A stretch of DNA of 64,000 nt, from the NCBI GenBank assembly GCA_019637875.1, contig JAHBUW010000007.1, positions 1-64,000 on the forward strand, read 5' to 3'. The number at the start of each line of letters is the position of its first letter. Positions within the stretch are counted from its first letter, which is position 1. Shown here piece by piece: positions 1 to 64,000 of the stretch. Below the pieces are notes generated by a model, which saw only the letters and a list, made by a program, of their open reading frames with translations, made no database searches and was not told the DNA's origin. The stretch comes from Pseudobdellovibrionaceae bacterium. Lineage in GTDB: Bacteria; Bdellovibrionota; Bdellovibrionia; Bdellovibrionales; Bdellovibrionaceae. The translations under genes and the position numbers were made by a program.

Positions 1-362
1 TCGGGGCCCCTCTCGGGGCCCCATCGCGGGTGCTGTGGTGTCGGGATGTTGTTGTCGTGTCGTCGTTGGATGCGTAGCACTCGCGAACAATATGTTGAAT
101 CATCTCAGTCGTCGTCACGGTAGCGAAACGTGTTCATCGTGATGTTCTGTTAGACTCTTATTGCGAGGTTTGGGCCAGGTGAAAACAGTTGGACCAACTG
201 GGTTTTCTAGAATTGCGAAAGAATAATGAATGGACAAAATCGCGTCGTTATTCGGGACTCCAACGGCGATTCCGCAGCGATATTCAACACTTTGTCAGTT
301 GACGATTTGATCTGCCCAGAGTTTAGAAGATCGACGTCACTCATCGAGACAAGGGAGAAATC
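1..362. other. Gene-free stretch at the left window edge
   Basis: I see no convincing coding region before the ATG at 363. The first 22 bases contain two closely spaced copies of the self-complementary octamer GGGGCCCC, which could be the hairpin of a terminator belonging to a gene outside the window. The remaining bases carry one further small palindrome (annotated separately) and presumably the promoter of the gene at 363. An RBS-like AAGGGAGAAA lies just before 363. Confidence 0.5.
183..208. terminator. Possible terminator hairpin
   Basis: A perfect 7-bp stem CAGTTGG/CCAACTG with a one-base loop (186-200) is flanked by AAAA on the left and followed by GGTTTTCT on the right. This resembles a weak bidirectional intrinsic terminator, but no gene is seen to end immediately before it. 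Confidence 0.3.
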
Positions 363-773
363 ATGCGGTTGAAGACACCGATCTTTTTCGTTCTCTTTCT
401 GGGATTGTTGCTTTCCGTTTCGGAAACTCGATCCGAGACTCTGCGCCCGTTCTTCTACCGCATCGAAAAGGACGGAAAGGTCGCGCATCTGCTCGGAACC
501 ATCCATAGTGGCGTGAACTACTCCGAGCTGCCCTCCAGCTTGCGTGAGATTGCGAAGGCCTCGGCCTCGCTGGTGATCGAAACCGACTTGATCAAAGCGC
601 AGCCCCTGACGGACGCGGCCTATCGCTCGGGCGATGAAGCCCGCCTGCTCGCGATCTTCCAGCAGCCGGGCGCGGAGTTCATCGCGGTCGGTGCGGGACA
701 TCTACTGGGCCAGTCCGGTTTGCTCGCGGGTCTGCGGGCCCAAGGCTATTCGGTGACGGACGAGGGGCGCTGA
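363..773 (+). CDS. Shortened TraB/GumN family protein
   Basis: The 136-residue product has a signal peptide (about residues 1-24). It then shows the two hallmark blocks of the TraB/GumN family: LLGTIHSG near residue 43 and VGAGHLLGQSGLLAGLRAQG near the C terminus. Family members are normally about 270-300 residues, with a long region between these blocks. Here they are joined after only about 50 residues, with a short remnant (AYRSGDEARLLA) between them. The reading frame is open and has a good RBS (GGGAGAAATC before the ATG), so it may still be translated. The function of the family is poorly defined, with a distant relation to Tiki-type peptidases. This copy may be a decaying gene or a minimal variant; I cannot tell which. 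It ends 33 bases before the convergent purD. Confidence 0.7.
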   Translation: MRLKTPIFFVLFLGLLLSVSETRSETLRPFFYRIEKDGKVAHLLGTIHSGVNYSELPSSLREIAKASASLVIETDLIKAQPLTDAAYRSGDEARLLAIFQQPGAEFIAVGAGHLLGQSGLLAGLRAQGYSVTDEGR

Positions 774-806
774 CGCACGCCACGCGGTTGGGATCAGAAG
801 CGTCGC

Positions 807-2066
807 TTAAGTCAGGAATTTCTTGCCGATGTCTCGGCGCAAGAGTTGTCCATCCCATTTGGCGTGGGTGGACTGAGCATACGCATTGTCGAGAGCCTGC
901 TTCAGATTGTCGCCAAGACCGATCGCGCACAAGCAGCGGCCGCCGTCCGTGACCCAGGGGCCTTGCGGAGTTTGTTGCGCGCCGGCCACCAGGAAGTAGC
1001 GCTGGTCCGTCTCTTCGAAAATGTCGCCGCGGATTTCGACGCCTTTCTTGACGGCGTCGGGATAACCCGGTGACGCCAGAATCACGCAGGCGGCGGAGAC
1101 GGGTCGGTAGTTGAGTGGCCGCAGTTTTCCCCGCGACAGATCCTTCATCAGCAGACCGAAGTCATCTTGGATCAAAGGCAGGATCACTTGCGTTTCGGGA
1201 TCGCCCAAACGCGTGTTGTATTCAAGGAGCGAAGGACCTTCGGGCGTCACCATGATGCCGAAGAAAACGAAACCGCGAAAGAGCGTACCGCGCTTCGTGA
1301 GTTCCTTCAGCGTGGGCTGCACGATACGGCTTTCGATCTGCTCGCGCAGCGAGGGATCGATCGGGATCGGCGCGATCGTGCCCATGCCGCCGGTGTTGGG
1401 GCCCTCGTCGCCGTCGAGCAGGCGTTTGTGATCCTGCGCGATCGGCAAGGCTTGCGACTCTGTGCCGTTGGTCAGGATCAGGTAGCTGAGTTCCCAGCCC
1501 GGCGTGAACTGTTCGAGCAGCGCGCGCTCGCCGGCCGCGCCGAAGATTTTTTTGTCGAAGTAATCGGTGGCCGCGTTTTTCAACTCCTCGATCGTTTTGC
1601 AGATCGCGACGCCTTTGCCGGCCGCGAGGCCGTCGGCTTTCAAAACATAAGGGGGCGTGAAGCCTGCGGCCGCTTGCAATGTTCCTTCGACCGTGTCGAC
1701 GATGGCATAGGCCGCGGTCGGGATGCCCGCGTCGGTCATGAATTCTTTCGCGTGGATTTTTGAACCTTCCAGCCGCGCGCCTTCGGCGCTCGGGCCGACG
1801 ACCAAAAGTCCGCGCTCGCGAAGTGCGTCCGCGACGCCCGCAACCAAAGGATCTTCGGGACCGATGATGACGACTTCGATCTCGGTGCGCAGACAGAATT
1901 GGATGAGCGTCTCTTGGTCTTTCCAGCTGAAGTCGTGACACAAGGCATAGCGCTTCATGCCCGAGTTCCCCGGCGCGACGTGAACTTCCGTAACGGAAGG
2001 GGAGTGCGCCAACCGATGCACGATCGCGTGCTCGCGACCGCCTTGACCGAGGACCAGGACTTTCAT
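807..2066 (-). CDS. purD: Phosphoribosylamine-glycine ligase
   Basis: GARS, an ATP-grasp ligase, joins glycine to 5-phosphoribosylamine in step two of de novo purine synthesis in the cytoplasm. The 419-residue product starts MKVLVLGQGGREHA, the typical N-terminal nucleotide-binding-fold motif. Further family motifs follow: VIIGPEDPLVAGVAD, AYVLKADGLAAGKGV-type ATP-grasp residues, and NTGGMG in the active-site loop. A longer frame runs to 2165, but the ATG at 2066 is chosen because it has AAGGAG upstream and because family alignment begins there. Length fits the family (about 420-430). It is transcribed away from the thiolase at 2136, leaving a shared intergenic region of 69 bases. Confidence 0.96.
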   Translation of the reverse strand: MKVLVLGQGGREHAIVHRLAHSPSVTEVHVAPGNSGMKRYALCHDFSWKDQETLIQFCLRTEIEVVIIGPEDPLVAGVADALRERGLLVVGPSAEGARLEGSKIHAKEFMTDAGIPTAAYAIVDTVEGTLQAAAGFTPPYVLKADGLAAGKGVAICKTIEELKNAATDYFDKKIFGAAGERALLEQFTPGWELSYLILTNGTESQALPIAQDHKRLLDGDEGPNTGGMGTIAPIPIDPSLREQIESRIVQPTLKELTKRGTLFRGFVFFGIMVTPEGPSLLEYNTRLGDPETQVILPLIQDDFGLLMKDLSRGKLRPLNYRPVSAACVILASPGYPDAVKKGVEIRGDIFEETDQRYFLVAGAQQTPQGPWVTDGGRCLCAIGLGDNLKQALDNAYAQSTHAKWDGQLLRRDIGKKFLT

Positions 2067-2135
2067 GCGGGACTCCTTGCCTTGAACGCTTCCAGGTGAT
2101 GGAGTCTTCCTTAACTTTTTCAGAGAGGTTTGCCT

Positions 2136-3314
2136 ATGGAAAAAATCGTCGTAGTGGCCGGACAACGCACTCCTTTTGGTGCTTTTGGCGGTGGCTTGAA
2201 AGACGTCGCGGCGGCCGAGTTGACGGTGGCGGCGGGGCGCTCAACTCTCGAGCAGGCGGGCCTCAAAGCCGAAGACGTCGATCACGTCGTCATCGGGAAC
2301 GTCGCGCAGTCGGATTCGGCGGCGGCCTACCTGGCCCGTCACGTGGCTTTGAAAATGGGACTGCCGATCCACACTCCCGCGTACAACGTGAATCGCCTGT
2401 GCGGTAGCGGCTTTCAGTCGTGGGTGAACGCGGTCCAGATGATTCAAACCGGCGAAAGCCAGTGTGTGCTCGCGGGCGGCGTCGAGCAGATGTCGCAAGT
2501 TCCCTACGTCATGCGCGGCGTGCGCTTCGGCGGGATCCGGATGGGGAACGGCGAGCTTGAAGACTATCTGAACTCCTCTTTGACCGATCAGTACGCGGGC
2601 ATCCCGATGGCCATCACCGCAGAAAACCTCGGCGAAAAGTACGGCATCACGCGCGCGCAGTGCGATGAGTTCTCGTTGCTTTCGCAGTCACGTTGCAAAG
2701 AGGCCACCGCGAAAAATTATTTCGCGGCCGAGATGAAGCCCTACAAAATCGAAACGAAAAAGGGCGTCGTCGAAATCGCGAAGGACGAACATCCCAAGCC
2801 CGACGTGACTCTCGAAAAGTTGCAGGCGATGAAGTCGCTCTTCAAAAAAGACGGCCTCGTCACCGCGGCGACCGCGAGCGGTATCGTCGACGGCGCGGCG
2901 ACCTCGCTCCTGTGCTCGGAGTCCTTCGCGAAAGCAAAGGGCTTGAAGCCCCTCGCACGCATCGTGGGCTACGCCTCGGTGGGTTGCGATCCGAAGATCA
3001 TGGGCATCGGCCCCGCCGAAGCCTCGCGCCGGGCGCTCCAGCGCGCGGGCTTGAAGCTCGACCAAATGGATCTCGTCGAAGTGAACGAAGCTTTCGCCGC
3101 CCAATACCTGGCGGTCGAAAAAGAGCTGGGCCTCGACCGCAACCGCACCAATGTCAACGGTGGCGCGATCGCCATCGGTCACCCGCTGGGCGCATCCGGA
3201 ACGCGGATCATGAACCACCTGGTCTACGAACTCGCCCGCCGCGGCGGCAAATACGCCCTCGGCTCCGCCTGCATCGGCGGCGGCCAAGGCATCGCGGTCA
3301 TCATCGAAAGGTAG
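2136..3314 (+). CDS. Acetyl-CoA acetyltransferase (thiolase)
   Basis: Thiolase II condenses or cleaves acyl-CoA and acetoacetyl-CoA in fatty-acid or short-chain acyl metabolism. The 392-residue length is exactly that of the family. The nucleophile Cys is in NRLCGSGFQSW (about residue 89), the active-site His in GGAIAIGHPLGASGTR, and the second Cys in ALGSACIGGGQG. A TTG at 2130 is also in frame, but the ATG at 2136 has GAGAGG at a 7-base spacing and is preferred. The TAG stop codon (3312-3314) lies inside a REP-like repeat (3307-3334), so the repeat supplies or abuts the end of the gene. It is divergent from purD. Confidence 0.95.
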   Translation: MEKIVVVAGQRTPFGAFGGGLKDVAAAELTVAAGRSTLEQAGLKAEDVDHVVIGNVAQSDSAAAYLARHVALKMGLPIHTPAYNVNRLCGSGFQSWVNAVQMIQTGESQCVLAGGVEQMSQVPYVMRGVRFGGIRMGNGELEDYLNSSLTDQYAGIPMAITAENLGEKYGITRAQCDEFSLLSQSRCKEATAKNYFAAEMKPYKIETKKGVVEIAKDEHPKPDVTLEKLQAMKSLFKKDGLVTAATASGIVDGAATSLLCSESFAKAKGLKPLARIVGYASVGCDPKIMGIGPAEASRRALQRAGLKLDQMDLVEVNEAFAAQYLAVEKELGLDRNRTNVNGGAIAIGHPLGASGTRIMNHLVYELARRGGKYALGSACIGGGQGIAVIIER

Positions 3315-3334
3315 CCGCTCACTTGTTGAAACGC
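3307..3334 (+). repeat. REP-like element, short form
   Basis: This copy contains GGTAG followed by CCGCTCACTTGTTGAAACGC. It matches the left repeat of the transposase element at 6166-6190 base for base over 25 bases (3310-3334). The GTAG tetranucleotide at its start is the foot known from transposase-linked REPs in other bacteria. It overlaps the thiolase stop codon, and TTG codons within it are the only in-frame starts for the next ORF. Confidence 0.8.
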
Positions 3335-3730
3335 GGCCCGTTAGAAAGTCGACCGCGAGGACTCTTCATTTACGTTCGAGTCCTTGCGGTTTTTTATTTC
3401 ATCGGAGCGGTTTTACATCTGGCCGATGTTTTCGACCTGCGACTGACATTCTCGGAAATGTCGCCCGTTTGGAAAATCTGGATCCTGTTTCTGCTCTTCG
3501 CGGACGTGGTCGCGGCCATCGGTCTGTGGCGAGGGAAAAGCTGGGGCGCCTGGGCGTTTCTGATCGTGGCATTGTCGCAGCTCATCGCCTATGGCGCGTT
3601 TGCGGACGTCTTCGGTCCGCAAACTGAACTCCTGGTCTTTCACGTTGTCACGGTGGCGCTTTTCTTCGGATGGGGCGGGAGGTCTCTCCTCCGCCTACCG
3701 ACCACTCGGCGCGGAGAGCGGCACTCCTAA
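3323..3730 (+). CDS. Small integral membrane protein, unknown function
   Basis: This is a short protein of about 130 residues with about four hydrophobic segments (for example VLAVFYFIGAVLHLADV, ILFLLFADVVAAIGLW, AFLIVALSQLIAYGAF and LLVFHVVTVALFFGW), ending in an Arg-rich tail. It resembles generic four-helix inner-membrane proteins, and I do not recognise a family. The start is uncertain: no ATG is in frame after the thiolase stop, and the TTG codons at 3323 and 3326 lie in the REP-like repeat with only a distant AAAGG as RBS. The 3' end overlaps the end of the convergent metallopeptidase gene by 36 bases. Confidence 0.6.
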   Translation: MLKRGPLESRPRGLFIYVRVLAVFYFIGAVLHLADVFDLRLTFSEMSPVWKIWILFLLFADVVAAIGLWRGKSWGAWAFLIVALSQLIAYGAFADVFGPQTELLVFHVVTVALFFGWGGRSLLRLPTTRRGERHS

Positions 3731-5755
3731 GACCGGAACTCCGGTCCCTCCTCCGGTGGGCATCATGCGGAGGCTTCCTGAGCCGGCGGGAAGCGCGGGC
3801 GGAGGCTGACCGCAGTCGTAGTGCTCGGCGATCATCGGGTTTTGCTCCAGTAGTGCTTGTTTGCAACCCGGAGGCAGCGTGCGTCCCGACTGACGGTGCA
3901 TCTGCACTAATCGGAAGAAGGGCGTGGAGTGTTCGTCGTCGCCCGAGTGATCGATGAGACTGAGCTGCTCGCTGCCATCGGCGAGTCCGCCGAAATCGAT
4001 GCGCCAACACCAGGGACTGGGACCCATGGTCCCGGCCACTTCGGACGCGATCCAGTCCGCCCAGTCCTCGCTGAGGTATTTGTCCGCCGGTCGGCCGTCC
4101 AGTGCGTGGCGGGCTTGCAGGCACATCCGGATCTCGCCGCGGCGTTTGGCGGAATGCCCGGACATCTGGATCTGGTCGAAGATATCATTCAGCCGATGCC
4201 CCAACTCGTGGGCCAGGACGAAGCGTCCGAACTGCGGATCGCGCGTCGAACCCCAGCCCACTTGGATCGAGCCGTTCGCGCCGTAGCTCGCATCACTCAC
4301 CATCCGCTGCGTGAACTGTGGATGGTCACACTGACCCGAGAAATTCCCCAGACGCTCGTCGATACTGAGTTGAGGCGTCAGCGCCTGCGCGAGCGCGTAG
4401 TCGCCTTGAAAACCATTTTCCGAGGCCGTGACCTTCGCGGTCTGATCCAAGAAGTCGTTGAAGCTGCGGCGATACTTTTCGGCGGTGGGCGGAAACGTGA
4501 AACGCGTGGAGCGCAGACGCGGCGTCGCGGCCTCACGGGTCGGCTGCGAAAACTTGGGCAGGATCTTATTCTCGATGACGCCGATGGCGGCCTGGGCGTT
4601 TTGCTCTGCCGTCGTGATCTGCTTTTCGTTCGGCAGCACCTGTAAAGCGTAGGTGAGCCGCGCAAGGCAGCGGGCCTTGTAACGATCCTGCGCACGTTCA
4701 CGTTGTCGGACGTCGGCTAGTTGCTTGGCGTTCTCGCTCAAGCGGTCCAACTGCCGTTCACGATTTTTGGCCGAGAAAAATTCCGAGGTATCGAATTTCG
4801 CGGCGAGCTTCGACATCGGCGATTCGCGGTCGATCACCTCACGTAGCAGATGCAGGTTTCCACGTGACTTGATGAGAGCGCGGAACTGTTCATCCGAGGG
4901 GTTCTGCTCTTTCGCCAGAGCGGGGAAGTCGATCTCTTGGCGCGTATTCGCGGCGCCCAGTGCGACCGCGTAGTTTTTGAATTCGGGATTGGCTTCGAGA
5001 TCGCGCAGGGCCTTCTCGGTGATCTCGACTTCGCGTTGGAAGGACTGAAGGCGGCTCATGTTCGGATACTTCTCTTTGATGACCACTTCCAAAGGGTAGG
5101 AAGAAATCTGCAGGCTTTCTTGATAGGGACGGGCGTAGAACTCTTCTGCCATCTCTTTCAGCGCGCCGATTTGCTCGTAGGAGAGATCGCGCAGTTGGGC
5201 GGCGGACTTTTCGGCGTCGATGGTGATCTTAAGATTCACCCGGCCGGCCATCTCGGGCCTGTGGGTTTCGAGTTTGTCGATCGAAGAGAAAAATCGGCTG
5301 AAGGCGGCCAGGCGTTTTTGCTCGGGGCTCGCTGTCCCATTGAACTTCCGGAGCGCGTCCATCGCGACCTGGGTTTCTTTCACCTTCTCGGACCACCAGG
5401 TTTTCAGAATCGCATCAAGTTTCGCGGCTTCCGCCCGCACTTCGACCTGCGGAGCCTTGCGGATCGCATCGTTCTCGATATCGTTTAACGGCTGAGTGGG
5501 TTTGTTGTCGCAAATCGCTTTCGCGCAAGCGGTCCGTCTTTCCGCGGGATGGGCTTGCGCCGCGCAGTCCGGACAATAGCCCGAGGCGGGTGTGATGCCG
5601 CCACCGAAATTTTCGAGCACCTTTTGGGATTTCTCGATTTTCTCAACCGCATCGACGCCATGGTCGCCGCGTCCGCCGTGACCGCCGTGACCGAAACCGC
5701 CGACTCCGAAAAAAAGGATCCAGAGAAGCGCGATCACTTCACGCCCCGACGGCAA
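3695..5755 (-). CDS. Secreted zinc metallopeptidase-like protein
   Basis: The 686-residue product begins with a hydrophobic export segment (IALLWILFFGVGGF), then a Gly/His-rich patch (GHGGHGGRGDHG) and a Cys pair (YCPDCAAQAH) near residues 59-62. A long, mostly helical, charged region follows. About residue 513 is HELGHRLND, a gluzincin HExxH zinc site. About 50 residues later SEDWADW may supply the third ligand, as in other peptidases with an ED/EAD motif. The C terminus is rich in Pro and Gly. The exact peptidase family is not recognised. The start overlaps the end of the small secreted gene at 5734-6150 by 22 bases, so the two are probably co-transcribed. Substrate unknown. Confidence 0.75.
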   Translation of the reverse strand: MPSGREVIALLWILFFGVGGFGHGGHGGRGDHGVDAVEKIEKSQKVLENFGGGITPASGYCPDCAAQAHPAERRTACAKAICDNKPTQPLNDIENDAIRKAPQVEVRAEAAKLDAILKTWWSEKVKETQVAMDALRKFNGTASPEQKRLAAFSRFFSSIDKLETHRPEMAGRVNLKITIDAEKSAAQLRDLSYEQIGALKEMAEEFYARPYQESLQISSYPLEVVIKEKYPNMSRLQSFQREVEITEKALRDLEANPEFKNYAVALGAANTRQEIDFPALAKEQNPSDEQFRALIKSRGNLHLLREVIDRESPMSKLAAKFDTSEFFSAKNRERQLDRLSENAKQLADVRQRERAQDRYKARCLARLTYALQVLPNEKQITTAEQNAQAAIGVIENKILPKFSQPTREAATPRLRSTRFTFPPTAEKYRRSFNDFLDQTAKVTASENGFQGDYALAQALTPQLSIDERLGNFSGQCDHPQFTQRMVSDASYGANGSIQVGWGSTRDPQFGRFVLAHELGHRLNDIFDQIQMSGHSAKRRGEIRMCLQARHALDGRPADKYLSEDWADWIASEVAGTMGPSPWCWRIDFGGLADGSEQLSLIDHSGDDEHSTPFFRLVQMHRQSGRTLPPGCKQALLEQNPMIAEHYDCGQPPPALPAGSGSLRMMPTGGGTGVPVLGVPLSAPSGR

Positions 5756-6150
5756 AGAATCTGCTCTTCGGTGCGCTTCACGGCCACTTCATCCGGAAGC
5801 GCCGCGAGCCAGCGCCCCAGATCGCTTCCGCGCGGAATGAACAGATCGCGTTCCTTCCAAACAAGGCGAAACGTCTCCACTCGCGGCGGAACATCCGCAC
5901 GTGCGGGCCAGCGCAGCGGCGTATTCTCGATCCGCTCTTTGAACTCATCCTCAAATTCACGCCACAGAGTCTGTCCACAAGGCATCGGGATCCAGCGTTC
6001 TTTACGCCCCGGCGATTTCAACCGCCACTCCCCAGCCGTCTGCTCAAACGCGATCACGCCATCGCCCGCGCCATGAAGCTCAAACTTCCAAGCGTGCGCG
6101 AAACTCCCCATGATCACCGTGAACGCAAAAACCAAAAGCATCCGAAGCAT
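5734..6150 (-). CDS. Small secreted protein, unknown
   Basis: The product has 138 residues with a clear signal peptide (MLRMLLVFAFTVIMGSFAHA). The mature part of about 118 residues is rich in Trp and Arg and contains two Cys (MPCGQT and ILCRRG), which could form one disulfide. No family is recognised. It precedes and overlaps the metallopeptidase gene by 22 bases, so it may be translated together with it and act as a partner, inhibitor or chaperone; that role is only a guess from position. Its upstream end lies 16 bases from the left repeat of the transposase element. Confidence 0.6.
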   Translation of the reverse strand: MLRMLLVFAFTVIMGSFAHAWKFELHGAGDGVIAFEQTAGEWRLKSPGRKERWIPMPCGQTLWREFEDEFKERIENTPLRWPARADVPPRVETFRLVWKERDLFIPRGSDLGRWLAALPDEVAVKRTEEQILCRRGVK

Positions 6151-6165
6151 ACGGAACTTATCGGA

Positions 6166-6190
6166 GGTAGCCGCTCACTTGTTGAAACGC
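6166..6190 (+). repeat. Left REP of transposase unit (short form)
   Basis: The 25-base element begins GGTAGCCGCTCACTTG and ends TTGAAACGC. It is identical to the copy at 3310-3334. Six bases further on, a second partial match (AAAAGGTAGCCGCTTCC, 6192-6208) begins, as if half of another element were present. Confidence 0.85.
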
Positions 6191-6298
6191 AGTTCGTTAC
6201 AAAAGGTAGCCGCTTCCGTTCGGAATACGGACTGAAGACCTGTTCAAAGCGAAGATAGGAGGAATTCCAGAGGTCCGGCGTTTGCTTTTGCCGATGGA

Positions 6299-6940
6299 AT
6301 GCCTAGACGAAAGTTCGAGTGCGATTCCACGGTCCCCTATCATCTCTGCGCAAGATCTAACAATCGCGACTGGTTCGCGTTGCCGACGTCGGCCGTGTGG
6401 CGAGTCCTCTGTGACTATCTCTATCTGATTCACATGGTTTTCGGAGTTAAAATTCATTCGTTCGTATTGATGAATAATCACTTTCACCTCGTCGCAAGCT
6501 TTCCGGAGGCGAATTTGAGTGCGGCGATGAATTACTTTCTTCGAGAAACAAGTCGAGTGATCGGTTATGAGTCCGACCGAATCAATCATGTCTACGGGAC
6601 TCGGATTTTCCGTTCACGAATCGGCTCATTCCACCATTTCCAGAATATCTATAAGTATGTTTATCGGAATCCGGTCAAAGCTGGGATCTATGAAAAAGTC
6701 GAAGACTATGAGTTCTCGACCTTGCATTCGTTACTTGGGCGTTCCACGCTCCCACTTCCGGTCGTGGATGACACTCTCCTCTTCGACGCGGGAACCGAGC
6801 AAATCATGGACTGGCTCAATCGGCCCACGGATGAAGAGGCATGGGAGTCGATTCGAAAGGGACTCATGCGGCGTGAGTTCAAGCTTCCACCGGTGAAGTC
6901 GAGCCGCCGGGAAAATCCACTGGAGTCGCAGCTACTTTAA
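6299..6940 (+). CDS. REP-associated tyrosine transposase (RAYT)
   Basis: The product has 213 residues and belongs to the Y1/IS200-like HUH family. RAYT-like N-terminal sequence (MPRRKFECDSTVPYHLCARSNNRDWF) is followed by the metal-binding HUH motif in LMNNHFHLV (His61, His63). The catalytic Tyr region YKYVYRNPVKAG has candidate Tyr118, 120 and 122. The NPVKAG sequence is typical of RAYTs. Such enzymes cut single-stranded REP DNA near a GTAG foot, and the flanking repeats have that foot. A clear SD next to the ATG is lacking; AGGAGG lies about 35 bases upstream. The gene looks AT-richer than its neighbours, consistent with transfer. The frame appears intact, so it is probably active. Confidence 0.88.
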   Translation: MPRRKFECDSTVPYHLCARSNNRDWFALPTSAVWRVLCDYLYLIHMVFGVKIHSFVLMNNHFHLVASFPEANLSAAMNYFLRETSRVIGYESDRINHVYGTRIFRSRIGSFHHFQNIYKYVYRNPVKAGIYEKVEDYEFSTLHSLLGRSTLPLPVVDDTLLFDAGTEQIMDWLNRPTDEEAWESIRKGLMRREFKLPPVKSSRRENPLESQLL

Positions 6941-6948
6941 GGAGCGTC

Positions 6949-6987
6949 GCGTTTCAACAAGTGAGCGGCTAGGCGCCCCCGGCTACC
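6949..6987 (-). repeat. Right REP of transposase unit (long form)
   Basis: Read on the minus strand, the element is GGTAGCC, then GGGGGCGCC, then TAGCCGCTCACTTG and TTGAAACGC. It therefore has an extra GC-rich block compared with the short form and can fold into an imperfect stem. It ends four bases before the stop codon of the HD-domain gene (6991-6993). The same long form is at 55394-55432. Confidence 0.85.
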
Positions 6988-6990
6988 TTC

Positions 6991-8310
6991 CTACAGGCGC
7001 TTCTCGACGAGGAGGCGTTCGGCGTCGCGGAATTGTTCGGGCTCGACGTAGAGGCGGTCGATGATGCGCGTGCCTTCGTACTTGTGGAAGATCTCGGTGG
7101 ATTGGTCGACCGGAGCGGGTTTGTCCCAACGGTCGTATTGGTCCACCACGTAGATCGGCGACGCTTTATCTTCGGCCGTGCCGGCGTGGTACTTCGACAA
7201 ACGCGCTTTGGAGCTCGCCCAGATAACGTGGATGCCGCGCTCTTCGAGGGCGTTCTCGATATTTTCGGGACGTTTGCTTTCTTCCGTCGAGTGAAGCTCG
7301 ACGAGCACGCGGTAGGGCTGGCGCTTCGAGATCCGCTGTGCCCACGGGTTGTCGACGCTCGCGAGATGTTCGTACAAACGATAGTCGGTGTACTTCACGT
7401 ACTCGTTGATGTCGGCCGGAACGAAGAACGTGCAGTCGGGCGAGTTCAGGTAACGGATCAGCATCTCTTCGTAGATGATGCTCTTGTGATGGAAGTAGAC
7501 CATCAAGTGCATATGGTGACGCGACAACAAGAAGTCGTCGAAGGTGTAAAGCGCGCGGCGGTTCAGCGCCATGTACACGCGACCCGCCACCTGATGCATG
7601 GTCAGATTCGAAAGCATCCAGTGCAAATCGAATTTTCCGTAGTTCGTGCCGCAGAAGTAGGAGTCGCGCTCCAGATAGTCCATGCGGTCGACGTCGAGCT
7701 CCGAACTCACGAGCTGCGACAGGATCGGACGGAAATCCAAACCGTTGTCGAAGAAGAAATCGTCGGGCGCGAGCAGCGACTTGTCGATCAGGCACGCGAC
7801 ATGCGCGGGCGCGAAATGCGGAAAGACGTGCTCCAAAGTTTTCGCGAGCGGAGAGTCGGTGATGAACTTGATCGTATAGTCTTCGTGAGTGGCGCGCGGC
7901 ACACCCTCGGGAGTCAAAAGCTCGGTCTGCGCGGCCATGCGGACGCGGTGCTCGTAAATTTTAACCTGGAGCTTGTCGACGGAGGGCATGACCTCTTCGA
8001 TGGCGTGGGACAAGGGCCCGTGACCGACATCGTGAAGCAAAGCCGCGATCTTTAAGATGTCCCGGTAGGCGGTACGCACCTTCGAGGAAGAGAAAGTATA
8101 ACTCCGGAAGATGTGATCGAACGCGAGACCCGCGATGTGGCTGACGCCGATGGAATGCAGATACCGGTTGTGGGTCGCCCCGGGAAAGCTGAACTCGGAG
8201 AAGCCGAGCTGTTTGATCATCCGCAGGCGCTGGTATTCGGGAGTATCGAGGACGGTGGTTTCGGCATCGCTCAGATGAATGGTCCCGTGGACCGGATCGC
8301 GGATTTCCAT
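6991..8310 (-). CDS. HD-domain phosphohydrolase (SAMHD1/dGTPase-like)
   Basis: The 439-residue product begins MEIRDPVHGTIHLSDAE, the typical N terminus of bacterial SAMHD1-like HD proteins. The metal-binding residues are visible: RYLHSIGV (His52), LLHDVGHGPLSH (His93-Asp94 plus His97) and the later Asp in DRMDYLERDS. Members hydrolyse dNTPs or related nucleotides. The exact substrate here cannot be read from sequence. The gene is 8 bases downstream of the LysR gene and probably co-transcribed with it, and thyA-folA lie on the other side, so a nucleotide-pool context is plausible. The 3' end abuts the right REP. Confidence 0.9.
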   Translation of the reverse strand: MEIRDPVHGTIHLSDAETTVLDTPEYQRLRMIKQLGFSEFSFPGATHNRYLHSIGVSHIAGLAFDHIFRSYTFSSSKVRTAYRDILKIAALLHDVGHGPLSHAIEEVMPSVDKLQVKIYEHRVRMAAQTELLTPEGVPRATHEDYTIKFITDSPLAKTLEHVFPHFAPAHVACLIDKSLLAPDDFFFDNGLDFRPILSQLVSSELDVDRMDYLERDSYFCGTNYGKFDLHWMLSNLTMHQVAGRVYMALNRRALYTFDDFLLSRHHMHLMVYFHHKSIIYEEMLIRYLNSPDCTFFVPADINEYVKYTDYRLYEHLASVDNPWAQRISKRQPYRVLVELHSTEESKRPENIENALEERGIHVIWASSKARLSKYHAGTAEDKASPIYVVDQYDRWDKPAPVDQSTEIFHKYEGTRIIDRLYVEPEQFRDAERLLVEKRL

Positions 8311-8317
8311 ATAGGAG

Positions 8318-9190
8318 TCAGGATCTAAATGCCCCTTGGATCTCGGTCAAGGTCTCCCGCAGCCAGCGGGCCTTGGCGTGTTCTCGCCGGTAAATGGCAA
8401 AGAATTCCCGGCTGGGGAGCGTCCTCGCGGGGATGGGCAGGCGCCAAACGCCCGGATCCTCGGCCAGATAGGCGGGCAGGACGGCCCAGCCGCGACCCGC
8501 CCGGACCCACTCGCGCAGGCTTTGGTAGTTGCCGGTGATCCCGCTGATCCGCAGTCGCCGGGGATCGAGGCCCCGCGCCACCGCGGCCTGCTCCAGAAGT
8601 TCATCGTGCTCACGGTAGGCGACCACCGGCAGATCTTGCAGGGCCTCCCAGCCCCGCTCCTCCGAAGGCCGTCGCGGCAAAAACGATTTCGGGATCCAGA
8701 CCTCGAAGCTCTCGACGAAGAGCGGCCGCGCGATCCACTGGTCGGAATCGGGCGCGAGGTGATCGATCGCGATGTCGGTGGCGCGCGCCTCGATGGCCTT
8801 GCGGATTTCCGCATGACCGGCTTCGTGCAAAACCAGCGTGCTCTTCGTTGAGAGCCCGGCGATCAGGCGATCCAAGACTTCGCGGCGCCCATGGATGCGG
8901 ACGCGGGGCGGTGCCCCTTGCAGGTGGCGGAGCGTGACGTCCCGCACATCCTCCTCCAGACCGGCGAAGCGCTTTTGCAATTCCACGTAGAGGGCTTCGC
9001 CGTACTCCGTGGGAACGCGGCGTTTCCCTTCCCCTCGTAACAGGGGCTGCCCCACGCGGGACTGCAGGGATTTCAGCTGCTTGGAGAGGGCGGGTTGAGT
9101 CAGGCCGAGCTTGCGCGCGGCCTCGGTCATGTCCGCCGATTCGCGAAAAACGACGAAAGCCTGCCACCACTGGATGGGAATGCGTTCCAT
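8318..9190 (-). CDS. LysR-family transcriptional regulator
   Basis: The product has 290 residues. An N-terminal winged helix-turn-helix (about residues 8-65) contains the standard LysR block AARKLGLTQPALSKQLKSLQ, followed by a co-inducer-binding domain. It is divergent from thyA, with 91 bases between them, and is followed directly by the HD phosphohydrolase. It could therefore control its own operon, thyA, or both; the ligand is unknown. AT-rich sequence ending in TATAAC-like motifs at about 9193-9210 may hold its promoter. Confidence 0.9.
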   Translation of the reverse strand: MERIPIQWWQAFVVFRESADMTEAARKLGLTQPALSKQLKSLQSRVGQPLLRGEGKRRVPTEYGEALYVELQKRFAGLEEDVRDVTLRHLQGAPPRVRIHGRREVLDRLIAGLSTKSTLVLHEAGHAEIRKAIEARATDIAIDHLAPDSDQWIARPLFVESFEVWIPKSFLPRRPSEERGWEALQDLPVVAYREHDELLEQAAVARGLDPRRLRISGITGNYQSLREWVRAGRGWAVLPAYLAEDPGVWRLPIPARTLPSREFFAIYRREHAKARWLRETLTEIQGAFRS

Positions 9191-9281
9191 GGATAACGTA
9201 TAACATTAGGAATATGAGTTCGATCAAGTCTTTGGTTCCCTGCGCCCCGCGTGCATGGCAATTTGGCGGCAGAGGTGATCC

Positions 9282-10076
9282 ATGGAAGTTTACCATCAGT
9301 TGATGCGCGACATTCTCGAGAAGGGCGACCGCAAAGATGATCGTACCGGGACCGGAACATTGAGCCTATTCGGCTACCAAATGCGCTTCAACCTGCAAGA
9401 GGGTTTCCCGCTCGTCACGACGAAGAAGCTGCACCTGCGTTCGATCATTCACGAACTTTTGTGGTTCATGAAGGGCGATACGAACATCCGTTATCTGCAA
9501 GAGAACAAAGTCAGCATCTGGGACGAATGGGCGGACGAAAACGGCGACCTCGGGCCCGTGTACGGAAAGCAGTGGCGTTCGTGGCAAGCGCCGGACGGAC
9601 GCCAGATCGATCAGCTTTCGAACGTCATCGAGCAGATCAAAAAGAATCCCGATTCCCGCCGCATGATCGTGGTGGCCTTCAATCCCGCCGACGTCGACCG
9701 CATGGCGCTGCCGCCGTGCCACGCCTTCTTCCAATTCTACGTCAGTCAGGGGAAACTCTCGTGTCAGCTGTATCAACGCAGCGCCGATGTCTTCCTGGGC
9801 GTGCCTTTCAACATCGCGAGCTACGCGCTGCTCGTGCACATGATCGCGCAGGCCTGCGATCTGAAGGTCGGTGATTTCGTCCACACGTTGGGCGACGCCC
9901 ACCTTTATTTGAATCACCTTGAACAAGCGAAGCTGCAATTGACCCGCGAACATCGCCCTCTCCCTCGACTGGTTTTGAATCCCGCGGTGAAGAACGTCTT
10001 CGACTTCAAATTCGAGGACATCGCGATCGAAGGCTACGATCCCCATCCGGCGATCAAAGGCGAGGTCGCCGTATGA
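9282..10076 (+). CDS. thyA: Thymidylate synthase
   Basis: ThyA methylates dUMP to dTMP using 5,10-methylene-tetrahydrofolate, producing dihydrofolate. The 264-residue length equals that of E. coli ThyA. Signatures include [12 protein letters not shown], the [10 protein letters not shown] phosphate-binding region, [13 protein letters not shown] with the catalytic Cys, and [21 protein letters not shown]. The RBS AGAGGTGATCC lies before the ATG. The stop overlaps the folA start (ATGA), so the enzyme that regenerates tetrahydrofolate is translationally coupled to it. Confidence 0.98.
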
Positions 10077-10612
10077 CGGGGGCCGCGCCGATCAAGCTGA
10101 CGGCGATCGCCGCCATGGCCGCGAACCGCGTGATCGGCGTGGATAACGATCTGCCGTGGAGCCTTCCCGAGGACCTGAAGTTCTTCCGCGACACCACGAA
10201 GGGCGCCGTCATGATCATGGGGCGCAAGACTTTCGAGTCCCTGGGGAAGCCCCTACCGGGCCGCTACCACGTCGTAATCACCCGGAACGCCGATTACCGC
10301 TACGAGCACGAACGGGTGAAAATCGTCGAAAGTATCGACAAAGCCATCGACTTCGCGAAGACGCTCGTGCCCACCTGGCCAAGCGAGGTCTTCGTCGTCG
10401 GCGGAGGCGAGATCTATAAACAAAGCCTGCACCTAGTGGACAAGATCTACCTGACCCGGATCGAGCGCGACTATCAGGGAGCGGCCCACTTCCCCGAGTT
10501 CGAGTCGGGAGGAGGGTTCCGCCTTGCGGAAACTCGCCCCGCAACGACGAACACTCAGCCACCCACGGCCGAAACCCCGCACTACCGCTTCGAAACCTGG
10601 AACCGAATCTAA
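10073..10612 (+). CDS. folA: Dihydrofolate reductase
   Basis: The enzyme reduces dihydrofolate with NADPH and works directly after ThyA. The 179-residue product shows [18 protein letters not shown] at the folate site, [16 protein letters not shown] and [10 protein letters not shown] for NADPH binding, and [18 protein letters not shown]. An Asp or Glu catalytic residue is expected in the LPEDLKFF helix. It shares the four bases ATGA with thyA. The C-terminal 20 residues are Thr/Pro-rich and probably unstructured. Confidence 0.97.
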
Positions 10613-10855
10613 ATTTGAGAACTTATTTTCGCCCGCGCATTCACGGGGCTTTCCCGGGATGACGAAGCGGGCGACGCTTTTTTCCGGAATTTTCCGAAGT
10701 CGTCCGCGTTCGCCAAATTTCTCGACGGGGATTTTTCCTTTCTTGTCGTGGAACTTTTCATTCACCGGTCTTTCCGGTTCTCTTCACCGCGTTTTCGAAA
10801 CTGAATCGGTAATCTGATTTCGTTGAAGCAATTTTCTAACGAACGGAGATTCAGG

Positions 10856-11935
10856 ATGAAGAACTTAATCATGATCGGTTTCGTGATGGTGGCGATGGTG
10901 ATGGCGGGCTGCGCGGATCCGCGGGCGTTCAACGCCGGCGACGTGGCGGCAGCGGGCGCGAATGAAATCACTCAAGAGCGCGAGGCTCCAGCGGTGCAAA
11001 CGAAGGCCGGCGCCATGATGGCGGATCTGGAAAGCAATTTGCGTGGTCAGGTGGTCAGCGGATCAACGCAGAATAAAACGATGGTTCGCAAGTCGGCGCA
11101 GAATCTGAATCTGACCGACGCGCAAATCAAAGTGATTTTGGCGACGACCCAAATGAGCCTCGAAGAATCGGGTGTCAGTCAAAGCGACAACCTGGAAGCA
11201 CTGATTCCGGCGATCGTGAAGGGCGCGACCCTCGGTATCGGGGCCCTGCAGTTGGGAAATACGGCGGGTTTGACCAATATCTTGTCGTCGGTGGCGAACA
11301 GCATTTTGAATTCGATCGTGAACGTCTCGGGCGAGCAGGCGCCGTCGAATCTGCTGGGGCAGCTGACGAATGCGCTGTTCTCGAGCCTGGGCCAGTCGGG
11401 CGTGACCTCGTCGAACATCACTTCGGTTTCGAATAACTTGATCAGTTCCATGCTGTCGCGTTTGTCAGAGTCGAATCTGTCGAGCATGGGGCTCGAGAAT
11501 CTGGTCCAGACTTTGGCGGGTGGGGTCGTGACCGGCTTGGGTCAGACTGGCATGTCCACGAATCTCTTCCAGACGGTGCTGAACTCCCTCGGTAAAGGAT
11601 CGCTGTCGGGACTCACCGGCTTGGTGACGAACGTTCTGGGTGCGGTGACGGCGGGGAGCGCGAGCTCGGATTGGTTGGGTTCGCTCATGCAGGCGGTGAC
11701 GACCGGTATTTCGGGCGCGATCAATATGCTGACGGGCGAAGGATCTTTGCAAGGGGGCGCCGGAAACTTTTTGAACGCCTTCCTGCAAGGTCTGTCGGGT
11801 CAGAATCTGACGCAGACGCCGGTCACCGGCGAAACGCCCGCGGCGAACAATTCGTCAAATTCGGGCGGAGGCACTTGGTCGACGATCTTGGGGATCGTCG
11901 GCACCGTGGCCCGCATCGGTATGATGTTCATCTAA
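10856..11935 (+). CDS. Low-complexity lipoprotein, unknown
   Basis: The start at ATG 10856 gives a lipoprotein signal peptide ending MVMAGC (a lipobox). An upstream in-frame TTG at 10823 would spoil the signal peptide, and ATG 10856 has GGAG at a normal spacing. The mature protein of about 340 residues is unusually rich in Ser, Asn, Gly, Leu and Thr. It repeats short hydrophobic units of the type NxLxSxLGQSGxTSxN, giving an amphipathic, possibly fibrous or beta-solenoid-like region. It ends in a Gly/Ser/Asn linker and a hydrophobic stretch (ILGIVGTVARIGMMFI). No family is recognised. It may be an outer-membrane-anchored surface protein. Confidence 0.65.
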   Translation: MKNLIMIGFVMVAMVMAGCADPRAFNAGDVAAAGANEITQEREAPAVQTKAGAMMADLESNLRGQVVSGSTQNKTMVRKSAQNLNLTDAQIKVILATTQMSLEESGVSQSDNLEALIPAIVKGATLGIGALQLGNTAGLTNILSSVANSILNSIVNVSGEQAPSNLLGQLTNALFSSLGQSGVTSSNITSVSNNLISSMLSRLSESNLSSMGLENLVQTLAGGVVTGLGQTGMSTNLFQTVLNSLGKGSLSGLTGLVTNVLGAVTAGSASSDWLGSLMQAVTTGISGAINMLTGEGSLQGGAGNFLNAFLQGLSGQNLTQTPVTGETPAANNSSNSGGGTWSTILGIVGTVARIGMMFI

Positions 11936-12000
11936 TTGTCCGGAGAGAAAGTCTGTGTTCCAAGAGACCCGCGGTGCCCTCCGGCCGCGGGTTTCGCCGT

Positions 12001-13833
12001 TTAAGGACAATCGCGAATCGGCGTGCGTACTTTTTCGATGCGGGGCTTGAGCGTGCCGCTCTGGATGTCGAAGAGGTCGCTCTGGATCGACTCGTAGACC
12101 CAGCCGCTTTGGTTGAACACCGGTAGAACGCGGCTGTGGTAAAGCTTGGAGGCTTGTTCATCGACCGCGGTCTGGATGATGACGCCCCACAAATAGGGAC
12201 GGCCCGAGTTGTCGAAGTGCAGAGCGGCTCCGCCCGAGTCCCCGGGCATCGCGCCACCGTTGCCGTCAGGCACGAGGCGCCATGAATTGTGGCGTCCACC
12301 GTCGGCGATGATCATGGTCGTGGATTTCATCTTCAGCGAAGAGGATTTATCGGTCAGACTGTCGCGGCCCGTGCCCGCGATATGAATTTTATCGCCGGCT
12401 TTGACGAACAGATCGTAGGGAAGCATGGACATGGGCTCATAGGGCGCGGGGGCTGGCGATTCCAGCGTCACGATGGCGATGTCCGTGAAAGTCGAGATGT
12501 GATACTGCTCGTCGGAGCTTTTCAAGGTTCCGTCCGGATTCGTCGGGTAGTCCTTGTAGGTGTGGTGGGGACGAACACGCACGGCGGGAACTTCGAGTAC
12601 GATGTCGCGCGAGTTTCGGTAGAAACGCGCGCGGACCATGCCCGGGAATTTCGTATTGTCCGCGCTGAAGCAGTGGGCCGCGGTCAGCACGTGAATCGGA
12701 CTGATCAATGTCCCGGAACAATTGTTCGCGCCATTCGTGATCGAAACCATCGACTTCAGCAGAGGACTTTCTTTTTCAACCTCTTTCCCCATGATGACCA
12801 CGCGGTGAAGGAGCGGATTCTCTTCCGGAGCGGGAACCGCCGAACGAAGTGCACCCGCGACGGAAACGAGCGAGCCGGGATTGCGCGGACGTTTCATGGG
12901 AATGGGGATTTTCTGTTTGCGACCTTGAGTTTTCACCTTGGGACGGCACGCGGGCGTTTCGACTTGCACTTGTTTTTCGAAAGAGCGGGCGAGCCACGAA
13001 TTCAACTCGGACTGCATTTGGTTCATGAGCCAGTAGATATGGCCTTGCAGCTGGATGACGTAAGCATTGGTCGGTTGACCACGCATGGTGGTGTCTTGAC
13101 CCGCCAGCAAACCCCACACCACCGAGGTGCCGTCGGGACGGATCGTGAGCGCCGGGCCGCCCATATCGCCGGACTCCAGCGATTGTGGATTCATATCGTC
13201 GATTTTCAGCATCGAAACTTTCTCTTCAGCGGATTGACGTTCCACGAGCATTTCACCTTTGGTGAGCTCGGCTCCGCGCATCCCGTAAATGCGGACGCGG
13301 TAGTCGGTGGGGACCTTCATCCCTTCCGCATCGATGGGGAAGGGCCGAGCGTTTCCGCTGAATCCCGCCGGGAAGCTCAGAAGCGCAAGGTCGAAGTTCG
13401 AAACCTTCATCGTCGAGCCGATCCAGCCCGCATCGCGCGTCGGCGCTTTCAGATAACCTGGATGAATCTTGATCGCTTCGGGGCGCATCTCGATTTCCAA
13501 AATCGAAGGGTCGCTCCAGCGCACGCGGATGTGTTCGGGTTGGGCCTGATCGGTCGTGCGTCCCGCCGGAAAGAAACATTGGGCGACGCTGAGAATATGC
13601 CGGGGTGAAATCAGAAAGCCCGAACACTGCCGAGTTTCACCGCGCAGTTCGACTTCGATCGCGACGACGGAAGGCCGAATACGGTCGTGAGTAGGGACCG
13701 CGGTTCCGTTATGTACGACGGGAATCGCGAGAGCCTTCTTCTCGGGAATCGGCAAGCGCGTGTAGGGGATCGCAAACGCGGTGGGGGCCACAAGAAGACT
13801 CAGTAAAACGAAGGGCCGGCGAAGAAAGTCCAT
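12001..13833 (-). CDS. Two-domain trypsin-like protein; first domain inactive
   Basis: The 610-residue product has a signal peptide (MDFLRRPFVLLSLLVAPTAFA). Two chymotrypsin-fold domains follow. In the first (about residues 45-280) the catalytic His is Gln (LSVAQC, Gln85), the Asp is kept (SNFDLAL, Asp148), and the catalytic Ser is Met (SGDMGGP, Met224). In the second (about 345-600) all three are present: LTAAHC (His387), TDIAIV (Asp451) and PGDSGG (Ser533). The second domain is therefore probably an active secreted serine endopeptidase and the first a pseudoprotease. The start is the Met of the signal peptide; the longer frame to 14280 has no secretory logic, and the SD is weak. It is divergent from msrA. 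Confidence 0.88.
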   Translation of the reverse strand: MDFLRRPFVLLSLLVAPTAFAIPYTRLPIPEKKALAIPVVHNGTAVPTHDRIRPSVVAIEVELRGETRQCSGFLISPRHILSVAQCFFPAGRTTDQAQPEHIRVRWSDPSILEIEMRPEAIKIHPGYLKAPTRDAGWIGSTMKVSNFDLALLSFPAGFSGNARPFPIDAEGMKVPTDYRVRIYGMRGAELTKGEMLVERQSAEEKVSMLKIDDMNPQSLESGDMGGPALTIRPDGTSVVWGLLAGQDTTMRGQPTNAYVIQLQGHIYWLMNQMQSELNSWLARSFEKQVQVETPACRPKVKTQGRKQKIPIPMKRPRNPGSLVSVAGALRSAVPAPEENPLLHRVVIMGKEVEKESPLLKSMVSITNGANNCSGTLISPIHVLTAAHCFSADNTKFPGMVRARFYRNSRDIVLEVPAVRVRPHHTYKDYPTNPDGTLKSSDEQYHISTFTDIAIVTLESPAPAPYEPMSMLPYDLFVKAGDKIHIAGTGRDSLTDKSSSLKMKSTTMIIADGGRHNSWRLVPDGNGGAMPGDSGGAALHFDNSGRPYLWGVIIQTAVDEQASKLYHSRVLPVFNQSGWVYESIQSDLFDIQSGTLKPRIEKVRTPIRDCP

Positions 13834-13998
13834 CGATGGGTGAAAGGGCAAACGGGGGGCCGCCGGAAGGCCTCTTCGTCGTTTCTGAGGCGGGAGTGTG
13901 GGGCCGTGGGCGGGGCACGCCTGACGCCTGTCTAAAGACTGGACGCCCGCGCGCGGCAGGACTTGGTCCCGACCTGAGGAGGGGGTAAAACCCCAGCT

Positions 13999-14541
13999 AT
14001 GAAAACGATCATCTATATATTGTTGTTGCTGGGGAGTCTTTCGGCGCAGGCCGAGACCGCCTACCTCGCGGGCGGATGTTTTTGGGGAATGGAAGAGTTG
14101 ATCCGTGCGCACAAGGGCGTGACGAAGACCGAGGTCGGGTACACTGGCGGGCAAACGCCCAATGCCGTTTACAGCTTGGTGAAGACGGGCACCACGGGCC
14201 ATGCCGAGTCGATCAAAGTCGACTTCGACTCCAAACAACTTTCGTACGAAGAGCTGCTGCTGTTTTTCTTCAAGATCCACGACCCGACCACGAAGAATCA
14301 GCAGGGCAACGACATCGGGACTCAGTACCGCTCGGCGATTTTCTACGTGAACGATTCGCAGCGGGCTGCGGCCGAGAAGGTTTTCACGCGGGTCGAGGGA
14401 TCAAAGGCCTGGAAGAAGCCCCTGACCACCGAGATCAAACCTTTCACCAAATGGTTCAAAGCCGAGGACTATCACCAAGCGTACTTGCAGAAAAATCCCG
14501 GCGGCTATACCTGCCACTCGATTCGCGATCTGAAGTTTTAA
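13999..14541 (+). CDS. msrA: Periplasmic peptide methionine-S-sulfoxide reductase
   Basis: MsrA reduces methionine-S-sulfoxide. The 180-residue product carries a signal peptide (about 1-18), so it acts outside the cytoplasm. The active site GGCFWGMEE has the nucleophilic Cys, and later motifs YTGGQTPNAVY, HAESIKVDFD and IGTQYRSAIF are classical. A Cys near the C terminus (GGYTCHS) may resolve the sulfenic acid. RBS GGAGGGGG lies upstream. It overlaps the convergent FGE-fold gene by four bases. Confidence 0.95.
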   Translation: MKTIIYILLLLGSLSAQAETAYLAGGCFWGMEELIRAHKGVTKTEVGYTGGQTPNAVYSLVKTGTTGHAESIKVDFDSKQLSYEELLLFFFKIHDPTTKNQQGNDIGTQYRSAIFYVNDSQRAAAEKVFTRVEGSKAWKKPLTTEIKPFTKWFKAEDYHQAYLQKNPGGYTCHSIRDLKF

Positions 14542-15527
14542 GGCAAGTAGGCGCAGCGGAAGCCCACCCAAGGCAGACCGTCCGGATCGGCATAGGTTTC
14601 GACGGTGAAGCCATCCCAGCGATTGTCGCCCGACTCCGTACCGCGCGTGATATGCGCGTGACCGTTGGTGATGCGGAAGTAACCGACGCCGCAGTTTCCG
14701 TGAATGGTGCCGTCAGTGCCGCCGCAACCGGTTCCGTAGTCGTCATGGAGAGGGCCGAAGTTCGCCCGGTCGGGCGCGCTCATCTTCGCGTAGCCACCGT
14801 CCGCACGTGAGGCCAGGTAGTAACTTGAATCCGTGCTGGCCGAGGCGGTGGACATCGTTCCCTGGACCCACTCCGAAACGTTCCCGTTCAAATGCCAGAT
14901 CTGTTGGCCATTCGAGAACGTGTACCGGGCTTTCGTATTGGCTTCGCCGGCTTCGAGCAGATCGCCGTCGTATCCGCAGGCGTTGTTCAAGCCCCAGTTT
15001 CCGGTGAACAGGCACCCGGACTTGCGGCTGCCGCCGGACCAGTTCGCGCCGACGCCTTCAATATCGCGCATCATCCCGGTCCACTGGTCGTTCGTCACCA
15101 GCGAATAGCCCGCGCCCAAACTCGAGCAGGCGGTCACGGCGTCGGTTTTCGAAATGAATCGCCAAGGCGATCCACTGGACGTCGCGGTGGCGACGCCGCC
15201 GACATCGCGGGCCTCCCACTTCATTACGCAGAATTCGGTCGTGCCCTTGCTGGAGCTGGCCGGGGCCAGGACGTAACCTGCGGGGCAACAGTTGTTCGCG
15301 GTGACTCCGGGGGGCAGGTGATCCAGGAAGGCGCTCCACTCGGTCGAGGTCCGGGTCGGCACGAAGTAGTCACTACTGGACGAGTTCGCAAGCACGCGAC
15401 ACATCGAAAATTCCTTCACTTGGAAGTTCGAGGCGGACGCGTTCAGGCGATAAGAGTTCGCCGCATGCGCGGGAAGAGGGGATGAAATGTAAAGTACCGC
15501 GAGGTAAAGAGCGTTCCGTGAGTTCAT
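14538..15527 (-). CDS. Secreted FGE/sulfatase-modifying-factor-fold protein
   Basis: The product has 329 residues with a signal peptide ending PLPAHA. The C-terminal two thirds has features of the FGE-sulfatase (SUMF1) fold: a WHLNGNVSEW block, a GYSLVTNDQW block, and the ending WVGFRCAYLP. Classical FGE catalytic cysteines are not obvious, so it may be a binding protein rather than a formylglycine enzyme. It is a paralogue of the gene at 44827-45972 (shared NWSGGS, FCV-K-E and GFRC-Y-P signatures). ATG 15527 has AGGAAGG at 6 bases; a TTG at 15533 sits directly against this RBS and is rejected. Confidence 0.72.
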   Translation of the reverse strand: MNSRNALYLAVLYISSPLPAHAANSYRLNASASNFQVKEFSMCRVLANSSSSDYFVPTRTSTEWSAFLDHLPPGVTANNCCPAGYVLAPASSSKGTTEFCVMKWEARDVGGVATATSSGSPWRFISKTDAVTACSSLGAGYSLVTNDQWTGMMRDIEGVGANWSGGSRKSGCLFTGNWGLNNACGYDGDLLEAGEANTKARYTFSNGQQIWHLNGNVSEWVQGTMSTASASTDSSYYLASRADGGYAKMSAPDRANFGPLHDDYGTGCGGTDGTIHGNCGVGYFRITNGHAHITRGTESGDNRWDGFTVETYADPDGLPWVGFRCAYLP

Positions 15528-15571
15528 CGTCAACCTTCCTGGTCGGACTTGTTCCTATTACGTCGAAGTTA

Positions 15572-15599
15572 TTATCGGCAGGTTGTGGGCGAAAGTCTA
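15572..15599 (-). promoter_or_regulatory. Possible FliA-type promoter for the FGE-fold gene
   Basis: On the minus strand GCCGATAA (15572-15579 complemented) matches the sigma-28 minus-10 consensus exactly. TAGA (15596-15599) lies 16 bases upstream, where TAAA with a 15-base spacer would be expected. It is located about 45 bases upstream of ATG 15527. If real, it would place the secreted FGE-fold protein in the flagellar regulon, next to a flagellin gene. Confidence 0.35.
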
Positions 15600-15645
15600 G
15601 TTTTGCCACAAAATCGAACGTCTCACTTCAGGAAATCCAAAGCGT

Positions 15646-15659
15646 ACCGATCAGAGACA
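15646..15659 (+). promoter_or_regulatory. Flagellin upstream conserved block 1
   Basis: ACCGATCAGAGACA occurs 73 bases before the first flagellin ATG. A nearly identical block (12 of 14 bases) precedes the second flagellin at 19844-19857. The ACCGATC core resembles a sigma-28 minus-10 element. A CTTCAG about 14 bases upstream is the only minus-35 candidate. An inverted repeat GAGCC/GGCTC (about 15671-15685) lies between this block and the RBS. Confidence 0.4.
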
Positions 15660-15732
15660 AGACACCCGTGGAGCCATGGTGGCTCACCAGATCTCAAGGA
15701 ATGAGATCCGGATTCTCAAGGAGGAGGATTGT

Positions 15733-16581
15733 ATGGGTTTGCGAATTAACACGAATACGGCTTCGTTGAACGCCCAACGCGTTCTGTATAACACGAAGCT
15801 TGGCCTGGATAAGAGCATGGAAAAGCTCGCATCCGGATACCGCATCAACCGCGCTGGTGACGACGCGGCGGGCTTGGCGATCTCGGAGAACCTCCGGGCG
15901 CAAATCCGCGGTCTGAAGCAAGCGGCACGTAACGCGAACGACGGCATCTCGCTGGTTCAGGTTGCGGAAGGTGCGATGAACGAGGTCTCTTCGATCCTGA
16001 TCCGTCTGCGGGAACTTTCAGTTCAAGCCGCTTCGGATACCATCGGACCGGTCGAGCGCCAGTTCCTCAACGTCGAATATGATCAACTGATTTCGGAGAT
16101 CGACCGTATCGCCGACGCGACGGAATTCAACGGCACTCAGCTGTTGGCCGGAGTGGGCGCGATCATGGATTTCCAAGTCGGTATCCGTAACAACCCCGAA
16201 ATCGACCGTATCTCTTTCGACTCGTCGAAGGCGGATGCGAACTCGGCGGCCCTGGGCGTGAACCTCACGTCGGTCGCGGACAAAGCCTCGGCGCAAAACG
16301 CGCTGTCGGCGGTCGATACCGCACTCTCGAGCGTTTCGGCGATGCGCGCGGACTTCGGTGCCTTGCAGAACCGTCTGCAAACCACGGTCTCGAACATCAA
16401 CAACTCGATCGAGAACATGTCCGCCGCGAACTCACGGGTCCGCGATGTGGATGTCGCTGAAGAAACCGCCGAGATGACTCGTCAGAACATCTTGTTGCAA
16501 GCGGGTTCTTCGGTCCTGGCCCAAGCGAATCAGTCCGCGAACGTTGCACTGAGCCTTCTGAATAAGACTTTCCAAGGTTAA
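15733..16581 (+). CDS. fliC: Flagellin
   Basis: This is a structural protein of the flagellar filament, 282 residues and compact (D0/D1 only). The N terminus MGLRINTNTASLNAQ, the conserved block DDAAGLAISENLRAQIRGL, and the C-terminal AEMTRQNILLQAGSSVLAQAN are canonical. The frame extends upstream to 15676, but ATG 15733 has GGAGGAGG seven bases before it and matches the family start. It is about 60 percent similar by eye to the second flagellin at 19952. Bdellovibrionota carry several flagellins; which position in the filament this one has is not known. Confidence 0.95.
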   Translation: MGLRINTNTASLNAQRVLYNTKLGLDKSMEKLASGYRINRAGDDAAGLAISENLRAQIRGLKQAARNANDGISLVQVAEGAMNEVSSILIRLRELSVQAASDTIGPVERQFLNVEYDQLISEIDRIADATEFNGTQLLAGVGAIMDFQVGIRNNPEIDRISFDSSKADANSAALGVNLTSVADKASAQNALSAVDTALSSVSAMRADFGALQNRLQTTVSNINNSIENMSAANSRVRDVDVAEETAEMTRQNILLQAGSSVLAQANQSANVALSLLNKTFQG

Positions 16582-16633
16582 TTCAGTCACTGAATTGACC
16601 GGATAAAAGAGAGGCGCGCACCTTCGGGTGCGT
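16580..16633 (+). terminator. Two hairpins after flagellin 1
   Basis: AATTCAG/CTGAATT (16580-16596) overlaps the stop codon. CGCACC/GGTGCG with a TTCG tetraloop (16617-16632) follows. The second is a stable loop but lacks a clear T run, so it may protect mRNA rather than terminate strongly. Confidence 0.4.
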
Positions 16634-16763
16634 GACCGAACCCCGAACAAAACGGGGAGGCAAGTCCTTGAGTCATTGATCCTAACGATCATGCCCTCAA
16701 ATATTCAGCCGAGTCCACTGTACGTCGTGATCTGCTTTGACAATGTTAATCTGTTTCCTGCGC

Positions 16764-16787
16764 GTGGGACCCCTAGCGGGGTCCCAC
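16764..16787. terminator. Perfect 10-bp hairpin between flagellin 1 and fibre gene
   Basis: GTGGGACCCC and its exact complement are separated by the loop TAGC. It lies 16 bases beyond the stop of the minus-strand fibre-like gene and after the flagellin on the plus strand. It is therefore placed to serve both convergent transcripts, although only a short T-rich run follows on the plus strand. Confidence 0.5.
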
Positions 16788-16802
16788 ATTTAAGGAACGA
16801 GA

Positions 16803-19004
16803 TTAGCGCGTGATTTTGAAACTTGCTCCGATCGAGGTCGGCGACTGCATCTGATAGTTGATGCAGCGATTCGGACTCGAGATGAACGGACCATAGCAGT
16901 CGCTGTAAAGCGAAGGCGCGCTGACGGTCATGGCCGCGGCACTCGTGATTTCCGTTAAGGTTCCGGTTCCCGAACCGGCGATCAGGTAGTTCGATCCATC
17001 TAGCGACAAAACGGTCGCTCCATAGTTCATTCCCACTGCGGCCGCCGCGACGTCGGTGACGATCGCCGATCCATTCCAGCTGACTTTCACCTTATAAGTT
17101 GTGCCACTGATTCGGAAGACGACCCAAGTTTTTCCCGACCCATCCGGCAGATAGACGTATTGACCGTTTCCGGACGCCATCCACTCCAAATTGCAATTCG
17201 CGGTTCCCGAAATAAGCTGGGTTCCCAGAATCGCCGGGGTCGCAAAATCGACGGCCTTGATTTCAAGTCCGGAAACTCCGCACTTTCCCATCAAGGTCGT
17301 GCCGGAGTAAGTGCCCAAAGGGTAGAAATCGTTGAACCCGGGTTCATTGACGGTTTGGATCGTTCCGTTCGGAAGAATGCGTGAGGTGTTCGCCGAGCTA
17401 TCGTGACAGTAGCTGGCGTCCTGGTCGGCGCGCATTGCGTACGCCTGGCATCCCACAGGGGCGGGCACTCCGGAACCGACAGAGACGGAAGCTCCGGAAA
17501 TCGAGAGAGGAAACAGTTGAACGGTCGAAGTGTTGTCGACGACGACCCCCAAGGCTTGGCTTGCGGAGAATCCGAAGAGCCGAATGCTCGAGGGCTGAAT
17601 GGCCGCGAGTAAGGGCGTCGACGTGCCCAGGGTCACGTTTTCGGTTCCTTCGTTGACTTGGGCGACGCGGACGCGGCCATCGGTCGCGCCGCCAGCGTCG
17701 TGATCGTAACCCAGAAGATGGGCCGAGGACGAGAGTCGAGCGGCGGTCACGAAGCCGCCGGTGATCGTGTCCGGACTGCTCGCGAGCGTGACGATCTTCG
17801 TCGTCGCCGTGCCGATGGACGCGGCCGTGGTGGCCCATTGACCATCGACGCTCGAGTTATTGAACAGGAAGACGTCGCAGCCCCCACCGCCGGGAACACG
17901 TCCCACGAGTTTGCCGCTGGCGTTGAGGACCGGGACGTCCACACCACTGGTATTCAAGAATTGAAAGATGGGACCACCGGTCGTCGCGTAGGTATTCGCG
18001 GCCGGAAGCTTGATCGCGCCCGCGGTCGCGAGCGAGATCATGTGAATCTTCGGACTGGCATTCGTCAGTACCGTCGTCGTATTGTCGGTCGAAATTGTCG
18101 CGGTTCCGCCACCACCGCCGCCGGTCGAGACGCAACTCCAAGAGGATCCATCCCAACGACTGGCTTCTCCGACCGGGCAGGTCGCCGCGGGGATGCGCGC
18201 GCTGTTCGGAAGATCCACGGGTTCCCATTGCTGGGTGACCGCATTATAAGAGAGGACTTTGCCACTGCTGAGACCGCCACTGTCGATCACGGCGCCCGCG
18301 AGCCGCGAGTCGCTGTAGCTTTTGTTTACGGCATCGCTTCCCGAACTGGGAGTGCCCACGGAGGTCAGACGTTGACCACCCAAGTCGGTGGGACCCGAGC
18401 CGTTCAGCAGCCCCAAGAGCTTCGCGAAGTTCGACGATGTGAAGACGCTTTCGACGTTCGCCTGATTCAGCGAATAGCCGGCGTCGGTTCGCAGTTGAAT
18501 GAAGTCACCCGGCTGTTTGCCTTGCAGGGTTTCCGCCGTGGTGGCGAAGGGGACGGCGCTCAGTACTTGGTCGGGTGACAGCAAGTCGACGGTTCCGCCT
18601 TGCGTGACGGTGACGCGAAGGTAGCGGACGTCCGCGTTGGCGGGAGTGTATCCGCTCGAGCAGTTCGTACCCGGAGTACGGACCGCGACGTTACGATTCG
18701 AAAAAATCGCGTTCATCGCCAGCGCGGGGTCATTACCGGTGCGCTTCGCGTTTCCGGCGGGCGAGCCCACGGCCACGGTGAACAGACCATCGGTCCCGGT
18801 CAAATCGACCGATTGCGACTCTTCGTACAGCAGACAGGTTTTCGCCGGATTGTAGATCTGCAGCTTCAGGGTGACCGCGCCCGTCGTGGCGTGCCCGTTC
18901 GACTCCATCAAACGACCTTGGTAGACGAAGCTTTGCGGATTCGAGGCTTGCGCCCAAGAGCCCAAAACAAAGATCGACACGGCAAATGACAGCTTAGCGA
19001 ACAT
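16803..19004 (-). CDS. Large secreted fibre-like protein
   Basis: The product has 733 residues. Signal peptide 1-20, then an N-terminal domain (about 25-160) starting FVYQGRLMESNG. A phage-tail-fibre-like segment RLTSVGTPSSGSDAVNKSY (about 212-230) follows, then a poly-Gly linker (295-300) and a large Ser/Thr/Gly-rich beta C-terminal region. This layout resembles the chimeric fibre adhesins described in Bdellovibrio (mosaic adhesive trimer proteins), but that assignment is an inference without structure or search. ATG 19004 has GAGG at 7 bases and gives the signal peptide. It overlaps the upstream lipoprotein gene by 11 bases, so translational coupling is likely. It may be a surface adhesin or host-recognition fibre. 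Confidence 0.6.
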   Translation of the reverse strand: MFAKLSFAVSIFVLGSWAQASNPQSFVYQGRLMESNGHATTGAVTLKLQIYNPAKTCLLYEESQSVDLTGTDGLFTVAVGSPAGNAKRTGNDPALAMNAIFSNRNVAVRTPGTNCSSGYTPANADVRYLRVTVTQGGTVDLLSPDQVLSAVPFATTAETLQGKQPGDFIQLRTDAGYSLNQANVESVFTSSNFAKLLGLLNGSGPTDLGGQRLTSVGTPSSGSDAVNKSYSDSRLAGAVIDSGGLSSGKVLSYNAVTQQWEPVDLPNSARIPAATCPVGEASRWDGSSWSCVSTGGGGGGTATISTDNTTTVLTNASPKIHMISLATAGAIKLPAANTYATTGGPIFQFLNTSGVDVPVLNASGKLVGRVPGGGGCDVFLFNNSSVDGQWATTAASIGTATTKIVTLASSPDTITGGFVTAARLSSSAHLLGYDHDAGGATDGRVRVAQVNEGTENVTLGTSTPLLAAIQPSSIRLFGFSASQALGVVVDNTSTVQLFPLSISGASVSVGSGVPAPVGCQAYAMRADQDASYCHDSSANTSRILPNGTIQTVNEPGFNDFYPLGTYSGTTLMGKCGVSGLEIKAVDFATPAILGTQLISGTANCNLEWMASGNGQYVYLPDGSGKTWVVFRISGTTYKVKVSWNGSAIVTDVAAAAVGMNYGATVLSLDGSNYLIAGSGTGTLTEITSAAAMTVSAPSLYSDCYGPFISSPNRCINYQMQSPTSIGASFKITR

Positions 19005-19680
19005 AGACAACCTCGTGGGTGACTTTGAATCTGGAACCTTGAGCGGGGGTCGGCCGTCCATCGCCGGCCACATTGGCGGTCATGACGAAGCGTTGACCGC
19101 GGAACACGCTCGCGAGAGGCGGCGCTTCGGGAAGGACGACCGGCGGAAGGGTCGCGTAGCAAGAGGGATCGACCCCCGACTGCACACCCACGTGGTTCGC
19201 CAACCCAGGAAAGACGACGTTGAGTTTCACGGTCACTTCGGGATCGTTCATCGCCACATTGGGTTGGCTGGCCAAAAGGAAAAGGCGATTGAGGGGAACG
19301 TTTTGCAGGTCGAGTCCGACCGTCGCGCAGGTTTCGCCGACGCGAGGAACGTAGCCGAACAATTCAACCCGACGATTCGCGCCGCGATCGACTTCGAGGC
19401 TCGCATTGGCGAGCGGGGGAAGGAACGAAGTGCGTCCGCCGCCGTCGGGATAACACGAAAGTTTATTCGGTTTGATCCCGTCGCCCGTGATGTTCACCAT
19501 GTAGCAGAAAGCGAAAGCATCGGACTGCGGTGTGTAGTTCGTGGACTTCGCGGACACCGACGGATGGGGCGGCATTTGGATTTGCATGCGGGCGAGGTTT
19601 TCACCCGCACGCGTGCAGCCCGAGAGGCCTCCGGCCGCGAAGATCAGCAGGGCATAAAATGGGCGTGTCAATTTTCTCAC
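18994..19680 (-). CDS. Lipoprotein coupled to the fibre-like gene
   Basis: The product has 228 residues with lipobox LSGC (Cys22). The mature part has four further Cys (AFCYM, LSCYP, ETCAT and PSCYA), probably two disulfides, and a beta-rich look. No family is recognised. The stop codon lies inside the start region of the fibre gene (11-base overlap), so the two are made together. The lipoprotein could anchor or export the fibre, which is inferred from position only. Confidence 0.65.
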   Translation of the reverse strand: MRKLTRPFYALLIFAAGGLSGCTRAGENLARMQIQMPPHPSVSAKSTNYTPQSDAFAFCYMVNITGDGIKPNKLSCYPDGGGRTSFLPPLANASLEVDRGANRRVELFGYVPRVGETCATVGLDLQNVPLNRLFLLASQPNVAMNDPEVTVKLNVVFPGLANHVGVQSGVDPSCYATLPPVVLPEAPPLASVFRGQRFVMTANVAGDGRPTPAQGSRFKVTHEVVYVR

Positions 19681-19843
19681 GTCCAGCTTTTCGGCTGGGA
19701 CGGCCCTTCGCTTTCGTTAAGATCTATAAAAGGACGCCGGAACGCTCGGTCTTCAAGTGTTTTCAACTTAGGTCCGGTCGGTGGTCGTCAAATTTTTGGC
19801 ATCATTTTGAGACAGAACTGGACTCTTGAGTCCACGGATCGCA

Positions 19844-19857
19844 CCGATCTAAGACAC
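19844..19857 (+). promoter_or_regulatory. Flagellin upstream conserved block 2
   Basis: ACCGATCTAAGACA is the counterpart of the block at 15646, 94 bases before the second flagellin ATG. Between the block and the gene are two inverted repeats: GGACAAGATGTCC (about 19872-19884) and GATCCCAACGATGGGATC (about 19894-19911). They may structure the flagellin mRNA leader. Confidence 0.4.
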
Positions 19858-19951
19858 AGGCACTGATGCCTCGTGGACAAGATGTCCATGCATGATCCCA
19901 ACGATGGGATCGCTCTTTAGGAGGAAGAGACCGTCAAGGAAGGGGAATACG

Positions 19952-20785
19952 ATGGGATTAAGAATTGCGACGAACGTGATGTCATTGAATGCGCAGAAGA
20001 GCTTGGGTGGTACGAACCGCGCCATGGCGACCTCCATGGAGCGACTCGCTTCCGGGTTCCGCATCAACAAGGCCGCCGACGATGCGGCCGGACTCGCGAT
20101 CAGCGAAAACCTACGTGCCTTGACCCGCGGTCTACGCCAAGCCAACCGTAACGCGAACGACGGTATCTCGCTCGTTCAGGTGGCGGAAGGTTCGCTCAAC
20201 GAAACTTCGAATATGTTGATTCGCCTGCGGGAACTCGCGGTCCAGTCCTCTTCGGATACGATTGGCGATACGGAACGTAAGTTCCTCGATGTGGAATACC
20301 AACAGCTCAAGTCCGAGATTCAGCGTATCACCGAGTCGACCGAGTTTAACGGATACGATCTGCTGAATGGATCGGGCGGCGTGATCGACATTCAAGTCGG
20401 CGTCCATAACGATCCGTTTAAGGATCGGATCTCGTTCAATGCTTCGGCGGCGAACGCTTCACTCGAAGCCTTGGGCCTGGTCGCCGAGACCATCGCTTCC
20501 AAGCAAGGGGCGCAGATGAGCCTCGATGTCGTGGATAGCGCGCTGACTTCGGTCAACGCGATTCGCGCGAACTTCGGTGCCCTGCAAAACCGTCTGGTTT
20601 CGACATCACAGAACTTGCTTGTCGCCGATGAGAATTTCTCGGCCGCGAACTCGCGGATTCGTGATGCCGATATTGCCGCCGAAACGGCCGAGATGACCCG
20701 GAACAACATCATGCTGCAGGCGGGGATTTCGGTTCTCGGCCAAGCGAACAACGCCCAGCAAATGGCCTTGAAGCTGCTGAGCTGA
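19952..20785 (+). CDS. fliC: Flagellin (second copy)
   Basis: The 277-residue flagellin starts MGLRIATNVMSLNAQ and has the DDAAGLAISENLRALTRGL block. The C-terminal block AEMTRNNIMLQAGISVLGQAN is typical of the D0 domain. The RBS AAGGAAGGGG lies before ATG 19952; the frame open to 19892 is an untranslated leader. It is a paralogue of the flagellin at 15733, separated from it by the fibre/lipoprotein pair on the opposite strand. A strong terminator follows. Confidence 0.95.
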   Translation: MGLRIATNVMSLNAQKSLGGTNRAMATSMERLASGFRINKAADDAAGLAISENLRALTRGLRQANRNANDGISLVQVAEGSLNETSNMLIRLRELAVQSSSDTIGDTERKFLDVEYQQLKSEIQRITESTEFNGYDLLNGSGGVIDIQVGVHNDPFKDRISFNASAANASLEALGLVAETIASKQGAQMSLDVVDSALTSVNAIRANFGALQNRLVSTSQNLLVADENFSAANSRIRDADIAAETAEMTRNNIMLQAGISVLGQANNAQQMALKLLS

Positions 20786-20805
20786 CTTTTTCATGTGACC
20801 CAAAT

Positions 20806-20842
20806 AAAAAAGGCTCTCTGGAAACTCCAGGGAGCCTTTTTC
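20806..20842. terminator. Intrinsic terminator after flagellin 2
   Basis: AAAAAGGCTC...GAGCCTTTTT encloses a stem of about 10 bp with one G-T pair (AGGCTCTCTGG / CCAGGGAGCCT) and a short loop. A runs and T runs on both sides make it bidirectional. It serves the flagellin and the convergent small lipoprotein gene (20864-21016). Confidence 0.9.
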
Positions 20843-20863
20843 TTTTAGAGCTCGTACGAAGAA

Positions 20864-21016
20864 CTACTTCGTGTCTTTGCGCTCGACGGATTCGCATTCC
20901 ATCAAAGATCCGCCGTAGATCTCGACGCAAGTGTCTTTCTTCACGATCACCTTCCGCGAAGCGCAACCGGTCGCGAACAAGCCCAAAGCCAAAAGAGCGG
21001 CCATCATCAGTTTCAT
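20864..21016 (-). CDS. Small lipoprotein
   Basis: The product has 50 residues, MKLMMAALLALGLFATGC followed by ASRKVIVKKDTCVEIYGG. It has a textbook lipobox (ATGC, Cys18) and a short mature tail with two Cys. ATG 21016 has GAGG at the right spacing; longer frames lack a signal peptide. It is 47 bases downstream of the L,D-transpeptidase on the same strand and may be co-transcribed with it. Function unknown. Confidence 0.75.
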   Translation of the reverse strand: MKLMMAALLALGLFATGCASRKVIVKKDTCVEIYGGSLMECESVERKDTK

Positions 21017-21063
21017 AAGAACCTCGTTGTTTTCGGAGAATTTGCCGCGCGACCGGCTTGCTG

Positions 21064-21585
21064 TCACGGCTGAATTTCGATTTCGGTACCGACGGGTACG
21101 AGTTTCGCGATTTCCTTCACTTCCGAATTCGTCACGGCGATGCAGCCCGCGGTCCAATTGATCAGATAGTGCCACTTAACCACGCGGTAGTCGGCCCAGT
21201 CCTTCGGAAGTCCCCAGCGCTCCCAGGACTTCAGGTCCGGCAGTCCGTGGATCATGATGTCGCCACCCGGATCGACGCCCAGACTTTTCGCTTTTTCGAC
21301 GTCGTTTTTGTTCGGGTAGGAGACCCGCAACGAAAAAAAGAAATCGCTGTGCTTGCTATGGGCGGTGATGCGGTAGCGGCCTTCCGGCGTGCGCATGTCG
21401 CCTTCGCGTTCTTTCGGTCCATCCGGTGAATTCCGTCCCAAAGAAACGCGATAAGACTTCAGGACTTTGTCGCCCTTCATGAGTTTCAATGTCTTCGCGC
21501 CTTTTTCGACGATTACGCGATCGGCGACTTCGGCGAAAGCATTGAGCGACAACAAAAGGGTCAGGGCGATCAGCAGTTTTCCCAT
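21064..21585 (-). CDS. L,D-transpeptidase (YkuD family)
   Basis: The 173-residue periplasmic enzyme has a signal peptide (about 1-18). The YkuD catalytic motif is intact: IMIHGLP (His), then about 30 residues later NWTAGCIAVTNSEV (catalytic Cys and preceding Gly). It would form or edit 3-3 peptidoglycan cross-links or attach proteins to the wall. It has no peptidoglycan-binding accessory domain. Predatory bacteria of this group carry many such enzymes, but nothing here shows which wall it acts on. Confidence 0.92.
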   Translation of the reverse strand: MGKLLIALTLLLSLNAFAEVADRVIVEKGAKTLKLMKGDKVLKSYRVSLGRNSPDGPKEREGDMRTPEGRYRITAHSKHSDFFFSLRVSYPNKNDVEKAKSLGVDPGGDIMIHGLPDLKSWERWGLPKDWADYRVVKWHYLINWTAGCIAVTNSEVKEIAKLVPVGTEIEIQP

Positions 21586-21700
21586 GACGGGAATCTAGCA
21601 CGAGCGGGGCGAGTTGTCCCCGAAGGCCCTCTGTCGAACGGATGGACAGATAAAATTGGCAAAACCGACGCCGTAAAAGCGCCGGTTCCTGAAGGGATGG

Positions 21701-22507
21701 TTAAAGACGGCAGGCGGGACGACGGCCCGCCGCTTGCGCGGCCTGGTACTTTTGCAGGGCGGGGGCCATTTTCGCTTGCAGGCCCTGGATGCGCGTTTCG
21801 TTCGATGGATGCGTGGACAAGAACTCGGGGGGTGAGCCTTTGCTTCCTTCCGCCATGTTCTTCCAGAGCTGCACGCTGTCTTGCGGGTTGAATCCCGCCT
21901 GCGCCATCAGATCGAGGCCGATGACGTCGGCTTCGGATTCGTGCGCGCGTCCGTAAGGCATGACCGCGCCGAATTGCACGCCGACGCCCAAAGCGCCCAT
22001 GCCCAGCTTGAACGCGTTCGAATTCGGATCCACGAAGATGCTGCCGATGGCTCCGGCGATACTCATCCCCAGACCCGAAACGGCATCCGCCGACACGCGT
22101 TCGGCCGAGTGGCGGGCCATGACGTGACCCACCTCATGACCGAGCACCGCCGCCACCTGATCTTGCGTGCGCGCGACTTTCAAAAGTCCGGTGTGCACGC
22201 CGATCTTTTTTCCGGGCAGCGCGAAGGCATTGGCCGAGTCGTCTTGGAAAACGACGACCTCCCAGCCTTGACTGTCGGGGGCGACGGCCACGATGGCGTT
22301 AGTGATGCATTTCACGTATTGGTTCTGCGCGGGATCGTGCGAGATCTTTTGCTTTTTCTTGATCTCTTCGAAGGCTTGAAAGCCCATTTGATCCATCTCT
22401 TTGTCGTTGACCGCCATTAACTGGCGACGTCCGGTCGGTGAGGTGGAGCAAGCGACGACGGTGGTGAAAGCAAGAGCGACGGCGAACAAATACGGGTGCA
22501 ACTTCAT
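21701..22507 (-). CDS. M48-family zinc peptidase lipoprotein
   Basis: The product has 268 residues with a lipoprotein signal (TTVVAC, Cys20). The zinc site is HEVGH (124-128) with the third ligand in HESEAD (Glu190), as in LoiP/YcaL/BepA-type outer-membrane quality-control peptidases. The SANAFALPGKKIGVHTGLL block before the zinc helix is family-typical. It has no TPR domain, so it is of the short LoiP-like type. It probably shares a transcript with the upstream Pro-rich protein, whose frame ends 11 bases before it. Confidence 0.93.
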   Translation of the reverse strand: MKLHPYLFAVALAFTTVVACSTSPTGRRQLMAVNDKEMDQMGFQAFEEIKKKQKISHDPAQNQYVKCITNAIVAVAPDSQGWEVVVFQDDSANAFALPGKKIGVHTGLLKVARTQDQVAAVLGHEVGHVMARHSAERVSADAVSGLGMSIAGAIGSIFVDPNSNAFKLGMGALGVGVQFGAVMPYGRAHESEADVIGLDLMAQAGFNPQDSVQLWKNMAEGSKGSPPEFLSTHPSNETRIQGLQAKMAPALQKYQAAQAAGRRPACRL

Positions 22508-22517
22508 GCGGTGATCC

Positions 22518-22715
22518 TCAATTCGGTTCGGTGATGATCTTTTCTTTTTTTTCGGTATCGGGGTCGGTCGGAGCTTCGACGGGCTTCGGTGTTCCGGGCT
22601 CGCGTTGCGGCGGTTCCGCGGGGCGAGTGGGTTCGCGCTGCGGATCCTGCGGCTTTCCCGCGGGAGGCTCGGGAGTTTCGATAGGGCGCGGTTTGTCGGC
22701 GGAATCTTTCGTCAT
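22518..22715 (-). CDS. Small Pro-rich, probably disordered protein
   Basis: The product has 65 residues composed mostly of Pro, Glu, Lys, Thr and Arg, without hydrophobic segments. The ATG at 22715 has an AAGGGAAAG RBS. It is placed immediately upstream of the M48 lipoprotein gene. An alternative frame of similar length overlaps it but has no RBS. No family is recognised and function is unknown. I keep it because of the RBS and operon position, but chance cannot be excluded. Confidence 0.45.
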   Translation of the reverse strand: MTKDSADKPRPIETPEPPAGKPQDPQREPTRPAEPPQREPGTPKPVEAPTDPDTEKKEKIITEPN

Positions 22716-22794
22716 TTTTCTTTCCCTTCGTTTGAGTTGAACTCAAACGCTCTCAACAGCAATTCGAATGCCGCCGCAGGACTGGAAAAATGGG

Positions 22795-23577
22795 TCAGAA
22801 GCTGCGCGCGATCTCTTCAATCTGCTCCCAGAGGTTCATCGAAAGCAAATCATTCCCCAGCAGATGCACCGAGTAGTAGCCCTTCCCTTTGCCGCGTTTC
22901 GCGTCGACGGGAAGTGTGCCCGTTCCGCCATAGTCTTCGAGCCACTTGGCGCGGATCTGCAACGAATTGCTCACGAGGTACTGGTTGAATCCTTCCAGAT
23001 CCGCCGGCCCCGATTGCGTCCACTCAAAGGGGGAGAGCACCAGATAGTTTTTGTCTTGCGAAACCACATCGTGCTGCTGGTAGCCGACCTCGATGTTGTA
23101 TTTGAACTTTTGTTTCGAAGGGATACGCGCGGTGAAGATCAAATCCAGTTGGCCCGAAAGGAAAAGCGAGTCGAGATCACGGTACTCGTAAACATCCAGC
23201 TCGATGCGTTTGATGTTCATTTTGTGGAAGAATTGATCCGCGAAGCTCATCGCGATGGGCGCGAGCCCCTCTAGCGTGCCGACGCGCAGTTCATCGATGT
23301 CGGCTTGGCGGGTCACCGACATCACTTCGGCTTCCAAACGTCCCAGGCCCCGATGAAAAGCCGCGGAAAGATCCAGCGCGACCTGCGTCCAACCCGATTT
23401 CCGGCGCGAGGAGCGGTCGAGTAAAACGACTTTCAACTCGGCTTCGAGTTTCTGAATTAAACGCGAGAGCTGGGGCTGGCTAAGCCCCACGTGCACGGCC
23501 GCGAGGGACAGATTGCGGTGGGGAACGGCCTTAGCCAAAATCGAGAGCTCGTAGGTCAGGTGCGAAATCGCCTTCAT
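22795..23577 (-). CDS. LysR-type regulator
   Basis: The product has 260 residues. The N-terminal HTH contains LSLAAVHVGLSQPQLSRLIQKLEAEL, a LysR-like winged helix, followed by a shortened effector domain. The usual length is about 290-300, so the C-terminal domain is a little short. The start overlaps the ubiB stop by four bases (ATGA), making it the last gene of rnr-ubiB-lysR. Its target is unknown. Confidence 0.8.
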   Translation of the reverse strand: MKAISHLTYELSILAKAVPHRNLSLAAVHVGLSQPQLSRLIQKLEAELKVVLLDRSSRRKSGWTQVALDLSAAFHRGLGRLEAEVMSVTRQADIDELRVGTLEGLAPIAMSFADQFFHKMNIKRIELDVYEYRDLDSLFLSGQLDLIFTARIPSKQKFKYNIEVGYQQHDVVSQDKNYLVLSPFEWTQSGPADLEGFNQYLVSNSLQIRAKWLEDYGGTGTLPVDAKRGKGKGYYSVHLLGNDLLSMNLWEQIEEIARSF

Positions 23578-25247
23578 GCCTTACGGATGTAATTGAAGAA
23601 GGCAACGATGCCAAGCCCCAATGCCACCGTGTAGCCGATCACCGCGAGGGCCGGTAAGCCCAGGATGAGCTGCTGGGCGGGGAAAACCGCCAGAACCGAG
23701 CTGCTCAGCAGAAGCGCCGCGATCACCAAGCCCAAGAAGATCAGGTGAAACGAAGTTTCGAAGGTTTTACGTAGATCTTCGGCTTCTTCGATCCGTATGC
23801 GACTGGCGTAACCGGGGCTGTTCACCTTGCGGATCCAGTGGTGCATTTGGCGGGGCAAGCTCGCGATAAGCGACTTGGAATCTTTCGTCAGCTGCGCGAG
23901 TTCGTAAGTGAGCTTCGCGGGATCGTATTGATGGCGCACGAGTTCGCCCGCGAATTCCAGGGCGTGGCTTAGGATATCGAAATCGGGATCGATACGTCGA
24001 CCCAGGCCCTCGATTCCGATCAGTGATTTGAAGAACAGCATGAGCTCGGCGGGGACGCTCACCTGGTGCGCGCCGGCGATGCCCGCGGACGACATCAAGA
24101 TTTGTCCCAGCTTCACGTTCCGCAACGTCATCCCGAAATAAGGGGCGACGAGATTCCGCAAATCGCGCGCGAGCGCGTCCGCATCGGCGGTTTCGCTGTA
24201 GGGCGCGAGATCCAGGTACTCGGCCGCCAGACGCTCGTAATCTTCGCGCGAAAGGGCCAGCATCATATTGGCGATCGAGGATTGGGTCTTCGAATTCAGG
24301 CGGCCGACCTGCCCGAAGTCGATCAAGCCGATGCGATTGTCGGGGTAGATCAGAAAATTTCCGGCATGCAGATCGCCATGAAACAATCCGTCCATGAAAA
24401 CCATCTTCAAGTACGTCCGCAGTCCCGTGCGCAAGATGTCCTGGCGGTCCGCGCCCTGTTCCAGCGCGCGATCCGAGCTGAGGGGGACTCCGTCCAAACG
24501 TTCCATACACAGGACGCGTTCGGTGACCAGACTCATTTCCACCGTGGGGATTTTGATCTTAGGCTCGTCGCGGAAGTTCTCTTGAAAACGACGGATGTTG
24601 TTGGCTTCCGCGATGAAGTTCGTTTCGATGCTGAGCGCTTCGAAAAATTCTTGCACGATGTCTTGGGGGCGGAAGGCTTTGGATTCGGGGATGTAGGTTT
24701 CCACGACGTCGGCCAGGAAGAACAGGACGTTGACGTCGTCCTTGATTTTGGCGGCGATGCCCGGGCGCTGCACTTTCAGGACGACGCGACGACCGTCGTG
24801 CAGGACCGCCGCATGGACTTGGGCGATGCTGGCCGAGCCCAGGGGCTCTTCGTCGATACTATGAAATGCCGAACGGTAGTCCTCGCCGAGATCTTCGCGC
24901 AGGACGCGGTCGATCTGATCGAAGGGTAAAGGCTGGACGCGATCGTGAAGGCGGGCGAATTCATTCGACCATTCCTCCGGAACCAAATCGGGGCGCGACG
25001 CCAAAAGCTGCCCCAGCTTGACGAACGTGGGGCCGAGCTCTTCGAACGAAATACGAATTCTTTCCGGAACTGAACGATGCGCCGAGGCTTCATCGGGCAT
25101 CCATTTTTCCAGTATGAAGCGTCCCAGGCCTAATCGCTCGGCGAGCTCCGCGAAGCCGTGCTTCGCGAAGACGCTGACGATCGTCCGCATCCGACCGGCG
25201 TTGCGCAGAGTCCGACGAATTTGCAAGCCCCGGCTGACCAGGCTCAT
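23574..25247 (-). CDS. ubiB: UbiB/AarF (ABC1) family atypical kinase
   Basis: The 557-residue product has the KxGQ-type motif [16 protein letters not shown]. The ATP-binding Lys region is [13 protein letters not shown] followed by VVLKVQRPG. The catalytic loop is [11 protein letters not shown] and the metal site is LIDFGQVG. Two hydrophobic segments at the C terminus anchor it in the membrane. In known bacteria UbiB helps quinone synthesis or membrane-lipid homeostasis; here no other quinone genes are nearby. It is placed between rnr (four-base overlap) and the LysR-type gene (four-base overlap), so all three form one operon. Confidence 0.92.
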
Positions 25248-27991
25248 CGACGACCCCGGCGTCCACCGTCACGACCGCGCGCTTTTTTCGAAGACTTCTT
25301 GCCGGACCCGCTTTTCCCTTTCGGTCCGCCGCCGCGGTCATTTCCACCGCGTCCTCCGTCGTCATCGCGTTTTTGGAACTTCGGTCGTGATTCGATGCGT
25401 GCGTCGTCATCGATTCGGCGGCCACGGGAGTCGCGGTCCCCGCCGGCTCCCAAGCGCTTCACCGATTCGGGGTTCCGGAGCGCCTCGGTCGGGGTCAGGC
25501 CCCGTTTAGCGAGGGCTTCACGCAATTTCGCTTCGGGATCGAAGCGACCTCCTGAGCTGGGCGTCGTGCTGGACGACTCGCTCGGCTTTTGCCGATTGCC
25601 CGCGGTCGAGGTGGTGATCGGACGTGGCGTTTCGCGAACGGGGGGCGCGACCGCTATAGAGCGACGGCCTTCGGGCGCGGCCCGGGCCGTGGGCGCAGGG
25701 CCGTTCCGGCCCGCGCGTTTTTGTTGGCGCTTGTCGTTGAGGCTTCCCGGTTTCGGTAAACGGGTTTCGCGCGCGACGGTTTCCGTACGTGCCGCGGCTT
25801 TGGCGGCGCGGCTGCGCCCCTTACCCGCTTTGGGTGGCGGTGCCGACTTCTTGCCTTTGCCGCCTTTTTTCACGTGAATGCGAACGTTCTCTTCGGGATC
25901 GTCGGCCAAAAAGTCGCCGTCGACGGGAAGTTGATCCAGATCGAGTTCGTCGATTTGGAATCTCTCCATGCGACCTTTGGGACGATCTTTCGAGCGCTGG
26001 GGCTTTGCTTCGGCTTTCGCGCCGGATCCGCGGACCAATTCGAAATCGACTTGGCCCAAATCCACGTCGGCCTCCGCGACCCGTACGCGGACCATCTGAC
26101 CGATCTCGAAGGCTTCGCCCGAGCGCGAAGCCACCAGTCGCAGCTGATCGGGATCGAATTCGTAGGTGTCGCGGGCGCTTTTGCCCAGCTTCTCCAGGCT
26201 GACTAAGCCGTCCACTTCGAACTGGCGAAGCAGTACGAAGACGCCGAACTTCGTCACGGAAGAGATCATCCCGTCGAACTCTTGGCCGATGAACTTCTGC
26301 ATGAAACGGGCGCGTTTGATGGCTTGAACTTGGCGTTCCGCTTTCACGGACCGTTGCTCGGCCGCGGACAGCATCGTGCCCGCCGTCGCGAGGTCATCTT
26401 CGCTCATGAGGCGATACTCGCCATTTTTCATGACCAACGCTTTAACGAGACGGTGCACGATCAAATCGGGATAGCGGCGAATGGGTGAAGTGAAGTGCGT
26501 GTAGAACTCGAAGCCCAATCCGAAGTGACCAACGTTATTCGGACTGTACTTGGCTTGCGACATCGAACGCAGCGCCAGGATGTTCAGGATCTGCGCTTCC
26601 GGTTTACCCGAGAACTCCTCCAGAGCCTTGGTCAGGCGTTTTTGCAGCTTTCCTTGCGAGAGGTTCACGCTGCCGCCGAAGTTGTGCAGGAATTTGTCGA
26701 GTTTCGCGATCGCCTCTTCATTTGGCGGTTCGTGAATGCGGTAGATCCCGGGCACTTCTTTTTGCGAAAGGAACTTACCGACGGCGACGTTCGCCGCGAG
26801 CATCATCTCTTCGATCAGGCGGTGCGCGAAGAGTCGCTCCGACTTCAGAATGTCGATCGGCTCTCCGCCGGCGTCGATGACAAGTTGGACTTCGGGAATT
26901 TCCAGATCCAGCGAGCCCTCACGGAAGCGTTTCGCCATCAAGAGCTTGGCGAGTTGTCCCGCGCGCTCGATTTCGCCGACGACGTGATCGAGTTTCGAAA
27001 TTTTCTCTCCGTCGAGGATTTGTTGAGCCTCGCCGTAGGTGACGCGCGCGGCGCTGCTCATGATGGCTTCGTAGAAGTCCGTGCGCTGGACTTCACCCTG
27101 GAAGTCCATGTGGATTTCCGAAACCAAGCACAGGCGATCTACGTGCGGGTTCAAAGAGCACAGTCCGTTTGAGAGCGCTTCGGGCAGCATGGGCACGACG
27201 AAGTTCGGGAAGTAAACGCTCGTGCCGCGATGGTAGGCCTCTTCGTCGATCGCGGTGTCGGGACGGACGTAATGGCTAACGTCCGCGATCGCGACGTAAA
27301 GAACGAAACCGTCGTCGTTCTGTTCGACGTAAATCGCGTCATCGAAGTCTTTCGCCGTCGCGCCGTCGATTGTGATGAGCTTAAGCTTGCGCAGGTCGCG
27401 GCGACCTTTCTTGTCGGCCTCCGGCACTTCTTCGGGAATTTCGGCGGCTTCGCGTTCGACTTCGTCGGGCCAAACGGAAGGAATGCCTTGGGTCAGGATG
27501 ACACGTTTGATGTCGTTCATCGGATCCATGGAGTCCCCGATGACTTCCGAGACTTTGCCGGTGAAGCGGCCCTGGTCGGGATACTTGGTGATTTCCACCG
27601 CCACCAGCTCGCCGTCTTTCGCGCCTTTGTCTTCGCCGGGCGGGATGATCAGATCGTGTCCCCAGCCTTTAGCGTCGTCGCGCAGAAGTCCGCCTTTATC
27701 CAAGTGGTGGTAAGTGCCGACGACGGTTTTCAATCCGCGGTCGAGGATTTTTATGATTTCGCCGCGGTAACGATCGCCACCGCGTTCGCGTTCGACGGAA
27801 ACCATCACGCGATCGTTCGTCATGATTCCGTCCATCGATTGACGAGGAATATAGACATCGGGAAGTTCGGGGTCTTCCGGAATAAAGAAGCCAAAGCCGT
27901 CGGGGTGACGTTTGATTCGTCCCGTTTGGGTCTTCGTCGATTTCTCGTTGTTGCCGGACCGGTTGTTGGAACGTGGAGTTTTGAATTTCAT
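25244..27991 (-). CDS. rnr: Ribonuclease R with long basic tail
   Basis: This 3'-5' exoribonuclease degrades structured RNA. The 915-residue product has N-terminal cold-shock-like OB domains (about 25-160). The RNB catalytic domain includes IDGATAKDFDDA (208-219, metal-binding Asp residues) and HFTSPIRRYPDL (about 498-509). An S1 domain follows (about 570-655). Residues 700-915 form a Lys/Arg/Gly/Pro-rich low-complexity tail that is far longer than in E. coli RNase R. It is first in an overlapping operon with ubiB. The start codon at 27991 gives the expected N terminus. Confidence 0.95.
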   Translation of the reverse strand: MKFKTPRSNNRSGNNEKSTKTQTGRIKRHPDGFGFFIPEDPELPDVYIPRQSMDGIMTNDRVMVSVERERGGDRYRGEIIKILDRGLKTVVGTYHHLDKGGLLRDDAKGWGHDLIIPPGEDKGAKDGELVAVEITKYPDQGRFTGKVSEVIGDSMDPMNDIKRVILTQGIPSVWPDEVEREAAEIPEEVPEADKKGRRDLRKLKLITIDGATAKDFDDAIYVEQNDDGFVLYVAIADVSHYVRPDTAIDEEAYHRGTSVYFPNFVVPMLPEALSNGLCSLNPHVDRLCLVSEIHMDFQGEVQRTDFYEAIMSSAARVTYGEAQQILDGEKISKLDHVVGEIERAGQLAKLLMAKRFREGSLDLEIPEVQLVIDAGGEPIDILKSERLFAHRLIEEMMLAANVAVGKFLSQKEVPGIYRIHEPPNEEAIAKLDKFLHNFGGSVNLSQGKLQKRLTKALEEFSGKPEAQILNILALRSMSQAKYSPNNVGHFGLGFEFYTHFTSPIRRYPDLIVHRLVKALVMKNGEYRLMSEDDLATAGTMLSAAEQRSVKAERQVQAIKRARFMQKFIGQEFDGMISSVTKFGVFVLLRQFEVDGLVSLEKLGKSARDTYEFDPDQLRLVASRSGEAFEIGQMVRVRVAEADVDLGQVDFELVRGSGAKAEAKPQRSKDRPKGRMERFQIDELDLDQLPVDGDFLADDPEENVRIHVKKGGKGKKSAPPPKAGKGRSRAAKAAARTETVARETRLPKPGSLNDKRQQKRAGRNGPAPTARAAPEGRRSIAVAPPVRETPRPITTSTAGNRQKPSESSSTTPSSGGRFDPEAKLREALAKRGLTPTEALRNPESVKRLGAGGDRDSRGRRIDDDARIESRPKFQKRDDDGGRGGNDRGGGPKGKSGSGKKSSKKARGRDGGRRGRR

Positions 27992-28773
27992 GTGTTGTGA
28001 GCCTAAATGTGGTTATGAGTCTTGGCAAAGGGCGAACGCCTTTGCGAATAGAGAGAGAATCGGAAAAGTGTGCTGTCGGGGTTCAGAAGAGAGTTCGCGA
28101 TCAATTCGGAGATCAAACAGAGGGCCGATATTTGCGGATGGAATTCGGGCCTGATCTCAAAGAATCAAAATTCGGAGTTGCGTTCAAGTTAAGATCCCGG
28201 CGGACGCCGTGCTTCTGGTCCGAAATCGCGTCCGGGGGTCCTGCGTCATCAGAATTTTTTAGGGGCAGGACTCTAATTTCAGGACCTAAGTCGAGGTGAG
28301 GCGCAGCGGCAACAGCTCACTTTGCCTCTCAGCGCTAACAGTTATGAAATCGCGCTTCGTCAATTCGCGTGAAACGCAACTCCCGCGCGGTTTTCAAGGC
28401 GATCAAAAATTCGTTTTTGAAAAGCAAGATGCAAGCGAATTGACCAATCCTTGGTGGGGAAGCTTGCCGAAACTTCGGGCCAGTGAGCACAGAAAAGCAC
28501 ACAAAAACAGCGTCATTTCGCGCTTCGTTTGATCTCACGCAAACAAATCCTGATTGCTTCCATATTTTTTCATCCTTAGGATTCGAAGGTGAAAGCACGT
28601 CTTCCAACAAGCGCAACGACGGAGGGGAACTTCGCCTGAGCGCACGGAAAGAGGACATCTGCCGCGCGAACCGCAAGGGAAGAACGGCAGGCCGCTGAAG
28701 GATTAGGTTCAAAGGTTTGAACAAAAATGATCAAGCCGTTAACGTCTTAGTTAACGCAACGAAAGGATCGACA
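27992..28773. other. Long intergenic region before the major outer-membrane protein
   Basis: About 780 bases lie between the divergent rnr and the barrel-protein gene, with no convincing ORF. Inverted repeats are visible. GGTCCTG (28237-28243) pairs with CAGGACC (28280-28286). GTTCAAA-GG-TTTGAAC (28707-28722) is a perfect 7-bp stem. CGTTAAC-gtctta-GTTAACG (28737-28756) is a perfect 7-bp stem just before the RBS GAAAGG. The last two lie in the probable mRNA leader and may stabilise or regulate it. The region could also encode a small RNA, which I cannot show. Confidence 0.4.
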
Positions 28774-29820
28774 ATGACAAAGGCGCTTGTATTGGCAGCA
28801 GTGACAATGATGTCTACTTCTGCATTCGCATCTAAGGCTCGTATGGCTGCACTGGGCGAATCAGTGACTATCGCGGACGACGTTCAAGAAGTTTTCCGTA
28901 ACCCCGCTGAAATGTTCGGTTTCGGTGACCTGCTCACGATCGAGTACGGTGGACAAGCTGAAGGCGGCTTCTTCCGTTCTTCGGGCGACACTAAGTATGG
29001 TATCTACTTCGGTAACCGTTCGGCTTCGTTCAACGCAGGTATCGACGCGTTCAACAACACGACTCCCGCTCCCGCGGTGACTCTGCTCAACGAACAAAAC
29101 CCCTTCGAAGTGTTCTACGGTTCGAAAATGGGTGATTCGGCTTGGGCACTGTCGTTCAAATACTCGAACGCAGCTGACAAAGCGACTCCGAACCGCAAAG
29201 TGAACACGATGGGTCTGCGCGCAGGTTACAACACTGACGCATTCGAAGTGTACGCAGCTCTCGGTTTGGCTGGTAAGTCGGAAATCGACGGCGTGGTCAC
29301 TGCTCAATCGGACCTGTCGGTTCGTATCGGTGGTGAGTACTTCATCGGTGACAGCATCGCTTTCGTCGACATTCAGCAAAACTCGGGCAAAGTCACTCCC
29401 AACGGTGGCGCCGATGCTAAAGCTTCGACTATGAACTGGACAATCGGTTACGAGTCGAAAGTTCGTTCGGAAACAGCTCACTTCTTCTACGGTGCGAAAC
29501 TCGCGTCGACAGAAGCGAAGCAAGATCCGGCAAAACAAACTTCGATGAAACTCCCCCTGTACGCAGGTGTGGAAGCAGACGCAGCTTCTTGGTTGGCAGT
29601 CCGCGGTTTCATCCAACAATCGGTTCTCCTGAACTCGTCGAAGAACGACAACGGTACAACTTCGGTTGATACTGAAGGTCTGAACGACACTGCAACTGGC
29701 CTGGGCGCGAGCCTGAAGTTCGGAAAAGTCTGGATCGATGGTACCCTGTCGGCTAACGGCACTGGTAACCTGAACACAGACAACTTGTTGGCAACAACAA
29801 GCCTGAACTACTGGTTCTAA
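28774..29820 (+). CDS. Outer-membrane beta-barrel protein (porin-like), copy 1
   Basis: The product has 348 residues with a signal peptide (MTKALVLAAVTMMSTSAFA). Mature residues begin SKARM, followed by alternating beta strands, and the end is NYWF with a C-terminal Phe, the usual BAM signal. No named porin family is recognised. ATG 28774 is chosen over 28717 because the signal peptide and the GAAAGG RBS both support it. Codons are strongly restricted (many AAC, GGT, CGT and GCT) compared with its paralogue at 29899, which suggests high expression. A strong terminator follows the gene. Confidence 0.85.
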   Translation: MTKALVLAAVTMMSTSAFASKARMAALGESVTIADDVQEVFRNPAEMFGFGDLLTIEYGGQAEGGFFRSSGDTKYGIYFGNRSASFNAGIDAFNNTTPAPAVTLLNEQNPFEVFYGSKMGDSAWALSFKYSNAADKATPNRKVNTMGLRAGYNTDAFEVYAALGLAGKSEIDGVVTAQSDLSVRIGGEYFIGDSIAFVDIQQNSGKVTPNGGADAKASTMNWTIGYESKVRSETAHFFYGAKLASTEAKQDPAKQTSMKLPLYAGVEADAASWLAVRGFIQQSVLLNSSKNDNGTTSVDTEGLNDTATGLGASLKFGKVWIDGTLSANGTGNLNTDNLLATTSLNYWF

Positions 29821-29854
29821 TTGAACCAAGGTTCTTGAGAGCAATCTCGAATCG

Positions 29855-29882
29855 ACCCCGGGTGATGAACCCGGGGTTTTTC
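29855..29882 (+). terminator. Intrinsic terminator between the two barrel genes
   Basis: ACCCCGGG and CCCGGGGT form a perfect 8-bp GC stem with a 7-base loop, followed by TTTTTC. It would insulate copy 1 from copy 2, although copy 2 may receive read-through, because its start is only 17 bases beyond. Confidence 0.9.
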
Positions 29883-29898
29883 TTTTTGTGGAGGACTC

Positions 29899-30936
29899 AT
29901 GCGGCTTGGAATCCTACTTTTGAGTTTGAGTCTGCTCGCTCTCCCTTTGGCGGAGGCCTCGAAAGCGCGGATGTCGGTCATCGGTCCCGCCGTCTCTCTC
30001 CCGGATGATTTCCAGGAACTCTTTCAGAATCCCGTGAAGGCCTTCTCCGTCGACGATCAGCTGAGCCTCGAGTTTGGCCCTCAAGGCGAGGGCGGATGGC
30101 TGATGAGCCTGTCTAAGGCCTCGAAACTTTCCGTTTACGTCGGTCATCGCACCGAACTTTTTGATGACCTCGTCGCCGAAGCGGCAAACGGACTCCTTCC
30201 CGAGCAGAACCCCTTCGAAATCACGTATGCTTCTAAAAATGAGGTCAGTGCTTGGGCCTTGTCACTGTGGCTCTCGAAAGCCCGCAATAAGACCACCTCC
30301 GCATCGGTCGAAGCGCAGGGCCTGCGCGCGGGTCTACGTTTCAATGAGTTCGAGATCTATGCACACGCCGGTTTTCGCAGTCCTTCGAAGATCGATGGTC
30401 TTCTGACCGCGCAGCTGGACTCGCAGTACCGCTTGGGCGGTGAATACGGAGTCGAAGACATGACTTACTATGTAGACGCGCAAAGCACGCGCGGCCGTAT
30501 CGCTCCCGACGGCGGCAACGATGCCCGTCGCGGCTGGGACGAAATCACGCTCGGGTTTGAACATCTCGAAGAAGATGCCGAGGCTTACGCCTTCTGGGGC
30601 GCGCGCCTAGTGAACACGCGCATCGCACGCGATCCGGCGAACGCGGTCACGCTGAATCTCCCTTTCTATTTCGGAGTCGAATCCAAAAGCTTCGAAGGCG
30701 TGCAGTGGCGCGCCTACCTTGAGCAATCCATCATCCTCAATCAACGCAAAGATGATCCGGGTACGGGCTTCCCGGCGACCGCCGACAACGAAGGCCTCAA
30801 CGACACCAAAGCGGCCCTCGGCGCCAGCTACCAAGGTGGCCCGATCCGCATCGACGGCGCCCTCACCGCTGCCACCACCGGCACCCTCACGACCGACACT
30901 CTCCTGACCGAACTCAGCCTCAACTACCTCTTCTAG
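29899..30936 (+). CDS. Outer-membrane beta-barrel protein, copy 2
   Basis: The product has 345 residues and is a paralogue of the gene at 28774. It shares the signal-peptide exit SKARM, the motif AEQNPFE/NEQNPFE, the block KIDG..TAQ and the end SLNYLF. It has RBS GTGGAGGACTC before the ATG. The codon mix is ordinary for the chromosome (many C/G third positions), unlike copy 1. That fits lower expression after a tandem duplication. It reads through the terminator region of copy 1. Its stop codon TAG (30934-30936) is the first arm of a hairpin. Confidence 0.85.
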   Translation: MRLGILLLSLSLLALPLAEASKARMSVIGPAVSLPDDFQELFQNPVKAFSVDDQLSLEFGPQGEGGWLMSLSKASKLSVYVGHRTELFDDLVAEAANGLLPEQNPFEITYASKNEVSAWALSLWLSKARNKTTSASVEAQGLRAGLRFNEFEIYAHAGFRSPSKIDGLLTAQLDSQYRLGGEYGVEDMTYYVDAQSTRGRIAPDGGNDARRGWDEITLGFEHLEEDAEAYAFWGARLVNTRIARDPANAVTLNLPFYFGVESKSFEGVQWRAYLEQSIILNQRKDDPGTGFPATADNEGLNDTKAALGASYQGGPIRIDGALTAATTGTLTTDTLLTELSLNYLF

Positions 30937-31040
30937 AAGGTAGCTTCTACTTTCCAGAAAGTACCTGCTACTTTCCGAAAGGTACCACGTACCGCGTGCG
31001 GTACCATCTACCCTGCGAAGCAGGGTAGATGGTACCTTTC
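30934..31040. repeat. Cluster of palindromes with GGTA(C/G)C core
   Basis: At least four palindromes lie in about 105 bases. TAGAAG/CTTCTA (30934-30949) includes the stop of the previous gene. TACTTTC/GAAAGTA (30948-30963) is followed by GAAAGTA/TACTTTC (30957-30975). GTACCGC/GCGGTAC is at 30989-31004. A perfect 17-bp stem with a three-base loop is at 31000-31036. GAAAGGTACC (30977-30986) and GGTACCTTTC (31031-31040) form an outer frame. The GGTACC/CCTTT ends match the hairpin at 54956-55029. It resembles a BIME-like cluster. Confidence 0.75.
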
Positions 31041-31166
31041 CGGCGGTGTCCGGGGCGCGGACGGTTGCGGGGCCGGGGACGGATGTCCGGGATAGGGTGG
31101 AATTGACGGGCTTTTGGTGGTGTTTGGGCTTTGCAGAAGGGCGGATCCGGCGACCGGAGGTGCCCT

Positions 31167-32303
31167 ATGATGAATTCGAAAACGACACTCGCTCTTCTTT
31201 TTGTTCCTTTGTTTCTTGGAGCTTGCGGAGTCGAAATCCGCGATAAAAACCAAGGAGACCAGCCCCCCATGTCGGCGAATGTCCGCCAAGAGGGGTGGAT
31301 CACGATGTCCGGAAACATGTTCACCATCGAGGAAGGCCTCGAACCCAAAAGCTACCGCGTGAAATTGCGTATCCCTGATGAGGTTCGTTTCGTTGAGCGC
31401 ACCGATCGCCGCACGCTGGTGAAGAAACGTTTCTGGATCGACAGCCGCGAGATCACCGACGGCGAAGTCGTCAGCGGTGAGTCCTACGAGTACGCTTTCT
31501 TCCGCACACCCACCGAAAATCTCGCGTCGACGACCGTACACGTGCCGATGGACATCGTCGTCGAAAGCACGATCGCTCACGACAAAATCGAAATGACGAA
31601 ACCGATTCGCCGCCTTTACCTGGGGCCGAACGCGGTCATCCAAACGGGAAGCGCGAATTTCGAAATGCGCGCCGAGCGTCTGCTCGCCGAACCGGGAGCG
31701 CGCATCGAAACTTTCGCGAAAGGCGCGAGCGGCAGTCAATCCGGTGGACAAGTCAGACTGTTCATCTGGAAAGGCATCGGCGACCTGCGTATCGAGTTGC
31801 GCGGACAGCATGGCCTCAACGGAGCGGCGGGTCCCGCGCACGGCGGTCGGGCGGCTGACGGCGCGGCGGCAGGCACGCAGCGGGCGAATCACTGCAAACA
31901 CATGGCGGGCGGTGGTCCGGGTGCGAACGGCGCTATCGGAAATGCCGGCGGGGCCGGAGGTCACGGCGGTTCGACGGGCTCATTCGAAATCGAAGCGACG
32001 GACAACTCTGAATTCAAGGTCCAAGCGGTCTTTGAGCCGGGCCAAGGCGGCGCGGGCGGCGAGGGTGGCCCCGGTCAACCTGGCGGTCACGGAGGTGCGG
32101 GTGAAAGTCGTACGGTGATCTGGCGTGAACGCGGCATGGGGCCCGACTTTCACGGCATCCCGATGGTTCACCGCGACGAGTGTCCGCGAGGCCCGAACGG
32201 TCCCGCGGGGCACGCCGGTCCTCCCGGCGCGCGCGGTCAAGATGGAGTCCCGGGTGGCACGGGATTCTTCTGCCTTAAAGTGCGGGGCGTTTGCGTCGAG
32301 TAG
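31167..32303 (+). CDS. Gly-rich, collagen-like lipoprotein
   Basis: The product has 378 residues with lipoprotein signal LGAC (Cys20). The N-terminal half (about 30-210) is a beta-rich globular region without a recognised family. Two Gly-rich segments follow: GGxGG repeats (about 225-325) and, near the C terminus, true Gly-X-Y triplets GPNGPAGHAGPPGARGQDG. Cys near the end (FFCLKVRGVCVE) may form disulfides. ATG 31167 has GGAGG at 6 bases; the frame upstream to 31131 lacks a start logic. It is probably a surface-anchored fibrous or adhesive protein. Confidence 0.75.
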   Translation: MMNSKTTLALLFVPLFLGACGVEIRDKNQGDQPPMSANVRQEGWITMSGNMFTIEEGLEPKSYRVKLRIPDEVRFVERTDRRTLVKKRFWIDSREITDGEVVSGESYEYAFFRTPTENLASTTVHVPMDIVVESTIAHDKIEMTKPIRRLYLGPNAVIQTGSANFEMRAERLLAEPGARIETFAKGASGSQSGGQVRLFIWKGIGDLRIELRGQHGLNGAAGPAHGGRAADGAAAGTQRANHCKHMAGGGPGANGAIGNAGGAGGHGGSTGSFEIEATDNSEFKVQAVFEPGQGGAGGEGGPGQPGGHGGAGESRTVIWRERGMGPDFHGIPMVHRDECPRGPNGPAGHAGPPGARGQDGVPGGTGFFCLKVRGVCVE

Positions 32304-32304
32304 T

Positions 32305-32601
32305 TTACTTGCGCGGACGAGGCGGAGGCGAACGGGGAGTCGGTGTCGGGGAAGGGGTCGGCGTGGGCGTCGGAGTCGCCTCGCCCACCTTCGGGAAGTC
32401 CGCGAAGTTCGGCGGATATCCCAGACACTCCCAGCGCTCGAACGAAGTCGTGCGCCGAGTGGCGGCTTTGTCGCAAGTTTCCCGATCGTAGAAGAAACAC
32501 TCGTAGTGCGTCGGCGAGTTCGCCGTGCACCACGGGCTGGTTCCCAGAAGATGGGCCTCGGCGCGAGGCCCGCTCAGCAAAAGGCCGAGAAGAAAAATCA
32601 C
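32305..32601 (-). CDS. Small secreted Cys-rich protein with Pro-Thr tail
   Basis: The product has 98 residues with a short signal peptide. The mature core WCTANSPTHYECFFYDRETC with a later CLGYP resembles the DUF3551-type small secreted proteins (spaced Cys around an aromatic patch). This resemblance is by eye only. The C terminus is a run of Pro-Thr pairs. It overlaps the nuclease gene by four bases (ATGA) and ends one base from the convergent Gly-rich lipoprotein. It is the last gene of the nuclease/importer operon. Confidence 0.7.
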   Translation of the reverse strand: MIFLLGLLLSGPRAEAHLLGTSPWCTANSPTHYECFFYDRETCDKAATRRTTSFERWECLGYPPNFADFPKVGEATPTPTPTPSPTPTPRSPPPRPRK

Positions 32602-33725
32602 TCGGCTTTCTTTTCCAACTTCAAATCGAAATAGTCGGGCGGAATGAAGTCCGGCTCGTGCGGATAACGGTAAGCTTTGTAAGAGGCGAGATCGGGTTTG
32701 CCCGAGCGCTCGTAAACGCGGCTCCAGAGCTGAGCCAAAAGCGCGGCGGAGCGGCCCATGTGCTTCACCTGAAGCTTCCGGAACTCCTTCGCCATCTTGG
32801 GTGTGATCTCGCGTTCGGCGGCGGTGCGGATCTCCATGCCTTTGTCGTTCTGTACGCTCGAAGGCTTCTTCACCTTGTCGACTTTCAGCAGGGCGGGAAG
32901 ATCGCCGGCCGAAAGCGTACTCAACGCGCGCATCTTTTCCACGGGGTTTTCCAGAAGCAGGAATGCGATCTCTTTATTCTTGGCGGGGTCACGTTTCGTT
33001 TTCGGGAGCGTTTCGGCCTGTTTGAGCAGGCGACGGGCTTCTTGGATCACTTCCAAAGTCAGGCGCTCGTCTTGGTGGTTCACGGCAACGTCTTCGTAGA
33101 AGGAGTGGATGCCGCCGTGACCCGCTTTGTAGCCGTCATAGTCGGCGGTGGAGTGCAGGGGTTGGCTGGCGTCGCCGACGAAGTGACCCATGATCGCGAC
33201 GTTCACCATCCACTCATAGATCGACTGGTTGAAGGCGAGTTTGTCGTCTTGTTCTTCTCCGCGGTTCGTGGGTTTTTTGGCTTTTTCCGCGATGCCGGCG
33301 AAGTCCAAGCCGCGGCGGACGAACTGATCCACGCGCCACCACACCGAACCGAGTTCGCGGTGAAGCGACATGATCTTCGTCCCTTCTTTATACTGGTTGT
33401 CTTTCCCTTCGAATTCGATTTGCAGTTTGCGGTAGTCGATGCCGATGTCCGAAGGAAGAAGGCCGATGACCTCGGGATCGATGAAGTGCGTGGGGCCGTT
33501 GATCGCGGTGATCTCGGGGCCTTTCGAACGCCATGAGGTATCGGGGATGTTGCAGAGGCTTGCGAACATCGGCACGCGCGCCCGCAGGAAGAGCGAGAGA
33601 TTTTCATCCGCCACCGAGAAGATCGCGGCTTCGCATACGACCTGGTGACCGCGCATTCCCCAAGCATTGGCCTTGACGTTGAATCCGACGACTAACGCGA
33701 AAATCAGCAAAAGCGACTTACCCAT
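32598..33725 (-). CDS. Secreted S1/P1-type nuclease
   Basis: The product has 375 residues. Signal peptide 1-21 ends KANA, so the mature protein starts with Trp22 and has His27 (WGMRGHQ). In the S1/P1 and phospholipase C superfamily the N-terminal Trp and nearby His are zinc ligands. Further ligand motifs are THFID, GHFVGDASQPLHSTADYDG and HSFYED. The family are zinc nucleases that also remove 3'-phosphates from nucleotides, yielding nucleosides. It overlaps the permease gene by 8 bases and is co-translated with the nucleoside-type ABC importer. Confidence 0.88.
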   Translation of the reverse strand: MGKSLLLIFALVVGFNVKANAWGMRGHQVVCEAAIFSVADENLSLFLRARVPMFASLCNIPDTSWRSKGPEITAINGPTHFIDPEVIGLLPSDIGIDYRKLQIEFEGKDNQYKEGTKIMSLHRELGSVWWRVDQFVRRGLDFAGIAEKAKKPTNRGEEQDDKLAFNQSIYEWMVNVAIMGHFVGDASQPLHSTADYDGYKAGHGGIHSFYEDVAVNHQDERLTLEVIQEARRLLKQAETLPKTKRDPAKNKEIAFLLLENPVEKMRALSTLSAGDLPALLKVDKVKKPSSVQNDKGMEIRTAAEREITPKMAKEFRKLQVKHMGRSAALLAQLWSRVYERSGKPDLASYKAYRYPHEPDFIPPDYFDLKLEKKAE

Positions 33726-34566
33726 GACGACCCATCCCTTTCGGCGTTGAATGGCGTTGATAAAAACCCGCAAGCGCCACGATTGTCACGACGTACGGCA
33801 GGATCTGGATGAATTGGACCGGCACGTCGACGGCGCCCTGCAAGCGGATTTGGGCGGCGTCGATCAAGGCAAAGAACAGGCAGGCGAGCAAAGTCGGTAC
33901 CGGTCGCCACGCGCCGAAGATCACGGCGGCCAGCGCCATGAAGCCGCGTCCCGCCGACATCATCGGCGAGTAGCTGGCCGAAATCAGAAGCGTCAGGCTT
34001 GCGCCTCCCAAGCCGGTGAGGAGTCCGCAGGCCGCGAGCGCTCCCAGGCGGATACGTACGTCAGAGAGGCCTTCGCTGACGAGAACCTCGGGGGCTTCAC
34101 CGGCGAAACGCAGACGCAGACCCCAAATGCTGCGGTAATAGAGATAGAGGACCAATCCGATCAACACGGCGGCGAGCGCATAGAATTCCAAGCCCATCAT
34201 CTTTTCGGGGGCGAGTGGCGGCGGTGAGCCCGTCGTATCGAAAAGAATTTTGGTGATGAAAGGCGCGAGCCCGAAAACGAAAAGGTTCAAGGCCGTGCCC
34301 ACGATGATCTGGTCGGAACGAAAACGCAAAACGAACAGAGCCTGAATCAAGGCCAACGCGACGCCCGCGCCCATGGCCGCCGAGAGGGCCAGCCACGTGG
34401 AACCTGTCAGCAGCGCCGTGACCGAAGCGGTCAGCGCGCCGAGCAACATCATTCCTTCGAGTCCCAGCTGCGCGACGCCCGCGCGTTCGGACAAAAGGCC
34501 GCCGATCGCCGCCAGCATGAGCGGCAGCGCCAAACGCGAGACCGAAAGAAAGAATTCCGCGATCAA
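33718..34566 (-). CDS. ABC transporter permease, nucleoside/simple-sugar type (2)
   Basis: This is a polytopic inner-membrane protein of 282 residues with 8-9 hydrophobic helices. It has the family block LSERAGVAQLGLEGMMLLGA near the N terminus, a hallmark of the permeases paired with BMP-type binding proteins. It overlaps permease 1 by four bases at the 5' end and the nuclease gene by eight bases at the 3' end. Confidence 0.92.
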   Translation of the reverse strand: MIAEFFLSVSRLALPLMLAAIGGLLSERAGVAQLGLEGMMLLGALTASVTALLTGSTWLALSAAMGAGVALALIQALFVLRFRSDQIIVGTALNLFVFGLAPFITKILFDTTGSPPPLAPEKMMGLEFYALAAVLIGLVLYLYYRSIWGLRLRFAGEAPEVLVSEGLSDVRIRLGALAACGLLTGLGGASLTLLISASYSPMMSAGRGFMALAAVIFGAWRPVPTLLACLFFALIDAAQIRLQGAVDVPVQFIQILPYVVTIVALAGFYQRHSTPKGMGRHG

Positions 34567-35636
34567 GTTTTCGATGCGGCCTCCGTTCTATTGAAGACGC
34601 TCTTCAGGCGTCCCAGCGGCAAAAGTTCGCAGCCGATGACGGACAAGATGATGATGGCCTGAATCACTTTCGCGAAGTCGCGATTGATGAGCTCGGTTTC
34701 CATGTCCAAATCCGCGGCGCCCTTATGCAAAAGCCCGAACAGAAGCGCGGAGGGAATGACCGCGAGCGGTTGGTTGCGCGCGAGCAGCGCGACCGCGATC
34801 CCCATGAAGCCGTACTCGGGTGAAAATCCGTAGCGGAGTTTGCCCGACGATCCCAAGATGTCGTTCATCGCGACCAAACCCGCGATGCCGCCGGCGACCG
34901 CCATGGCGACCACGATCCAGCGTTTAACGGGAAGGCCTTGGTGCTCGCTGACCCGCGCGTTCCAACCCATCGCCCGCCATTCGAAGCCTATACGTGTTTT
35001 CGCGAAGAACCACTGAAAGAAGAAACAAAGCGCGAGCGCGACGAGGAACGAGATGTTGAGCGGGCTCGACGGCAACCATCTTTGGATCGGGTCCCAAGCC
35101 ATCGACGAGTAAAAGGCGGGGAGGAGATCTGTTTCCGGATTTTGCGAAGATGAGCTTTGGAATTTCTCGACGACGAAGAAACTCAGCAGCCCCACCGCGA
35201 TGAAGTTCAGCATGATCGTGACGACGACCTCATGCGAGCCGCGATAGGCGCGCAGCCAACCCGCGAGGCCGCCCCAAAGCGCGCCGCCGCAGAAGGCGGC
35301 CATGACGGCGACGGGGTACGCGATGGCCGAGGGGAAATCGCCCGTCGTGAAAACCGTGAGCCCCAAAAGCGAAGTCGCGAGCGCGCCCATGTTGAGCTGC
35401 CCTTCGCCACCGATATTGAAAAGGCCCACGCGAAAGCTGATCGCGACCGCGAGACCGGTGAACATGAGCGACGTCGCGTAGAACAAGGAAAGGGCGATGT
35501 CTTCGGGCGAGGCGGTGCCGCTCGTCCAGAGGATACGCAAAATCGTCGCGGGGCTTTCGCCGGCGACGGCCGCGACGGACAGACTCAGCGCCAATCCCAA
35601 AACCAATCCTGTGGCCGATTTCAGAAGCGCGTTCAT
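34563..35636 (-). CDS. ABC transporter permease, nucleoside/simple-sugar type (1)
   Basis: The product has 357 residues and is polytopic, with ISFRVGLFNIGGEGQLNMGALA, the conserved permease motif that forms the coupling region. ATG 35636 overlaps the ATP-binding gene stop (ATGA); the frame extending to 36020 is a shadow of that gene. With the second permease it forms the heterodimeric channel of the importer. Confidence 0.92.
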   Translation of the reverse strand: MNALLKSATGLVLGLALSLSVAAVAGESPATILRILWTSGTASPEDIALSLFYATSLMFTGLAVAISFRVGLFNIGGEGQLNMGALATSLLGLTVFTTGDFPSAIAYPVAVMAAFCGGALWGGLAGWLRAYRGSHEVVVTIMLNFIAVGLLSFFVVEKFQSSSSQNPETDLLPAFYSSMAWDPIQRWLPSSPLNISFLVALALCFFFQWFFAKTRIGFEWRAMGWNARVSEHQGLPVKRWIVVAMAVAGGIAGLVAMNDILGSSGKLRYGFSPEYGFMGIAVALLARNQPLAVIPSALLFGLLHKGAADLDMETELINRDFAKVIQAIIILSVIGCELLPLGRLKSVFNRTEAASKT

Positions 35637-37159
35637 TGTAACCCCGCCATCGCCCGGCCGACGACTTCGGCCGAGAATTTTTCGCGCGGAAGCTCCAAGC
35701 GCAGTTCGCCGCGGTAAAGAACGAAAATGCGGTCGCAAAGCGAGAAGAGCTCGTCGACGTCGGCCGAAACGAGCATGGTCACCGCGCCGTTCAGGCGCGC
35801 TTCGCGGAGTTTGTCGTGAATCCGCCGCGCGGCCAAGATGTCGATGCCGCGGGTGGGGTGGCAGGCGCAGATGAATTTCGGGCGCGCACGGAATTCCCGC
35901 GCGGCGACGACCTTTTGTTGGTTGCCACCCGAAAATCCCGAAAATATCTTTTCCGTTTCGCGGGGGCGGACGTCGAAGGTCTCTAGGTCGTGTTCGAGTT
36001 CGACGCGCGCCTCGGTCCAACGCATGAGTCCGCGTTGGCTGTGGTCGGCTTCACGTCCGAGGACGTAATTCTCCAGCGCGCTGAATTCGCGGATCGCGGC
36101 TTGATTCAAACGGTCGGCGGGAATCCAGGCCAGGCCCCGCGCTTTCAGCTCGGGAAGTCCCATGACGGTCAGGTCCGCTTCGTCCCAAGTGACCTCACCA
36201 TCGATGAGGAATTCACGGGGATGGACGAGCATCTCGGTCAGCTCGTCTTGGCCATTGCCGTCGACGCCGGCGAAGCCGACGATTTCGCCGGGCCGAAGCT
36301 GCAAATCCCATTGGCCGAGCCGTCGGTGCGGATTTTCGCGATGCCGACCGCCGCGGACACGGATGCGTACGCCCGCGTTTTCGCCCAAACGAACCGCCGC
36401 CTCGTCACGAAGGGGCGGCAGCTTTTCGCCGATCATCTTTTCGGCCAGACTGTGTTCGGTTTCCGTGCCGATCGCGCCGGTCCAGACGAGCTTTCCGCGC
36501 CGAAGCACCGTGATGGTGTCGGCGATGCTCAAGACCTCTTTGAGTTTGTGGGTGATCAGGATAATGGTTTTGCCTTCGGCCTTCAGCAGCTTCAAACGTT
36601 CGAGGAACGGGGCGACTTCTTGGGGTGCGAGGACCGCCGTCGGTTCATCCAGAATCAGAAGCTCGCTCGGATGGGCGAGCGCTTTCAGAATTTCCAGACG
36701 CTGCTGCTCGCCGACGGACATTTCGCGAACGGGTTTATCCCACGGCACCGGGAGTCCGTAGTGGGCCGCCAGTCGTTCGGCGCGTTCGCGTAAACGGCTT
36801 CGATTCAAAGGGACGAGCGCGCGTGGTCCAGAGACACTCGCCGTGACCTCGAGTGCGAAGTGTTCGAGGCCCGTCAGATTTTCGGCCTGCATGAAGTGTT
36901 GGTGAACCATCGACAGGCCCACCGCTTTCGCTTGGAGCGGCGACGCCCACGGGCGCGGGGCGCCTTTCCAGAAGATGCGTCCGGTGTCGGCAGTGTCGAG
37001 GCCGAACAGGATTTTCATGAGCGTCGATTTGCCGGCGCCGTTTTCGCCGATCAGCGCGTGGATGCCGCCCTTCTCGATGCGCCACGAGATATCGTCGTTC
37101 GCGGTCGTTACTCCGCAAACCTTGGTTACGTTCTCGATGGAGAGCAGCGGTGTGGACAT
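35633..37159 (-). CDS. ABC transporter ATP-binding protein, double NBD
   Basis: The product has 508 residues with two nucleotide-binding domains. The first has Walker A IGENGAGKSTLMK, signature SVGEQQRLEILK and Walker B LLILDEPTAVL. The second has the degenerate Walker A VDGNGQDEL and signature FSGGNQQKVVAAREF, with CHPTRGID in place of a normal Walker B stretch. This is typical of the simple-sugar/nucleoside importers. The start is ATG 37159, overlapping the stop of the binding-protein gene (TGATG); a GTG at 37162 is the alternative. Confidence 0.93.
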   Translation of the reverse strand: MSTPLLSIENVTKVCGVTTANDDISWRIEKGGIHALIGENGAGKSTLMKILFGLDTADTGRIFWKGAPRPWASPLQAKAVGLSMVHQHFMQAENLTGLEHFALEVTASVSGPRALVPLNRSRLRERAERLAAHYGLPVPWDKPVREMSVGEQQRLEILKALAHPSELLILDEPTAVLAPQEVAPFLERLKLLKAEGKTIILITHKLKEVLSIADTITVLRRGKLVWTGAIGTETEHSLAEKMIGEKLPPLRDEAAVRLGENAGVRIRVRGGRHRENPHRRLGQWDLQLRPGEIVGFAGVDGNGQDELTEMLVHPREFLIDGEVTWDEADLTVMGLPELKARGLAWIPADRLNQAAIREFSALENYVLGREADHSQRGLMRWTEARVELEHDLETFDVRPRETEKIFSGFSGGNQQKVVAAREFRARPKFICACHPTRGIDILAARRIHDKLREARLNGAVTMLVSADVDELFSLCDRIFVLYRGELRLELPREKFSAEVVGRAMAGLQ

Positions 37160-38154
37160 CACTTCTTGGTTTGGTAGTAGTCGGGAACTTTGATTTTACC
37201 GGCCAAGATATCGGCACGGAGCTGCTCGAGTTTCGCTTTGGCTTCGGGAGTGATCAACTTTTCGTTGTGTTCGTCGACGGCGTAATCGATGCCTTTGTCT
37301 TTCAGGCCGAAGCGCGCGACACCGGCTTGGAACTTGCCTTCTTTGACGTCGCGGATGGTATCGAAAACGGCGACGTCCACACGTTTGAGCATGCTGGTCA
37401 GCACGGTGCCCGGGCGCATCCAGTTTTGGTTCGAGTCGACCCCGATCACGAATTTTTTCTGCGTCGCCGCGGCTTCGAACGCGCCCGCGCCCGAAGCGCC
37501 AGCTGCGACGAAGGTGACGTCCACGCCGCCTGAGAACTGCGCGAGCGCGAGTTCTTTCGCCTTCGTGGGATTGTTCCAGGCGTCGCCGGTCACACCGATG
37601 TAGTTCACCGTGACCGTCGCTTTGGGATTCACTTTTTTGGCTCCCGCGGAGTAGCCCATCTCGAAGCGGCGGATCAGCGGAATGTCCATGCCGCCGATGA
37701 AGCCGAGTTTGCCGCTTTTCGAGGTCAACGCGGCCAAGGCGCCGACGAGGAACGAACCTTCATGTTCTTCGAACAAAAGCGCGCGCACGTTGGGCGCGGA
37801 GACTTCCGCGTCGACGACCGCGAATTTCTGCTCGGGAAATTGTGCCGCGACCTTTTTGACCGCGTCGGCCTGGGCGAAACCGACGCCGATGATGAGGTCG
37901 AATTTTTTGCGGGCAAAGCCGCGGTGGAAGTTTTCGAGAGCGTTGAGGTCCGAAGCTTCGACGTACTTCAGGTCGATACCGAGTTCTTTTTGCGCGCGGG
38001 TCGCGCCGACGAAGGCCGCCGTGTTGAAACTCTTGTCGTCTTTGCCGCCCTTATCGAGGACGAGTCCGACTTTGAGTTGAGCGAAGGCGACGGGCACCAC
38101 CAGCACCTGGAGGAGAATCAGGCGCAGGACGAAGCGAAGCGGATTCGGCGACAT
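37159..38154 (-). CDS. BMP-family substrate-binding protein (nucleoside-type)
   Basis: The 331-residue periplasmic binding protein has a signal peptide (about 1-25, ending VAFA) and no lipobox Cys. It has the BMP-family motifs VGLVLDKGGKDDKSFN, IIGVGFAQADAVKKVA, GFIGGMDIP and VIGVDSNQNWM. Related proteins bind purine or other nucleosides. The Asp and Phe of DKSFN commonly contact the ligand. AAGGAG lies before ATG 38154. It is first in the operon binding protein, ATPase, permease, permease, nuclease, small secreted protein. Confidence 0.93.
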   Translation of the reverse strand: MSPNPLRFVLRLILLQVLVVPVAFAQLKVGLVLDKGGKDDKSFNTAAFVGATRAQKELGIDLKYVEASDLNALENFHRGFARKKFDLIIGVGFAQADAVKKVAAQFPEQKFAVVDAEVSAPNVRALLFEEHEGSFLVGALAALTSKSGKLGFIGGMDIPLIRRFEMGYSAGAKKVNPKATVTVNYIGVTGDAWNNPTKAKELALAQFSGGVDVTFVAAGASGAGAFEAAATQKKFVIGVDSNQNWMRPGTVLTSMLKRVDVAVFDTIRDVKEGKFQAGVARFGLKDKGIDYAVDEHNEKLITPEAKAKLEQLRADILAGKIKVPDYYQTKK

Positions 38155-38323
38155 GGCGGGCTCCTTTTTGACGCGGACTTTAGGAACTGGGCGAGCCCAC
38201 GTCAACCGCCGAATTCCCTCCAAAATTCAGGTGTTTAGTTCCATTCCCGAGGAGCCGGGAATTGCTCAAGAATAATAACTGAATAGCATATACTTAATCA
38301 ATAGATAATCATATAGTTCAGCC

Positions 38324-39040
38324 ATGGACGCCGAGACTTCCCTTCCCCTGTCTTCTCAATTTTATAGCCCAGACCCTCGGTCTTTCAGTACGGCGGTGAC
38401 GGCGGGAGCCAGTCTCGGAGTTCGGGTGTTTGCCGAAGGCGACTGGCTTTACCAGGCGGGTGAAGCGCCGACCTTCATCTTTGTCGTGAAGTCCGGTGCC
38501 GTGAAACTCACTCGGAACGTTTCGGGGCTTCGGGGGCGGATGGGCCATGCCGAATTTATCACCCGTATCGCGGGGGGCGGAGACATTCTGGGCGCCCGGG
38601 CGGTTTTGGCGGGAGAGCGTCTTCAAGAAAGCGCCCGGAGCTTGACGCGTACGGAAGTCGAAGTCTTCGAGTTGAGTGAGATCTTACGCATCATGAGCGG
38701 GCCGCCGACACTCTTGCGTACGCTTTTGCATTCACTGGGACAGCAGGTCGAAGACAATGTGGCGGAAGAAGCCCGCCGCTATCTGGCCAGTGTGCAAGAG
38801 CGGATCGCGCAGTGTCTTTTGGGCCTGGCGGATCGCTTCGGTGTCGAAGCAAGCGAGGGAATTCGTATCGGTCTTCGGCTGAGCCGCAACGAGTTGGCGC
38901 AGCTTTCGGGAACGATCAACGAATCCCTGTCGCGTCATCTGACCGAATTGAAGGACGAAGGCATTTTGGGACTTCGCGGAAAAGAGATTTTCGTCAAGAA
39001 CCGCGCAGCGCTGATGGCGAAAGCGGGCATCCTGAGTTAG
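38324..39040 (+). CDS. Crp/Fnr-family transcriptional regulator
   Basis: The product has 238 residues. An N-terminal cyclic-nucleotide-binding-type beta-roll (about 30-130) is followed by a C-terminal HTH with LSRNELAQLSGTINESLSRHLTEL, standard for the family. The four N-terminal Cys of true FNR are absent, so it does not carry that Fe-S cluster. The effector is unknown. No clear SD precedes the ATG; AT-rich upstream DNA contains TATACT (38289-38294), a possible minus-10. It is divergent from the nucleoside-importer operon and could control it, which is only positional reasoning. Confidence 0.9.
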   Translation: MDAETSLPLSSQFYSPDPRSFSTAVTAGASLGVRVFAEGDWLYQAGEAPTFIFVVKSGAVKLTRNVSGLRGRMGHAEFITRIAGGGDILGARAVLAGERLQESARSLTRTEVEVFELSEILRIMSGPPTLLRTLLHSLGQQVEDNVAEEARRYLASVQERIAQCLLGLADRFGVEASEGIRIGLRLSRNELAQLSGTINESLSRHLTELKDEGILGLRGKEIFVKNRAALMAKAGILS

Positions 39041-39074
39041 CGTTGCGGGTCTCAACCCCAACCAAGGATGCGAC

Positions 39075-39863
39075 ATGTACGGCAAGACTCTGGGACTTCT
39101 CGCGCTGACTCTTTTCACGAGCGCCACCGCTTTCGCTAAACTTCATACGAAAACCATCGAATACAAAGAGGGCGACACCGTTCTTGAGGGCGTCCTTTAC
39201 CACGACGACAAATTCAAAGGCGCGCGTCCCGCGGTGATCGTCGTTCACGAGTGGATGGGACTCGACAACTACGCCAAATCGCGCGCCCAAGAACTTGCGG
39301 CCCAGGGCTACATCGCACTGGCCGCCGACATCTACGGTAAAGGCGTGAAGGTCACCGATCTGAAGCAAGCCGGGGAGCTCGCGGGCAAATACAAATCCGA
39401 CCGCGCGCTTTTGCGTAAGCGGGCGCAGGCGGCGTTCGATACGCTGCTCGCGCAGAAGAACGTAAACAAGGACCAGATGCTGGCCATCGGCTTTTGCTTC
39501 GGCGGCACCACGGTTTTGGAACTCGCGCGCGCGGGCGCGCCCGTCGCGGGCGTCGTCAGTTTCCATGGCGGTCTGGACAGCCCGACGCCGGCGGATGCGA
39601 AAAGTATCAAAGCTAAAGTCCTCGTCCTGCACGGCGCGATCGATCCCTTCGTGAAGCCCGCCGAAATCGCGGGATTTTACAAAGAGATGGATGACGCGAA
39701 AGTCGACTACCAGTTCATTTCCTACGCGGGCGCCGTCCACAAGTTCTCGAATCCCGAGGCGGGGGATAACGTCGCGTCGGGCGCCGCCTACAATAAACTG
39801 GCGGATCAGCGCTCGCAAAAGGCGATGCGCGCGTTCTTCGACGAGATCGTACTGAAGAAGTGA
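39075..39863 (+). CDS. Periplasmic dienelactone-hydrolase family protein
   Basis: The product has 262 residues with a signal peptide (about 1-21), so it is exported. The alpha/beta-hydrolase triad is Cys in GFCFGG (about 137), Asp in HGAIDPFV and His in GAVHKFSNP. The oxyanion segment HEWMGL is present. The substrate is unknown; despite the family name these enzymes often act on other esters. A terminator hairpin follows the stop codon. Confidence 0.88.
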   Translation: MYGKTLGLLALTLFTSATAFAKLHTKTIEYKEGDTVLEGVLYHDDKFKGARPAVIVVHEWMGLDNYAKSRAQELAAQGYIALAADIYGKGVKVTDLKQAGELAGKYKSDRALLRKRAQAAFDTLLAQKNVNKDQMLAIGFCFGGTTVLELARAGAPVAGVVSFHGGLDSPTPADAKSIKAKVLVLHGAIDPFVKPAEIAGFYKEMDDAKVDYQFISYAGAVHKFSNPEAGDNVASGAAYNKLADQRSQKAMRAFFDEIVLKK

Positions 39864-39874
39864 TGAGTAGCGTC

Positions 39875-39907
39875 TCGGTATGAGGCGCCCCGGGCGCCTT
39901 TTACCGA
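39875..39907 (+). terminator. Intrinsic terminator after the hydrolase
   Basis: AGGCGCC (39883-39889) and GGCGCCT (39893-39899) form a GC stem, with outer TCGGTA (39875-39880) pairing with TACCGA (39902-39907). A TTTT run follows the inner stem. Confidence 0.85.
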
Positions 39908-39952
39908 AACTTTGCTTACGGATTTTACAGGACCAGCCGATCTAATCTAACT

Positions 39953-41929
39953 ATGATCAGAGGGAATGTCCTGAAGCTCTTACGGGTAGGGTTCGTCGCC
40001 ACCTACGTTGTTTTTCTTGGAACCATATTCCAGAACTGTGCTCCGAGTATGGAGATGGCGAACCGTGAGCCGTCCATGGAGCGGTCACTCGCATGCGCTG
40101 ATCCGAGCTGTAGTGACCTGATCGTGGAACCCTCTTCTCTCAATTGTGAATTTAATGGTTTTGTCGTCGAAAACGGCGTCGGGATCTTGGCGTATAAAAG
40201 TTCCGCCGCGACGACCTGCGAATTTGAAACCCGCATTTGCACCGATGGCGAGTTGTCGGGTCGTTTCGAATTTCCGGAGTGTGACCCGGTGATGGGCGCG
40301 AAGAAACTCTGTCTTTTTGACGGGAAAGTCGTGCCTCATGGAAAGTCGGTCGATGCGTACTCAACATCCAACGGTGCATGCGAAGTTCAGAAGCGTGTGT
40401 GCAGCGACGGAATCTTGAGCGGCAGTTTTCAATTCGCGAAATGTAAAAAGGAGGGGCCGCTTTCGTGCCTCTTCGGCGGAAAAACGATCCCTCACGGAGC
40501 GACAACAAAAGCCTACGCCCTCATGAATCCGGTCGGCGAGGACTGTCGATCCGAAAATCGGCTCTGCTCCAACGGAGTTCTGAGCGGAGAATTCACCCAT
40601 ACGAGTTGCGCCCGCGCGATGAGGTCCTGCGCGGCGGACCGTCAAACAATCGATCACGGGTCGAGCGCCGTCATGTACGCGAGCGCGTCCGTTCCTTTCG
40701 GACAAAAGTGTCAGCGGCAAACCCGAAAATGCGCGGACGGCATCCTTTCCGGAAGCTACGGATACGGCACCTGCGTCGAGCAGAAGCCCCTCGACTGCAA
40801 AATCGGCGACGAGGTCGTCGCCCACGGCAAGACCGTCAAGGCCTATCGGGTCGCGAACGTCGGCTTTGAGGGCGCATGCGAGCCGGAGACCCGCGTCTGC
40901 ACTGACGGTGTCCTGTCCGGCAAGTTCAAGCACCTCGCCTGCGAGCGGGCGGCGGTACCGTCCACGATCCACCTCTATATGAAGGGAAGCGGCGCGAACG
41001 GCCACGCCGGCACCGATCCGGAGAAACCCCTTAAAAACCTGAACGGCGTTCTCCGGGCCATCACGAACACCTACGGCCAATTCAAAAAAGACATCGTGGT
41101 GAACATCCATCCCGAAACATACGTGGATGAGGACGTCCAGTGGACTTACGCTTCGCCCGATCACCGCATCACCTTCCGTCCTTGGACGGGCATGAAAGGT
41201 CGCCCGAGGTTCCTGCGCACGAGCTCGACCGCTAAATCTTTCTTTTCGGTACTGGCCGTCAATAACAAGCGTAGCAACCTGCACTTCTATCAGCTCGACA
41301 TCGAGGGCTACCACGCCGGCATCAAACTGAACGGCCTCAAGGACGCCCGCGCCGCGTTCAACTCGCACAACTCGGTGAAGGAGTGCTTCTTCCTGAAGAT
41401 CGGCCAGCTACACGTGGCGGGCGAAACGGAGCACGCTTACTCGGCCCTCGGAATCGCCAACTCACGGAACAACGAGATCAGCGGCAACCGCTTCTACCAC
41501 ATCGAAAACAAGCCGGGCGTTGAGTTGGGGAAGATCCACGCGATCTACGCTGCTTATTCCGCGCATGACAATGTCATCCGGAACAACTTCTTTGTGAACG
41601 TTAGCGGGTATCCGGTGAAATTCCGCGACGGCTCGAACAATAACCTGGTCGAGGGGAACCTCTTCTGGAAAACCAGCAACCATCCTTACGGGCTGGTGGT
41701 CTCGGACAATCTGAATTACGGCGTCGAGTGTCCCAACATCAACGTCGTGATGAGGAACAACTACTTCGGCACCAACTACTTCGATCAGGCCGGCGGCGAG
41801 CCCGGGCACATCATCCATCCCGACCGTAACTACGATCACTGCGCCCTGAAGACCCCGCGCTTGCGCGGCACCGGTAACATTCGGGTGAAGCACCTCAGCG
41901 AGCTGCAGGATCTGTGGAATAAAAAGTAA
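39953..41929 (+). CDS. Cys-repeat plus beta-helix surface lipoprotein
   Basis: The product has 658 residues. The N-terminal hydrophobic segment ends IFQNC (Cys29), an atypical lipobox. Five repeats of about 45-50 residues follow (about 64-110, 119-164, 170-219, 225-274 and 281-330). Each has four Cys and the pattern HG...C...R.C.DG.LSG.F...C. The C-terminal half (about 335-658) resembles a right-handed parallel beta-helix of the pectate-lyase type (NNEISGNRFYHI, DNVIRNNFFVN, NNLVEGNLFW). It may bind or cut polysaccharide, but catalytic residues cannot be assigned. The start at 39953 has a weak SD. Confidence 0.72.
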   Translation: MIRGNVLKLLRVGFVATYVVFLGTIFQNCAPSMEMANREPSMERSLACADPSCSDLIVEPSSLNCEFNGFVVENGVGILAYKSSAATTCEFETRICTDGELSGRFEFPECDPVMGAKKLCLFDGKVVPHGKSVDAYSTSNGACEVQKRVCSDGILSGSFQFAKCKKEGPLSCLFGGKTIPHGATTKAYALMNPVGEDCRSENRLCSNGVLSGEFTHTSCARAMRSCAADRQTIDHGSSAVMYASASVPFGQKCQRQTRKCADGILSGSYGYGTCVEQKPLDCKIGDEVVAHGKTVKAYRVANVGFEGACEPETRVCTDGVLSGKFKHLACERAAVPSTIHLYMKGSGANGHAGTDPEKPLKNLNGVLRAITNTYGQFKKDIVVNIHPETYVDEDVQWTYASPDHRITFRPWTGMKGRPRFLRTSSTAKSFFSVLAVNNKRSNLHFYQLDIEGYHAGIKLNGLKDARAAFNSHNSVKECFFLKIGQLHVAGETEHAYSALGIANSRNNEISGNRFYHIENKPGVELGKIHAIYAAYSAHDNVIRNNFFVNVSGYPVKFRDGSNNNLVEGNLFWKTSNHPYGLVVSDNLNYGVECPNINVVMRNNYFGTNYFDQAGGEPGHIIHPDRNYDHCALKTPRLRGTGNIRVKHLSELQDLWNKK

Positions 41930-41994
41930 ACGCCCGCCCGTGCGGTGACTTCTTGCTTGGCTATTCGGAAGACCCGATCTATCTCTCACGAGGC

Positions 41995-42726
41995 ATGCAG
42001 CTCAAACCCGTGGGACATCTCAAAACCTGCTACCCCGACAAGTTCGGGGTGCCCCGTCAGCCCGGCCTCGTCGAGGCCGCGTGGGGTGAGTTGATCTTCG
42101 AGCGGGAGTGGCAGCCCGAGCTCGCGCTCGAAGGCATCGAAGAGTTCAGTCACCTCTGGCTCATCTTCGGCTTCCATAAGAACACGAATCAAGTTTACCG
42201 TCCGAAGGTGCATCCGCCGCGCCTGAAAGGCGGTTCCATCGGCGTGTTCGCGACCCGCAGTCCGCACCGCCCGAACGATCTGGGACTTTCGCTCGTGAAG
42301 CTCGAAAGGCGCGAGGGCGCGCGGCTTTGGGTCTCGGGGCCGGACCTGGTCGACGGGACGCCGATTTACGACGTGAAACCCTATCTTCCCATGGTGGAGT
42401 CGAAGCCCGATGCGCGCGCCGGCTGGGCGGCCCGCGCCGACGCGGTCCGGGCCGAAGTCGAATGGACTCCCGAAGCCCTGGTGGGGCTGGAAGCATGGAT
42501 GCGCCGCCGCCCAACGGCGGGGGAAAGGCTGAAGACCTTGATCGAAGAGAGCGTCGCTTTGGACCCGCGCCCCGTGGTTTACCGCGGGTTCGAGGGCGAA
42601 AAAGACGCGAAATATCGGCAGCTTCACGCGATCCGTATCGAAGGCGGGGACGTCCATTTCGAGTTCCCCGAGCCGAAACGCGCGCGCATCGTGAAGGTCG
42701 TCCCTCAATATACCAAGACTGAATAA
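41995..42726 (+). CDS. trmO: tRNA (adenine37-N6)-methyltransferase TrmO
   Basis: The product has 243 residues and belongs to the TsaA/YaeB family, which N6-methylates t6A37 of some tRNAs using SAM. Visible family blocks are MQLKPVGHLKTCYPDKFGVPRQ, SHLWLIFGFH, GVFATRSPHRPNDLGLS and GTPIYDVKPYLP. The ATG at 41995 fits the family; GAGG lies unusually close to it. The frame to 41953 has only a TTG. Length fits (about 235-245). Confidence 0.92.
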   Translation: MQLKPVGHLKTCYPDKFGVPRQPGLVEAAWGELIFEREWQPELALEGIEEFSHLWLIFGFHKNTNQVYRPKVHPPRLKGGSIGVFATRSPHRPNDLGLSLVKLERREGARLWVSGPDLVDGTPIYDVKPYLPMVESKPDARAGWAARADAVRAEVEWTPEALVGLEAWMRRRPTAGERLKTLIEESVALDPRPVVYRGFEGEKDAKYRQLHAIRIEGGDVHFEFPEPKRARIVKVVPQYTKTE

Positions 42727-42795
42727 TGTATTTTCATTGATCCCCGAGGCCCGCCCTTGCTAAGCGGTGAGGCAACCAAACACTGGGGGGATGAG

Positions 42796-43734
42796 ATGCG
42801 CCAGGTACCCGTACTGAGTCTGAAGGCCTTCACGGACGGAGCGGACAACGAACGCCGCCGTTTCATCGAACAACTCTATTCCGGCATCAAAGATTACGGC
42901 TTCATCATCCTGAAAGATCACGACGTTTCGTCGAGCTTGCTTCGCCAAGGCTACGATATTCTGGAGCGTTTCTACGCGCAGCCGACCGAAATCAAAAAGA
43001 AGTACGCGGGCGTCCACGGTGGACAGCGCGGCTACACTCCGTTCGGCACCGAACACGCGAAAAATGCGGCGGTCATGGACTTGAAAGAGTTCTGGCACGT
43101 CGGTCGTGAAGTTCCCGAAGGTCACAATTTGGCGAAGTACTATCCGAACAACGTTTGGCCCTCGGAGATTCCCGAGTTCCGTCCGACCTTCGAGCAGCTT
43201 TACTTCAAGCTCGAAGAAGCGGGCAAAGCGCTCCTGCAAGCGCTGACCTTGCCGCTCGACGTGCCCCAACACTACTTCGACAACATGGTGTCGGAGGGGA
43301 ACTCGATCCTGCGTCTGCTGCACTATCCGCCGATCCCCGCGGGCACCGATCCGCGCTGCCTGCGCGCGGCTCCGCATGAAGACATCAATCTGATCACGAT
43401 CTTGCCCGCCGCGACCGCGACGGGACTGCAACTGAAAGATCGCGATGGCACTTGGCTGGACGTTGACGCCGAGCCCGACACGCTGATCGTCGATGCGGGC
43501 GACATGCTCGCGCGGATCACGAATGAAGTCATTCCTTCGACCACGCACCAAGTGATCAACTCGCCGGAAGCCGGTCAGAAGAGCCGCTATTCGATGCCCT
43601 TCTTCATGCACCCGAATCCCGAGGCGATTTTGAGCTGCATCCCGAGCTGCCGGGGCGCGGGCGCGAAGTATCCCGATATCTCGTCGCATGATTTCCTCAT
43701 GCAACGTCTGCGCGAAATCGGGCTTTTGAAGTAG
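42796..43734 (+). CDS. 2-oxoglutarate/Fe(II) oxygenase, isopenicillin-N-synthase-like
   Basis: The product has 312 residues. The iron facial triad is HEDIN (His, Asp) and the distal His in TTHQVI. The 2-oxoglutarate-binding Arg is in the RYSMPFF stretch. The N-terminal DIOX_N-like domain (YGFIILKDHD, ILERFYAQP) marks it as isopenicillin-N-synthase-like. The substrate is unknown; no biosynthetic cluster surrounds it. ATG 42796 has GGGGGGATGAG before it; a longer frame from 42757 begins with TTG and is less likely. Confidence 0.9.
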   Translation: MRQVPVLSLKAFTDGADNERRRFIEQLYSGIKDYGFIILKDHDVSSSLLRQGYDILERFYAQPTEIKKKYAGVHGGQRGYTPFGTEHAKNAAVMDLKEFWHVGREVPEGHNLAKYYPNNVWPSEIPEFRPTFEQLYFKLEEAGKALLQALTLPLDVPQHYFDNMVSEGNSILRLLHYPPIPAGTDPRCLRAAPHEDINLITILPAATATGLQLKDRDGTWLDVDAEPDTLIVDAGDMLARITNEVIPSTTHQVINSPEAGQKSRYSMPFFMHPNPEAILSCIPSCRGAGAKYPDISSHDFLMQRLREIGLLK

Positions 43735-43798
43735 TCACCACTGCGTCGGGCGCGGAGTTCCGGATCTCGGAGGGGGAACGGGTTCCGCGCTCGATGAT

Positions 43799-44728
43799 TC
43801 AATCGAGCGGCGGGGGATTGTCGATCATCTCTTGGTAGTCCGCTCCGTAGCGGCCGTTCGGCACCAACATCGTCGCCAACCGCCAATTCGAAGTCGCCAG
43901 AATGAAACGTCCGTGGCCCACGCCCGGTGCGTAGGACCAAGTCGTGTTCACCGAGGCCGCATCGGGCCAGTAGTCCGCGCCGACATTCACGAGATAGCGT
44001 GCCGAGGCGCGATCATCGGCTCCGCTCGGATCGTCCAAGATCAAGCGGGTCTCCATCGAGACGAAGACCGCGCGGATATCTTGGGGTACGATCGTATTGT
44101 GCGTGCCGTAGCCGTGACCAAAATCCGGATAGGCCGGTTTGAAAGAAACGCCCGAGGATTCGTTCCTCATACCCATATTAGAAACGTGCGCGAACGGATA
44201 GGTCCACGTGTCGGTCCAGGGGAGGGCATCGTTTCGCAACTGGCTCCATGTCCGTGTTGACTGCGAAAGTACGAAGAGCTTCAGGTTGCGATACTGCACT
44301 CGCGTATTGGTGGCGGTGTTGCCGTCGGCCTCGAACACTTGCATCCACGTATTCAAGATGTAGCACCAATCGGGTTTCGTATGCGGGAACCACGAAGGAA
44401 TGTCGTCCTTGGCGGGGGACTGCATGATCGGTCCCGGTCCCCTTTGCCAATCGAATCGGATGTCGGGAATCGCGGCCTCGTGAGATGTCGCTTGTTGGCT
44501 CGTCACGATCGCTTGCATCTTGGCGGTCACTGCGGGGTCGATTGGAGTCGGTGAGGCCGCGGGAGTGGGTGTCGGAAGCGACGACTCGATATCGACATCC
44601 GTAAAGCCGTCCGCGGGCATTTTGCAGTTGATGAAGTTCGTCGCGACCAAAAACATGAACGCGCTCGTTGCCAGCAACTGTTGAATTCTATGTGAATCTG
44701 AACGTCCCACAGTCTCTTGTCGGTCCAT
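43799..44728 (-). CDS. Lipoprotein of unknown function
   Basis: The product has 309 residues. The N terminus has a hydrophobic stretch ending TNFINC (Cys35), an atypical lipobox similar to that of 39953. A Pro-Thr-rich linker (TPTPAASPTP) precedes a globular region with aromatic patches. No family is recognised. The start ATG 44728 leaves 17 charged residues before the hydrophobic part, so a shorter start is also possible. Confidence 0.6.
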   Translation of the reverse strand: MDRQETVGRSDSHRIQQLLATSAFMFLVATNFINCKMPADGFTDVDIESSLPTPTPAASPTPIDPAVTAKMQAIVTSQQATSHEAAIPDIRFDWQRGPGPIMQSPAKDDIPSWFPHTKPDWCYILNTWMQVFEADGNTATNTRVQYRNLKLFVLSQSTRTWSQLRNDALPWTDTWTYPFAHVSNMGMRNESSGVSFKPAYPDFGHGYGTHNTIVPQDIRAVFVSMETRLILDDPSGADDRASARYLVNVGADYWPDAASVNTTWSYAPGVGHGRFILATSNWRLATMLVPNGRYGADYQEMIDNPPPLD

Positions 44729-44826
44729 CAGTCTAAAGGCTAGAGGAGGATAAAAAGGACTTCTGCGATTCGATCTTGAATCCTGGATTTCGTATCGGAA
44801 AATGGAGTTCTTTGCGGAGGGAGTTC

Positions 44827-45972
44827 ATGAAAGCCGGCCTTTTTTTTCTCATTTTGATTTGTGCGGTTTTTGAGACATCCTGGACTCTCGCGGCGTGCAC
44901 CTCCCCCACTGCGGCTGAAGGTGTCCGAAACTATTTTTCGGACGACAAGAAATACAAGCTGTGCGCGCGCGATGTCTGGAACGATTTCGTCACGACGGGG
45001 ACTCTCACCTCCTGCTCCAAAGAGGCCGAGATTGAATATGATCCGGCGCAGACGGCATTCAAATACTGTAATGGTTCGAATTGGGTGAGGATCCTTGACG
45101 TCGATGCCGGCTTGGGGAGCGCATGTTCGGTGCAAGGGCGGCAAGAGTACAACGCAACGACCAAAGAGCTTCTTTATTGTGACGGCACCAACTGGCGAAC
45201 CATGGCTTCGGCTTTCTGTCCGACGGGTTATATCCGGGTTCCGGGAGATGTCACGTTCGGGACTTCGAATTTCTGTGTGGCCAAATATGAAATGAAAAAC
45301 GTGAGCGGAGTCGCTACCTCCGTTCCCGCTGGAACCCCTTGGGGCAGTATCACGCGCAATGGTGCGCGGACCCAGTGCGCGAACTTGGGCACGGGTTACC
45401 GGCTGATCTCCAATGCGGAGTGGATGACCATCGCTCGCAACATCGAGCTCGATGCGCGCAACTGGTCGGGTGGCAGCGTAGGCAGCGGAGCCGTGAATCG
45501 TGGCAATACGGAAAACGGCGGTTTGCAAGCGGCTTCCGCGAACGACAATCAATCCTGCCTTGGTACGGGCCAAACCTGCGATCTGTCGACGTGGAACCGT
45601 TTGCGACGAACGCATTGGCTATCGAATAACCGGGTGATTTGGGATTTGTCGGGCAATATCCGCGAAATGATTTATGATGATTTCTCGAGTTTGGGGACCT
45701 CGCCGACCTTCGTTTCCGGGGTGGATGTTTGGGTCGAGCATAGTACCTTGTCGGCGACGAATCGTACGCTTCTTTCGCCCTCGTCGAGTTCACGAAATGC
45801 CGCTGAGGGCATGGGACGTGCGCAAGGACAAAGTGCCAGCGCCGTTCTGGTCGAGCGCGGAGGCGCGCAAAATTTCTGGGACTCCGCCGGGATCTACACG
45901 GTCTTGATCTCAGGTGATGCCACGGGATCGAATTTCTATCTTATCGGATTCAGGTGTACCTATACTCCCTAG
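44827..45972 (+). CDS. Secreted FGE-fold protein, paralogue
   Basis: The product has 381 residues with a signal peptide ending TLAA. Two short repeats of the type YxxxxxxxxYCNGxNW (AFKYCNGSNW and LLYCDGTNW) come first. An FGE/SUMF1-like C-terminal region follows, with FCVAKYEMKN, GYRLISNAEW, WDLSGNIREM and the end IGFRCTYTP. It is clearly paralogous to 14538-15527. FGE catalytic Cys are not evident, so enzyme function is not claimed. ATG 44827 has GGAGGG at 4-5 bases; the frame to 44776 is not preferred. Confidence 0.75.
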   Translation: MKAGLFFLILICAVFETSWTLAACTSPTAAEGVRNYFSDDKKYKLCARDVWNDFVTTGTLTSCSKEAEIEYDPAQTAFKYCNGSNWVRILDVDAGLGSACSVQGRQEYNATTKELLYCDGTNWRTMASAFCPTGYIRVPGDVTFGTSNFCVAKYEMKNVSGVATSVPAGTPWGSITRNGARTQCANLGTGYRLISNAEWMTIARNIELDARNWSGGSVGSGAVNRGNTENGGLQAASANDNQSCLGTGQTCDLSTWNRLRRTHWLSNNRVIWDLSGNIREMIYDDFSSLGTSPTFVSGVDVWVEHSTLSATNRTLLSPSSSSRNAAEGMGRAQGQSASAVLVERGGAQNFWDSAGIYTVLISGDATGSNFYLIGFRCTYTP

Positions 45973-47048
45973 TACAGCATGAGCTTCGCGGTCTCGAGGA
46001 GCGCGTAGTCCAACCAGCGATTCGAGCCGATGGGCGTGTAGTCGTTGTGGATGTAACCCATGTGGCCGCCGACCTGCTCCATGTGCAGATGCACGTCTTT
46101 GGACAAATCGGTCTTCAAGAAGTCGCTGCCGTCGATGAACGGATCGTCCGCGCTGGTCAGAATGATCGTCTGGCGATCGATCTTGGTCAGATGACTGCGC
46201 GAGCTGCAATTCGTGTAATACTCCATCGCGCTTTTGAAGCCGCCCACGGGGGCCGTGAAGTAGTTGTCGAATGCGCCGATGGAGTTGAACCAGCTCATGG
46301 AGGGCGGCGCTTTCATCAAGCCGTCGCGATCCATGTCGCGAATCAAGACTTGCAGGTACGACATGAAGTAGACCGCGTAGGCCTTGTTCGACCACGCGTC
46401 GAACCACTCGGTGGTTTTTTGCAGATTGATCGGTGGATTCACCGCGATCGCGTAATCGGGAAGATCCAGGGGATGTTTCGCTTCCGCCTGGGCGAATTCG
46501 TCGAGCGTGAAGACGTTCAGACCCGGCAGCACGCGGCTCATCAGCAAAAGCAGCGCGTTCGCGCTCATGGAGAAACCGATCGCCATGATTTTTTTGCCGG
46601 GGAATTCGGTGCGCAGACGTTTGATCACGGCGCCCAAGTCGCCGGACTTCCCGCTGTGGTAAGGCTCGCGCGCCAGTCCCTTGCCTTCGCCGCAGTTACG
46701 GTGGTTCATCAGACAGACGGAGTATTTTTCGCGCAAAAATTCGTGCGCCACGCGCTGCATGTACTTCGATTGCGCCGAGCCCGCCAGGCCGTGGAATAAA
46801 ACGACGACGCAGTCCGAATCTTGATCGTAGAGGCGACAAACGACGCGGTCGCCGTCGGGCAGTCCGACTTCCAGGCGACGGCCCGGCTGACGAATGCTGG
46901 GTGACCACAACATCTCCCCCAGGATCGTCTGCGAGTGACGATCCGGAGCCCACAGCGGCGGCTCACATGGCAATAGGGGAAGGACTTTGTTCATCGTAAA
47001 TCCACTTGAATGGTTGAACACCCAGGGCTCTCCCTTTAGATTTGCCAT
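45969..47048 (-). CDS. YheT-like alpha/beta hydrolase
   Basis: The product has 359 residues in the alpha/beta-hydrolase fold. The oxyanion block FHGLAGSAQSKYM and the second block MNHRNCGEG are those of the YheT family. The nucleophile is Ser in GFSMSANALL, where YheT usually has GFSLGGN. The Asp is in SADDPFID, and the distal His in GGHMGYI. Substrate unknown; relatives act on esters or lipids. The RBS GAGGTCCT supports the start at 47048. It overlaps the convergent FGE-fold gene by 4 bases. Confidence 0.85.
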   Translation of the reverse strand: MANLKGEPWVFNHSSGFTMNKVLPLLPCEPPLWAPDRHSQTILGEMLWSPSIRQPGRRLEVGLPDGDRVVCRLYDQDSDCVVVLFHGLAGSAQSKYMQRVAHEFLREKYSVCLMNHRNCGEGKGLAREPYHSGKSGDLGAVIKRLRTEFPGKKIMAIGFSMSANALLLLMSRVLPGLNVFTLDEFAQAEAKHPLDLPDYAIAVNPPINLQKTTEWFDAWSNKAYAVYFMSYLQVLIRDMDRDGLMKAPPSMSWFNSIGAFDNYFTAPVGGFKSAMEYYTNCSSRSHLTKIDRQTIILTSADDPFIDGSDFLKTDLSKDVHLHMEQVGGHMGYIHNDYTPIGSNRWLDYALLETAKLMLY

Positions 47049-47109
47049 AGGACCTCATTTCTTTCAATGCGGACCGCGTTCAGCCCATGGGCTGGTAAGG
47101 ATTTCGTAA

Positions 47110-47919
47110 GTGTCGGACGCCTCCTCCCCATCCCTTTCTCGTGAGCCGAAACCCTGGAAAAAAGGGCTCATCGCCGTGGCGTTGATCGTCGTGGTCTTGG
47201 GGGTGTTTTTGCTGGTCCGGCCCTCGGGGAACGAATCCGTCCCGTCGCCGACCGCAGGCGATATCGCCGCGAGCGGCCCCACGGGCGCGCCGATCAAAGA
47301 GTCCTCGTCCGTCGGAGCGATGCTGGGCGCCCTCGAGGCGAAGCCGATGACTCCCGGCGAAGGTATCCCCACGGACATTCTGGAAGAGATGCAGCGCTGT
47401 TTGCGCGCGCCGGAGCTTTCGGCCGAGGGCTTGGGTGAACCTAAGGAGGCCTCGGCGACGCCGGACCCCGTGCGGGTTTTACGGACCGAGGAAGCCCTCG
47501 TCGAGATCGAAAAGGATCTTGGCCCCGCGATGATGCAAGGGGATCTCTGGACGGATTGGATCGTGCGTCTGCCGGAAGGCATGGACCGTAAGGTTCATCT
47601 GGAAAACATCGAAGACGAGGGAGGGCGGATTCGGCAGAACCTTTCGCTTTTCCAAATCGATCAAAGCGGTAAGGCGATGCGGATTCCGCTGACCGAAGCC
47701 GAAGAACTCAATCCCGATATGGTGATGATTTCGAATCTACTGAACGAGGGCGAGATCCATCGCAAAGAAACGTCACGCTACTATCAGTTCGCCGGCGGGG
47801 AGCGTTTGGAGCTGATCGAGCTCGACGGTCAACCGACCGAGCTCGAAATCGTTCGCGGCGAAATCTTTTTCCGCTGCGACAAGATGGAAGGCACCGAGAA
47901 CTGCACCTGCATCCGTTAG
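47110..47919 (+). CDS. Single-pass membrane protein, unknown
   Basis: The product has 269 residues with a GTG start preceded by AAGGA. One transmembrane helix (about 20-37, LIAVALIVVVLGVFLLV) is followed by a mostly acidic extracytoplasmic region. There is a Cys pair near the end (RCDKMEGTENCTC). No family is recognised. It overlaps the convergent valS 3' end by four bases. Confidence 0.65.
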   Translation: MSDASSPSLSREPKPWKKGLIAVALIVVVLGVFLLVRPSGNESVPSPTAGDIAASGPTGAPIKESSSVGAMLGALEAKPMTPGEGIPTDILEEMQRCLRAPELSAEGLGEPKEASATPDPVRVLRTEEALVEIEKDLGPAMMQGDLWTDWIVRLPEGMDRKVHLENIEDEGGRIRQNLSLFQIDQSGKAMRIPLTEAEELNPDMVMISNLLNEGEIHRKETSRYYQFAGGERLELIELDGQPTELEIVRGEIFFRCDKMEGTENCTCIR

Positions 47920-50615
47920 GATTGCAGGCGGGTCAGCGATTCCCGTAGGGTGACGACCTGATTGCGGGCGTCTTCCAAAAGTTTGCGGTCGGCTTCGACG
48001 ACCTCTTCGGCCGCGTTCTTCACGAAGTTTTCGTTGTTCAAACGTCCCGAAAGCATCGCGATGTCTTTGTTCGCCTTCTCGATGGTCTTTTCGATACGTT
48101 TGATCTCTTCCTCGATGTTCACGAGGCCTTCCAGCGGGATGATGACTTTCACGGTCGACTGTTCGCTTTGGCAGAGTGCCACCGCGCACTTCGACAGCGA
48201 GCCTTCGGCGCCGATGTCGAGAGTTTCCAGACGGGCCATGGCCATGATCGAACCCTTGTGCGCGCCCAGAACTTTCTGTGCGAAATCGTCCGACGGTGCC
48301 ATGCGCACGTTGATCTTCACGGCGGGCGAGATCCGATTTTCCCCACGGATGTTACGGATCGCCGAGACGACGTCCTTGATCAAATCCACTTCGCGTGCGG
48401 CCGCATCCGAACCGAGCGCGAGCAGATCGCGATCGTTGCGTGCGGTCGGGTACTGGTCGACGATGCAAGCTTCGCCTTTCAGCGGGAGCTTTTGGTAAAG
48501 CTCTTCGGTGATGAAGGGTGCCAGCGGGTGCAGAAGGCGCATGATCCGGTTGAGGACCAAAGCCATGACCGTTTGGGTCGCCTGCTTTTCCGCGGGCGAT
48601 CCCGAGGCGTAGATGGGCTTACAGAACTCGATGTACCAGTCGCAGAAGTCGTACCACACGAAGCTGTAGAGCGCCGAGGCCGCGTCCGAGAAGCGGGTTT
48701 GCTCCAGTGCTTCGTCGACGGCTTTCATGGTTGTGCCGAGCTTCGTGAGGATCCACTGATCGTAAGGCGAAAGATTCGCTTTTTGCGGCAACATCTTCGC
48801 GCCCTCGGGGCCGGGCTGGAAGTCCTGCAGCGAGCCGAGCGCGAAACGGGTCGCGTTCCAGATCTTGTTCATGAAGTTGCGGTAGCCTTCGGTCCGCTGT
48901 TCGCTGAACTTGAAGTCCTTTCCGCCGTGCATGTGCGCCAGGAACGAGAAGCGGAGGGCGTCCGCGCCGTACTTTTCGATCAGCTCCACGGGATCGACCG
49001 AGTTGCCGGTCGACTTGGACATCTTGCGGCCCTGGGCATCGCGGACGATGCCGTGCAGGTAGACGTGACGGAAGGGGACGTCGCGACGGAACTCGAGTCC
49101 CATCATCACCATACGCGCCACCCAGAAGAACAGGATGTCGTGTCCGGTGATCAGGAAGTTCGTCGGGTAGAAGGTTTTGAGCGCTTCGGTCTCTTCCGGC
49201 CAACCCATCGTCGAGAACGGCCAAAGCGCCGAGCTGAACCAGGTGTCGAGGACGTCTTCATCCTGCGCGATCGTGGGTTTACCGCACTTTTCGCAGGAGT
49301 GCGGATCTTCTTCGGCGACGGTGATGTGTTCACACGAGGTACAGAACCACGCGGGAATACGGTGACCCCACCACAGCTGGCGCGAGATGCACCAGTCCTC
49401 GATGATCGACATCCAGTGCAGGTAAACCTTCGTCCAATTTTCGGGTTCGATTTTGATCGTGCCGGATTCGACCACGCGCTGGGCGGGGACGGCGAGGTGT
49501 TCGGTCTTCACGAACCACTGCTCCGACAAGAAGGGCTCCACGACCGCGCCCGAGCGCGAGCAGTGACCCACGTTCAGCGAGTGCGGCTCTTCTTTTTCGA
49601 AGAGTTCCTTGGCCTTCAGGTCTTCCAGAACTTTTTTGCGCGCTTCCACCACCGAGAGACCTTGGTAGGGACCCGCGTTTTCGTTCAGCAGCGTCTGTTT
49701 GGTCAGGATGTTGATGAACGGCAGCTTGTGCGTCTTCCCGATCTTGTAGTCGTTGAAGTCGTGCGCGGGCGTGATCTTCACGACGCCCGAGCCGAACGCG
49801 GGATCAACGTAGGTGTCCGCGATGATCGGGATCTTGCGGTTCAAGAGCGGCAGGATCACGTTTTTACCGATGAGGTGTTTGTAACGTTCGTCATCGGGAT
49901 GCACGCAGACGGCGGTATCGCCGAGGAGCGTTTCCGGACGCGTGGTCGCGATGATCAGCTGTGCCGATCCGTCTTCAAGCGGATAGCGGATGTGCCACAT
50001 CGAGCCTTTGACGGTCTTGTGTTCGACTTCGAGATCCGAGATCGCGGTCTCGAGCGGTCCCGACCAGTTCACAAGGCGCTGACCGCGATAGATCCAGCCT
50101 TTTTTGTAAAGCGAAACGAAGGTTTTACGGACGGCTTTGGAAACGCCGGGGTCCAGCGTGAAGACCGCGCGGTCCCAGTCGCAAGAATCGCCGAGCTGGC
50201 GCATTTGATTGTAAATGCGGTTGCCGTACTGATTCTTCCAAGCCCAGACGCGCTCGACGAATTTTTCGCGGCCCAGGCCGTGACGGGTGAGACCTTCTTT
50301 TTTGAGTTCCTTTTCGACCACCGACTGGGTCGCGATGCCCGCGTGATCCGTTCCCGGCAACCACATGGCATTGAAGCCGCTCATACGTTTCCAGCGGATC
50401 AAACAATCCTGGATGGTATGATCGAGCGCGTGCCCCAAGTGCAGAAAGCCGGTGACGTTCGGCGGGGGCAGGATGATCGAGAACGGAGGCTTGGTGCTTT
50501 GATCTTGAGCTTTGAAGTAGCCGCTCTTTTCCCACCAGCCGTAGATACGTGCTTCCACATCGGTGGGATTATAGCGATCGGACAGAGCTTGCGCGGACTT
50601 TTCATTCGACGACAT
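47916..50615 (-). CDS. valS: Valyl-tRNA synthetase
   Basis: This class Ia aminoacyl-tRNA synthetase has 899 residues, near the family norm. The HIGH motif is HLGH in PPNVTGFLHLGH (59-62) and the KMSKS motif is at about 531-535 (GRKMSKSTGN). An editing domain lies between them, and the C-terminal coiled coil is typical. It begins 8 bases after the outer-membrane-like gene and is probably co-transcribed with it. Confidence 0.98.
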   Translation of the reverse strand: MSSNEKSAQALSDRYNPTDVEARIYGWWEKSGYFKAQDQSTKPPFSIILPPPNVTGFLHLGHALDHTIQDCLIRWKRMSGFNAMWLPGTDHAGIATQSVVEKELKKEGLTRHGLGREKFVERVWAWKNQYGNRIYNQMRQLGDSCDWDRAVFTLDPGVSKAVRKTFVSLYKKGWIYRGQRLVNWSGPLETAISDLEVEHKTVKGSMWHIRYPLEDGSAQLIIATTRPETLLGDTAVCVHPDDERYKHLIGKNVILPLLNRKIPIIADTYVDPAFGSGVVKITPAHDFNDYKIGKTHKLPFINILTKQTLLNENAGPYQGLSVVEARKKVLEDLKAKELFEKEEPHSLNVGHCSRSGAVVEPFLSEQWFVKTEHLAVPAQRVVESGTIKIEPENWTKVYLHWMSIIEDWCISRQLWWGHRIPAWFCTSCEHITVAEEDPHSCEKCGKPTIAQDEDVLDTWFSSALWPFSTMGWPEETEALKTFYPTNFLITGHDILFFWVARMVMMGLEFRRDVPFRHVYLHGIVRDAQGRKMSKSTGNSVDPVELIEKYGADALRFSFLAHMHGGKDFKFSEQRTEGYRNFMNKIWNATRFALGSLQDFQPGPEGAKMLPQKANLSPYDQWILTKLGTTMKAVDEALEQTRFSDAASALYSFVWYDFCDWYIEFCKPIYASGSPAEKQATQTVMALVLNRIMRLLHPLAPFITEELYQKLPLKGEACIVDQYPTARNDRDLLALGSDAAAREVDLIKDVVSAIRNIRGENRISPAVKINVRMAPSDDFAQKVLGAHKGSIMAMARLETLDIGAEGSLSKCAVALCQSEQSTVKVIIPLEGLVNIEEEIKRIEKTIEKANKDIAMLSGRLNNENFVKNAAEEVVEADRKLLEDARNQVVTLRESLTRLQS

Positions 50616-50623
50616 GGAAACCC

Positions 50624-51817
50624 TCAGTTTCCGTCATTTGTAGTCGAATTGTCCTCCATTTGCATCTCTGTTTTGTTCAGCTCGTCTTGGATATTGATCG
50701 TCTTTTCACGAGGGCGGCGCGGCGCCCGGCGCGTCGGCGCGGGGCTCTCTTCCGGAGCCATGATCTGCGTCTGCGGCGTCACGGATTTGGGCGCTTGGTT
50801 CTGGAACGGACGTTGGTCGACGCCATCGCGGACGTTTTCTTCAAACGTGCTCGGATTCTCGTAGTTGGGAGTATAGGGCGACGACTTCCTGCGCAAACCC
50901 GAATAATCCCAGCGGTAGATCATTCCGCCTTGGAAAATGGCATCCCGTGCGACGTTGGAGCCGCTCCAATCCATTCCGCCACCGAAGTGGAACGAAAATT
51001 CCGGGGTCGCGTTCACGCGCAACCACAGGTTCGACTCCATCGAGGAGGGGTTGAAGGCGGCGTAGCGTTTCGCGCAGCCGTTGACGGGGCAGAAGTAGGT
51101 CGCGTCGATGGCGGTTTCGCGGTCGGTGTCTTTGTCGTAGTTCAGGCTTTGGTAACCGCGGGCGTCGACGCCGATATTCCAGCGGCCGTTTTGACCGAAC
51201 GAGAACTCGAACAGCGCGCCGTACGGCAAAAGCGTCGAGCGTCCGCCGTCGCGGTAAGTGACGCCGGCGAAACCGCCGAAACGGTAGCTGCGGCGTTCGA
51301 CGCGCAGGACGATGCGGCCGTTGGCTTCGATCACGCCTTCGCTCAGCGCGACCTTTGCGTCGGGCTTTCTTTCCGTCGATTCGATGGGAAATGTGAACGA
51401 GAAGTCGGGAATCACCAAAATACGACCCGCGACCAGAACGAAGTCGGTGCCGACCTGACCGTAGGCGAAGCCCGTATTGGTTTTTGTCTGCGGAGTGCCG
51501 AAAACGGTATTGGTCGATTCAGCCGAAGTCAGGCGGCCCGAGCCGTAAAGGTGAAAGCGGGGCGCAATTTCGGCCCGCGCGCCAAAATCGAAGTCCGTCG
51601 TCGCGAAGGACGAGCCCGAGTTCAACTTCGTGAAGGTATTGCCGGATTTCTCGAAATTGCCCTCGGTTTTGGCGTAGCTCGCCTCCAGCTTGATGTCGAT
51701 GCGTTCGGGAGTGCCGAATTTAAAGTCATCATAGGGCGCCGAATGGGCGATGGAGGTCGCGGTTGAGGCGACAAGCGTCACGGCCAGGACGGCTGGTCCA
51801 AGTCTGTTCATTCTCAT
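50624..51817 (-). CDS. Outer-membrane barrel-like protein, upstream of valS
   Basis: The product has 397 residues. A signal peptide (about 1-27) is followed by alternating beta strands with aromatic ends (RFHLYGSGRL, RSYRFGGFAG, WNIGVDARGY), consistent with a barrel or surface beta protein. The last about 80 residues are Pro/Asn-rich and charged, with NIQDELNKTEMQMED at the end, so they are probably disordered. No family is recognised. An internal ATG two codons downstream is an equal start candidate. Its stop lies 8 bases from valS. Confidence 0.7.
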   Translation of the reverse strand: MRMNRLGPAVLAVTLVASTATSIAHSAPYDDFKFGTPERIDIKLEASYAKTEGNFEKSGNTFTKLNSGSSFATTDFDFGARAEIAPRFHLYGSGRLTSAESTNTVFGTPQTKTNTGFAYGQVGTDFVLVAGRILVIPDFSFTFPIESTERKPDAKVALSEGVIEANGRIVLRVERRSYRFGGFAGVTYRDGGRSTLLPYGALFEFSFGQNGRWNIGVDARGYQSLNYDKDTDRETAIDATYFCPVNGCAKRYAAFNPSSMESNLWLRVNATPEFSFHFGGGMDWSGSNVARDAIFQGGMIYRWDYSGLRRKSSPYTPNYENPSTFEENVRDGVDQRPFQNQAPKSVTPQTQIMAPEESPAPTRRAPRRPREKTINIQDELNKTEMQMEDNSTTNDGN

Positions 51818-51867
51818 GCGTTATCCACCTGACAAAAATGGGATTGTTTAATAATCCTGCAAGCCTC

Positions 51868-53127
51868 ATGGGTGATCAAAACAAATCCGAACTCAAGGTC
51901 ATCTTTCTGACCGTCTTTTTGTACCTGGTCGGTTTTGGCGTCATTATTCCGCTTTTGCCCATGCTGAGCCGCGACCTTGGTGCCACTTCTTTCGAGCTGG
52001 GATTGCTGATGGCGATCTACAGTTTGAATCAGTTTTTGTTCTCGCCCTTCTGGGGTGCGCTGTCGGATCGCGTGGGGCGTCGACGCGTCCTGCTGACCTG
52101 TCTGGGACTTGAGGTCTTCTGCTACATCATCTTCGCGTTCGCGCGCAGCGTGGAAATGCTGATCGTCGCGCGCGGACTCGCGGGTTTTTTCGGCGCGAGC
52201 CTTTCCACCGCTTCGGCCGCAGTGTCCGACGTGACCAGCGAGAAGGAGCGATCGAAAGGCATGGCGCTGATCGGCGCGGCTTTCGGTTTGGGTTTCATCT
52301 TCGGACCGGCTCTTGGCGGAGGATTGTCGCTCTGGGGTTCGAAGATTTCGAGCGAGCCCTATTTCGCCTCGACCTTCACGCTTTTAGGCGTGGCGGTTTT
52401 GTGTTTGGTCAATTTTTTGATGGCTTTACGTTACTTGAAAGAAACGCGAGTTCCGGCCGAGCTTGAGGCCACCGCGCGGGATGAGCGTCCCGGCTGGCGT
52501 CGTGGATTACTGGCGCTGATCGACAAAGTCGGGGCGATGCGGACCGCGCTCGGCAAGCCCGTGATCGGGACTTTGGTCTTGAGTTTCGCACTGGCGTCGA
52601 TCGCGATGTCCACCATGGAATCCACGCTCGCGCTCTACGTGGCGGATCATTTCGGGTGGGGGCTTTTTGAAATCAGTCTGGGCTTCGTTTACATCGGCGT
52701 GCTCGCGACGGTGATGCAAGGTTATCTGGTGCGCAAACTGCTTCCCCGTTACGGCGAAAAGCTGCTCTTGCGCGTCGGACTTTTCTTGCTCGCTTTGAGT
52801 TTAGGATTGATCGGTGTCGCGGACGAGCTTTGGATTCTGGGTGTCGCGATGACGATCTTGCCTTTCGGTCAGGGCCTCGTGAATCCGTCGGTTCTGGGGA
52901 GCGTCAGTTTGCTCGCGGGTAAACACGAGCAGGGGCGCATCTTGGGAACCGCGCAGGGATTTTCGGCGCTCGGTCGCATCGTGGGGCCGTTGGTCGGCGG
53001 TTGGAGTTACGCGCGTCTGTCGCACTCTGCACCGTACTACATCGCGGCGGCGACGGCGCTGGTCGCGTGCGTGCTGATCGTCGCGCTCGGTTCGCGGGTG
53101 CCTTCGACGGGAAAGGCGGACGCCTAA
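51868..53127 (+). CDS. MFS transporter (TetA/MdtG-like)
   Basis: The product has 419 residues with 12 predicted helices. The MFS signature is GALSDRVGRRRVLL after helix 2, and the N terminus FLTVFLYLVGFGVIIPLLP is typical of TetA-type drug efflux proteins. ATG 51838 is an equally possible start; neither has a good SD. It is followed by a 1-base overlapping (TAATG) gene for a pseudo-rhodanese. Substrate unknown. Confidence 0.9.
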   Translation: MGDQNKSELKVIFLTVFLYLVGFGVIIPLLPMLSRDLGATSFELGLLMAIYSLNQFLFSPFWGALSDRVGRRRVLLTCLGLEVFCYIIFAFARSVEMLIVARGLAGFFGASLSTASAAVSDVTSEKERSKGMALIGAAFGLGFIFGPALGGGLSLWGSKISSEPYFASTFTLLGVAVLCLVNFLMALRYLKETRVPAELEATARDERPGWRRGLLALIDKVGAMRTALGKPVIGTLVLSFALASIAMSTMESTLALYVADHFGWGLFEISLGFVYIGVLATVMQGYLVRKLLPRYGEKLLLRVGLFLLALSLGLIGVADELWILGVAMTILPFGQGLVNPSVLGSVSLLAGKHEQGRILGTAQGFSALGRIVGPLVGGWSYARLSHSAPYYIAAATALVACVLIVALGSRVPSTGKADA

Positions 53128-53471
53128 TGCCTCTCGGACTTTTTCAGTTTTTGAATCTGCTTCGTCAGCGCGTTCACTTTTTCGTTTTCGCCTGGGCGTC
53201 TTTCGATGGCTTGGACATCAAGGGCATGGAGAAGATGCACCTCGATCACATCGTGGTCCCGATGACCGGCGAGCCCGACCTCGGCGCGTTGAAAACAAGC
53301 ATGCGTGAGTTGAAACTCGAACCTGCGGCGCCGATTTTACTGATCGATGGCGACGGTGTTCGTGCGCGTGAGATCGCGCAGGCCCTGGACGAAGAAAGTT
53401 ACATCAATGTGTTCTACGCCCTCGACGGCGTGAGCGGTTTCCTCTCGGAAAAACAAGCGTCCTTGCAATAA
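53127..53471 (+). CDS. Small rhodanese-like protein, no catalytic Cys
   Basis: The product has 114 residues. The C-terminal part (LLIDGDGVRAREIAQALDEE, then NVFYALDGVSGFLSE) matches the end of rhodanese domains. The active-site loop has GDG where the catalytic Cys loop would be, so sulfurtransfer is unlikely. It begins in the stop codon of the MFS gene (TAATG), so it is translated with it and may regulate or bind it. Confidence 0.7.
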   Translation: MPLGLFQFLNLLRQRVHFFVFAWASFDGLDIKGMEKMHLDHIVVPMTGEPDLGALKTSMRELKLEPAAPILLIDGDGVRAREIAQALDEESYINVFYALDGVSGFLSEKQASLQ

Positions 53472-53603
53472 GGAACCGCAATCTTGAGAGTGTCTTGAAC
53501 GTCTGTCGGCACGCGTTTCGTCCTAAGTCTGGTTCGGCTTGAGGAGGGCTTGCGCGGGTCTGTTGGTTGACACCAGAATGAGCTTTGTTCAAGGAGGACA
53601 CTG

Positions 53604-54914
53604 ATGAAATTGGCACTGCGTGGACTGGCGTTGGGATTGGCTTTGACGACCGCGGCTTGCAGCGGCGGTGGTGGTGGAGGCGGCGGTTCGAGTTCGACTC
53701 GCAAAGGCACGGGTTATCTGAAGGTGGATTTGCCTCAGATGACGGGCGCGAGCTCGGCGGTCGTGGCTTCGTCGATCGGCACGATGAGTTTGCCATGGGC
53801 GGAGTCGGCGTCGTCGGGAACTCCTGCTCTGACCCTGAAGCAACTGGTGACCAATACGAACCAAGGTGAGAACTGCGTCGGGATCGTGGAAAGCATTCCC
53901 TTCTTGGTCTGCATGGTGGAATCCATGGGGATCAATAAGCCCGGAACTTATTCCGGAACCCTCGGCGGTGTGACCTTGACGGCGGTCGTGGCCGAACTTT
54001 CCGCCGACCCGAATGGTTATGACATCGAAGCCGTGGTTACAAAAAGCGGGAAAGACATTTTTAACTACAAAGCAAACACCGCGGGAACCAAAGGTGAGAT
54101 CCGCTACGAGCTGATCGAGTTCTTCGACGTCATGGGCGTTCCGGCGAACGCGGACGAAGTGCAAGAGCGGGCGAATATCGTGAAGTGGGATAACACGGAT
54201 TCCGCAAATGCCATTGTCGAGACCTGGGAAGAGTACCACTCTGTCTATATGAACACCACCACGACGAAATGGGTCGCTCATATGAAGGCTCTCGTCGATG
54301 AGGACAATGGGATCGCCGATATCGTGCAGAAGCAGTCTTCGCATGGCTATTACAGCGCCATTACCGAGTCGCGTTTGCGTACGACGATTTTCCAAACTCG
54401 GTTCAAGGGATCGCACATCATCGAGGCTTTTGCGGTCTGCGACGAAGGGGGCGCCACCGCCGGGGCCGTCGTTTTGGGCACGAACTGTTGGGACTTCGAC
54501 ACGAATACGGGCGTCGACAATCCGTCGAGTCCCACGCGCAATTGGCGCATGGGGAACCCCGCGGAAACCGGATTCAGTGGCTCCGCTCCGGGAGTCCTGG
54601 TCGGTGGAACATGGAACGACACCTCGGGATTCTCGTTATTGGAGTCGAAGACTCTGACCCCGTCGATACCCGTCACCAGCGATCCGAATACGCCCGGGAA
54701 TCTCGTGGACGGAAATCAAACTTGGTCCAGCACGGCGTTTGCGGATAGCACATTGACGGACCTCGTCTCCGCTCAACGTGGCGGAAGTCATGCCTTCACT
54801 TTGTCGGTGGGAACGACGCAATCGGGAGAGACCGGAAATTCCGTCGCGAAGCTCGTGCAAGATGTCCAAACCATGTCCTTCGCAACAATGGACGCACTGA
54901 TCAGCGGCAAGTAA
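53604..54914 (+). CDS. Lipoprotein with poly-Gly linker, unknown
   Basis: The product has 436 residues. The lipobox is TAAC (Cys21), followed by a run of eight Gly and three Ser as a linker, then a large globular region rich in Thr, Asn and Gly. Two Cys in the N-terminal third (ENCVG and FLVCM) and two later (AVCDE and TNCWD) could pair. The RBS AAGGAGGACACTG is very strong. No family is recognised. The gene ends three bases before a REP-like element (54918). Confidence 0.72.
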   Translation: MKLALRGLALGLALTTAACSGGGGGGGGSSSTRKGTGYLKVDLPQMTGASSAVVASSIGTMSLPWAESASSGTPALTLKQLVTNTNQGENCVGIVESIPFLVCMVESMGINKPGTYSGTLGGVTLTAVVAELSADPNGYDIEAVVTKSGKDIFNYKANTAGTKGEIRYELIEFFDVMGVPANADEVQERANIVKWDNTDSANAIVETWEEYHSVYMNTTTTKWVAHMKALVDEDNGIADIVQKQSSHGYYSAITESRLRTTIFQTRFKGSHIIEAFAVCDEGGATAGAVVLGTNCWDFDTNTGVDNPSSPTRNWRMGNPAETGFSGSAPGVLVGGTWNDTSGFSLLESKTLTPSIPVTSDPNTPGNLVDGNQTWSSTAFADSTLTDLVSAQRGGSHAFTLSVGTTQSGETGNSVAKLVQDVQTMSFATMDALISGK

Positions 54915-54917
54915 GTA

Positions 54918-54944
54918 AAGGTCGCCGCTCACGTCTTGAAACGC
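54918..54944 (+). repeat. REP-like element, diverged short form
   Basis: AAAGGTCGCCGCTCACGTC and TTGAAACGC match the short REP except for GTAG becoming GTCG and one change in the central tract. It lies directly after the stop of the preceding lipoprotein gene and points toward the hairpin at 54956 and the DUF167 gene. Confidence 0.75.
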
Positions 54945-54955
54945 GTCGCATGACG

Positions 54956-55029
54956 AAAGGTACCTTCTTCCTATTGGTTTCGCAGGTGCGCCACTGGCCG
55001 TGCGCAACCAATAGGAAGAAGGTACCTTT
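54956..55029. repeat. Long hairpin with 24-bp perfect stem
   Basis: The arms 54956-54979 and 55006-55029 are exact reverse complements. Each begins or ends with the AAAGGTACC / GGTACCTTT core, and the loop is 26 bases. It is followed by TTTT, so it can terminate transcription arriving from the plus-strand lipoprotein gene. The internal sequence (CTTCTTCC, GTTTCGCA) resembles that of the hairpin at 55323. Confidence 0.9.
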
Positions 55030-55030
55030 T

Positions 55031-55318
55031 TTATTCCAGAGCCGCGCGGATGGCGCTTTCGTCCAGCGACGCGGGGAGAGCCAAGCTTTTCTGCTTCGAC
55101 GTCGCGCCGGCGACGATTTCCAGGTCTGCTTGGCGGACGCCCAGACGCTTCGCTAGAAAGCGCACGAGCTCTTCGTTCGCGGCGCCATCGACGGGCGGAG
55201 CCTTCACTTTGATCTTCAGCCGATCGCCGTGAACACCCACGATTTCATTATTGGAAGCTTGAGGCTGAATTTGCACGGCGAGCACCCAGCCGCGTTTCGT
55301 CGATTTCAGGAAGGGCAT
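55031..55318 (-). CDS. DUF167/YggU family protein
   Basis: The 95-residue protein has the family features VQIQPQASNNEIVGVHGDRLKIKVKAPPVDGAANEEL (in part) and FLAKRLGV. The biochemical role is unknown; the fold is a small alpha/beta domain. It is the last gene of the maf-yggS-proC-divIVA-yggU order known from other bacteria. It is cut off from divIVA by a long hairpin and a REP, and its ATG lies just beyond the hairpin, with no clear SD. Confidence 0.85.
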   Translation of the reverse strand: MPFLKSTKRGWVLAVQIQPQASNNEIVGVHGDRLKIKVKAPPVDGAANEELVRFLAKRLGVRQADLEIVAGATSKQKSLALPASLDESAIRAALE

Positions 55319-55322
55319 ACGC

Positions 55323-55382
55323 AAAGGTAGCTTCTTCCCGATAGTTTCGCACCTGCGAAACTATCGGGAAGAAGCTACCTTT
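55323..55382. repeat. Long hairpin with 29-bp perfect stem
   Basis: The arms 55323-55351 and 55354-55382 are exact reverse complements with a 2-base loop. The ends are AAAGGTAGC / GCTACCTTT, the same core as the hairpin at 54956. It lies directly upstream of the DUF167 gene and next to the REP at 55394. Such a stem can extrude as a cruciform and could block the DUF167 transcript or RBS. Confidence 0.92.
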
Positions 55383-55393
55383 TGTCATGCGAC

Positions 55394-55432
55394 GCGTTTC
55401 AAGAAGTAAGCGGCTGGGCGCCCCCGGCTACC
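55394..55432 (-). repeat. REP-like element, long form
   Basis: The minus strand reads GGTAGCC, GGGGGCGCC, CAGCCGCTTACTTC and TTGAAACGC. It differs by a few bases from the right REP at 6949. The divIVA stop codon (55435-55437) lies two bases beyond it. Confidence 0.85.
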
Positions 55433-55434
55433 TT

Positions 55435-55959
55435 TTACCCGGCGGACAGAGGCGAGATTTCGGTGATCTTGGTTTCGTCGATGCTCGCGCGGGGGAGGCC
55501 GAAGGCGGGTTGAGTCTTTTCGCCCTGCTCGAGGATCGTGAGGTGCGCTTGGACCAGGCCCTTGAGGTTTGCTTCGAACTGCAGGCGCGCGCGTTTCAGA
55601 TCCGAGATTTCGCCGTAGATCTTCTTCAGCGAGTCACGTGAGTCACGGGTGATGATTTCGGCTTTCTGTTGGGCGTCGGCGATGATGAGTTTCGCTTCGC
55701 GCTCGGCGTCTACGCGCAAGCGCTCGGACATTTGCGATGCGGTTTGGATGGTCGATTGCAACAGACGATCGCGCTCGCGGGTTTCGGCGAAGGCGATTTC
55801 TTTTTCGCGAACGGCCTCACGCAGTTGGTTGCGTTCGAGGACCAGGGCTTCCATTTCCGTGGCGACGATTTGCAGGAATTCGATCACTTCTTCTTCGTTC
55901 AGTCCGAACATGCTGCGACCGAATTGGCGATGACGGATGTCGATCGGCGTCAGTTTCAT
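55435..55959 (-). CDS. divIVA: DivIVA-domain protein
   Basis: The 174-residue product starts MKLTPIDIRHRQFGRSMFGLNEEEVIEFL, the DivIVA membrane-targeting motif. A coiled coil from about 30 to 140 follows, and the C terminus is variable. It probably binds curved membrane and organises poles or division. Its place between proC and yggU fits the maf/yggS operon. AAGGAGGAAGCC precedes the ATG. Confidence 0.93.
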   Translation of the reverse strand: MKLTPIDIRHRQFGRSMFGLNEEEVIEFLQIVATEMEALVLERNQLREAVREKEIAFAETRERDRLLQSTIQTASQMSERLRVDAEREAKLIIADAQQKAEIITRDSRDSLKKIYGEISDLKRARLQFEANLKGLVQAHLTILEQGEKTQPAFGLPRASIDETKITEISPLSAG

Positions 55960-56009
55960 GGCTTCCTCCTTGAAGCGCGAGATCTTAGGCGACGCCTTCA
56001 GGATAACCT

Positions 56010-56837
56010 TTAGTTGGAACTCTTCGCAAGTTCGCGGTTACGGAGGGCGGCTTTCTCGAAACTGTAGCGAAGCGCCCGTTCGATTTCGAATTCCCTCATG
56101 GAATCAAGACCTGCGGCCGTGACGCCCTTCTTCGAGGTGACCCGGCTTTGCAGCTCTTCAAGACCTAGGTCGTGATTTTGCGCCGCCAGCTGGGCCGCGC
56201 CCAGAAAGGTTTCCACGACCATGCGACGGGCGTCGGCCTCTTCGAAGCCGCGCTCGAGGATCCAATCATGGAAGTAAGACATGAACTCGAAAACGAAGCC
56301 TGTTCCCGACGAGCACGAAACCATCAGCGCTTCGAGTTGCTCCTCATCGGTGCATTGGAAAACCGCGCCCAGCGGGCTGAGTAGGTCCTCGACGATGACC
56401 TGCAGACCGCGATCTTTTTCTTTATCCGACATCAAGTAACCGACCACGCCACGCTGGATGACGGACGGAGTATTCGGCATCGCGCGCACGACGCGTGCTT
56501 GGGGAATTTTCTTTTGCAGGTCGTGTAAAGTCAGGCCGGCGGCCAAGCTGACCACGATCTGCTTTTCGTGAAAGCTCGAGACAAAGGGATCAATCGCCGA
56601 ACTGAAATCCTGGGGCTTCACCGCGATCACGATGATGTCGCAATTGTCGATGACCTGCTCGTTGATCTGCGCGGCGGTGATGCCCCAGTTCTCGACGGCT
56701 TTTTGCAGTTTTCCCGGAGAGCGGTTCGAGGCGTGAATGTGCGTGGGGTTCAGGGTTTTGGTGTCGACCAGGGCCTTGACCATCGCTTGCGCCATGTTGC
56801 CTACACCGATGAAACCGACTTTGTACGGAAAGGCCAT
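56010..56837 (-). CDS. proC: Pyrroline-5-carboxylate reductase
   Basis: The product has 275 residues. It reduces pyrroline-5-carboxylate to proline with NAD(P)H. The N-terminal dinucleotide-binding block is GFIGVGNMAQAM, and the C-terminal active-site block is VTSKKGVTAAGLD. It is placed between yggS and divIVA on one transcript. Confidence 0.96.
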   Translation of the reverse strand: MAFPYKVGFIGVGNMAQAMVKALVDTKTLNPTHIHASNRSPGKLQKAVENWGITAAQINEQVIDNCDIIVIAVKPQDFSSAIDPFVSSFHEKQIVVSLAAGLTLHDLQKKIPQARVVRAMPNTPSVIQRGVVGYLMSDKEKDRGLQVIVEDLLSPLGAVFQCTDEEQLEALMVSCSSGTGFVFEFMSYFHDWILERGFEEADARRMVVETFLGAAQLAAQNHDLGLEELQSRVTSKKGVTAAGLDSMREFEIERALRYSFEKAALRNRELAKSSN

Positions 56838-56892
56838 TCCGAAATTCCCCTTGTTGAAATTCCAATCAGTCTATCGCCAACCGCAAAACGAT

Positions 56893-57540
56893 TCACTGCG
56901 CGGCGCGAGAGCGCTCGCCGAAAAGGATCGAGCCCAAACGAACCCAGGTCGCCCCTTCTTCGATCGCCACCCGGAAATCCGCGCTGGTGCCCATGGAGAG
57001 CTGATTCGCCTCGACGGCATCGCGCTGGATCTGTCGGCCCAACTCCGCGAGTTCCCGAAAAAGCGGGCGATTGGTTTCGGCGTCGTTTTGGAGAGGAGGC
57101 ATCGTCATCAGACCGCGAATTTCGAGTCCCGCCAGACGGCGCAACTCGGACCACGCGCTCTCGAAATCCGCGCGGCCGAATCCGGATTTGGAGTCTTCTC
57201 CGCCCACGTTGACTTGGAAAAGAACGGGTTGGCGTCGGGATTCCGCCAGCGCGGATTGAGAGATTTTTTCCGCCAATTTCAGTGAGTCGACCGAATGAAT
57301 CAGTGAAAAGTTCGACTTCAAGAATTTCACTTTGTTCGACTGCAATGAGCCGATCAGATGCCAGCGGAGTTTCATTGCCGAGAGCTCTTCGATTTTTGCC
57401 AGTGCTTCTTGGATGTAGTTTTCGCCGAAGTCGACATGGCCACGTGCCGCCGCGAGCGCGCGAATTTTTTCCGTCGGCTGCAATTTCGAAACGGCGACGA
57501 CGCCGACGTGCGCGGGAATTTGCGACCAGTCGAAACTCAT
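56893..57540 (-). CDS. yggS: YggS-type PLP homeostasis protein
   Basis: The product has 215 residues. It has the family PLP-Lys motif VAVSKLQP, HLIGSLQSNKVKFL, and the MSMGTS-like block (LSMGTSADF) that binds phosphate. It regulates PLP supply rather than acting as an enzyme. ATG 57540 is chosen as the family start; the longer frame to 57606 is not supported. It overlaps maf by four bases (ATGG/stop) and is followed by proC. Confidence 0.95.
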   Translation of the reverse strand: MSFDWSQIPAHVGVVAVSKLQPTEKIRALAAARGHVDFGENYIQEALAKIEELSAMKLRWHLIGSLQSNKVKFLKSNFSLIHSVDSLKLAEKISQSALAESRRQPVLFQVNVGGEDSKSGFGRADFESAWSELRRLAGLEIRGLMTMPPLQNDAETNRPLFRELAELGRQIQRDAVEANQLSMGTSADFRVAIEEGATWVRLGSILFGERSRAAQ

Positions 57541-58175
57541 GGATTCCGCCTTAAGGCCCACTGTGGCAGCGGAGCGGGCGTCGCGGTCGGCGTGACGCCG
57601 AACCACCGCGCGAGATTTCCGACCAAACTTTCCATCGGGAGTCCGACGACGTTCGTGTAAGAACCGCGAACCGCGTCGACGAAATCGCCGCCGCCGCCCT
57701 GAATGCCGTAACTGCCGGCCTTGTCCAGGGGATGTCCGGACTTCACGTAGTCCTGAATTTCGCGCTCAGAAAGTGAACGAAATGCGACCTCGGTCGTCTC
57801 AATCCAAGATTTTGGAATTTTCGAATTTTCGTCCAGAAGGCAGACAGAGGTCTTGACCAAGTGGGTCCGGCCCGAGAGGGAAATCAGCGTCGCGATCGCG
57901 TCCGCGGCGCTTTCGGGCTTTCCTAATGGCCTCTCGTCGAGGACGACCATCGTATCGGCCGCGATGACCAGTCTGGACCCACCTTGGGTCCTGTCTAACG
58001 ACTGGACGGAAGCCCGGGCTTTCCGGACGGCGATGTCTAAAATCTGCTCATCCACAGTCAGGTTTTCCTCAAGAGTTTCCGATATTTTAGAGGGATGGAC
58101 CTGAAATTTGAAACCGGCATTTGTGAGCAGTTCACGACGTCTTGGAGATTCCGAGGCGAGGACGAGTTCATACAT
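57537..58175 (-). CDS. maf: Maf-family nucleotide pyrophosphatase
   Basis: The product has 212 residues. The N-terminal LVLASESPRRRELL is the Maf signature, with ADTMVVLDERPLGKPES and the later GSYGIQGGGGDFV active-site block. It hydrolyses non-canonical nucleoside triphosphates and so has a sanitising role. The ATG at 58175 has GAG upstream; GTG 58193 and ATG 58190 are alternatives. It diverges from the Tad gene at 58217. Confidence 0.94.
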   Translation of the reverse strand: MYELVLASESPRRRELLTNAGFKFQVHPSKISETLEENLTVDEQILDIAVRKARASVQSLDRTQGGSRLVIAADTMVVLDERPLGKPESAADAIATLISLSGRTHLVKTSVCLLDENSKIPKSWIETTEVAFRSLSEREIQDYVKSGHPLDKAGSYGIQGGGGDFVDAVRGSYTNVVGLPMESLVGNLARWFGVTPTATPAPLPQWALRRNP

Positions 58176-58216
58176 GCAGCTCGAGTTCATCACAGGTTTT
58201 TGGAAATGGGGAGAGA

Positions 58217-59119
58217 ATGTTAAACCCAGATGTGATTCTCTACATGGCCATGGGACTGAGTTTCGTGTCGGTGTACTTCGTCACGCAGGCTTTGCTGACG
58301 AACAACACCGATAAGCAAATTCTGTCTTGGGCGAATGGCAGTGAGCCGCAGAAGTCCTCGTCGGCACTGATCAATTGGTCGCGTCCGTTGGTTCACCAAT
58401 TCACATTGCAGCACGCCGCGCGCGTGAAGAGCCCCTCGTATCGCAAGAAGCTTGAACGCCTGATCATGACCGCGGGCTTGTCGCGCGAATTGAACGTCGA
58501 TGAGTTCATCGGCCTGAAAATTTTCTGGGGCTTCGGTTTGCCGGGATTCCTGATCGTGTTCAACTTCGCCTTCGGATTGGGCATCGGCTGGCCGGTCTTC
58601 GTGGTCGCGATCGCGCTGGGCTGGCAGTTCCCGGATATGTACGCGAAGAGCCAGAAGAAAAAACGCGAGCTTTCGGCTCGCGCGGATCTGCCTTTCTTCG
58701 CGGACCTCTTGGCGTTGTCGACCGAGGCCGGACTTGATTTCATCTCGGCGATGCAGCGGATCGTGGACAAGGCCGAAGGCAGCGTCCTCGGCGACGAGCT
58801 GGGCATCGTGCTGAAAGATATCAAACTCGGTGCTTCGCGGATGGACGCCCTTCGCGGATTGGCGAAGCGCCTGGACATTCCCGAGATCATGAGCTTCGTC
58901 GCGGTCCTGGTCGACGCCGACGCGACGGGCGCCAGCATCTCGCAAGTTTTGAAAGACCAATCGGTGCAAATCCGTCTGGAGCGTTTCGTCCGCGCCGAGA
59001 AGGCCGGGGCCCGCGCTTCGCAGCTGATGTTGATCCCGCTGATCTTTTTCATCTTGCCGGCGGTCTTCATCGTCGTCTTCGGTCCGGTCATCGTGAACTT
59101 CACGCGGGGGACGTTCTAA
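58217..59119 (+). CDS. tadC: TadC-like type II secretion F-domain protein
   Basis: The product has 300 residues. The inner-membrane platform protein of Tad/Flp pili has helices near the N terminus (about 8-26), the middle and the C terminus. The GspF-domain (about 130-270) includes ADLLALSTEAGLDFISAMQRI and LEDIKLG-like KDIKLG. ATG 58217 has GGGGAGAG before it. No tadB, cpaF or flp is in this window; the locus probably extends outside. The stop overlaps the next start (TAATG). Confidence 0.9.
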   Translation: MLNPDVILYMAMGLSFVSVYFVTQALLTNNTDKQILSWANGSEPQKSSSALINWSRPLVHQFTLQHAARVKSPSYRKKLERLIMTAGLSRELNVDEFIGLKIFWGFGLPGFLIVFNFAFGLGIGWPVFVVAIALGWQFPDMYAKSQKKKRELSARADLPFFADLLALSTEAGLDFISAMQRIVDKAEGSVLGDELGIVLKDIKLGASRMDALRGLAKRLDIPEIMSFVAVLVDADATGASISQVLKDQSVQIRLERFVRAEKAGARASQLMLIPLIFFILPAVFIVVFGPVIVNFTRGTF

Positions 59120-59469
59120 TGGCGAAGCTCTTGCGTGCGGATAACCAGCAACTTTTGATCCCGAACTTGCGGGTCGCGGATTCGTTCGCGACGCGGTTGC
59201 GTGGTTTGTTGGGTACGCGGGAGTTGCCCGTCGGTGAAGCGTTGTGGATTCATCAGTGCAATTCGATTCATACCTTCTTCATGCGCTATCCGATCGATTG
59301 CGTTTTCTTGGATCGCGACATGGTCGTGAAAAGTATCAAAAGCGACGTGCGTCCGGGACGTATCGTCTGGCCGCAGTGGGGAGCCACCACCGTGGTCGAA
59401 ATGAAGTCGGGAGTTGCGGTCGGAACATTGGGACTTCGGAAAGGGGAAAAACTGCATGTGGGCGCTTAG
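59119..59469 (+). CDS. DUF192 family protein
   Basis: The product has 116 residues with LRVADSFATRLRGLLGTRELP and the central FFMRYPIDCVFLD block of DUF192. It has no signal peptide here, although many members are exported. Function unknown. It is placed between tadC and the FHA genes with 1-base and 14-base overlaps, so it belongs to the pilus operon. Confidence 0.85.
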   Translation: MAKLLRADNQQLLIPNLRVADSFATRLRGLLGTRELPVGEALWIHQCNSIHTFFMRYPIDCVFLDRDMVVKSIKSDVRPGRIVWPQWGATTVVEMKSGVAVGTLGLRKGEKLHVGA

Positions 59470-61123
59470 AATTCTGAACGGTCCGCAAGCGGGACAGATT
59501 TTCCCGCTGGAGCCTGGAAAACTGAAGTTGGGTCGCGCGCAAAGCTGTCAGATTCAGCTGAACGCGGCGGGCATTTCGAAAGAACACTTCGAAGTGTCGG
59601 TTCTGCCGGACAAGGTGCTGATCACGGATTTGCGTTCGTCGAACGGGACATTCTTGAACGGCGTGCGCATCCAAGGTGGATTCCTGAATATCGGCGACAA
59701 AGTCATGGTGAACCAAGTCATCTTGGACGTCGTCCTTATGCAGGAACGTCCGCAGGGTCAGACTTTGCGCCCCGTGGATTCGAACTTGCCGGTTCCGATG
59801 GGTTCGGGGGTTCCGCAGATCGGTGGCCAGCCCCCGGGTGGGATGGTGCCGGGCACGCCCATGGGCCAGGACGGATTCGGACACTATAATAATGGAGTGG
59901 TTCCGAGCCCCGTCGTCCATAGACCGCCCGCGAGCTTCGGCGGTTTCCTGGAGTACAAGAGCTACCAGTTCAACGAATATATGGATACGACGGTCCTGCC
60001 CGGAGTTTACAAGCTCCCGCAGACGTTCGAGTTCCGTTTCGTTTTGATGGGTTTCGTCGGCGTGTTCATCCTGGCGGTGACGCTGCTTTCGATGATCCCG
60101 CTGTACCAAGTGACTTCCGAGAGCGTGAATATCGAAAGTCAGCGTCGCGCGCTGACGGTCGCGCGCGCGCTCAGCGAGATCAATCAACGCGTTCTGCGGA
60201 GCGGGGACTTCTCGGGTTTCCGCACCGATATGGTCATGAAGGAAGAAGGCATCGAGGACGCCTACGTCGTCGCGGCCGATGGCAAGATCTTGGCGCCGCC
60301 CGAGCGCGTGGGATTGACGCCGAAAGAAGCGGGCTTCATGAGCAAGATCAAGCGCTCGACCCAAGAGATGACGGACTCGTCATTGGACGGCCGCGTGGTG
60401 GCGTCGGTCCCCGTCGTCGCGTTCGACGCGGAACTGCAGCAAAACGTCGCGAAGGCTTACGCGGTGATCGTTTACAATCCCGGTAACCTGACGTTCGACG
60501 ACCAACGTGCGTTCAGCCTGTTCGTGCAGGTTTTCACGCTGGCGATCATCGTGGGGGCGGCGCTGTTCTTCTTCCTTTATAAGATGATTCAGTATCCCTA
60601 CGCGCGTCTGCACATGGCGCTCGATGAGGCGATGCGTGACGGTAACGATCAGATCCAGATCGAGTTCCAGTTCGCGGCTTTGCAAAATTTGATGACTTCG
60701 ATCAACAGCCTGCTGGCCCGTGTGGCGGCGGGGAACCAGAACGAACACATGTCCGTGGGTAAAGGATCTCGCGACGGTGAGATCGCGAATCTGATGCAGT
60801 TGATCGGTTACCCGAGCATCTTGATTTCACGCGAAGGCATGATCGCGCGGGTCAGCCCGACGTTCTCGCAGTTGACGCAAATCGCGGAAGAACGTTTGGT
60901 CGGCGCGAAGATCAATGACATTCCCGATCCGGCGATGCAGCAGAACTTCAATCACCTCATGAGTCAATCGCAGATGAATATGTCGTCGATCAGCTCAGAT
61001 ACTTTGGACATCGGTGGACACAACTTCATGTTGAACTGTCAGGCGCTCGCGAACGCGCAGGGCGATATCGAATATTTCTTGATTACCGTCACTCCGGTTG
61101 AAGGTCAGGAGGGAGCCGCGTGA
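59456..61123 (+). CDS. FHA-domain membrane protein 1
   Basis: The product has 555 residues. An N-terminal FHA domain (about 5-95; GRAQSCQIQL, SKEHFEV, DLRSSNGTFLNG) binds phospho-Thr. A Gly/Pro-rich linker and a transmembrane helix near residue 205 follow, then a Cache/dCache-like extracytoplasmic part, a second helix (about 355-375), and a PAS-like C-terminal domain (about 430-545). It looks like a membrane-embedded signalling scaffold. ATG 59456 has AAAGGGG before it. It overlaps DUF192 by 14 bases and FHA 2 by four (GTGA). Confidence 0.88.
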   Translation: MWALRILNGPQAGQIFPLEPGKLKLGRAQSCQIQLNAAGISKEHFEVSVLPDKVLITDLRSSNGTFLNGVRIQGGFLNIGDKVMVNQVILDVVLMQERPQGQTLRPVDSNLPVPMGSGVPQIGGQPPGGMVPGTPMGQDGFGHYNNGVVPSPVVHRPPASFGGFLEYKSYQFNEYMDTTVLPGVYKLPQTFEFRFVLMGFVGVFILAVTLLSMIPLYQVTSESVNIESQRRALTVARALSEINQRVLRSGDFSGFRTDMVMKEEGIEDAYVVAADGKILAPPERVGLTPKEAGFMSKIKRSTQEMTDSSLDGRVVASVPVVAFDAELQQNVAKAYAVIVYNPGNLTFDDQRAFSLFVQVFTLAIIVGAALFFFLYKMIQYPYARLHMALDEAMRDGNDQIQIEFQFAALQNLMTSINSLLARVAAGNQNEHMSVGKGSRDGEIANLMQLIGYPSILISREGMIARVSPTFSQLTQIAEERLVGAKINDIPDPAMQQNFNHLMSQSQMNMSSISSDTLDIGGHNFMLNCQALANAQGDIEYFLITVTPVEGQEGAA

Positions 61124-62196
61124 GTGCTGCCCCGTCTTTGAACTCCGCTTTGAGCGTGACGATCGAAATCGTCCGCGGCCCGCACAAGGGTTTCGTGCAG
61201 ACCTTCCAGCAGAACAAGTGGACGGCCGGCCGGGGACCCGAGAACGATCTCGTGCTGGCGCAGGACTTGAAGGTCAGTCGCAATCACGTCGAGGTGCAAT
61301 GTACCGGCGCGCAGGTCTTCGTGCGCAATACGAGTCAGAAGAACATCATGATGATCGATGGTCTGCTCGCGATCGAGACCATCATGAAGCCGGAAAGCGT
61401 CGTGCAGATTGGCGAGACTTACATTCGTTTCAAATTCGACCGGCCCGTCGAGAAAACGCCCCTGAAGGCGGTGCCGAATCCGCAAGTGACGAAAATGCCG
61501 GCGGTGACGGGAGTCGGCGCGGCGGTGCCCGCCGGCGGCGGAGTTTCGCGAGCGGTCGGAATGCCGGGAAATCCAAGTGCGGGCGCGGTCGGGTTTCCGG
61601 CGCCGGCGAATGGATTTCCGGGACGTCCGAAGCCGCCGCCCGAAGTGGAATTGCCTTTGTTCTCGCATCCGCGATTCCGCTTCTATTCGATGATCGCGGT
61701 CGTCGGCGTGGTGGTTTTGTGGTTTTTGAACGGGGAAGTGATCAACAAACCGGCGGAGAAGATCCGCGGGTCGGTGACGGTGACGGAGGATATGGCGAAA
61801 TCCGAGGATGAGTTGAAAGCCATTCGTGAGTCCATGGCGAAAAAGGGCGTCGACACGCCCCAGTTCCGCCTGGCCGAGGCCCAGTTCATCCGCGGATTTC
61901 GTGACTATCAAAACGGGCAGTACGCACGCGCGATGGAGGCTTTTCAATCGGCGCGGTCGTTCTACCCCGAGCACGAGTTGGCGACGCATTACTGGACGCT
62001 CGCGAAGCGTAAGCAGGATGAGCGGGTGCAGATTTATATGATTCAAGGACGGCGGTACAAAGGAGTCCAAAACTACCGCTTGTGCCGCTCCGCCTTCGCG
62101 ACGGTCGTGAAGATGGTGAAAAACGATAAGGACCCCATTTATCAAGAGGCGCTTCGCTTCCATGATGAATGCGCACTGAAGGAGATTCAGAAGTAA
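61120..62196 (+). CDS. FHA-domain membrane protein 2
   Basis: The product has 358 residues with a GTG start. An FHA domain (about 5-100; GRGPENDLVL, SRNHVEV) is followed by a Pro/Gly linker, one transmembrane helix (about 190-205) and a TPR-like C-terminal region (EAQFIRGFRDYQNGQYARAMEAFQSA). It is an analogue of FHA 3. It begins in the stop codon of FHA 1, so the two are translated together. Confidence 0.9.
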   Translation: MSAAPSLNSALSVTIEIVRGPHKGFVQTFQQNKWTAGRGPENDLVLAQDLKVSRNHVEVQCTGAQVFVRNTSQKNIMMIDGLLAIETIMKPESVVQIGETYIRFKFDRPVEKTPLKAVPNPQVTKMPAVTGVGAAVPAGGGVSRAVGMPGNPSAGAVGFPAPANGFPGRPKPPPEVELPLFSHPRFRFYSMIAVVGVVVLWFLNGEVINKPAEKIRGSVTVTEDMAKSEDELKAIRESMAKKGVDTPQFRLAEAQFIRGFRDYQNGQYARAMEAFQSARSFYPEHELATHYWTLAKRKQDERVQIYMIQGRRYKGVQNYRLCRSAFATVVKMVKNDKDPIYQEALRFHDECALKEIQK

Positions 62197-62200
62197 GGTT

Positions 62201-64000
62201 ATGGCGCGTTTAAAGGTGTTTCTAGACGGACAACTCAGTTCGCAGCACGAGCTGAACCCCAGCCAGGACTTTGTCGCTGGCCGCGGGGAGAGCTGCGACT
62301 GCGTTCTGCGTCCGGAGCGCGGGATTTCGCGCCAACACTTTAAAATTTTCCAGACCGAGATGGGCTGGGAAATCGAAAGCCTTTCGCGTTTCGGTGAGCT
62401 GTACGTCAACGGCGAAAAAATCGAACGCACTTTGCTGCAGCCCGGACAGATGTTCGCGGTGCCTCCTTATGAATTTGTGTTCGAGGAAGGTCACGCGTCG
62501 AACGAAGTATCAGTTCCGTCGATCCGTCCCCCAGAGTTGGGACGTACGAATACCAACGGCGGCGGTTTCACCAATGGTGGTGACGAGCGTACGCAGATCG
62601 GCGTCATGCCGTCCGCGGGGATTTTGCGTTTGATCGACAATCGCGGGAACCTCGTGCAGACCTTCGGTTTGCAGGGTTTCAACTGGGTGGCGGGTCGTGA
62701 CGTCGGATGTACGATCTTCATCGACAATGCGAAGATCAGCCGCAAGCAATTCGAAATTCAAAAGACGGAAGAAACCTATTTCGTGCGCGATCTGGGCGGA
62801 ACGAACGGCACGCTCGTCAACGGCCGCCTGATCCCGAACGATCAGTGGACGCAGCTGCAGAGCTCCGACGTCATTACGGTGGCGGATTGGTCGTTGGTCT
62901 TCGAGATCCGCGATGCGGAGTTTGAGCAGAGATTGGCTCAAGTCGATCCCGCATTCCGTTCGCCGGTGGCGTTCACCGGTGGTGGCGGCGGTGGTTACAA
63001 TGTCCCCGCGCACTACTCCGATCCGATGAACATGCCGGCGATGTACTTGCCGCCGGGGCCGCACGCATCGGGACCGATGGCGCCGGTGGGCGGCATGATG
63101 TTGTTCGGCAAGCACTACGAGTGGCTGAACCCCATGCGGTTGGGCTTGATCGTGCTCATCCTGTTCGGCGGGATGTACATGATTTCGGAAGAGCTGAATC
63201 CGCCCGAGGCGCCTAAGCAGGCGAAAGTGCAATCGCCCTTCGATGCTTTGCCGGTGGAAAAACAGCAGATCGTGAAGCAGACGTACTCGTTGGCGACCGA
63301 ATATTATATGACCGGTCGTTTCTCGCAGGCGCTGCAGAAGCTTCAAGAGCTGCACGCGATCATCCCCGCTTACGAAGATTCGCAGCAGTTGATGAACTAC
63401 GTCCAAACGGCGATGGAGATCAAAGAGAACCAAGAAAAGCTTCGCGCTCAAGAGGCCGACGAAAAAGCATTGCGCGCCTTGGTCAAAGAGGTCATGGACA
63501 AATGTAAGGCCATGGTCGAAAAGGAGCGCGCGACGATCACCATGGATCGTCTGGAAGCTTGCGTCGTCAAAGCGCTTGAGCACGATCCGAATAACGGCGA
63601 GGTCGAAGTCCTGCGTCAACAGGTCGATGCTTTGATGCAAGACCGGGCGATCAAAGCCGCACAGTCGGCGGAGTATCAGAAAAAAGTCAAAGCGATGGAA
63701 GCCCTTTACCAAAAGGCCGTCGCCACGGAAAAACGTAAGCGTCCCCTGACCGCCATCGGGCAGTACTCGAAAGTCGTCAATGCGCCCTTGCCGGATCCGA
63801 ATGGTCGTAAGGCGCGCGCGCAACGCCGTATCGCTTCGATCGAAAAGGATATCCGCATCCGTCAGGGCTCGTTGATCAAACAGGCCGAAGCCGAGTACGC
63901 CAAGGGCAACCGTAAGGGCGCCATCCAGATGTTGAAGAAGTCGATCCGGATCAATCCCGGCAACAACAAAGTCGACGAACGCATCGCCGAGATCATCGCG
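62201..64000 (+). CDS. FHA-domain membrane protein 3 (cut by window end)
   Basis: ATG 62201 opens a frame that runs without a stop to the window end (600 codons). It has two FHA domains. The first (about 5-95) has ISRQHFKI and the second (about 140-225) has the complete GRDVGCTIFIDN, ISRKQFEI and GGTNGTLVNG motifs. A Gly-rich linker, one transmembrane helix (LGLIVLILFGGMYMI, about 311-325) and a long Lys/Glu/Ala-rich TPR-like coiled region follow to the end. AAGTAAGG is the RBS region. It is a third copy of the FHA-helix-TPR plan. Confidence 0.9.
   Translation, partial: MARLKVFLDGQLSSQHELNPSQDFVAGRGESCDCVLRPERGISRQHFKIFQTEMGWEIESLSRFGELYVNGEKIERTLLQPGQMFAVPPYEFVFEEGHASNEVSVPSIRPPELGRTNTNGGGFTNGGDERTQIGVMPSAGILRLIDNRGNLVQTFGLQGFNWVAGRDVGCTIFIDNAKISRKQFEIQKTEETYFVRDLGGTNGTLVNGRLIPNDQWTQLQSSDVITVADWSLVFEIRDAEFEQRLAQVDPAFRSPVAFTGGGGGGYNVPAHYSDPMNMPAMYLPPGPHASGPMAPVGGMMLFGKHYEWLNPMRLGLIVLILFGGMYMISEELNPPEAPKQAKVQSPFDALPVEKQQIVKQTYSLATEYYMTGRFSQALQKLQELHAIIPAYEDSQQLMNYVQTAMEIKENQEKLRAQEADEKALRALVKEVMDKCKAMVEKERATITMDRLEACVVKALEHDPNNGEVEVLRQQVDALMQDRAIKAAQSAEYQKKVKAMEALYQKAVATEKRKRPLTAIGQYSKVVNAPLPDPNGRKARAQRRIASIEKDIRIRQGSLIKQAEAEYAKGNRKGAIQMLKKSIRINPGNNKVDERIAEIIA

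Follow-up and report, generated by a model that had tools for sequence, protein, structure and literature searches.

A gene for a RAYT-like Y1/HUH transposase lies at 6299-6940 in the window, by which we mean the whole stretch of 64,000 nucleotides from a Pseudobdellovibrionaceae bacterium that was analysed here. On its two sides stand oppositely oriented copies of a short repeat (family 1) that share 23 identical nt, as expected from the initial annotation, which had placed a RAYT inside a matched inverted REP pair. The features discussed below are as follows.

3310-3334, plus strand: single REP that supplies, with its own TAG, the stop of a thiolase gene (2130-3314, plus strand), followed by a terminator-like hairpin
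6166-6190, plus strand: left REP of the RAYT pair, short form, foot outward
6299-6940, plus strand: RAYT-like Y1/HUH transposase gene, an ORF of 213 aa with H61-F-H63, Y120 (the catalytic Tyr) and N124
6949-6987, minus strand: right REP of the RAYT pair, long form, with 3 nt between its outer end and the stop of an HD-domain gene (6991-8310, minus strand)
30977-31040: array of a second repeat family (GGTACCACGTACCGC), cognate to a RAYT elsewhere in the genome (C8:177521-178144)
54920-54944, plus strand: short-form REP of the GGTCGCC variant, 5 nt past the stop of a 436-aa ORF ending at 54914
54956-55029: terminator-like hairpin with 29-nt arms, beginning GGTACCTTCTTCC, beside a REP and related to the hairpin at 55323-55382
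55323-55382: perfect hairpin with 29-nt arms, beginning GGTAGCTTCTTCC, beside a REP
55394-55432, minus strand: REP, long form, directly after the stop of a DivIVA-domain gene (55435-55959, minus strand)

The 213-aa frame matches the Pfam family Y1_Tnp (26.6 bits; cut-off 23) and aligns with the E. coli TnpA-REP protein 4er8 (E = 2.6e-8), with H61/H63, Y120 and N124 corresponding to H59/H61, Y115 and N119. A PDB fold search with an AlphaFold model (mean pLDDT 88.2) returned 4er8 at the top, followed by the IS608, IS200 and ISDra2 transposases. The NCBIfam model for REP-associated tyrosine transposases (NF047646, REP_Tyr_transpos) scored 55.7 bits (E = 4.9e-15), under its 80-bit threshold, which is a naming cut-off of the model and stands for no biochemical trait. 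The catalytic alignment and the fold match bear out the annotated HUH tyrosine transposase as a RAYT-like enzyme. Named database matches of the protein were mostly from Bdellovibrionota, consistent with the lineage part of the proposed "predator-like lineage".

Two RAYTs with their own repeat families at gene ends

Copies of family 1 are found well beyond the window, and neither outcome that the annotation had named as refuting, absence of copies elsewhere or a copy number at chance level, was observed. Genome-wide pattern searches with the 22-nt core AGCCGCTCACTTGTTGAAACGC at up to 3 mismatches gave 31 matches in the 3.98-Mb genome (15 on the plus and 16 on the minus strand), and the reversed pattern gave none. 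The core had 0 matches across 59 relatives, a set containing no second genome of the window's genus. The annotation had listed solo copies at 3307, 54918 and 55394; all three repeats are present, at 3310-3334, 54920-54944 and 55394-55432, but the latter two are inverted relative to each other and enclose a DUF167/YggU gene. The 39-nt long form differs from the short form by 14 extra bases (CGGGGGCGCCTAGC) and, because these sit between direct repeats (TAGCC...TAGCC), the two forms could interconvert by slippage.

Close head-to-head pairs have their feet outward in 11 of 11 cases, with spacers of 3-758 nt, the widest being the RAYT pair itself. For lone repeats, shuffled versions folded just as well (short forms, z = -0.8 and -1.4; long form, z = +1.8), leaving a self-hairpin of the single copy unsupported, whereas a pair with a 3-nt spacer forms a near-perfect hairpin (z = -9.5). 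The hairpin usual for REPs therefore appears weak in family 1, with a strong one only in close pairs.

The inverted pair at 54920-55432 could at first sight be read as a gene cassette. The bracketed DUF167/YggU gene adjoins DivIVA and proC by domain matches, and DUF167/YggU beside DivIVA and proC is a common neighbourhood. For this reason, and because each repeat is tied to the stop codon of the flanking gene, we ruled the cassette reading out. The two related hairpins between these repeats may act as terminators in both directions or represent a third family of repeats.

Proximity to stop codons is a general property of the family, whose copies are dispersed and extragenic, in line with the clustering at intergenic sites that had been put forward as a check. 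In 26 of the 31 copies the foot begins no more than 5 nt from a stop codon, counting same-strand reading frames of at least 139 codons rather than called genes; random sites, drawn from this window only, fell within 10 nt of a stop in 4% of cases. The repeat's own TAG supplies the stop codon in 8 of the 26, and several copies separate a stop codon from the terminator, including on either side of convergent genes. Contact with stop codons, sometimes through a TAG from the repeat itself, is known for GTAG REPs (PMC3733652), and the contact in family 1 is strong yet not new in kind.

A second RAYT, about 55-56% identical to the first, is encoded at C8:177521-178144. The repeats that bracket it belong to another, palindromic family, GGTACCACGTACCGC, which has 50 matches at no more than 1 mismatch; 23 of 36 ends of its arrays meet stop codons. 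The genome holds no near-identical transposase copies, only these two RAYTs and one weak distant match, a Y1_Tnp-like frame at G000:C3:18925-19059 (L033) that scores 19.2 bits, below the cut-off of 23. Enzyme class, flanking copies and a dispersed private family of 31 copies therefore identify the locus as a REP/RAYT pair, as annotated, although it is one of two in the genome.

Other repeats are also present. Further palindromic units (beginning GGTAGCATCTACTTTCC and GGTACCATCTACCCTGC) are abundant and form mosaics between convergent genes (L031, 201-270; L093-L121). Within the window, 15793-16561 and 20012-20780 are about 70% alike and 4219 bases apart, and are probably duplicated genes.

RAYT loci across Bdellovibrionota and their relation to known systems

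Among 60 genomes from the family and order, one of them the window's own, 37 encode a RAYT homologue. At 47 of 48 Bdellovibrionota RAYT loci the flanks contain an inverted repeat that outscores every shuffled control (median score 25, against a control median of 8 and maximum of 13). These repeats are largely private to each locus, and their distances show a weak correlation with those of the proteins (Mantel test, r = 0.20, p = 0.0015). Across 47 transposases the HUH motif, Tyr and Asn do not vary; the annotation's refuting condition, catalytic residues that fail to align with the family, did not hold.

The ends of 47 related RAYT loci share the motif AAA-GGT[A/G/T][C/G]C-N-...-C-TTTT with a tail like GC-nnn-GCGTCA. 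The head-motif frequencies are partly biased, since rows were anchored on positions 1-3, 6 and 13 and on the runs of A and T; positions 4, 5 and 8-12 and the tail played no part in anchoring. Head positions 4 and 10 pair in 93% of cases against 74% expected, and positions 6 and 8 in 78% against 50%, with changes on both sides and p-values that ignore relatedness. The initial annotation had taken GTAG as the foot that the enzyme recognises. Family 1 does start with GGTAG, but the head differs among relatives and only 11% of ends carry G at the final GTAG position, which speaks against GTAG as a conserved foot of the Bdellovibrionota family. Moreover, the GTAG-recognition residues of the E. coli enzyme (W94, Q95, E100, H101 and R104, as listed in PMC6006769) lack conservation in this family and are replaced by Y, G, R, S and G in the window's RAYT when mapped through the 4er8 alignment.

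The enzyme shares its fold, and by homology its chemistry, with IS200/IS605 transposases such as those of IS608 and ISDra2. IS200/IS605 ends are subterminal hairpins on one strand; here, by contrast, the ends are inverted and near-identical transposase copies are absent. Parallels are also found in the REPtron/TnpA-REP systems of E. coli, Pseudomonas and Stenotrophomonas (PMC2817692, PMC3116915, PMC8266576), which likewise combine a Y1/HUH enzyme that has these catalytic residues, a gene between inverted repeats, a dispersed family for each RAYT, inverted pairs and copies at gene 3' ends. Unlike them, the loci described here have a GGT[A/G/T][C/G]C head across relatives in place of GTAG, replaced GTAG-contact residues, no convincing hairpin in the lone repeat and copy numbers in the tens. 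That each RAYT has its own REP family was already known (PMC6006769).

TIRtrons/TIRYTs (PMC3733652) also have a RAYT-like gene between long inverted repeats of a moderately abundant family, although the GGGGWSAS motif boxed in that paper is not the common motif here. We conclude that the window's pair is a RAYT/REP system whose head is divergent and whose nearest counterparts are these TIRtrons. The main text of PMC3733652 does not mention Bdellovibrio, and we found no paper on REP/RAYT in Bdellovibrio in the open-access literature searched.

Repeat types at orthologous addresses in a related genus

We compared repeat addresses in g7, a different genus of the same family, matching orthologous addresses through their outer flanks; the site comparison covered windows carrying typed repeats in G033, G036 and G006 rather than whole genomes. 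In four g7 genomes (G036, G033, G006 and G024) a RAYT cassette lies between the same junctions 3' of a flagellin gene, with repeat-head distances of 752 bp (G036 and G033), 604 bp (G006) and 931 bp (G024). Three different cassettes occupy this address. The RAYT proteins of G036 and G033 are 98% identical, and to these the G006 protein is 53-54% and the G024 protein 56% identical. The G006 gene is broken, its N-terminal part being absent, and the G024 cassette is in the opposite orientation. Flanks of G036 and G006 are nevertheless 96-98% identical over 400 bp, right up to the repeats. As divergence of an inherited gene would hardly leave such flanks beside 53% identical proteins, the cassette was most likely exchanged at this one address.

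Dispersed copies differ between the same genomes. Type C, the repeat of the G036/G033 RAYT, has 18 copies each in G036 and G033, of which 15-16 addresses are common to both, 4 copies in G006 and none in G024 or G030. Where both G036 and G006 carry typed repeats, 15 arms are of the same type and 9 differ; the 12 type-C arms of G036 with a typed G006 partner face 3 arms of type C, 7 of type A and 2 of type B, type A being the one that flanks G006's own RAYT. Repeat-body identity is 0.92 at same-type and 0.54 at changed-type addresses, as in the example of L135/L191 (CTCCCCAAAAGGTGCCTGGTGACTTTTTACACCTACACCGCATCAT versus CTCCCCAAAAGGTGCCTGGTTGTTTTTTCTGGCAATAGCGCATCAT), whereas median identity of the 400-bp flanks (G036 versus G006) is 91.0% at unchanged and 91.9% at changed addresses. 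One address, L133, holds type C in G036 and G033, type B in G006 and a fourth type in G024. Sequence comparison thus indicates that repeats in this genus are replaced in place at the same address.

The comparison for empty sites suggested in the annotation, made here in g7, revealed some addresses that are empty or displaced in G006 (L132, L137 and the left arm of L131). At the address of L136, the G006 locus L179 carries about 1 kb of extra coding-like sequence between the repeat arms that is absent from G036.

Proposed replacement in place by the resident RAYT, and its alternatives

Our main reading, to which we assign a probability of roughly 0.85, is that each RAYT works with a cognate repeat family and that the sites at stop codons are long-kept addresses whose repeats are replaced by the type of the resident RAYT. 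By analogy with related enzymes, the RAYT would most likely bind one strand of the single-stranded repeat at its AGGTAGCC head. As with E. coli TnpA-REP, cleavage and rejoining would then take place at the outer end of the repeat, and the enzyme would act in trans on copies without a transposase gene. Addresses would persist while the resident repeat is swapped for the type of the resident RAYT, with the RAYT as the presumed cause of replacement; the same rewriting would be expected in the window's genus, to judge from g7. Points against this reading are the poor folding of the single repeat, the NCBIfam score below threshold and the broken N-terminus of the RAYT at the G006 address. A more specific version, that repeat sites throughout Bdellovibrionota are lasting addresses and that arrival of a new cassette at the RAYT address leads to chromosome-wide rewriting in place, by the enzyme or by templated conversion, and not to spread to new sites, is a tentative proposal that we hold at somewhat below even odds.

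The repeats might instead be ordinary host terminators or 3'-UTR elements, with a transposase that happened to insert beside two copies. Copies between stop codons and terminator hairpins, and the strong hairpins of close pairs (z = -9.5), would fit such a role. It is very improbable, however, given that at 47 of 48 RAYT loci a repeat of the locus's own brackets the gene, that each RAYT of this genome has a separate family, and that plain terminators are not expected to share a private sequence such as the core, found in 0 of 59 relatives. Import of the changed addresses together with their flanks from other strains by homologous recombination is a stronger candidate, though still an unlikely one. 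Recombination is frequent among bacteria and one flank of L135/L191 is only 76% identical, but flank medians at changed and unchanged addresses are alike (91.9% and 91.0%) and the flanks of the RAYT address hold 96-98% identity up to the repeats.

Independent reinsertion into a reusable target after loss, without conversion, could also leave different types at one address, and we consider it a real if doubtful contender. IS200/IS605 elements regenerate their target on leaving and can use it again; the address L132/L173 has no repeat in G006, and the G024 RAYT is reversed. On the other hand, nine arms, including both L143 arms and both ends of the RAYT cassette, keep their junctions within a few bases, and at some addresses (L135, L143) the site-specific inner tail is retained as well.

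A related phenomenon is the orthoswitch described by Nunvar (PMC3686654), in which syntenic RAYTs are flanked by different REP classes and whose mechanism was left open in 2013. The g7 flagellin address resembles it in that the repeats around the RAYT at one address differ in type between related genomes. In the orthoswitch model, as given there, older copies remain and degenerate as newer ones spread, whereas here dispersed copies appear to be replaced in place and the RAYT itself exchanged. In the passages of the literature examined, we did not find in-place replacement of dispersed copies described. Higgins et al. had already asked in 1988 whether REPs evolve by gene conversion, judging from the title cited in PMC3116915. 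Complete g7 genomes, mostly about 85-98% identical near the sites, with switched repeat types and a swapped cassette, offer a direct test system for REP gene conversion and the orthoswitch. In the general picture stated in PMC8049555, RAYT genes are only vertically inherited; exchange of the cassette calls this into question, at least in this lineage.
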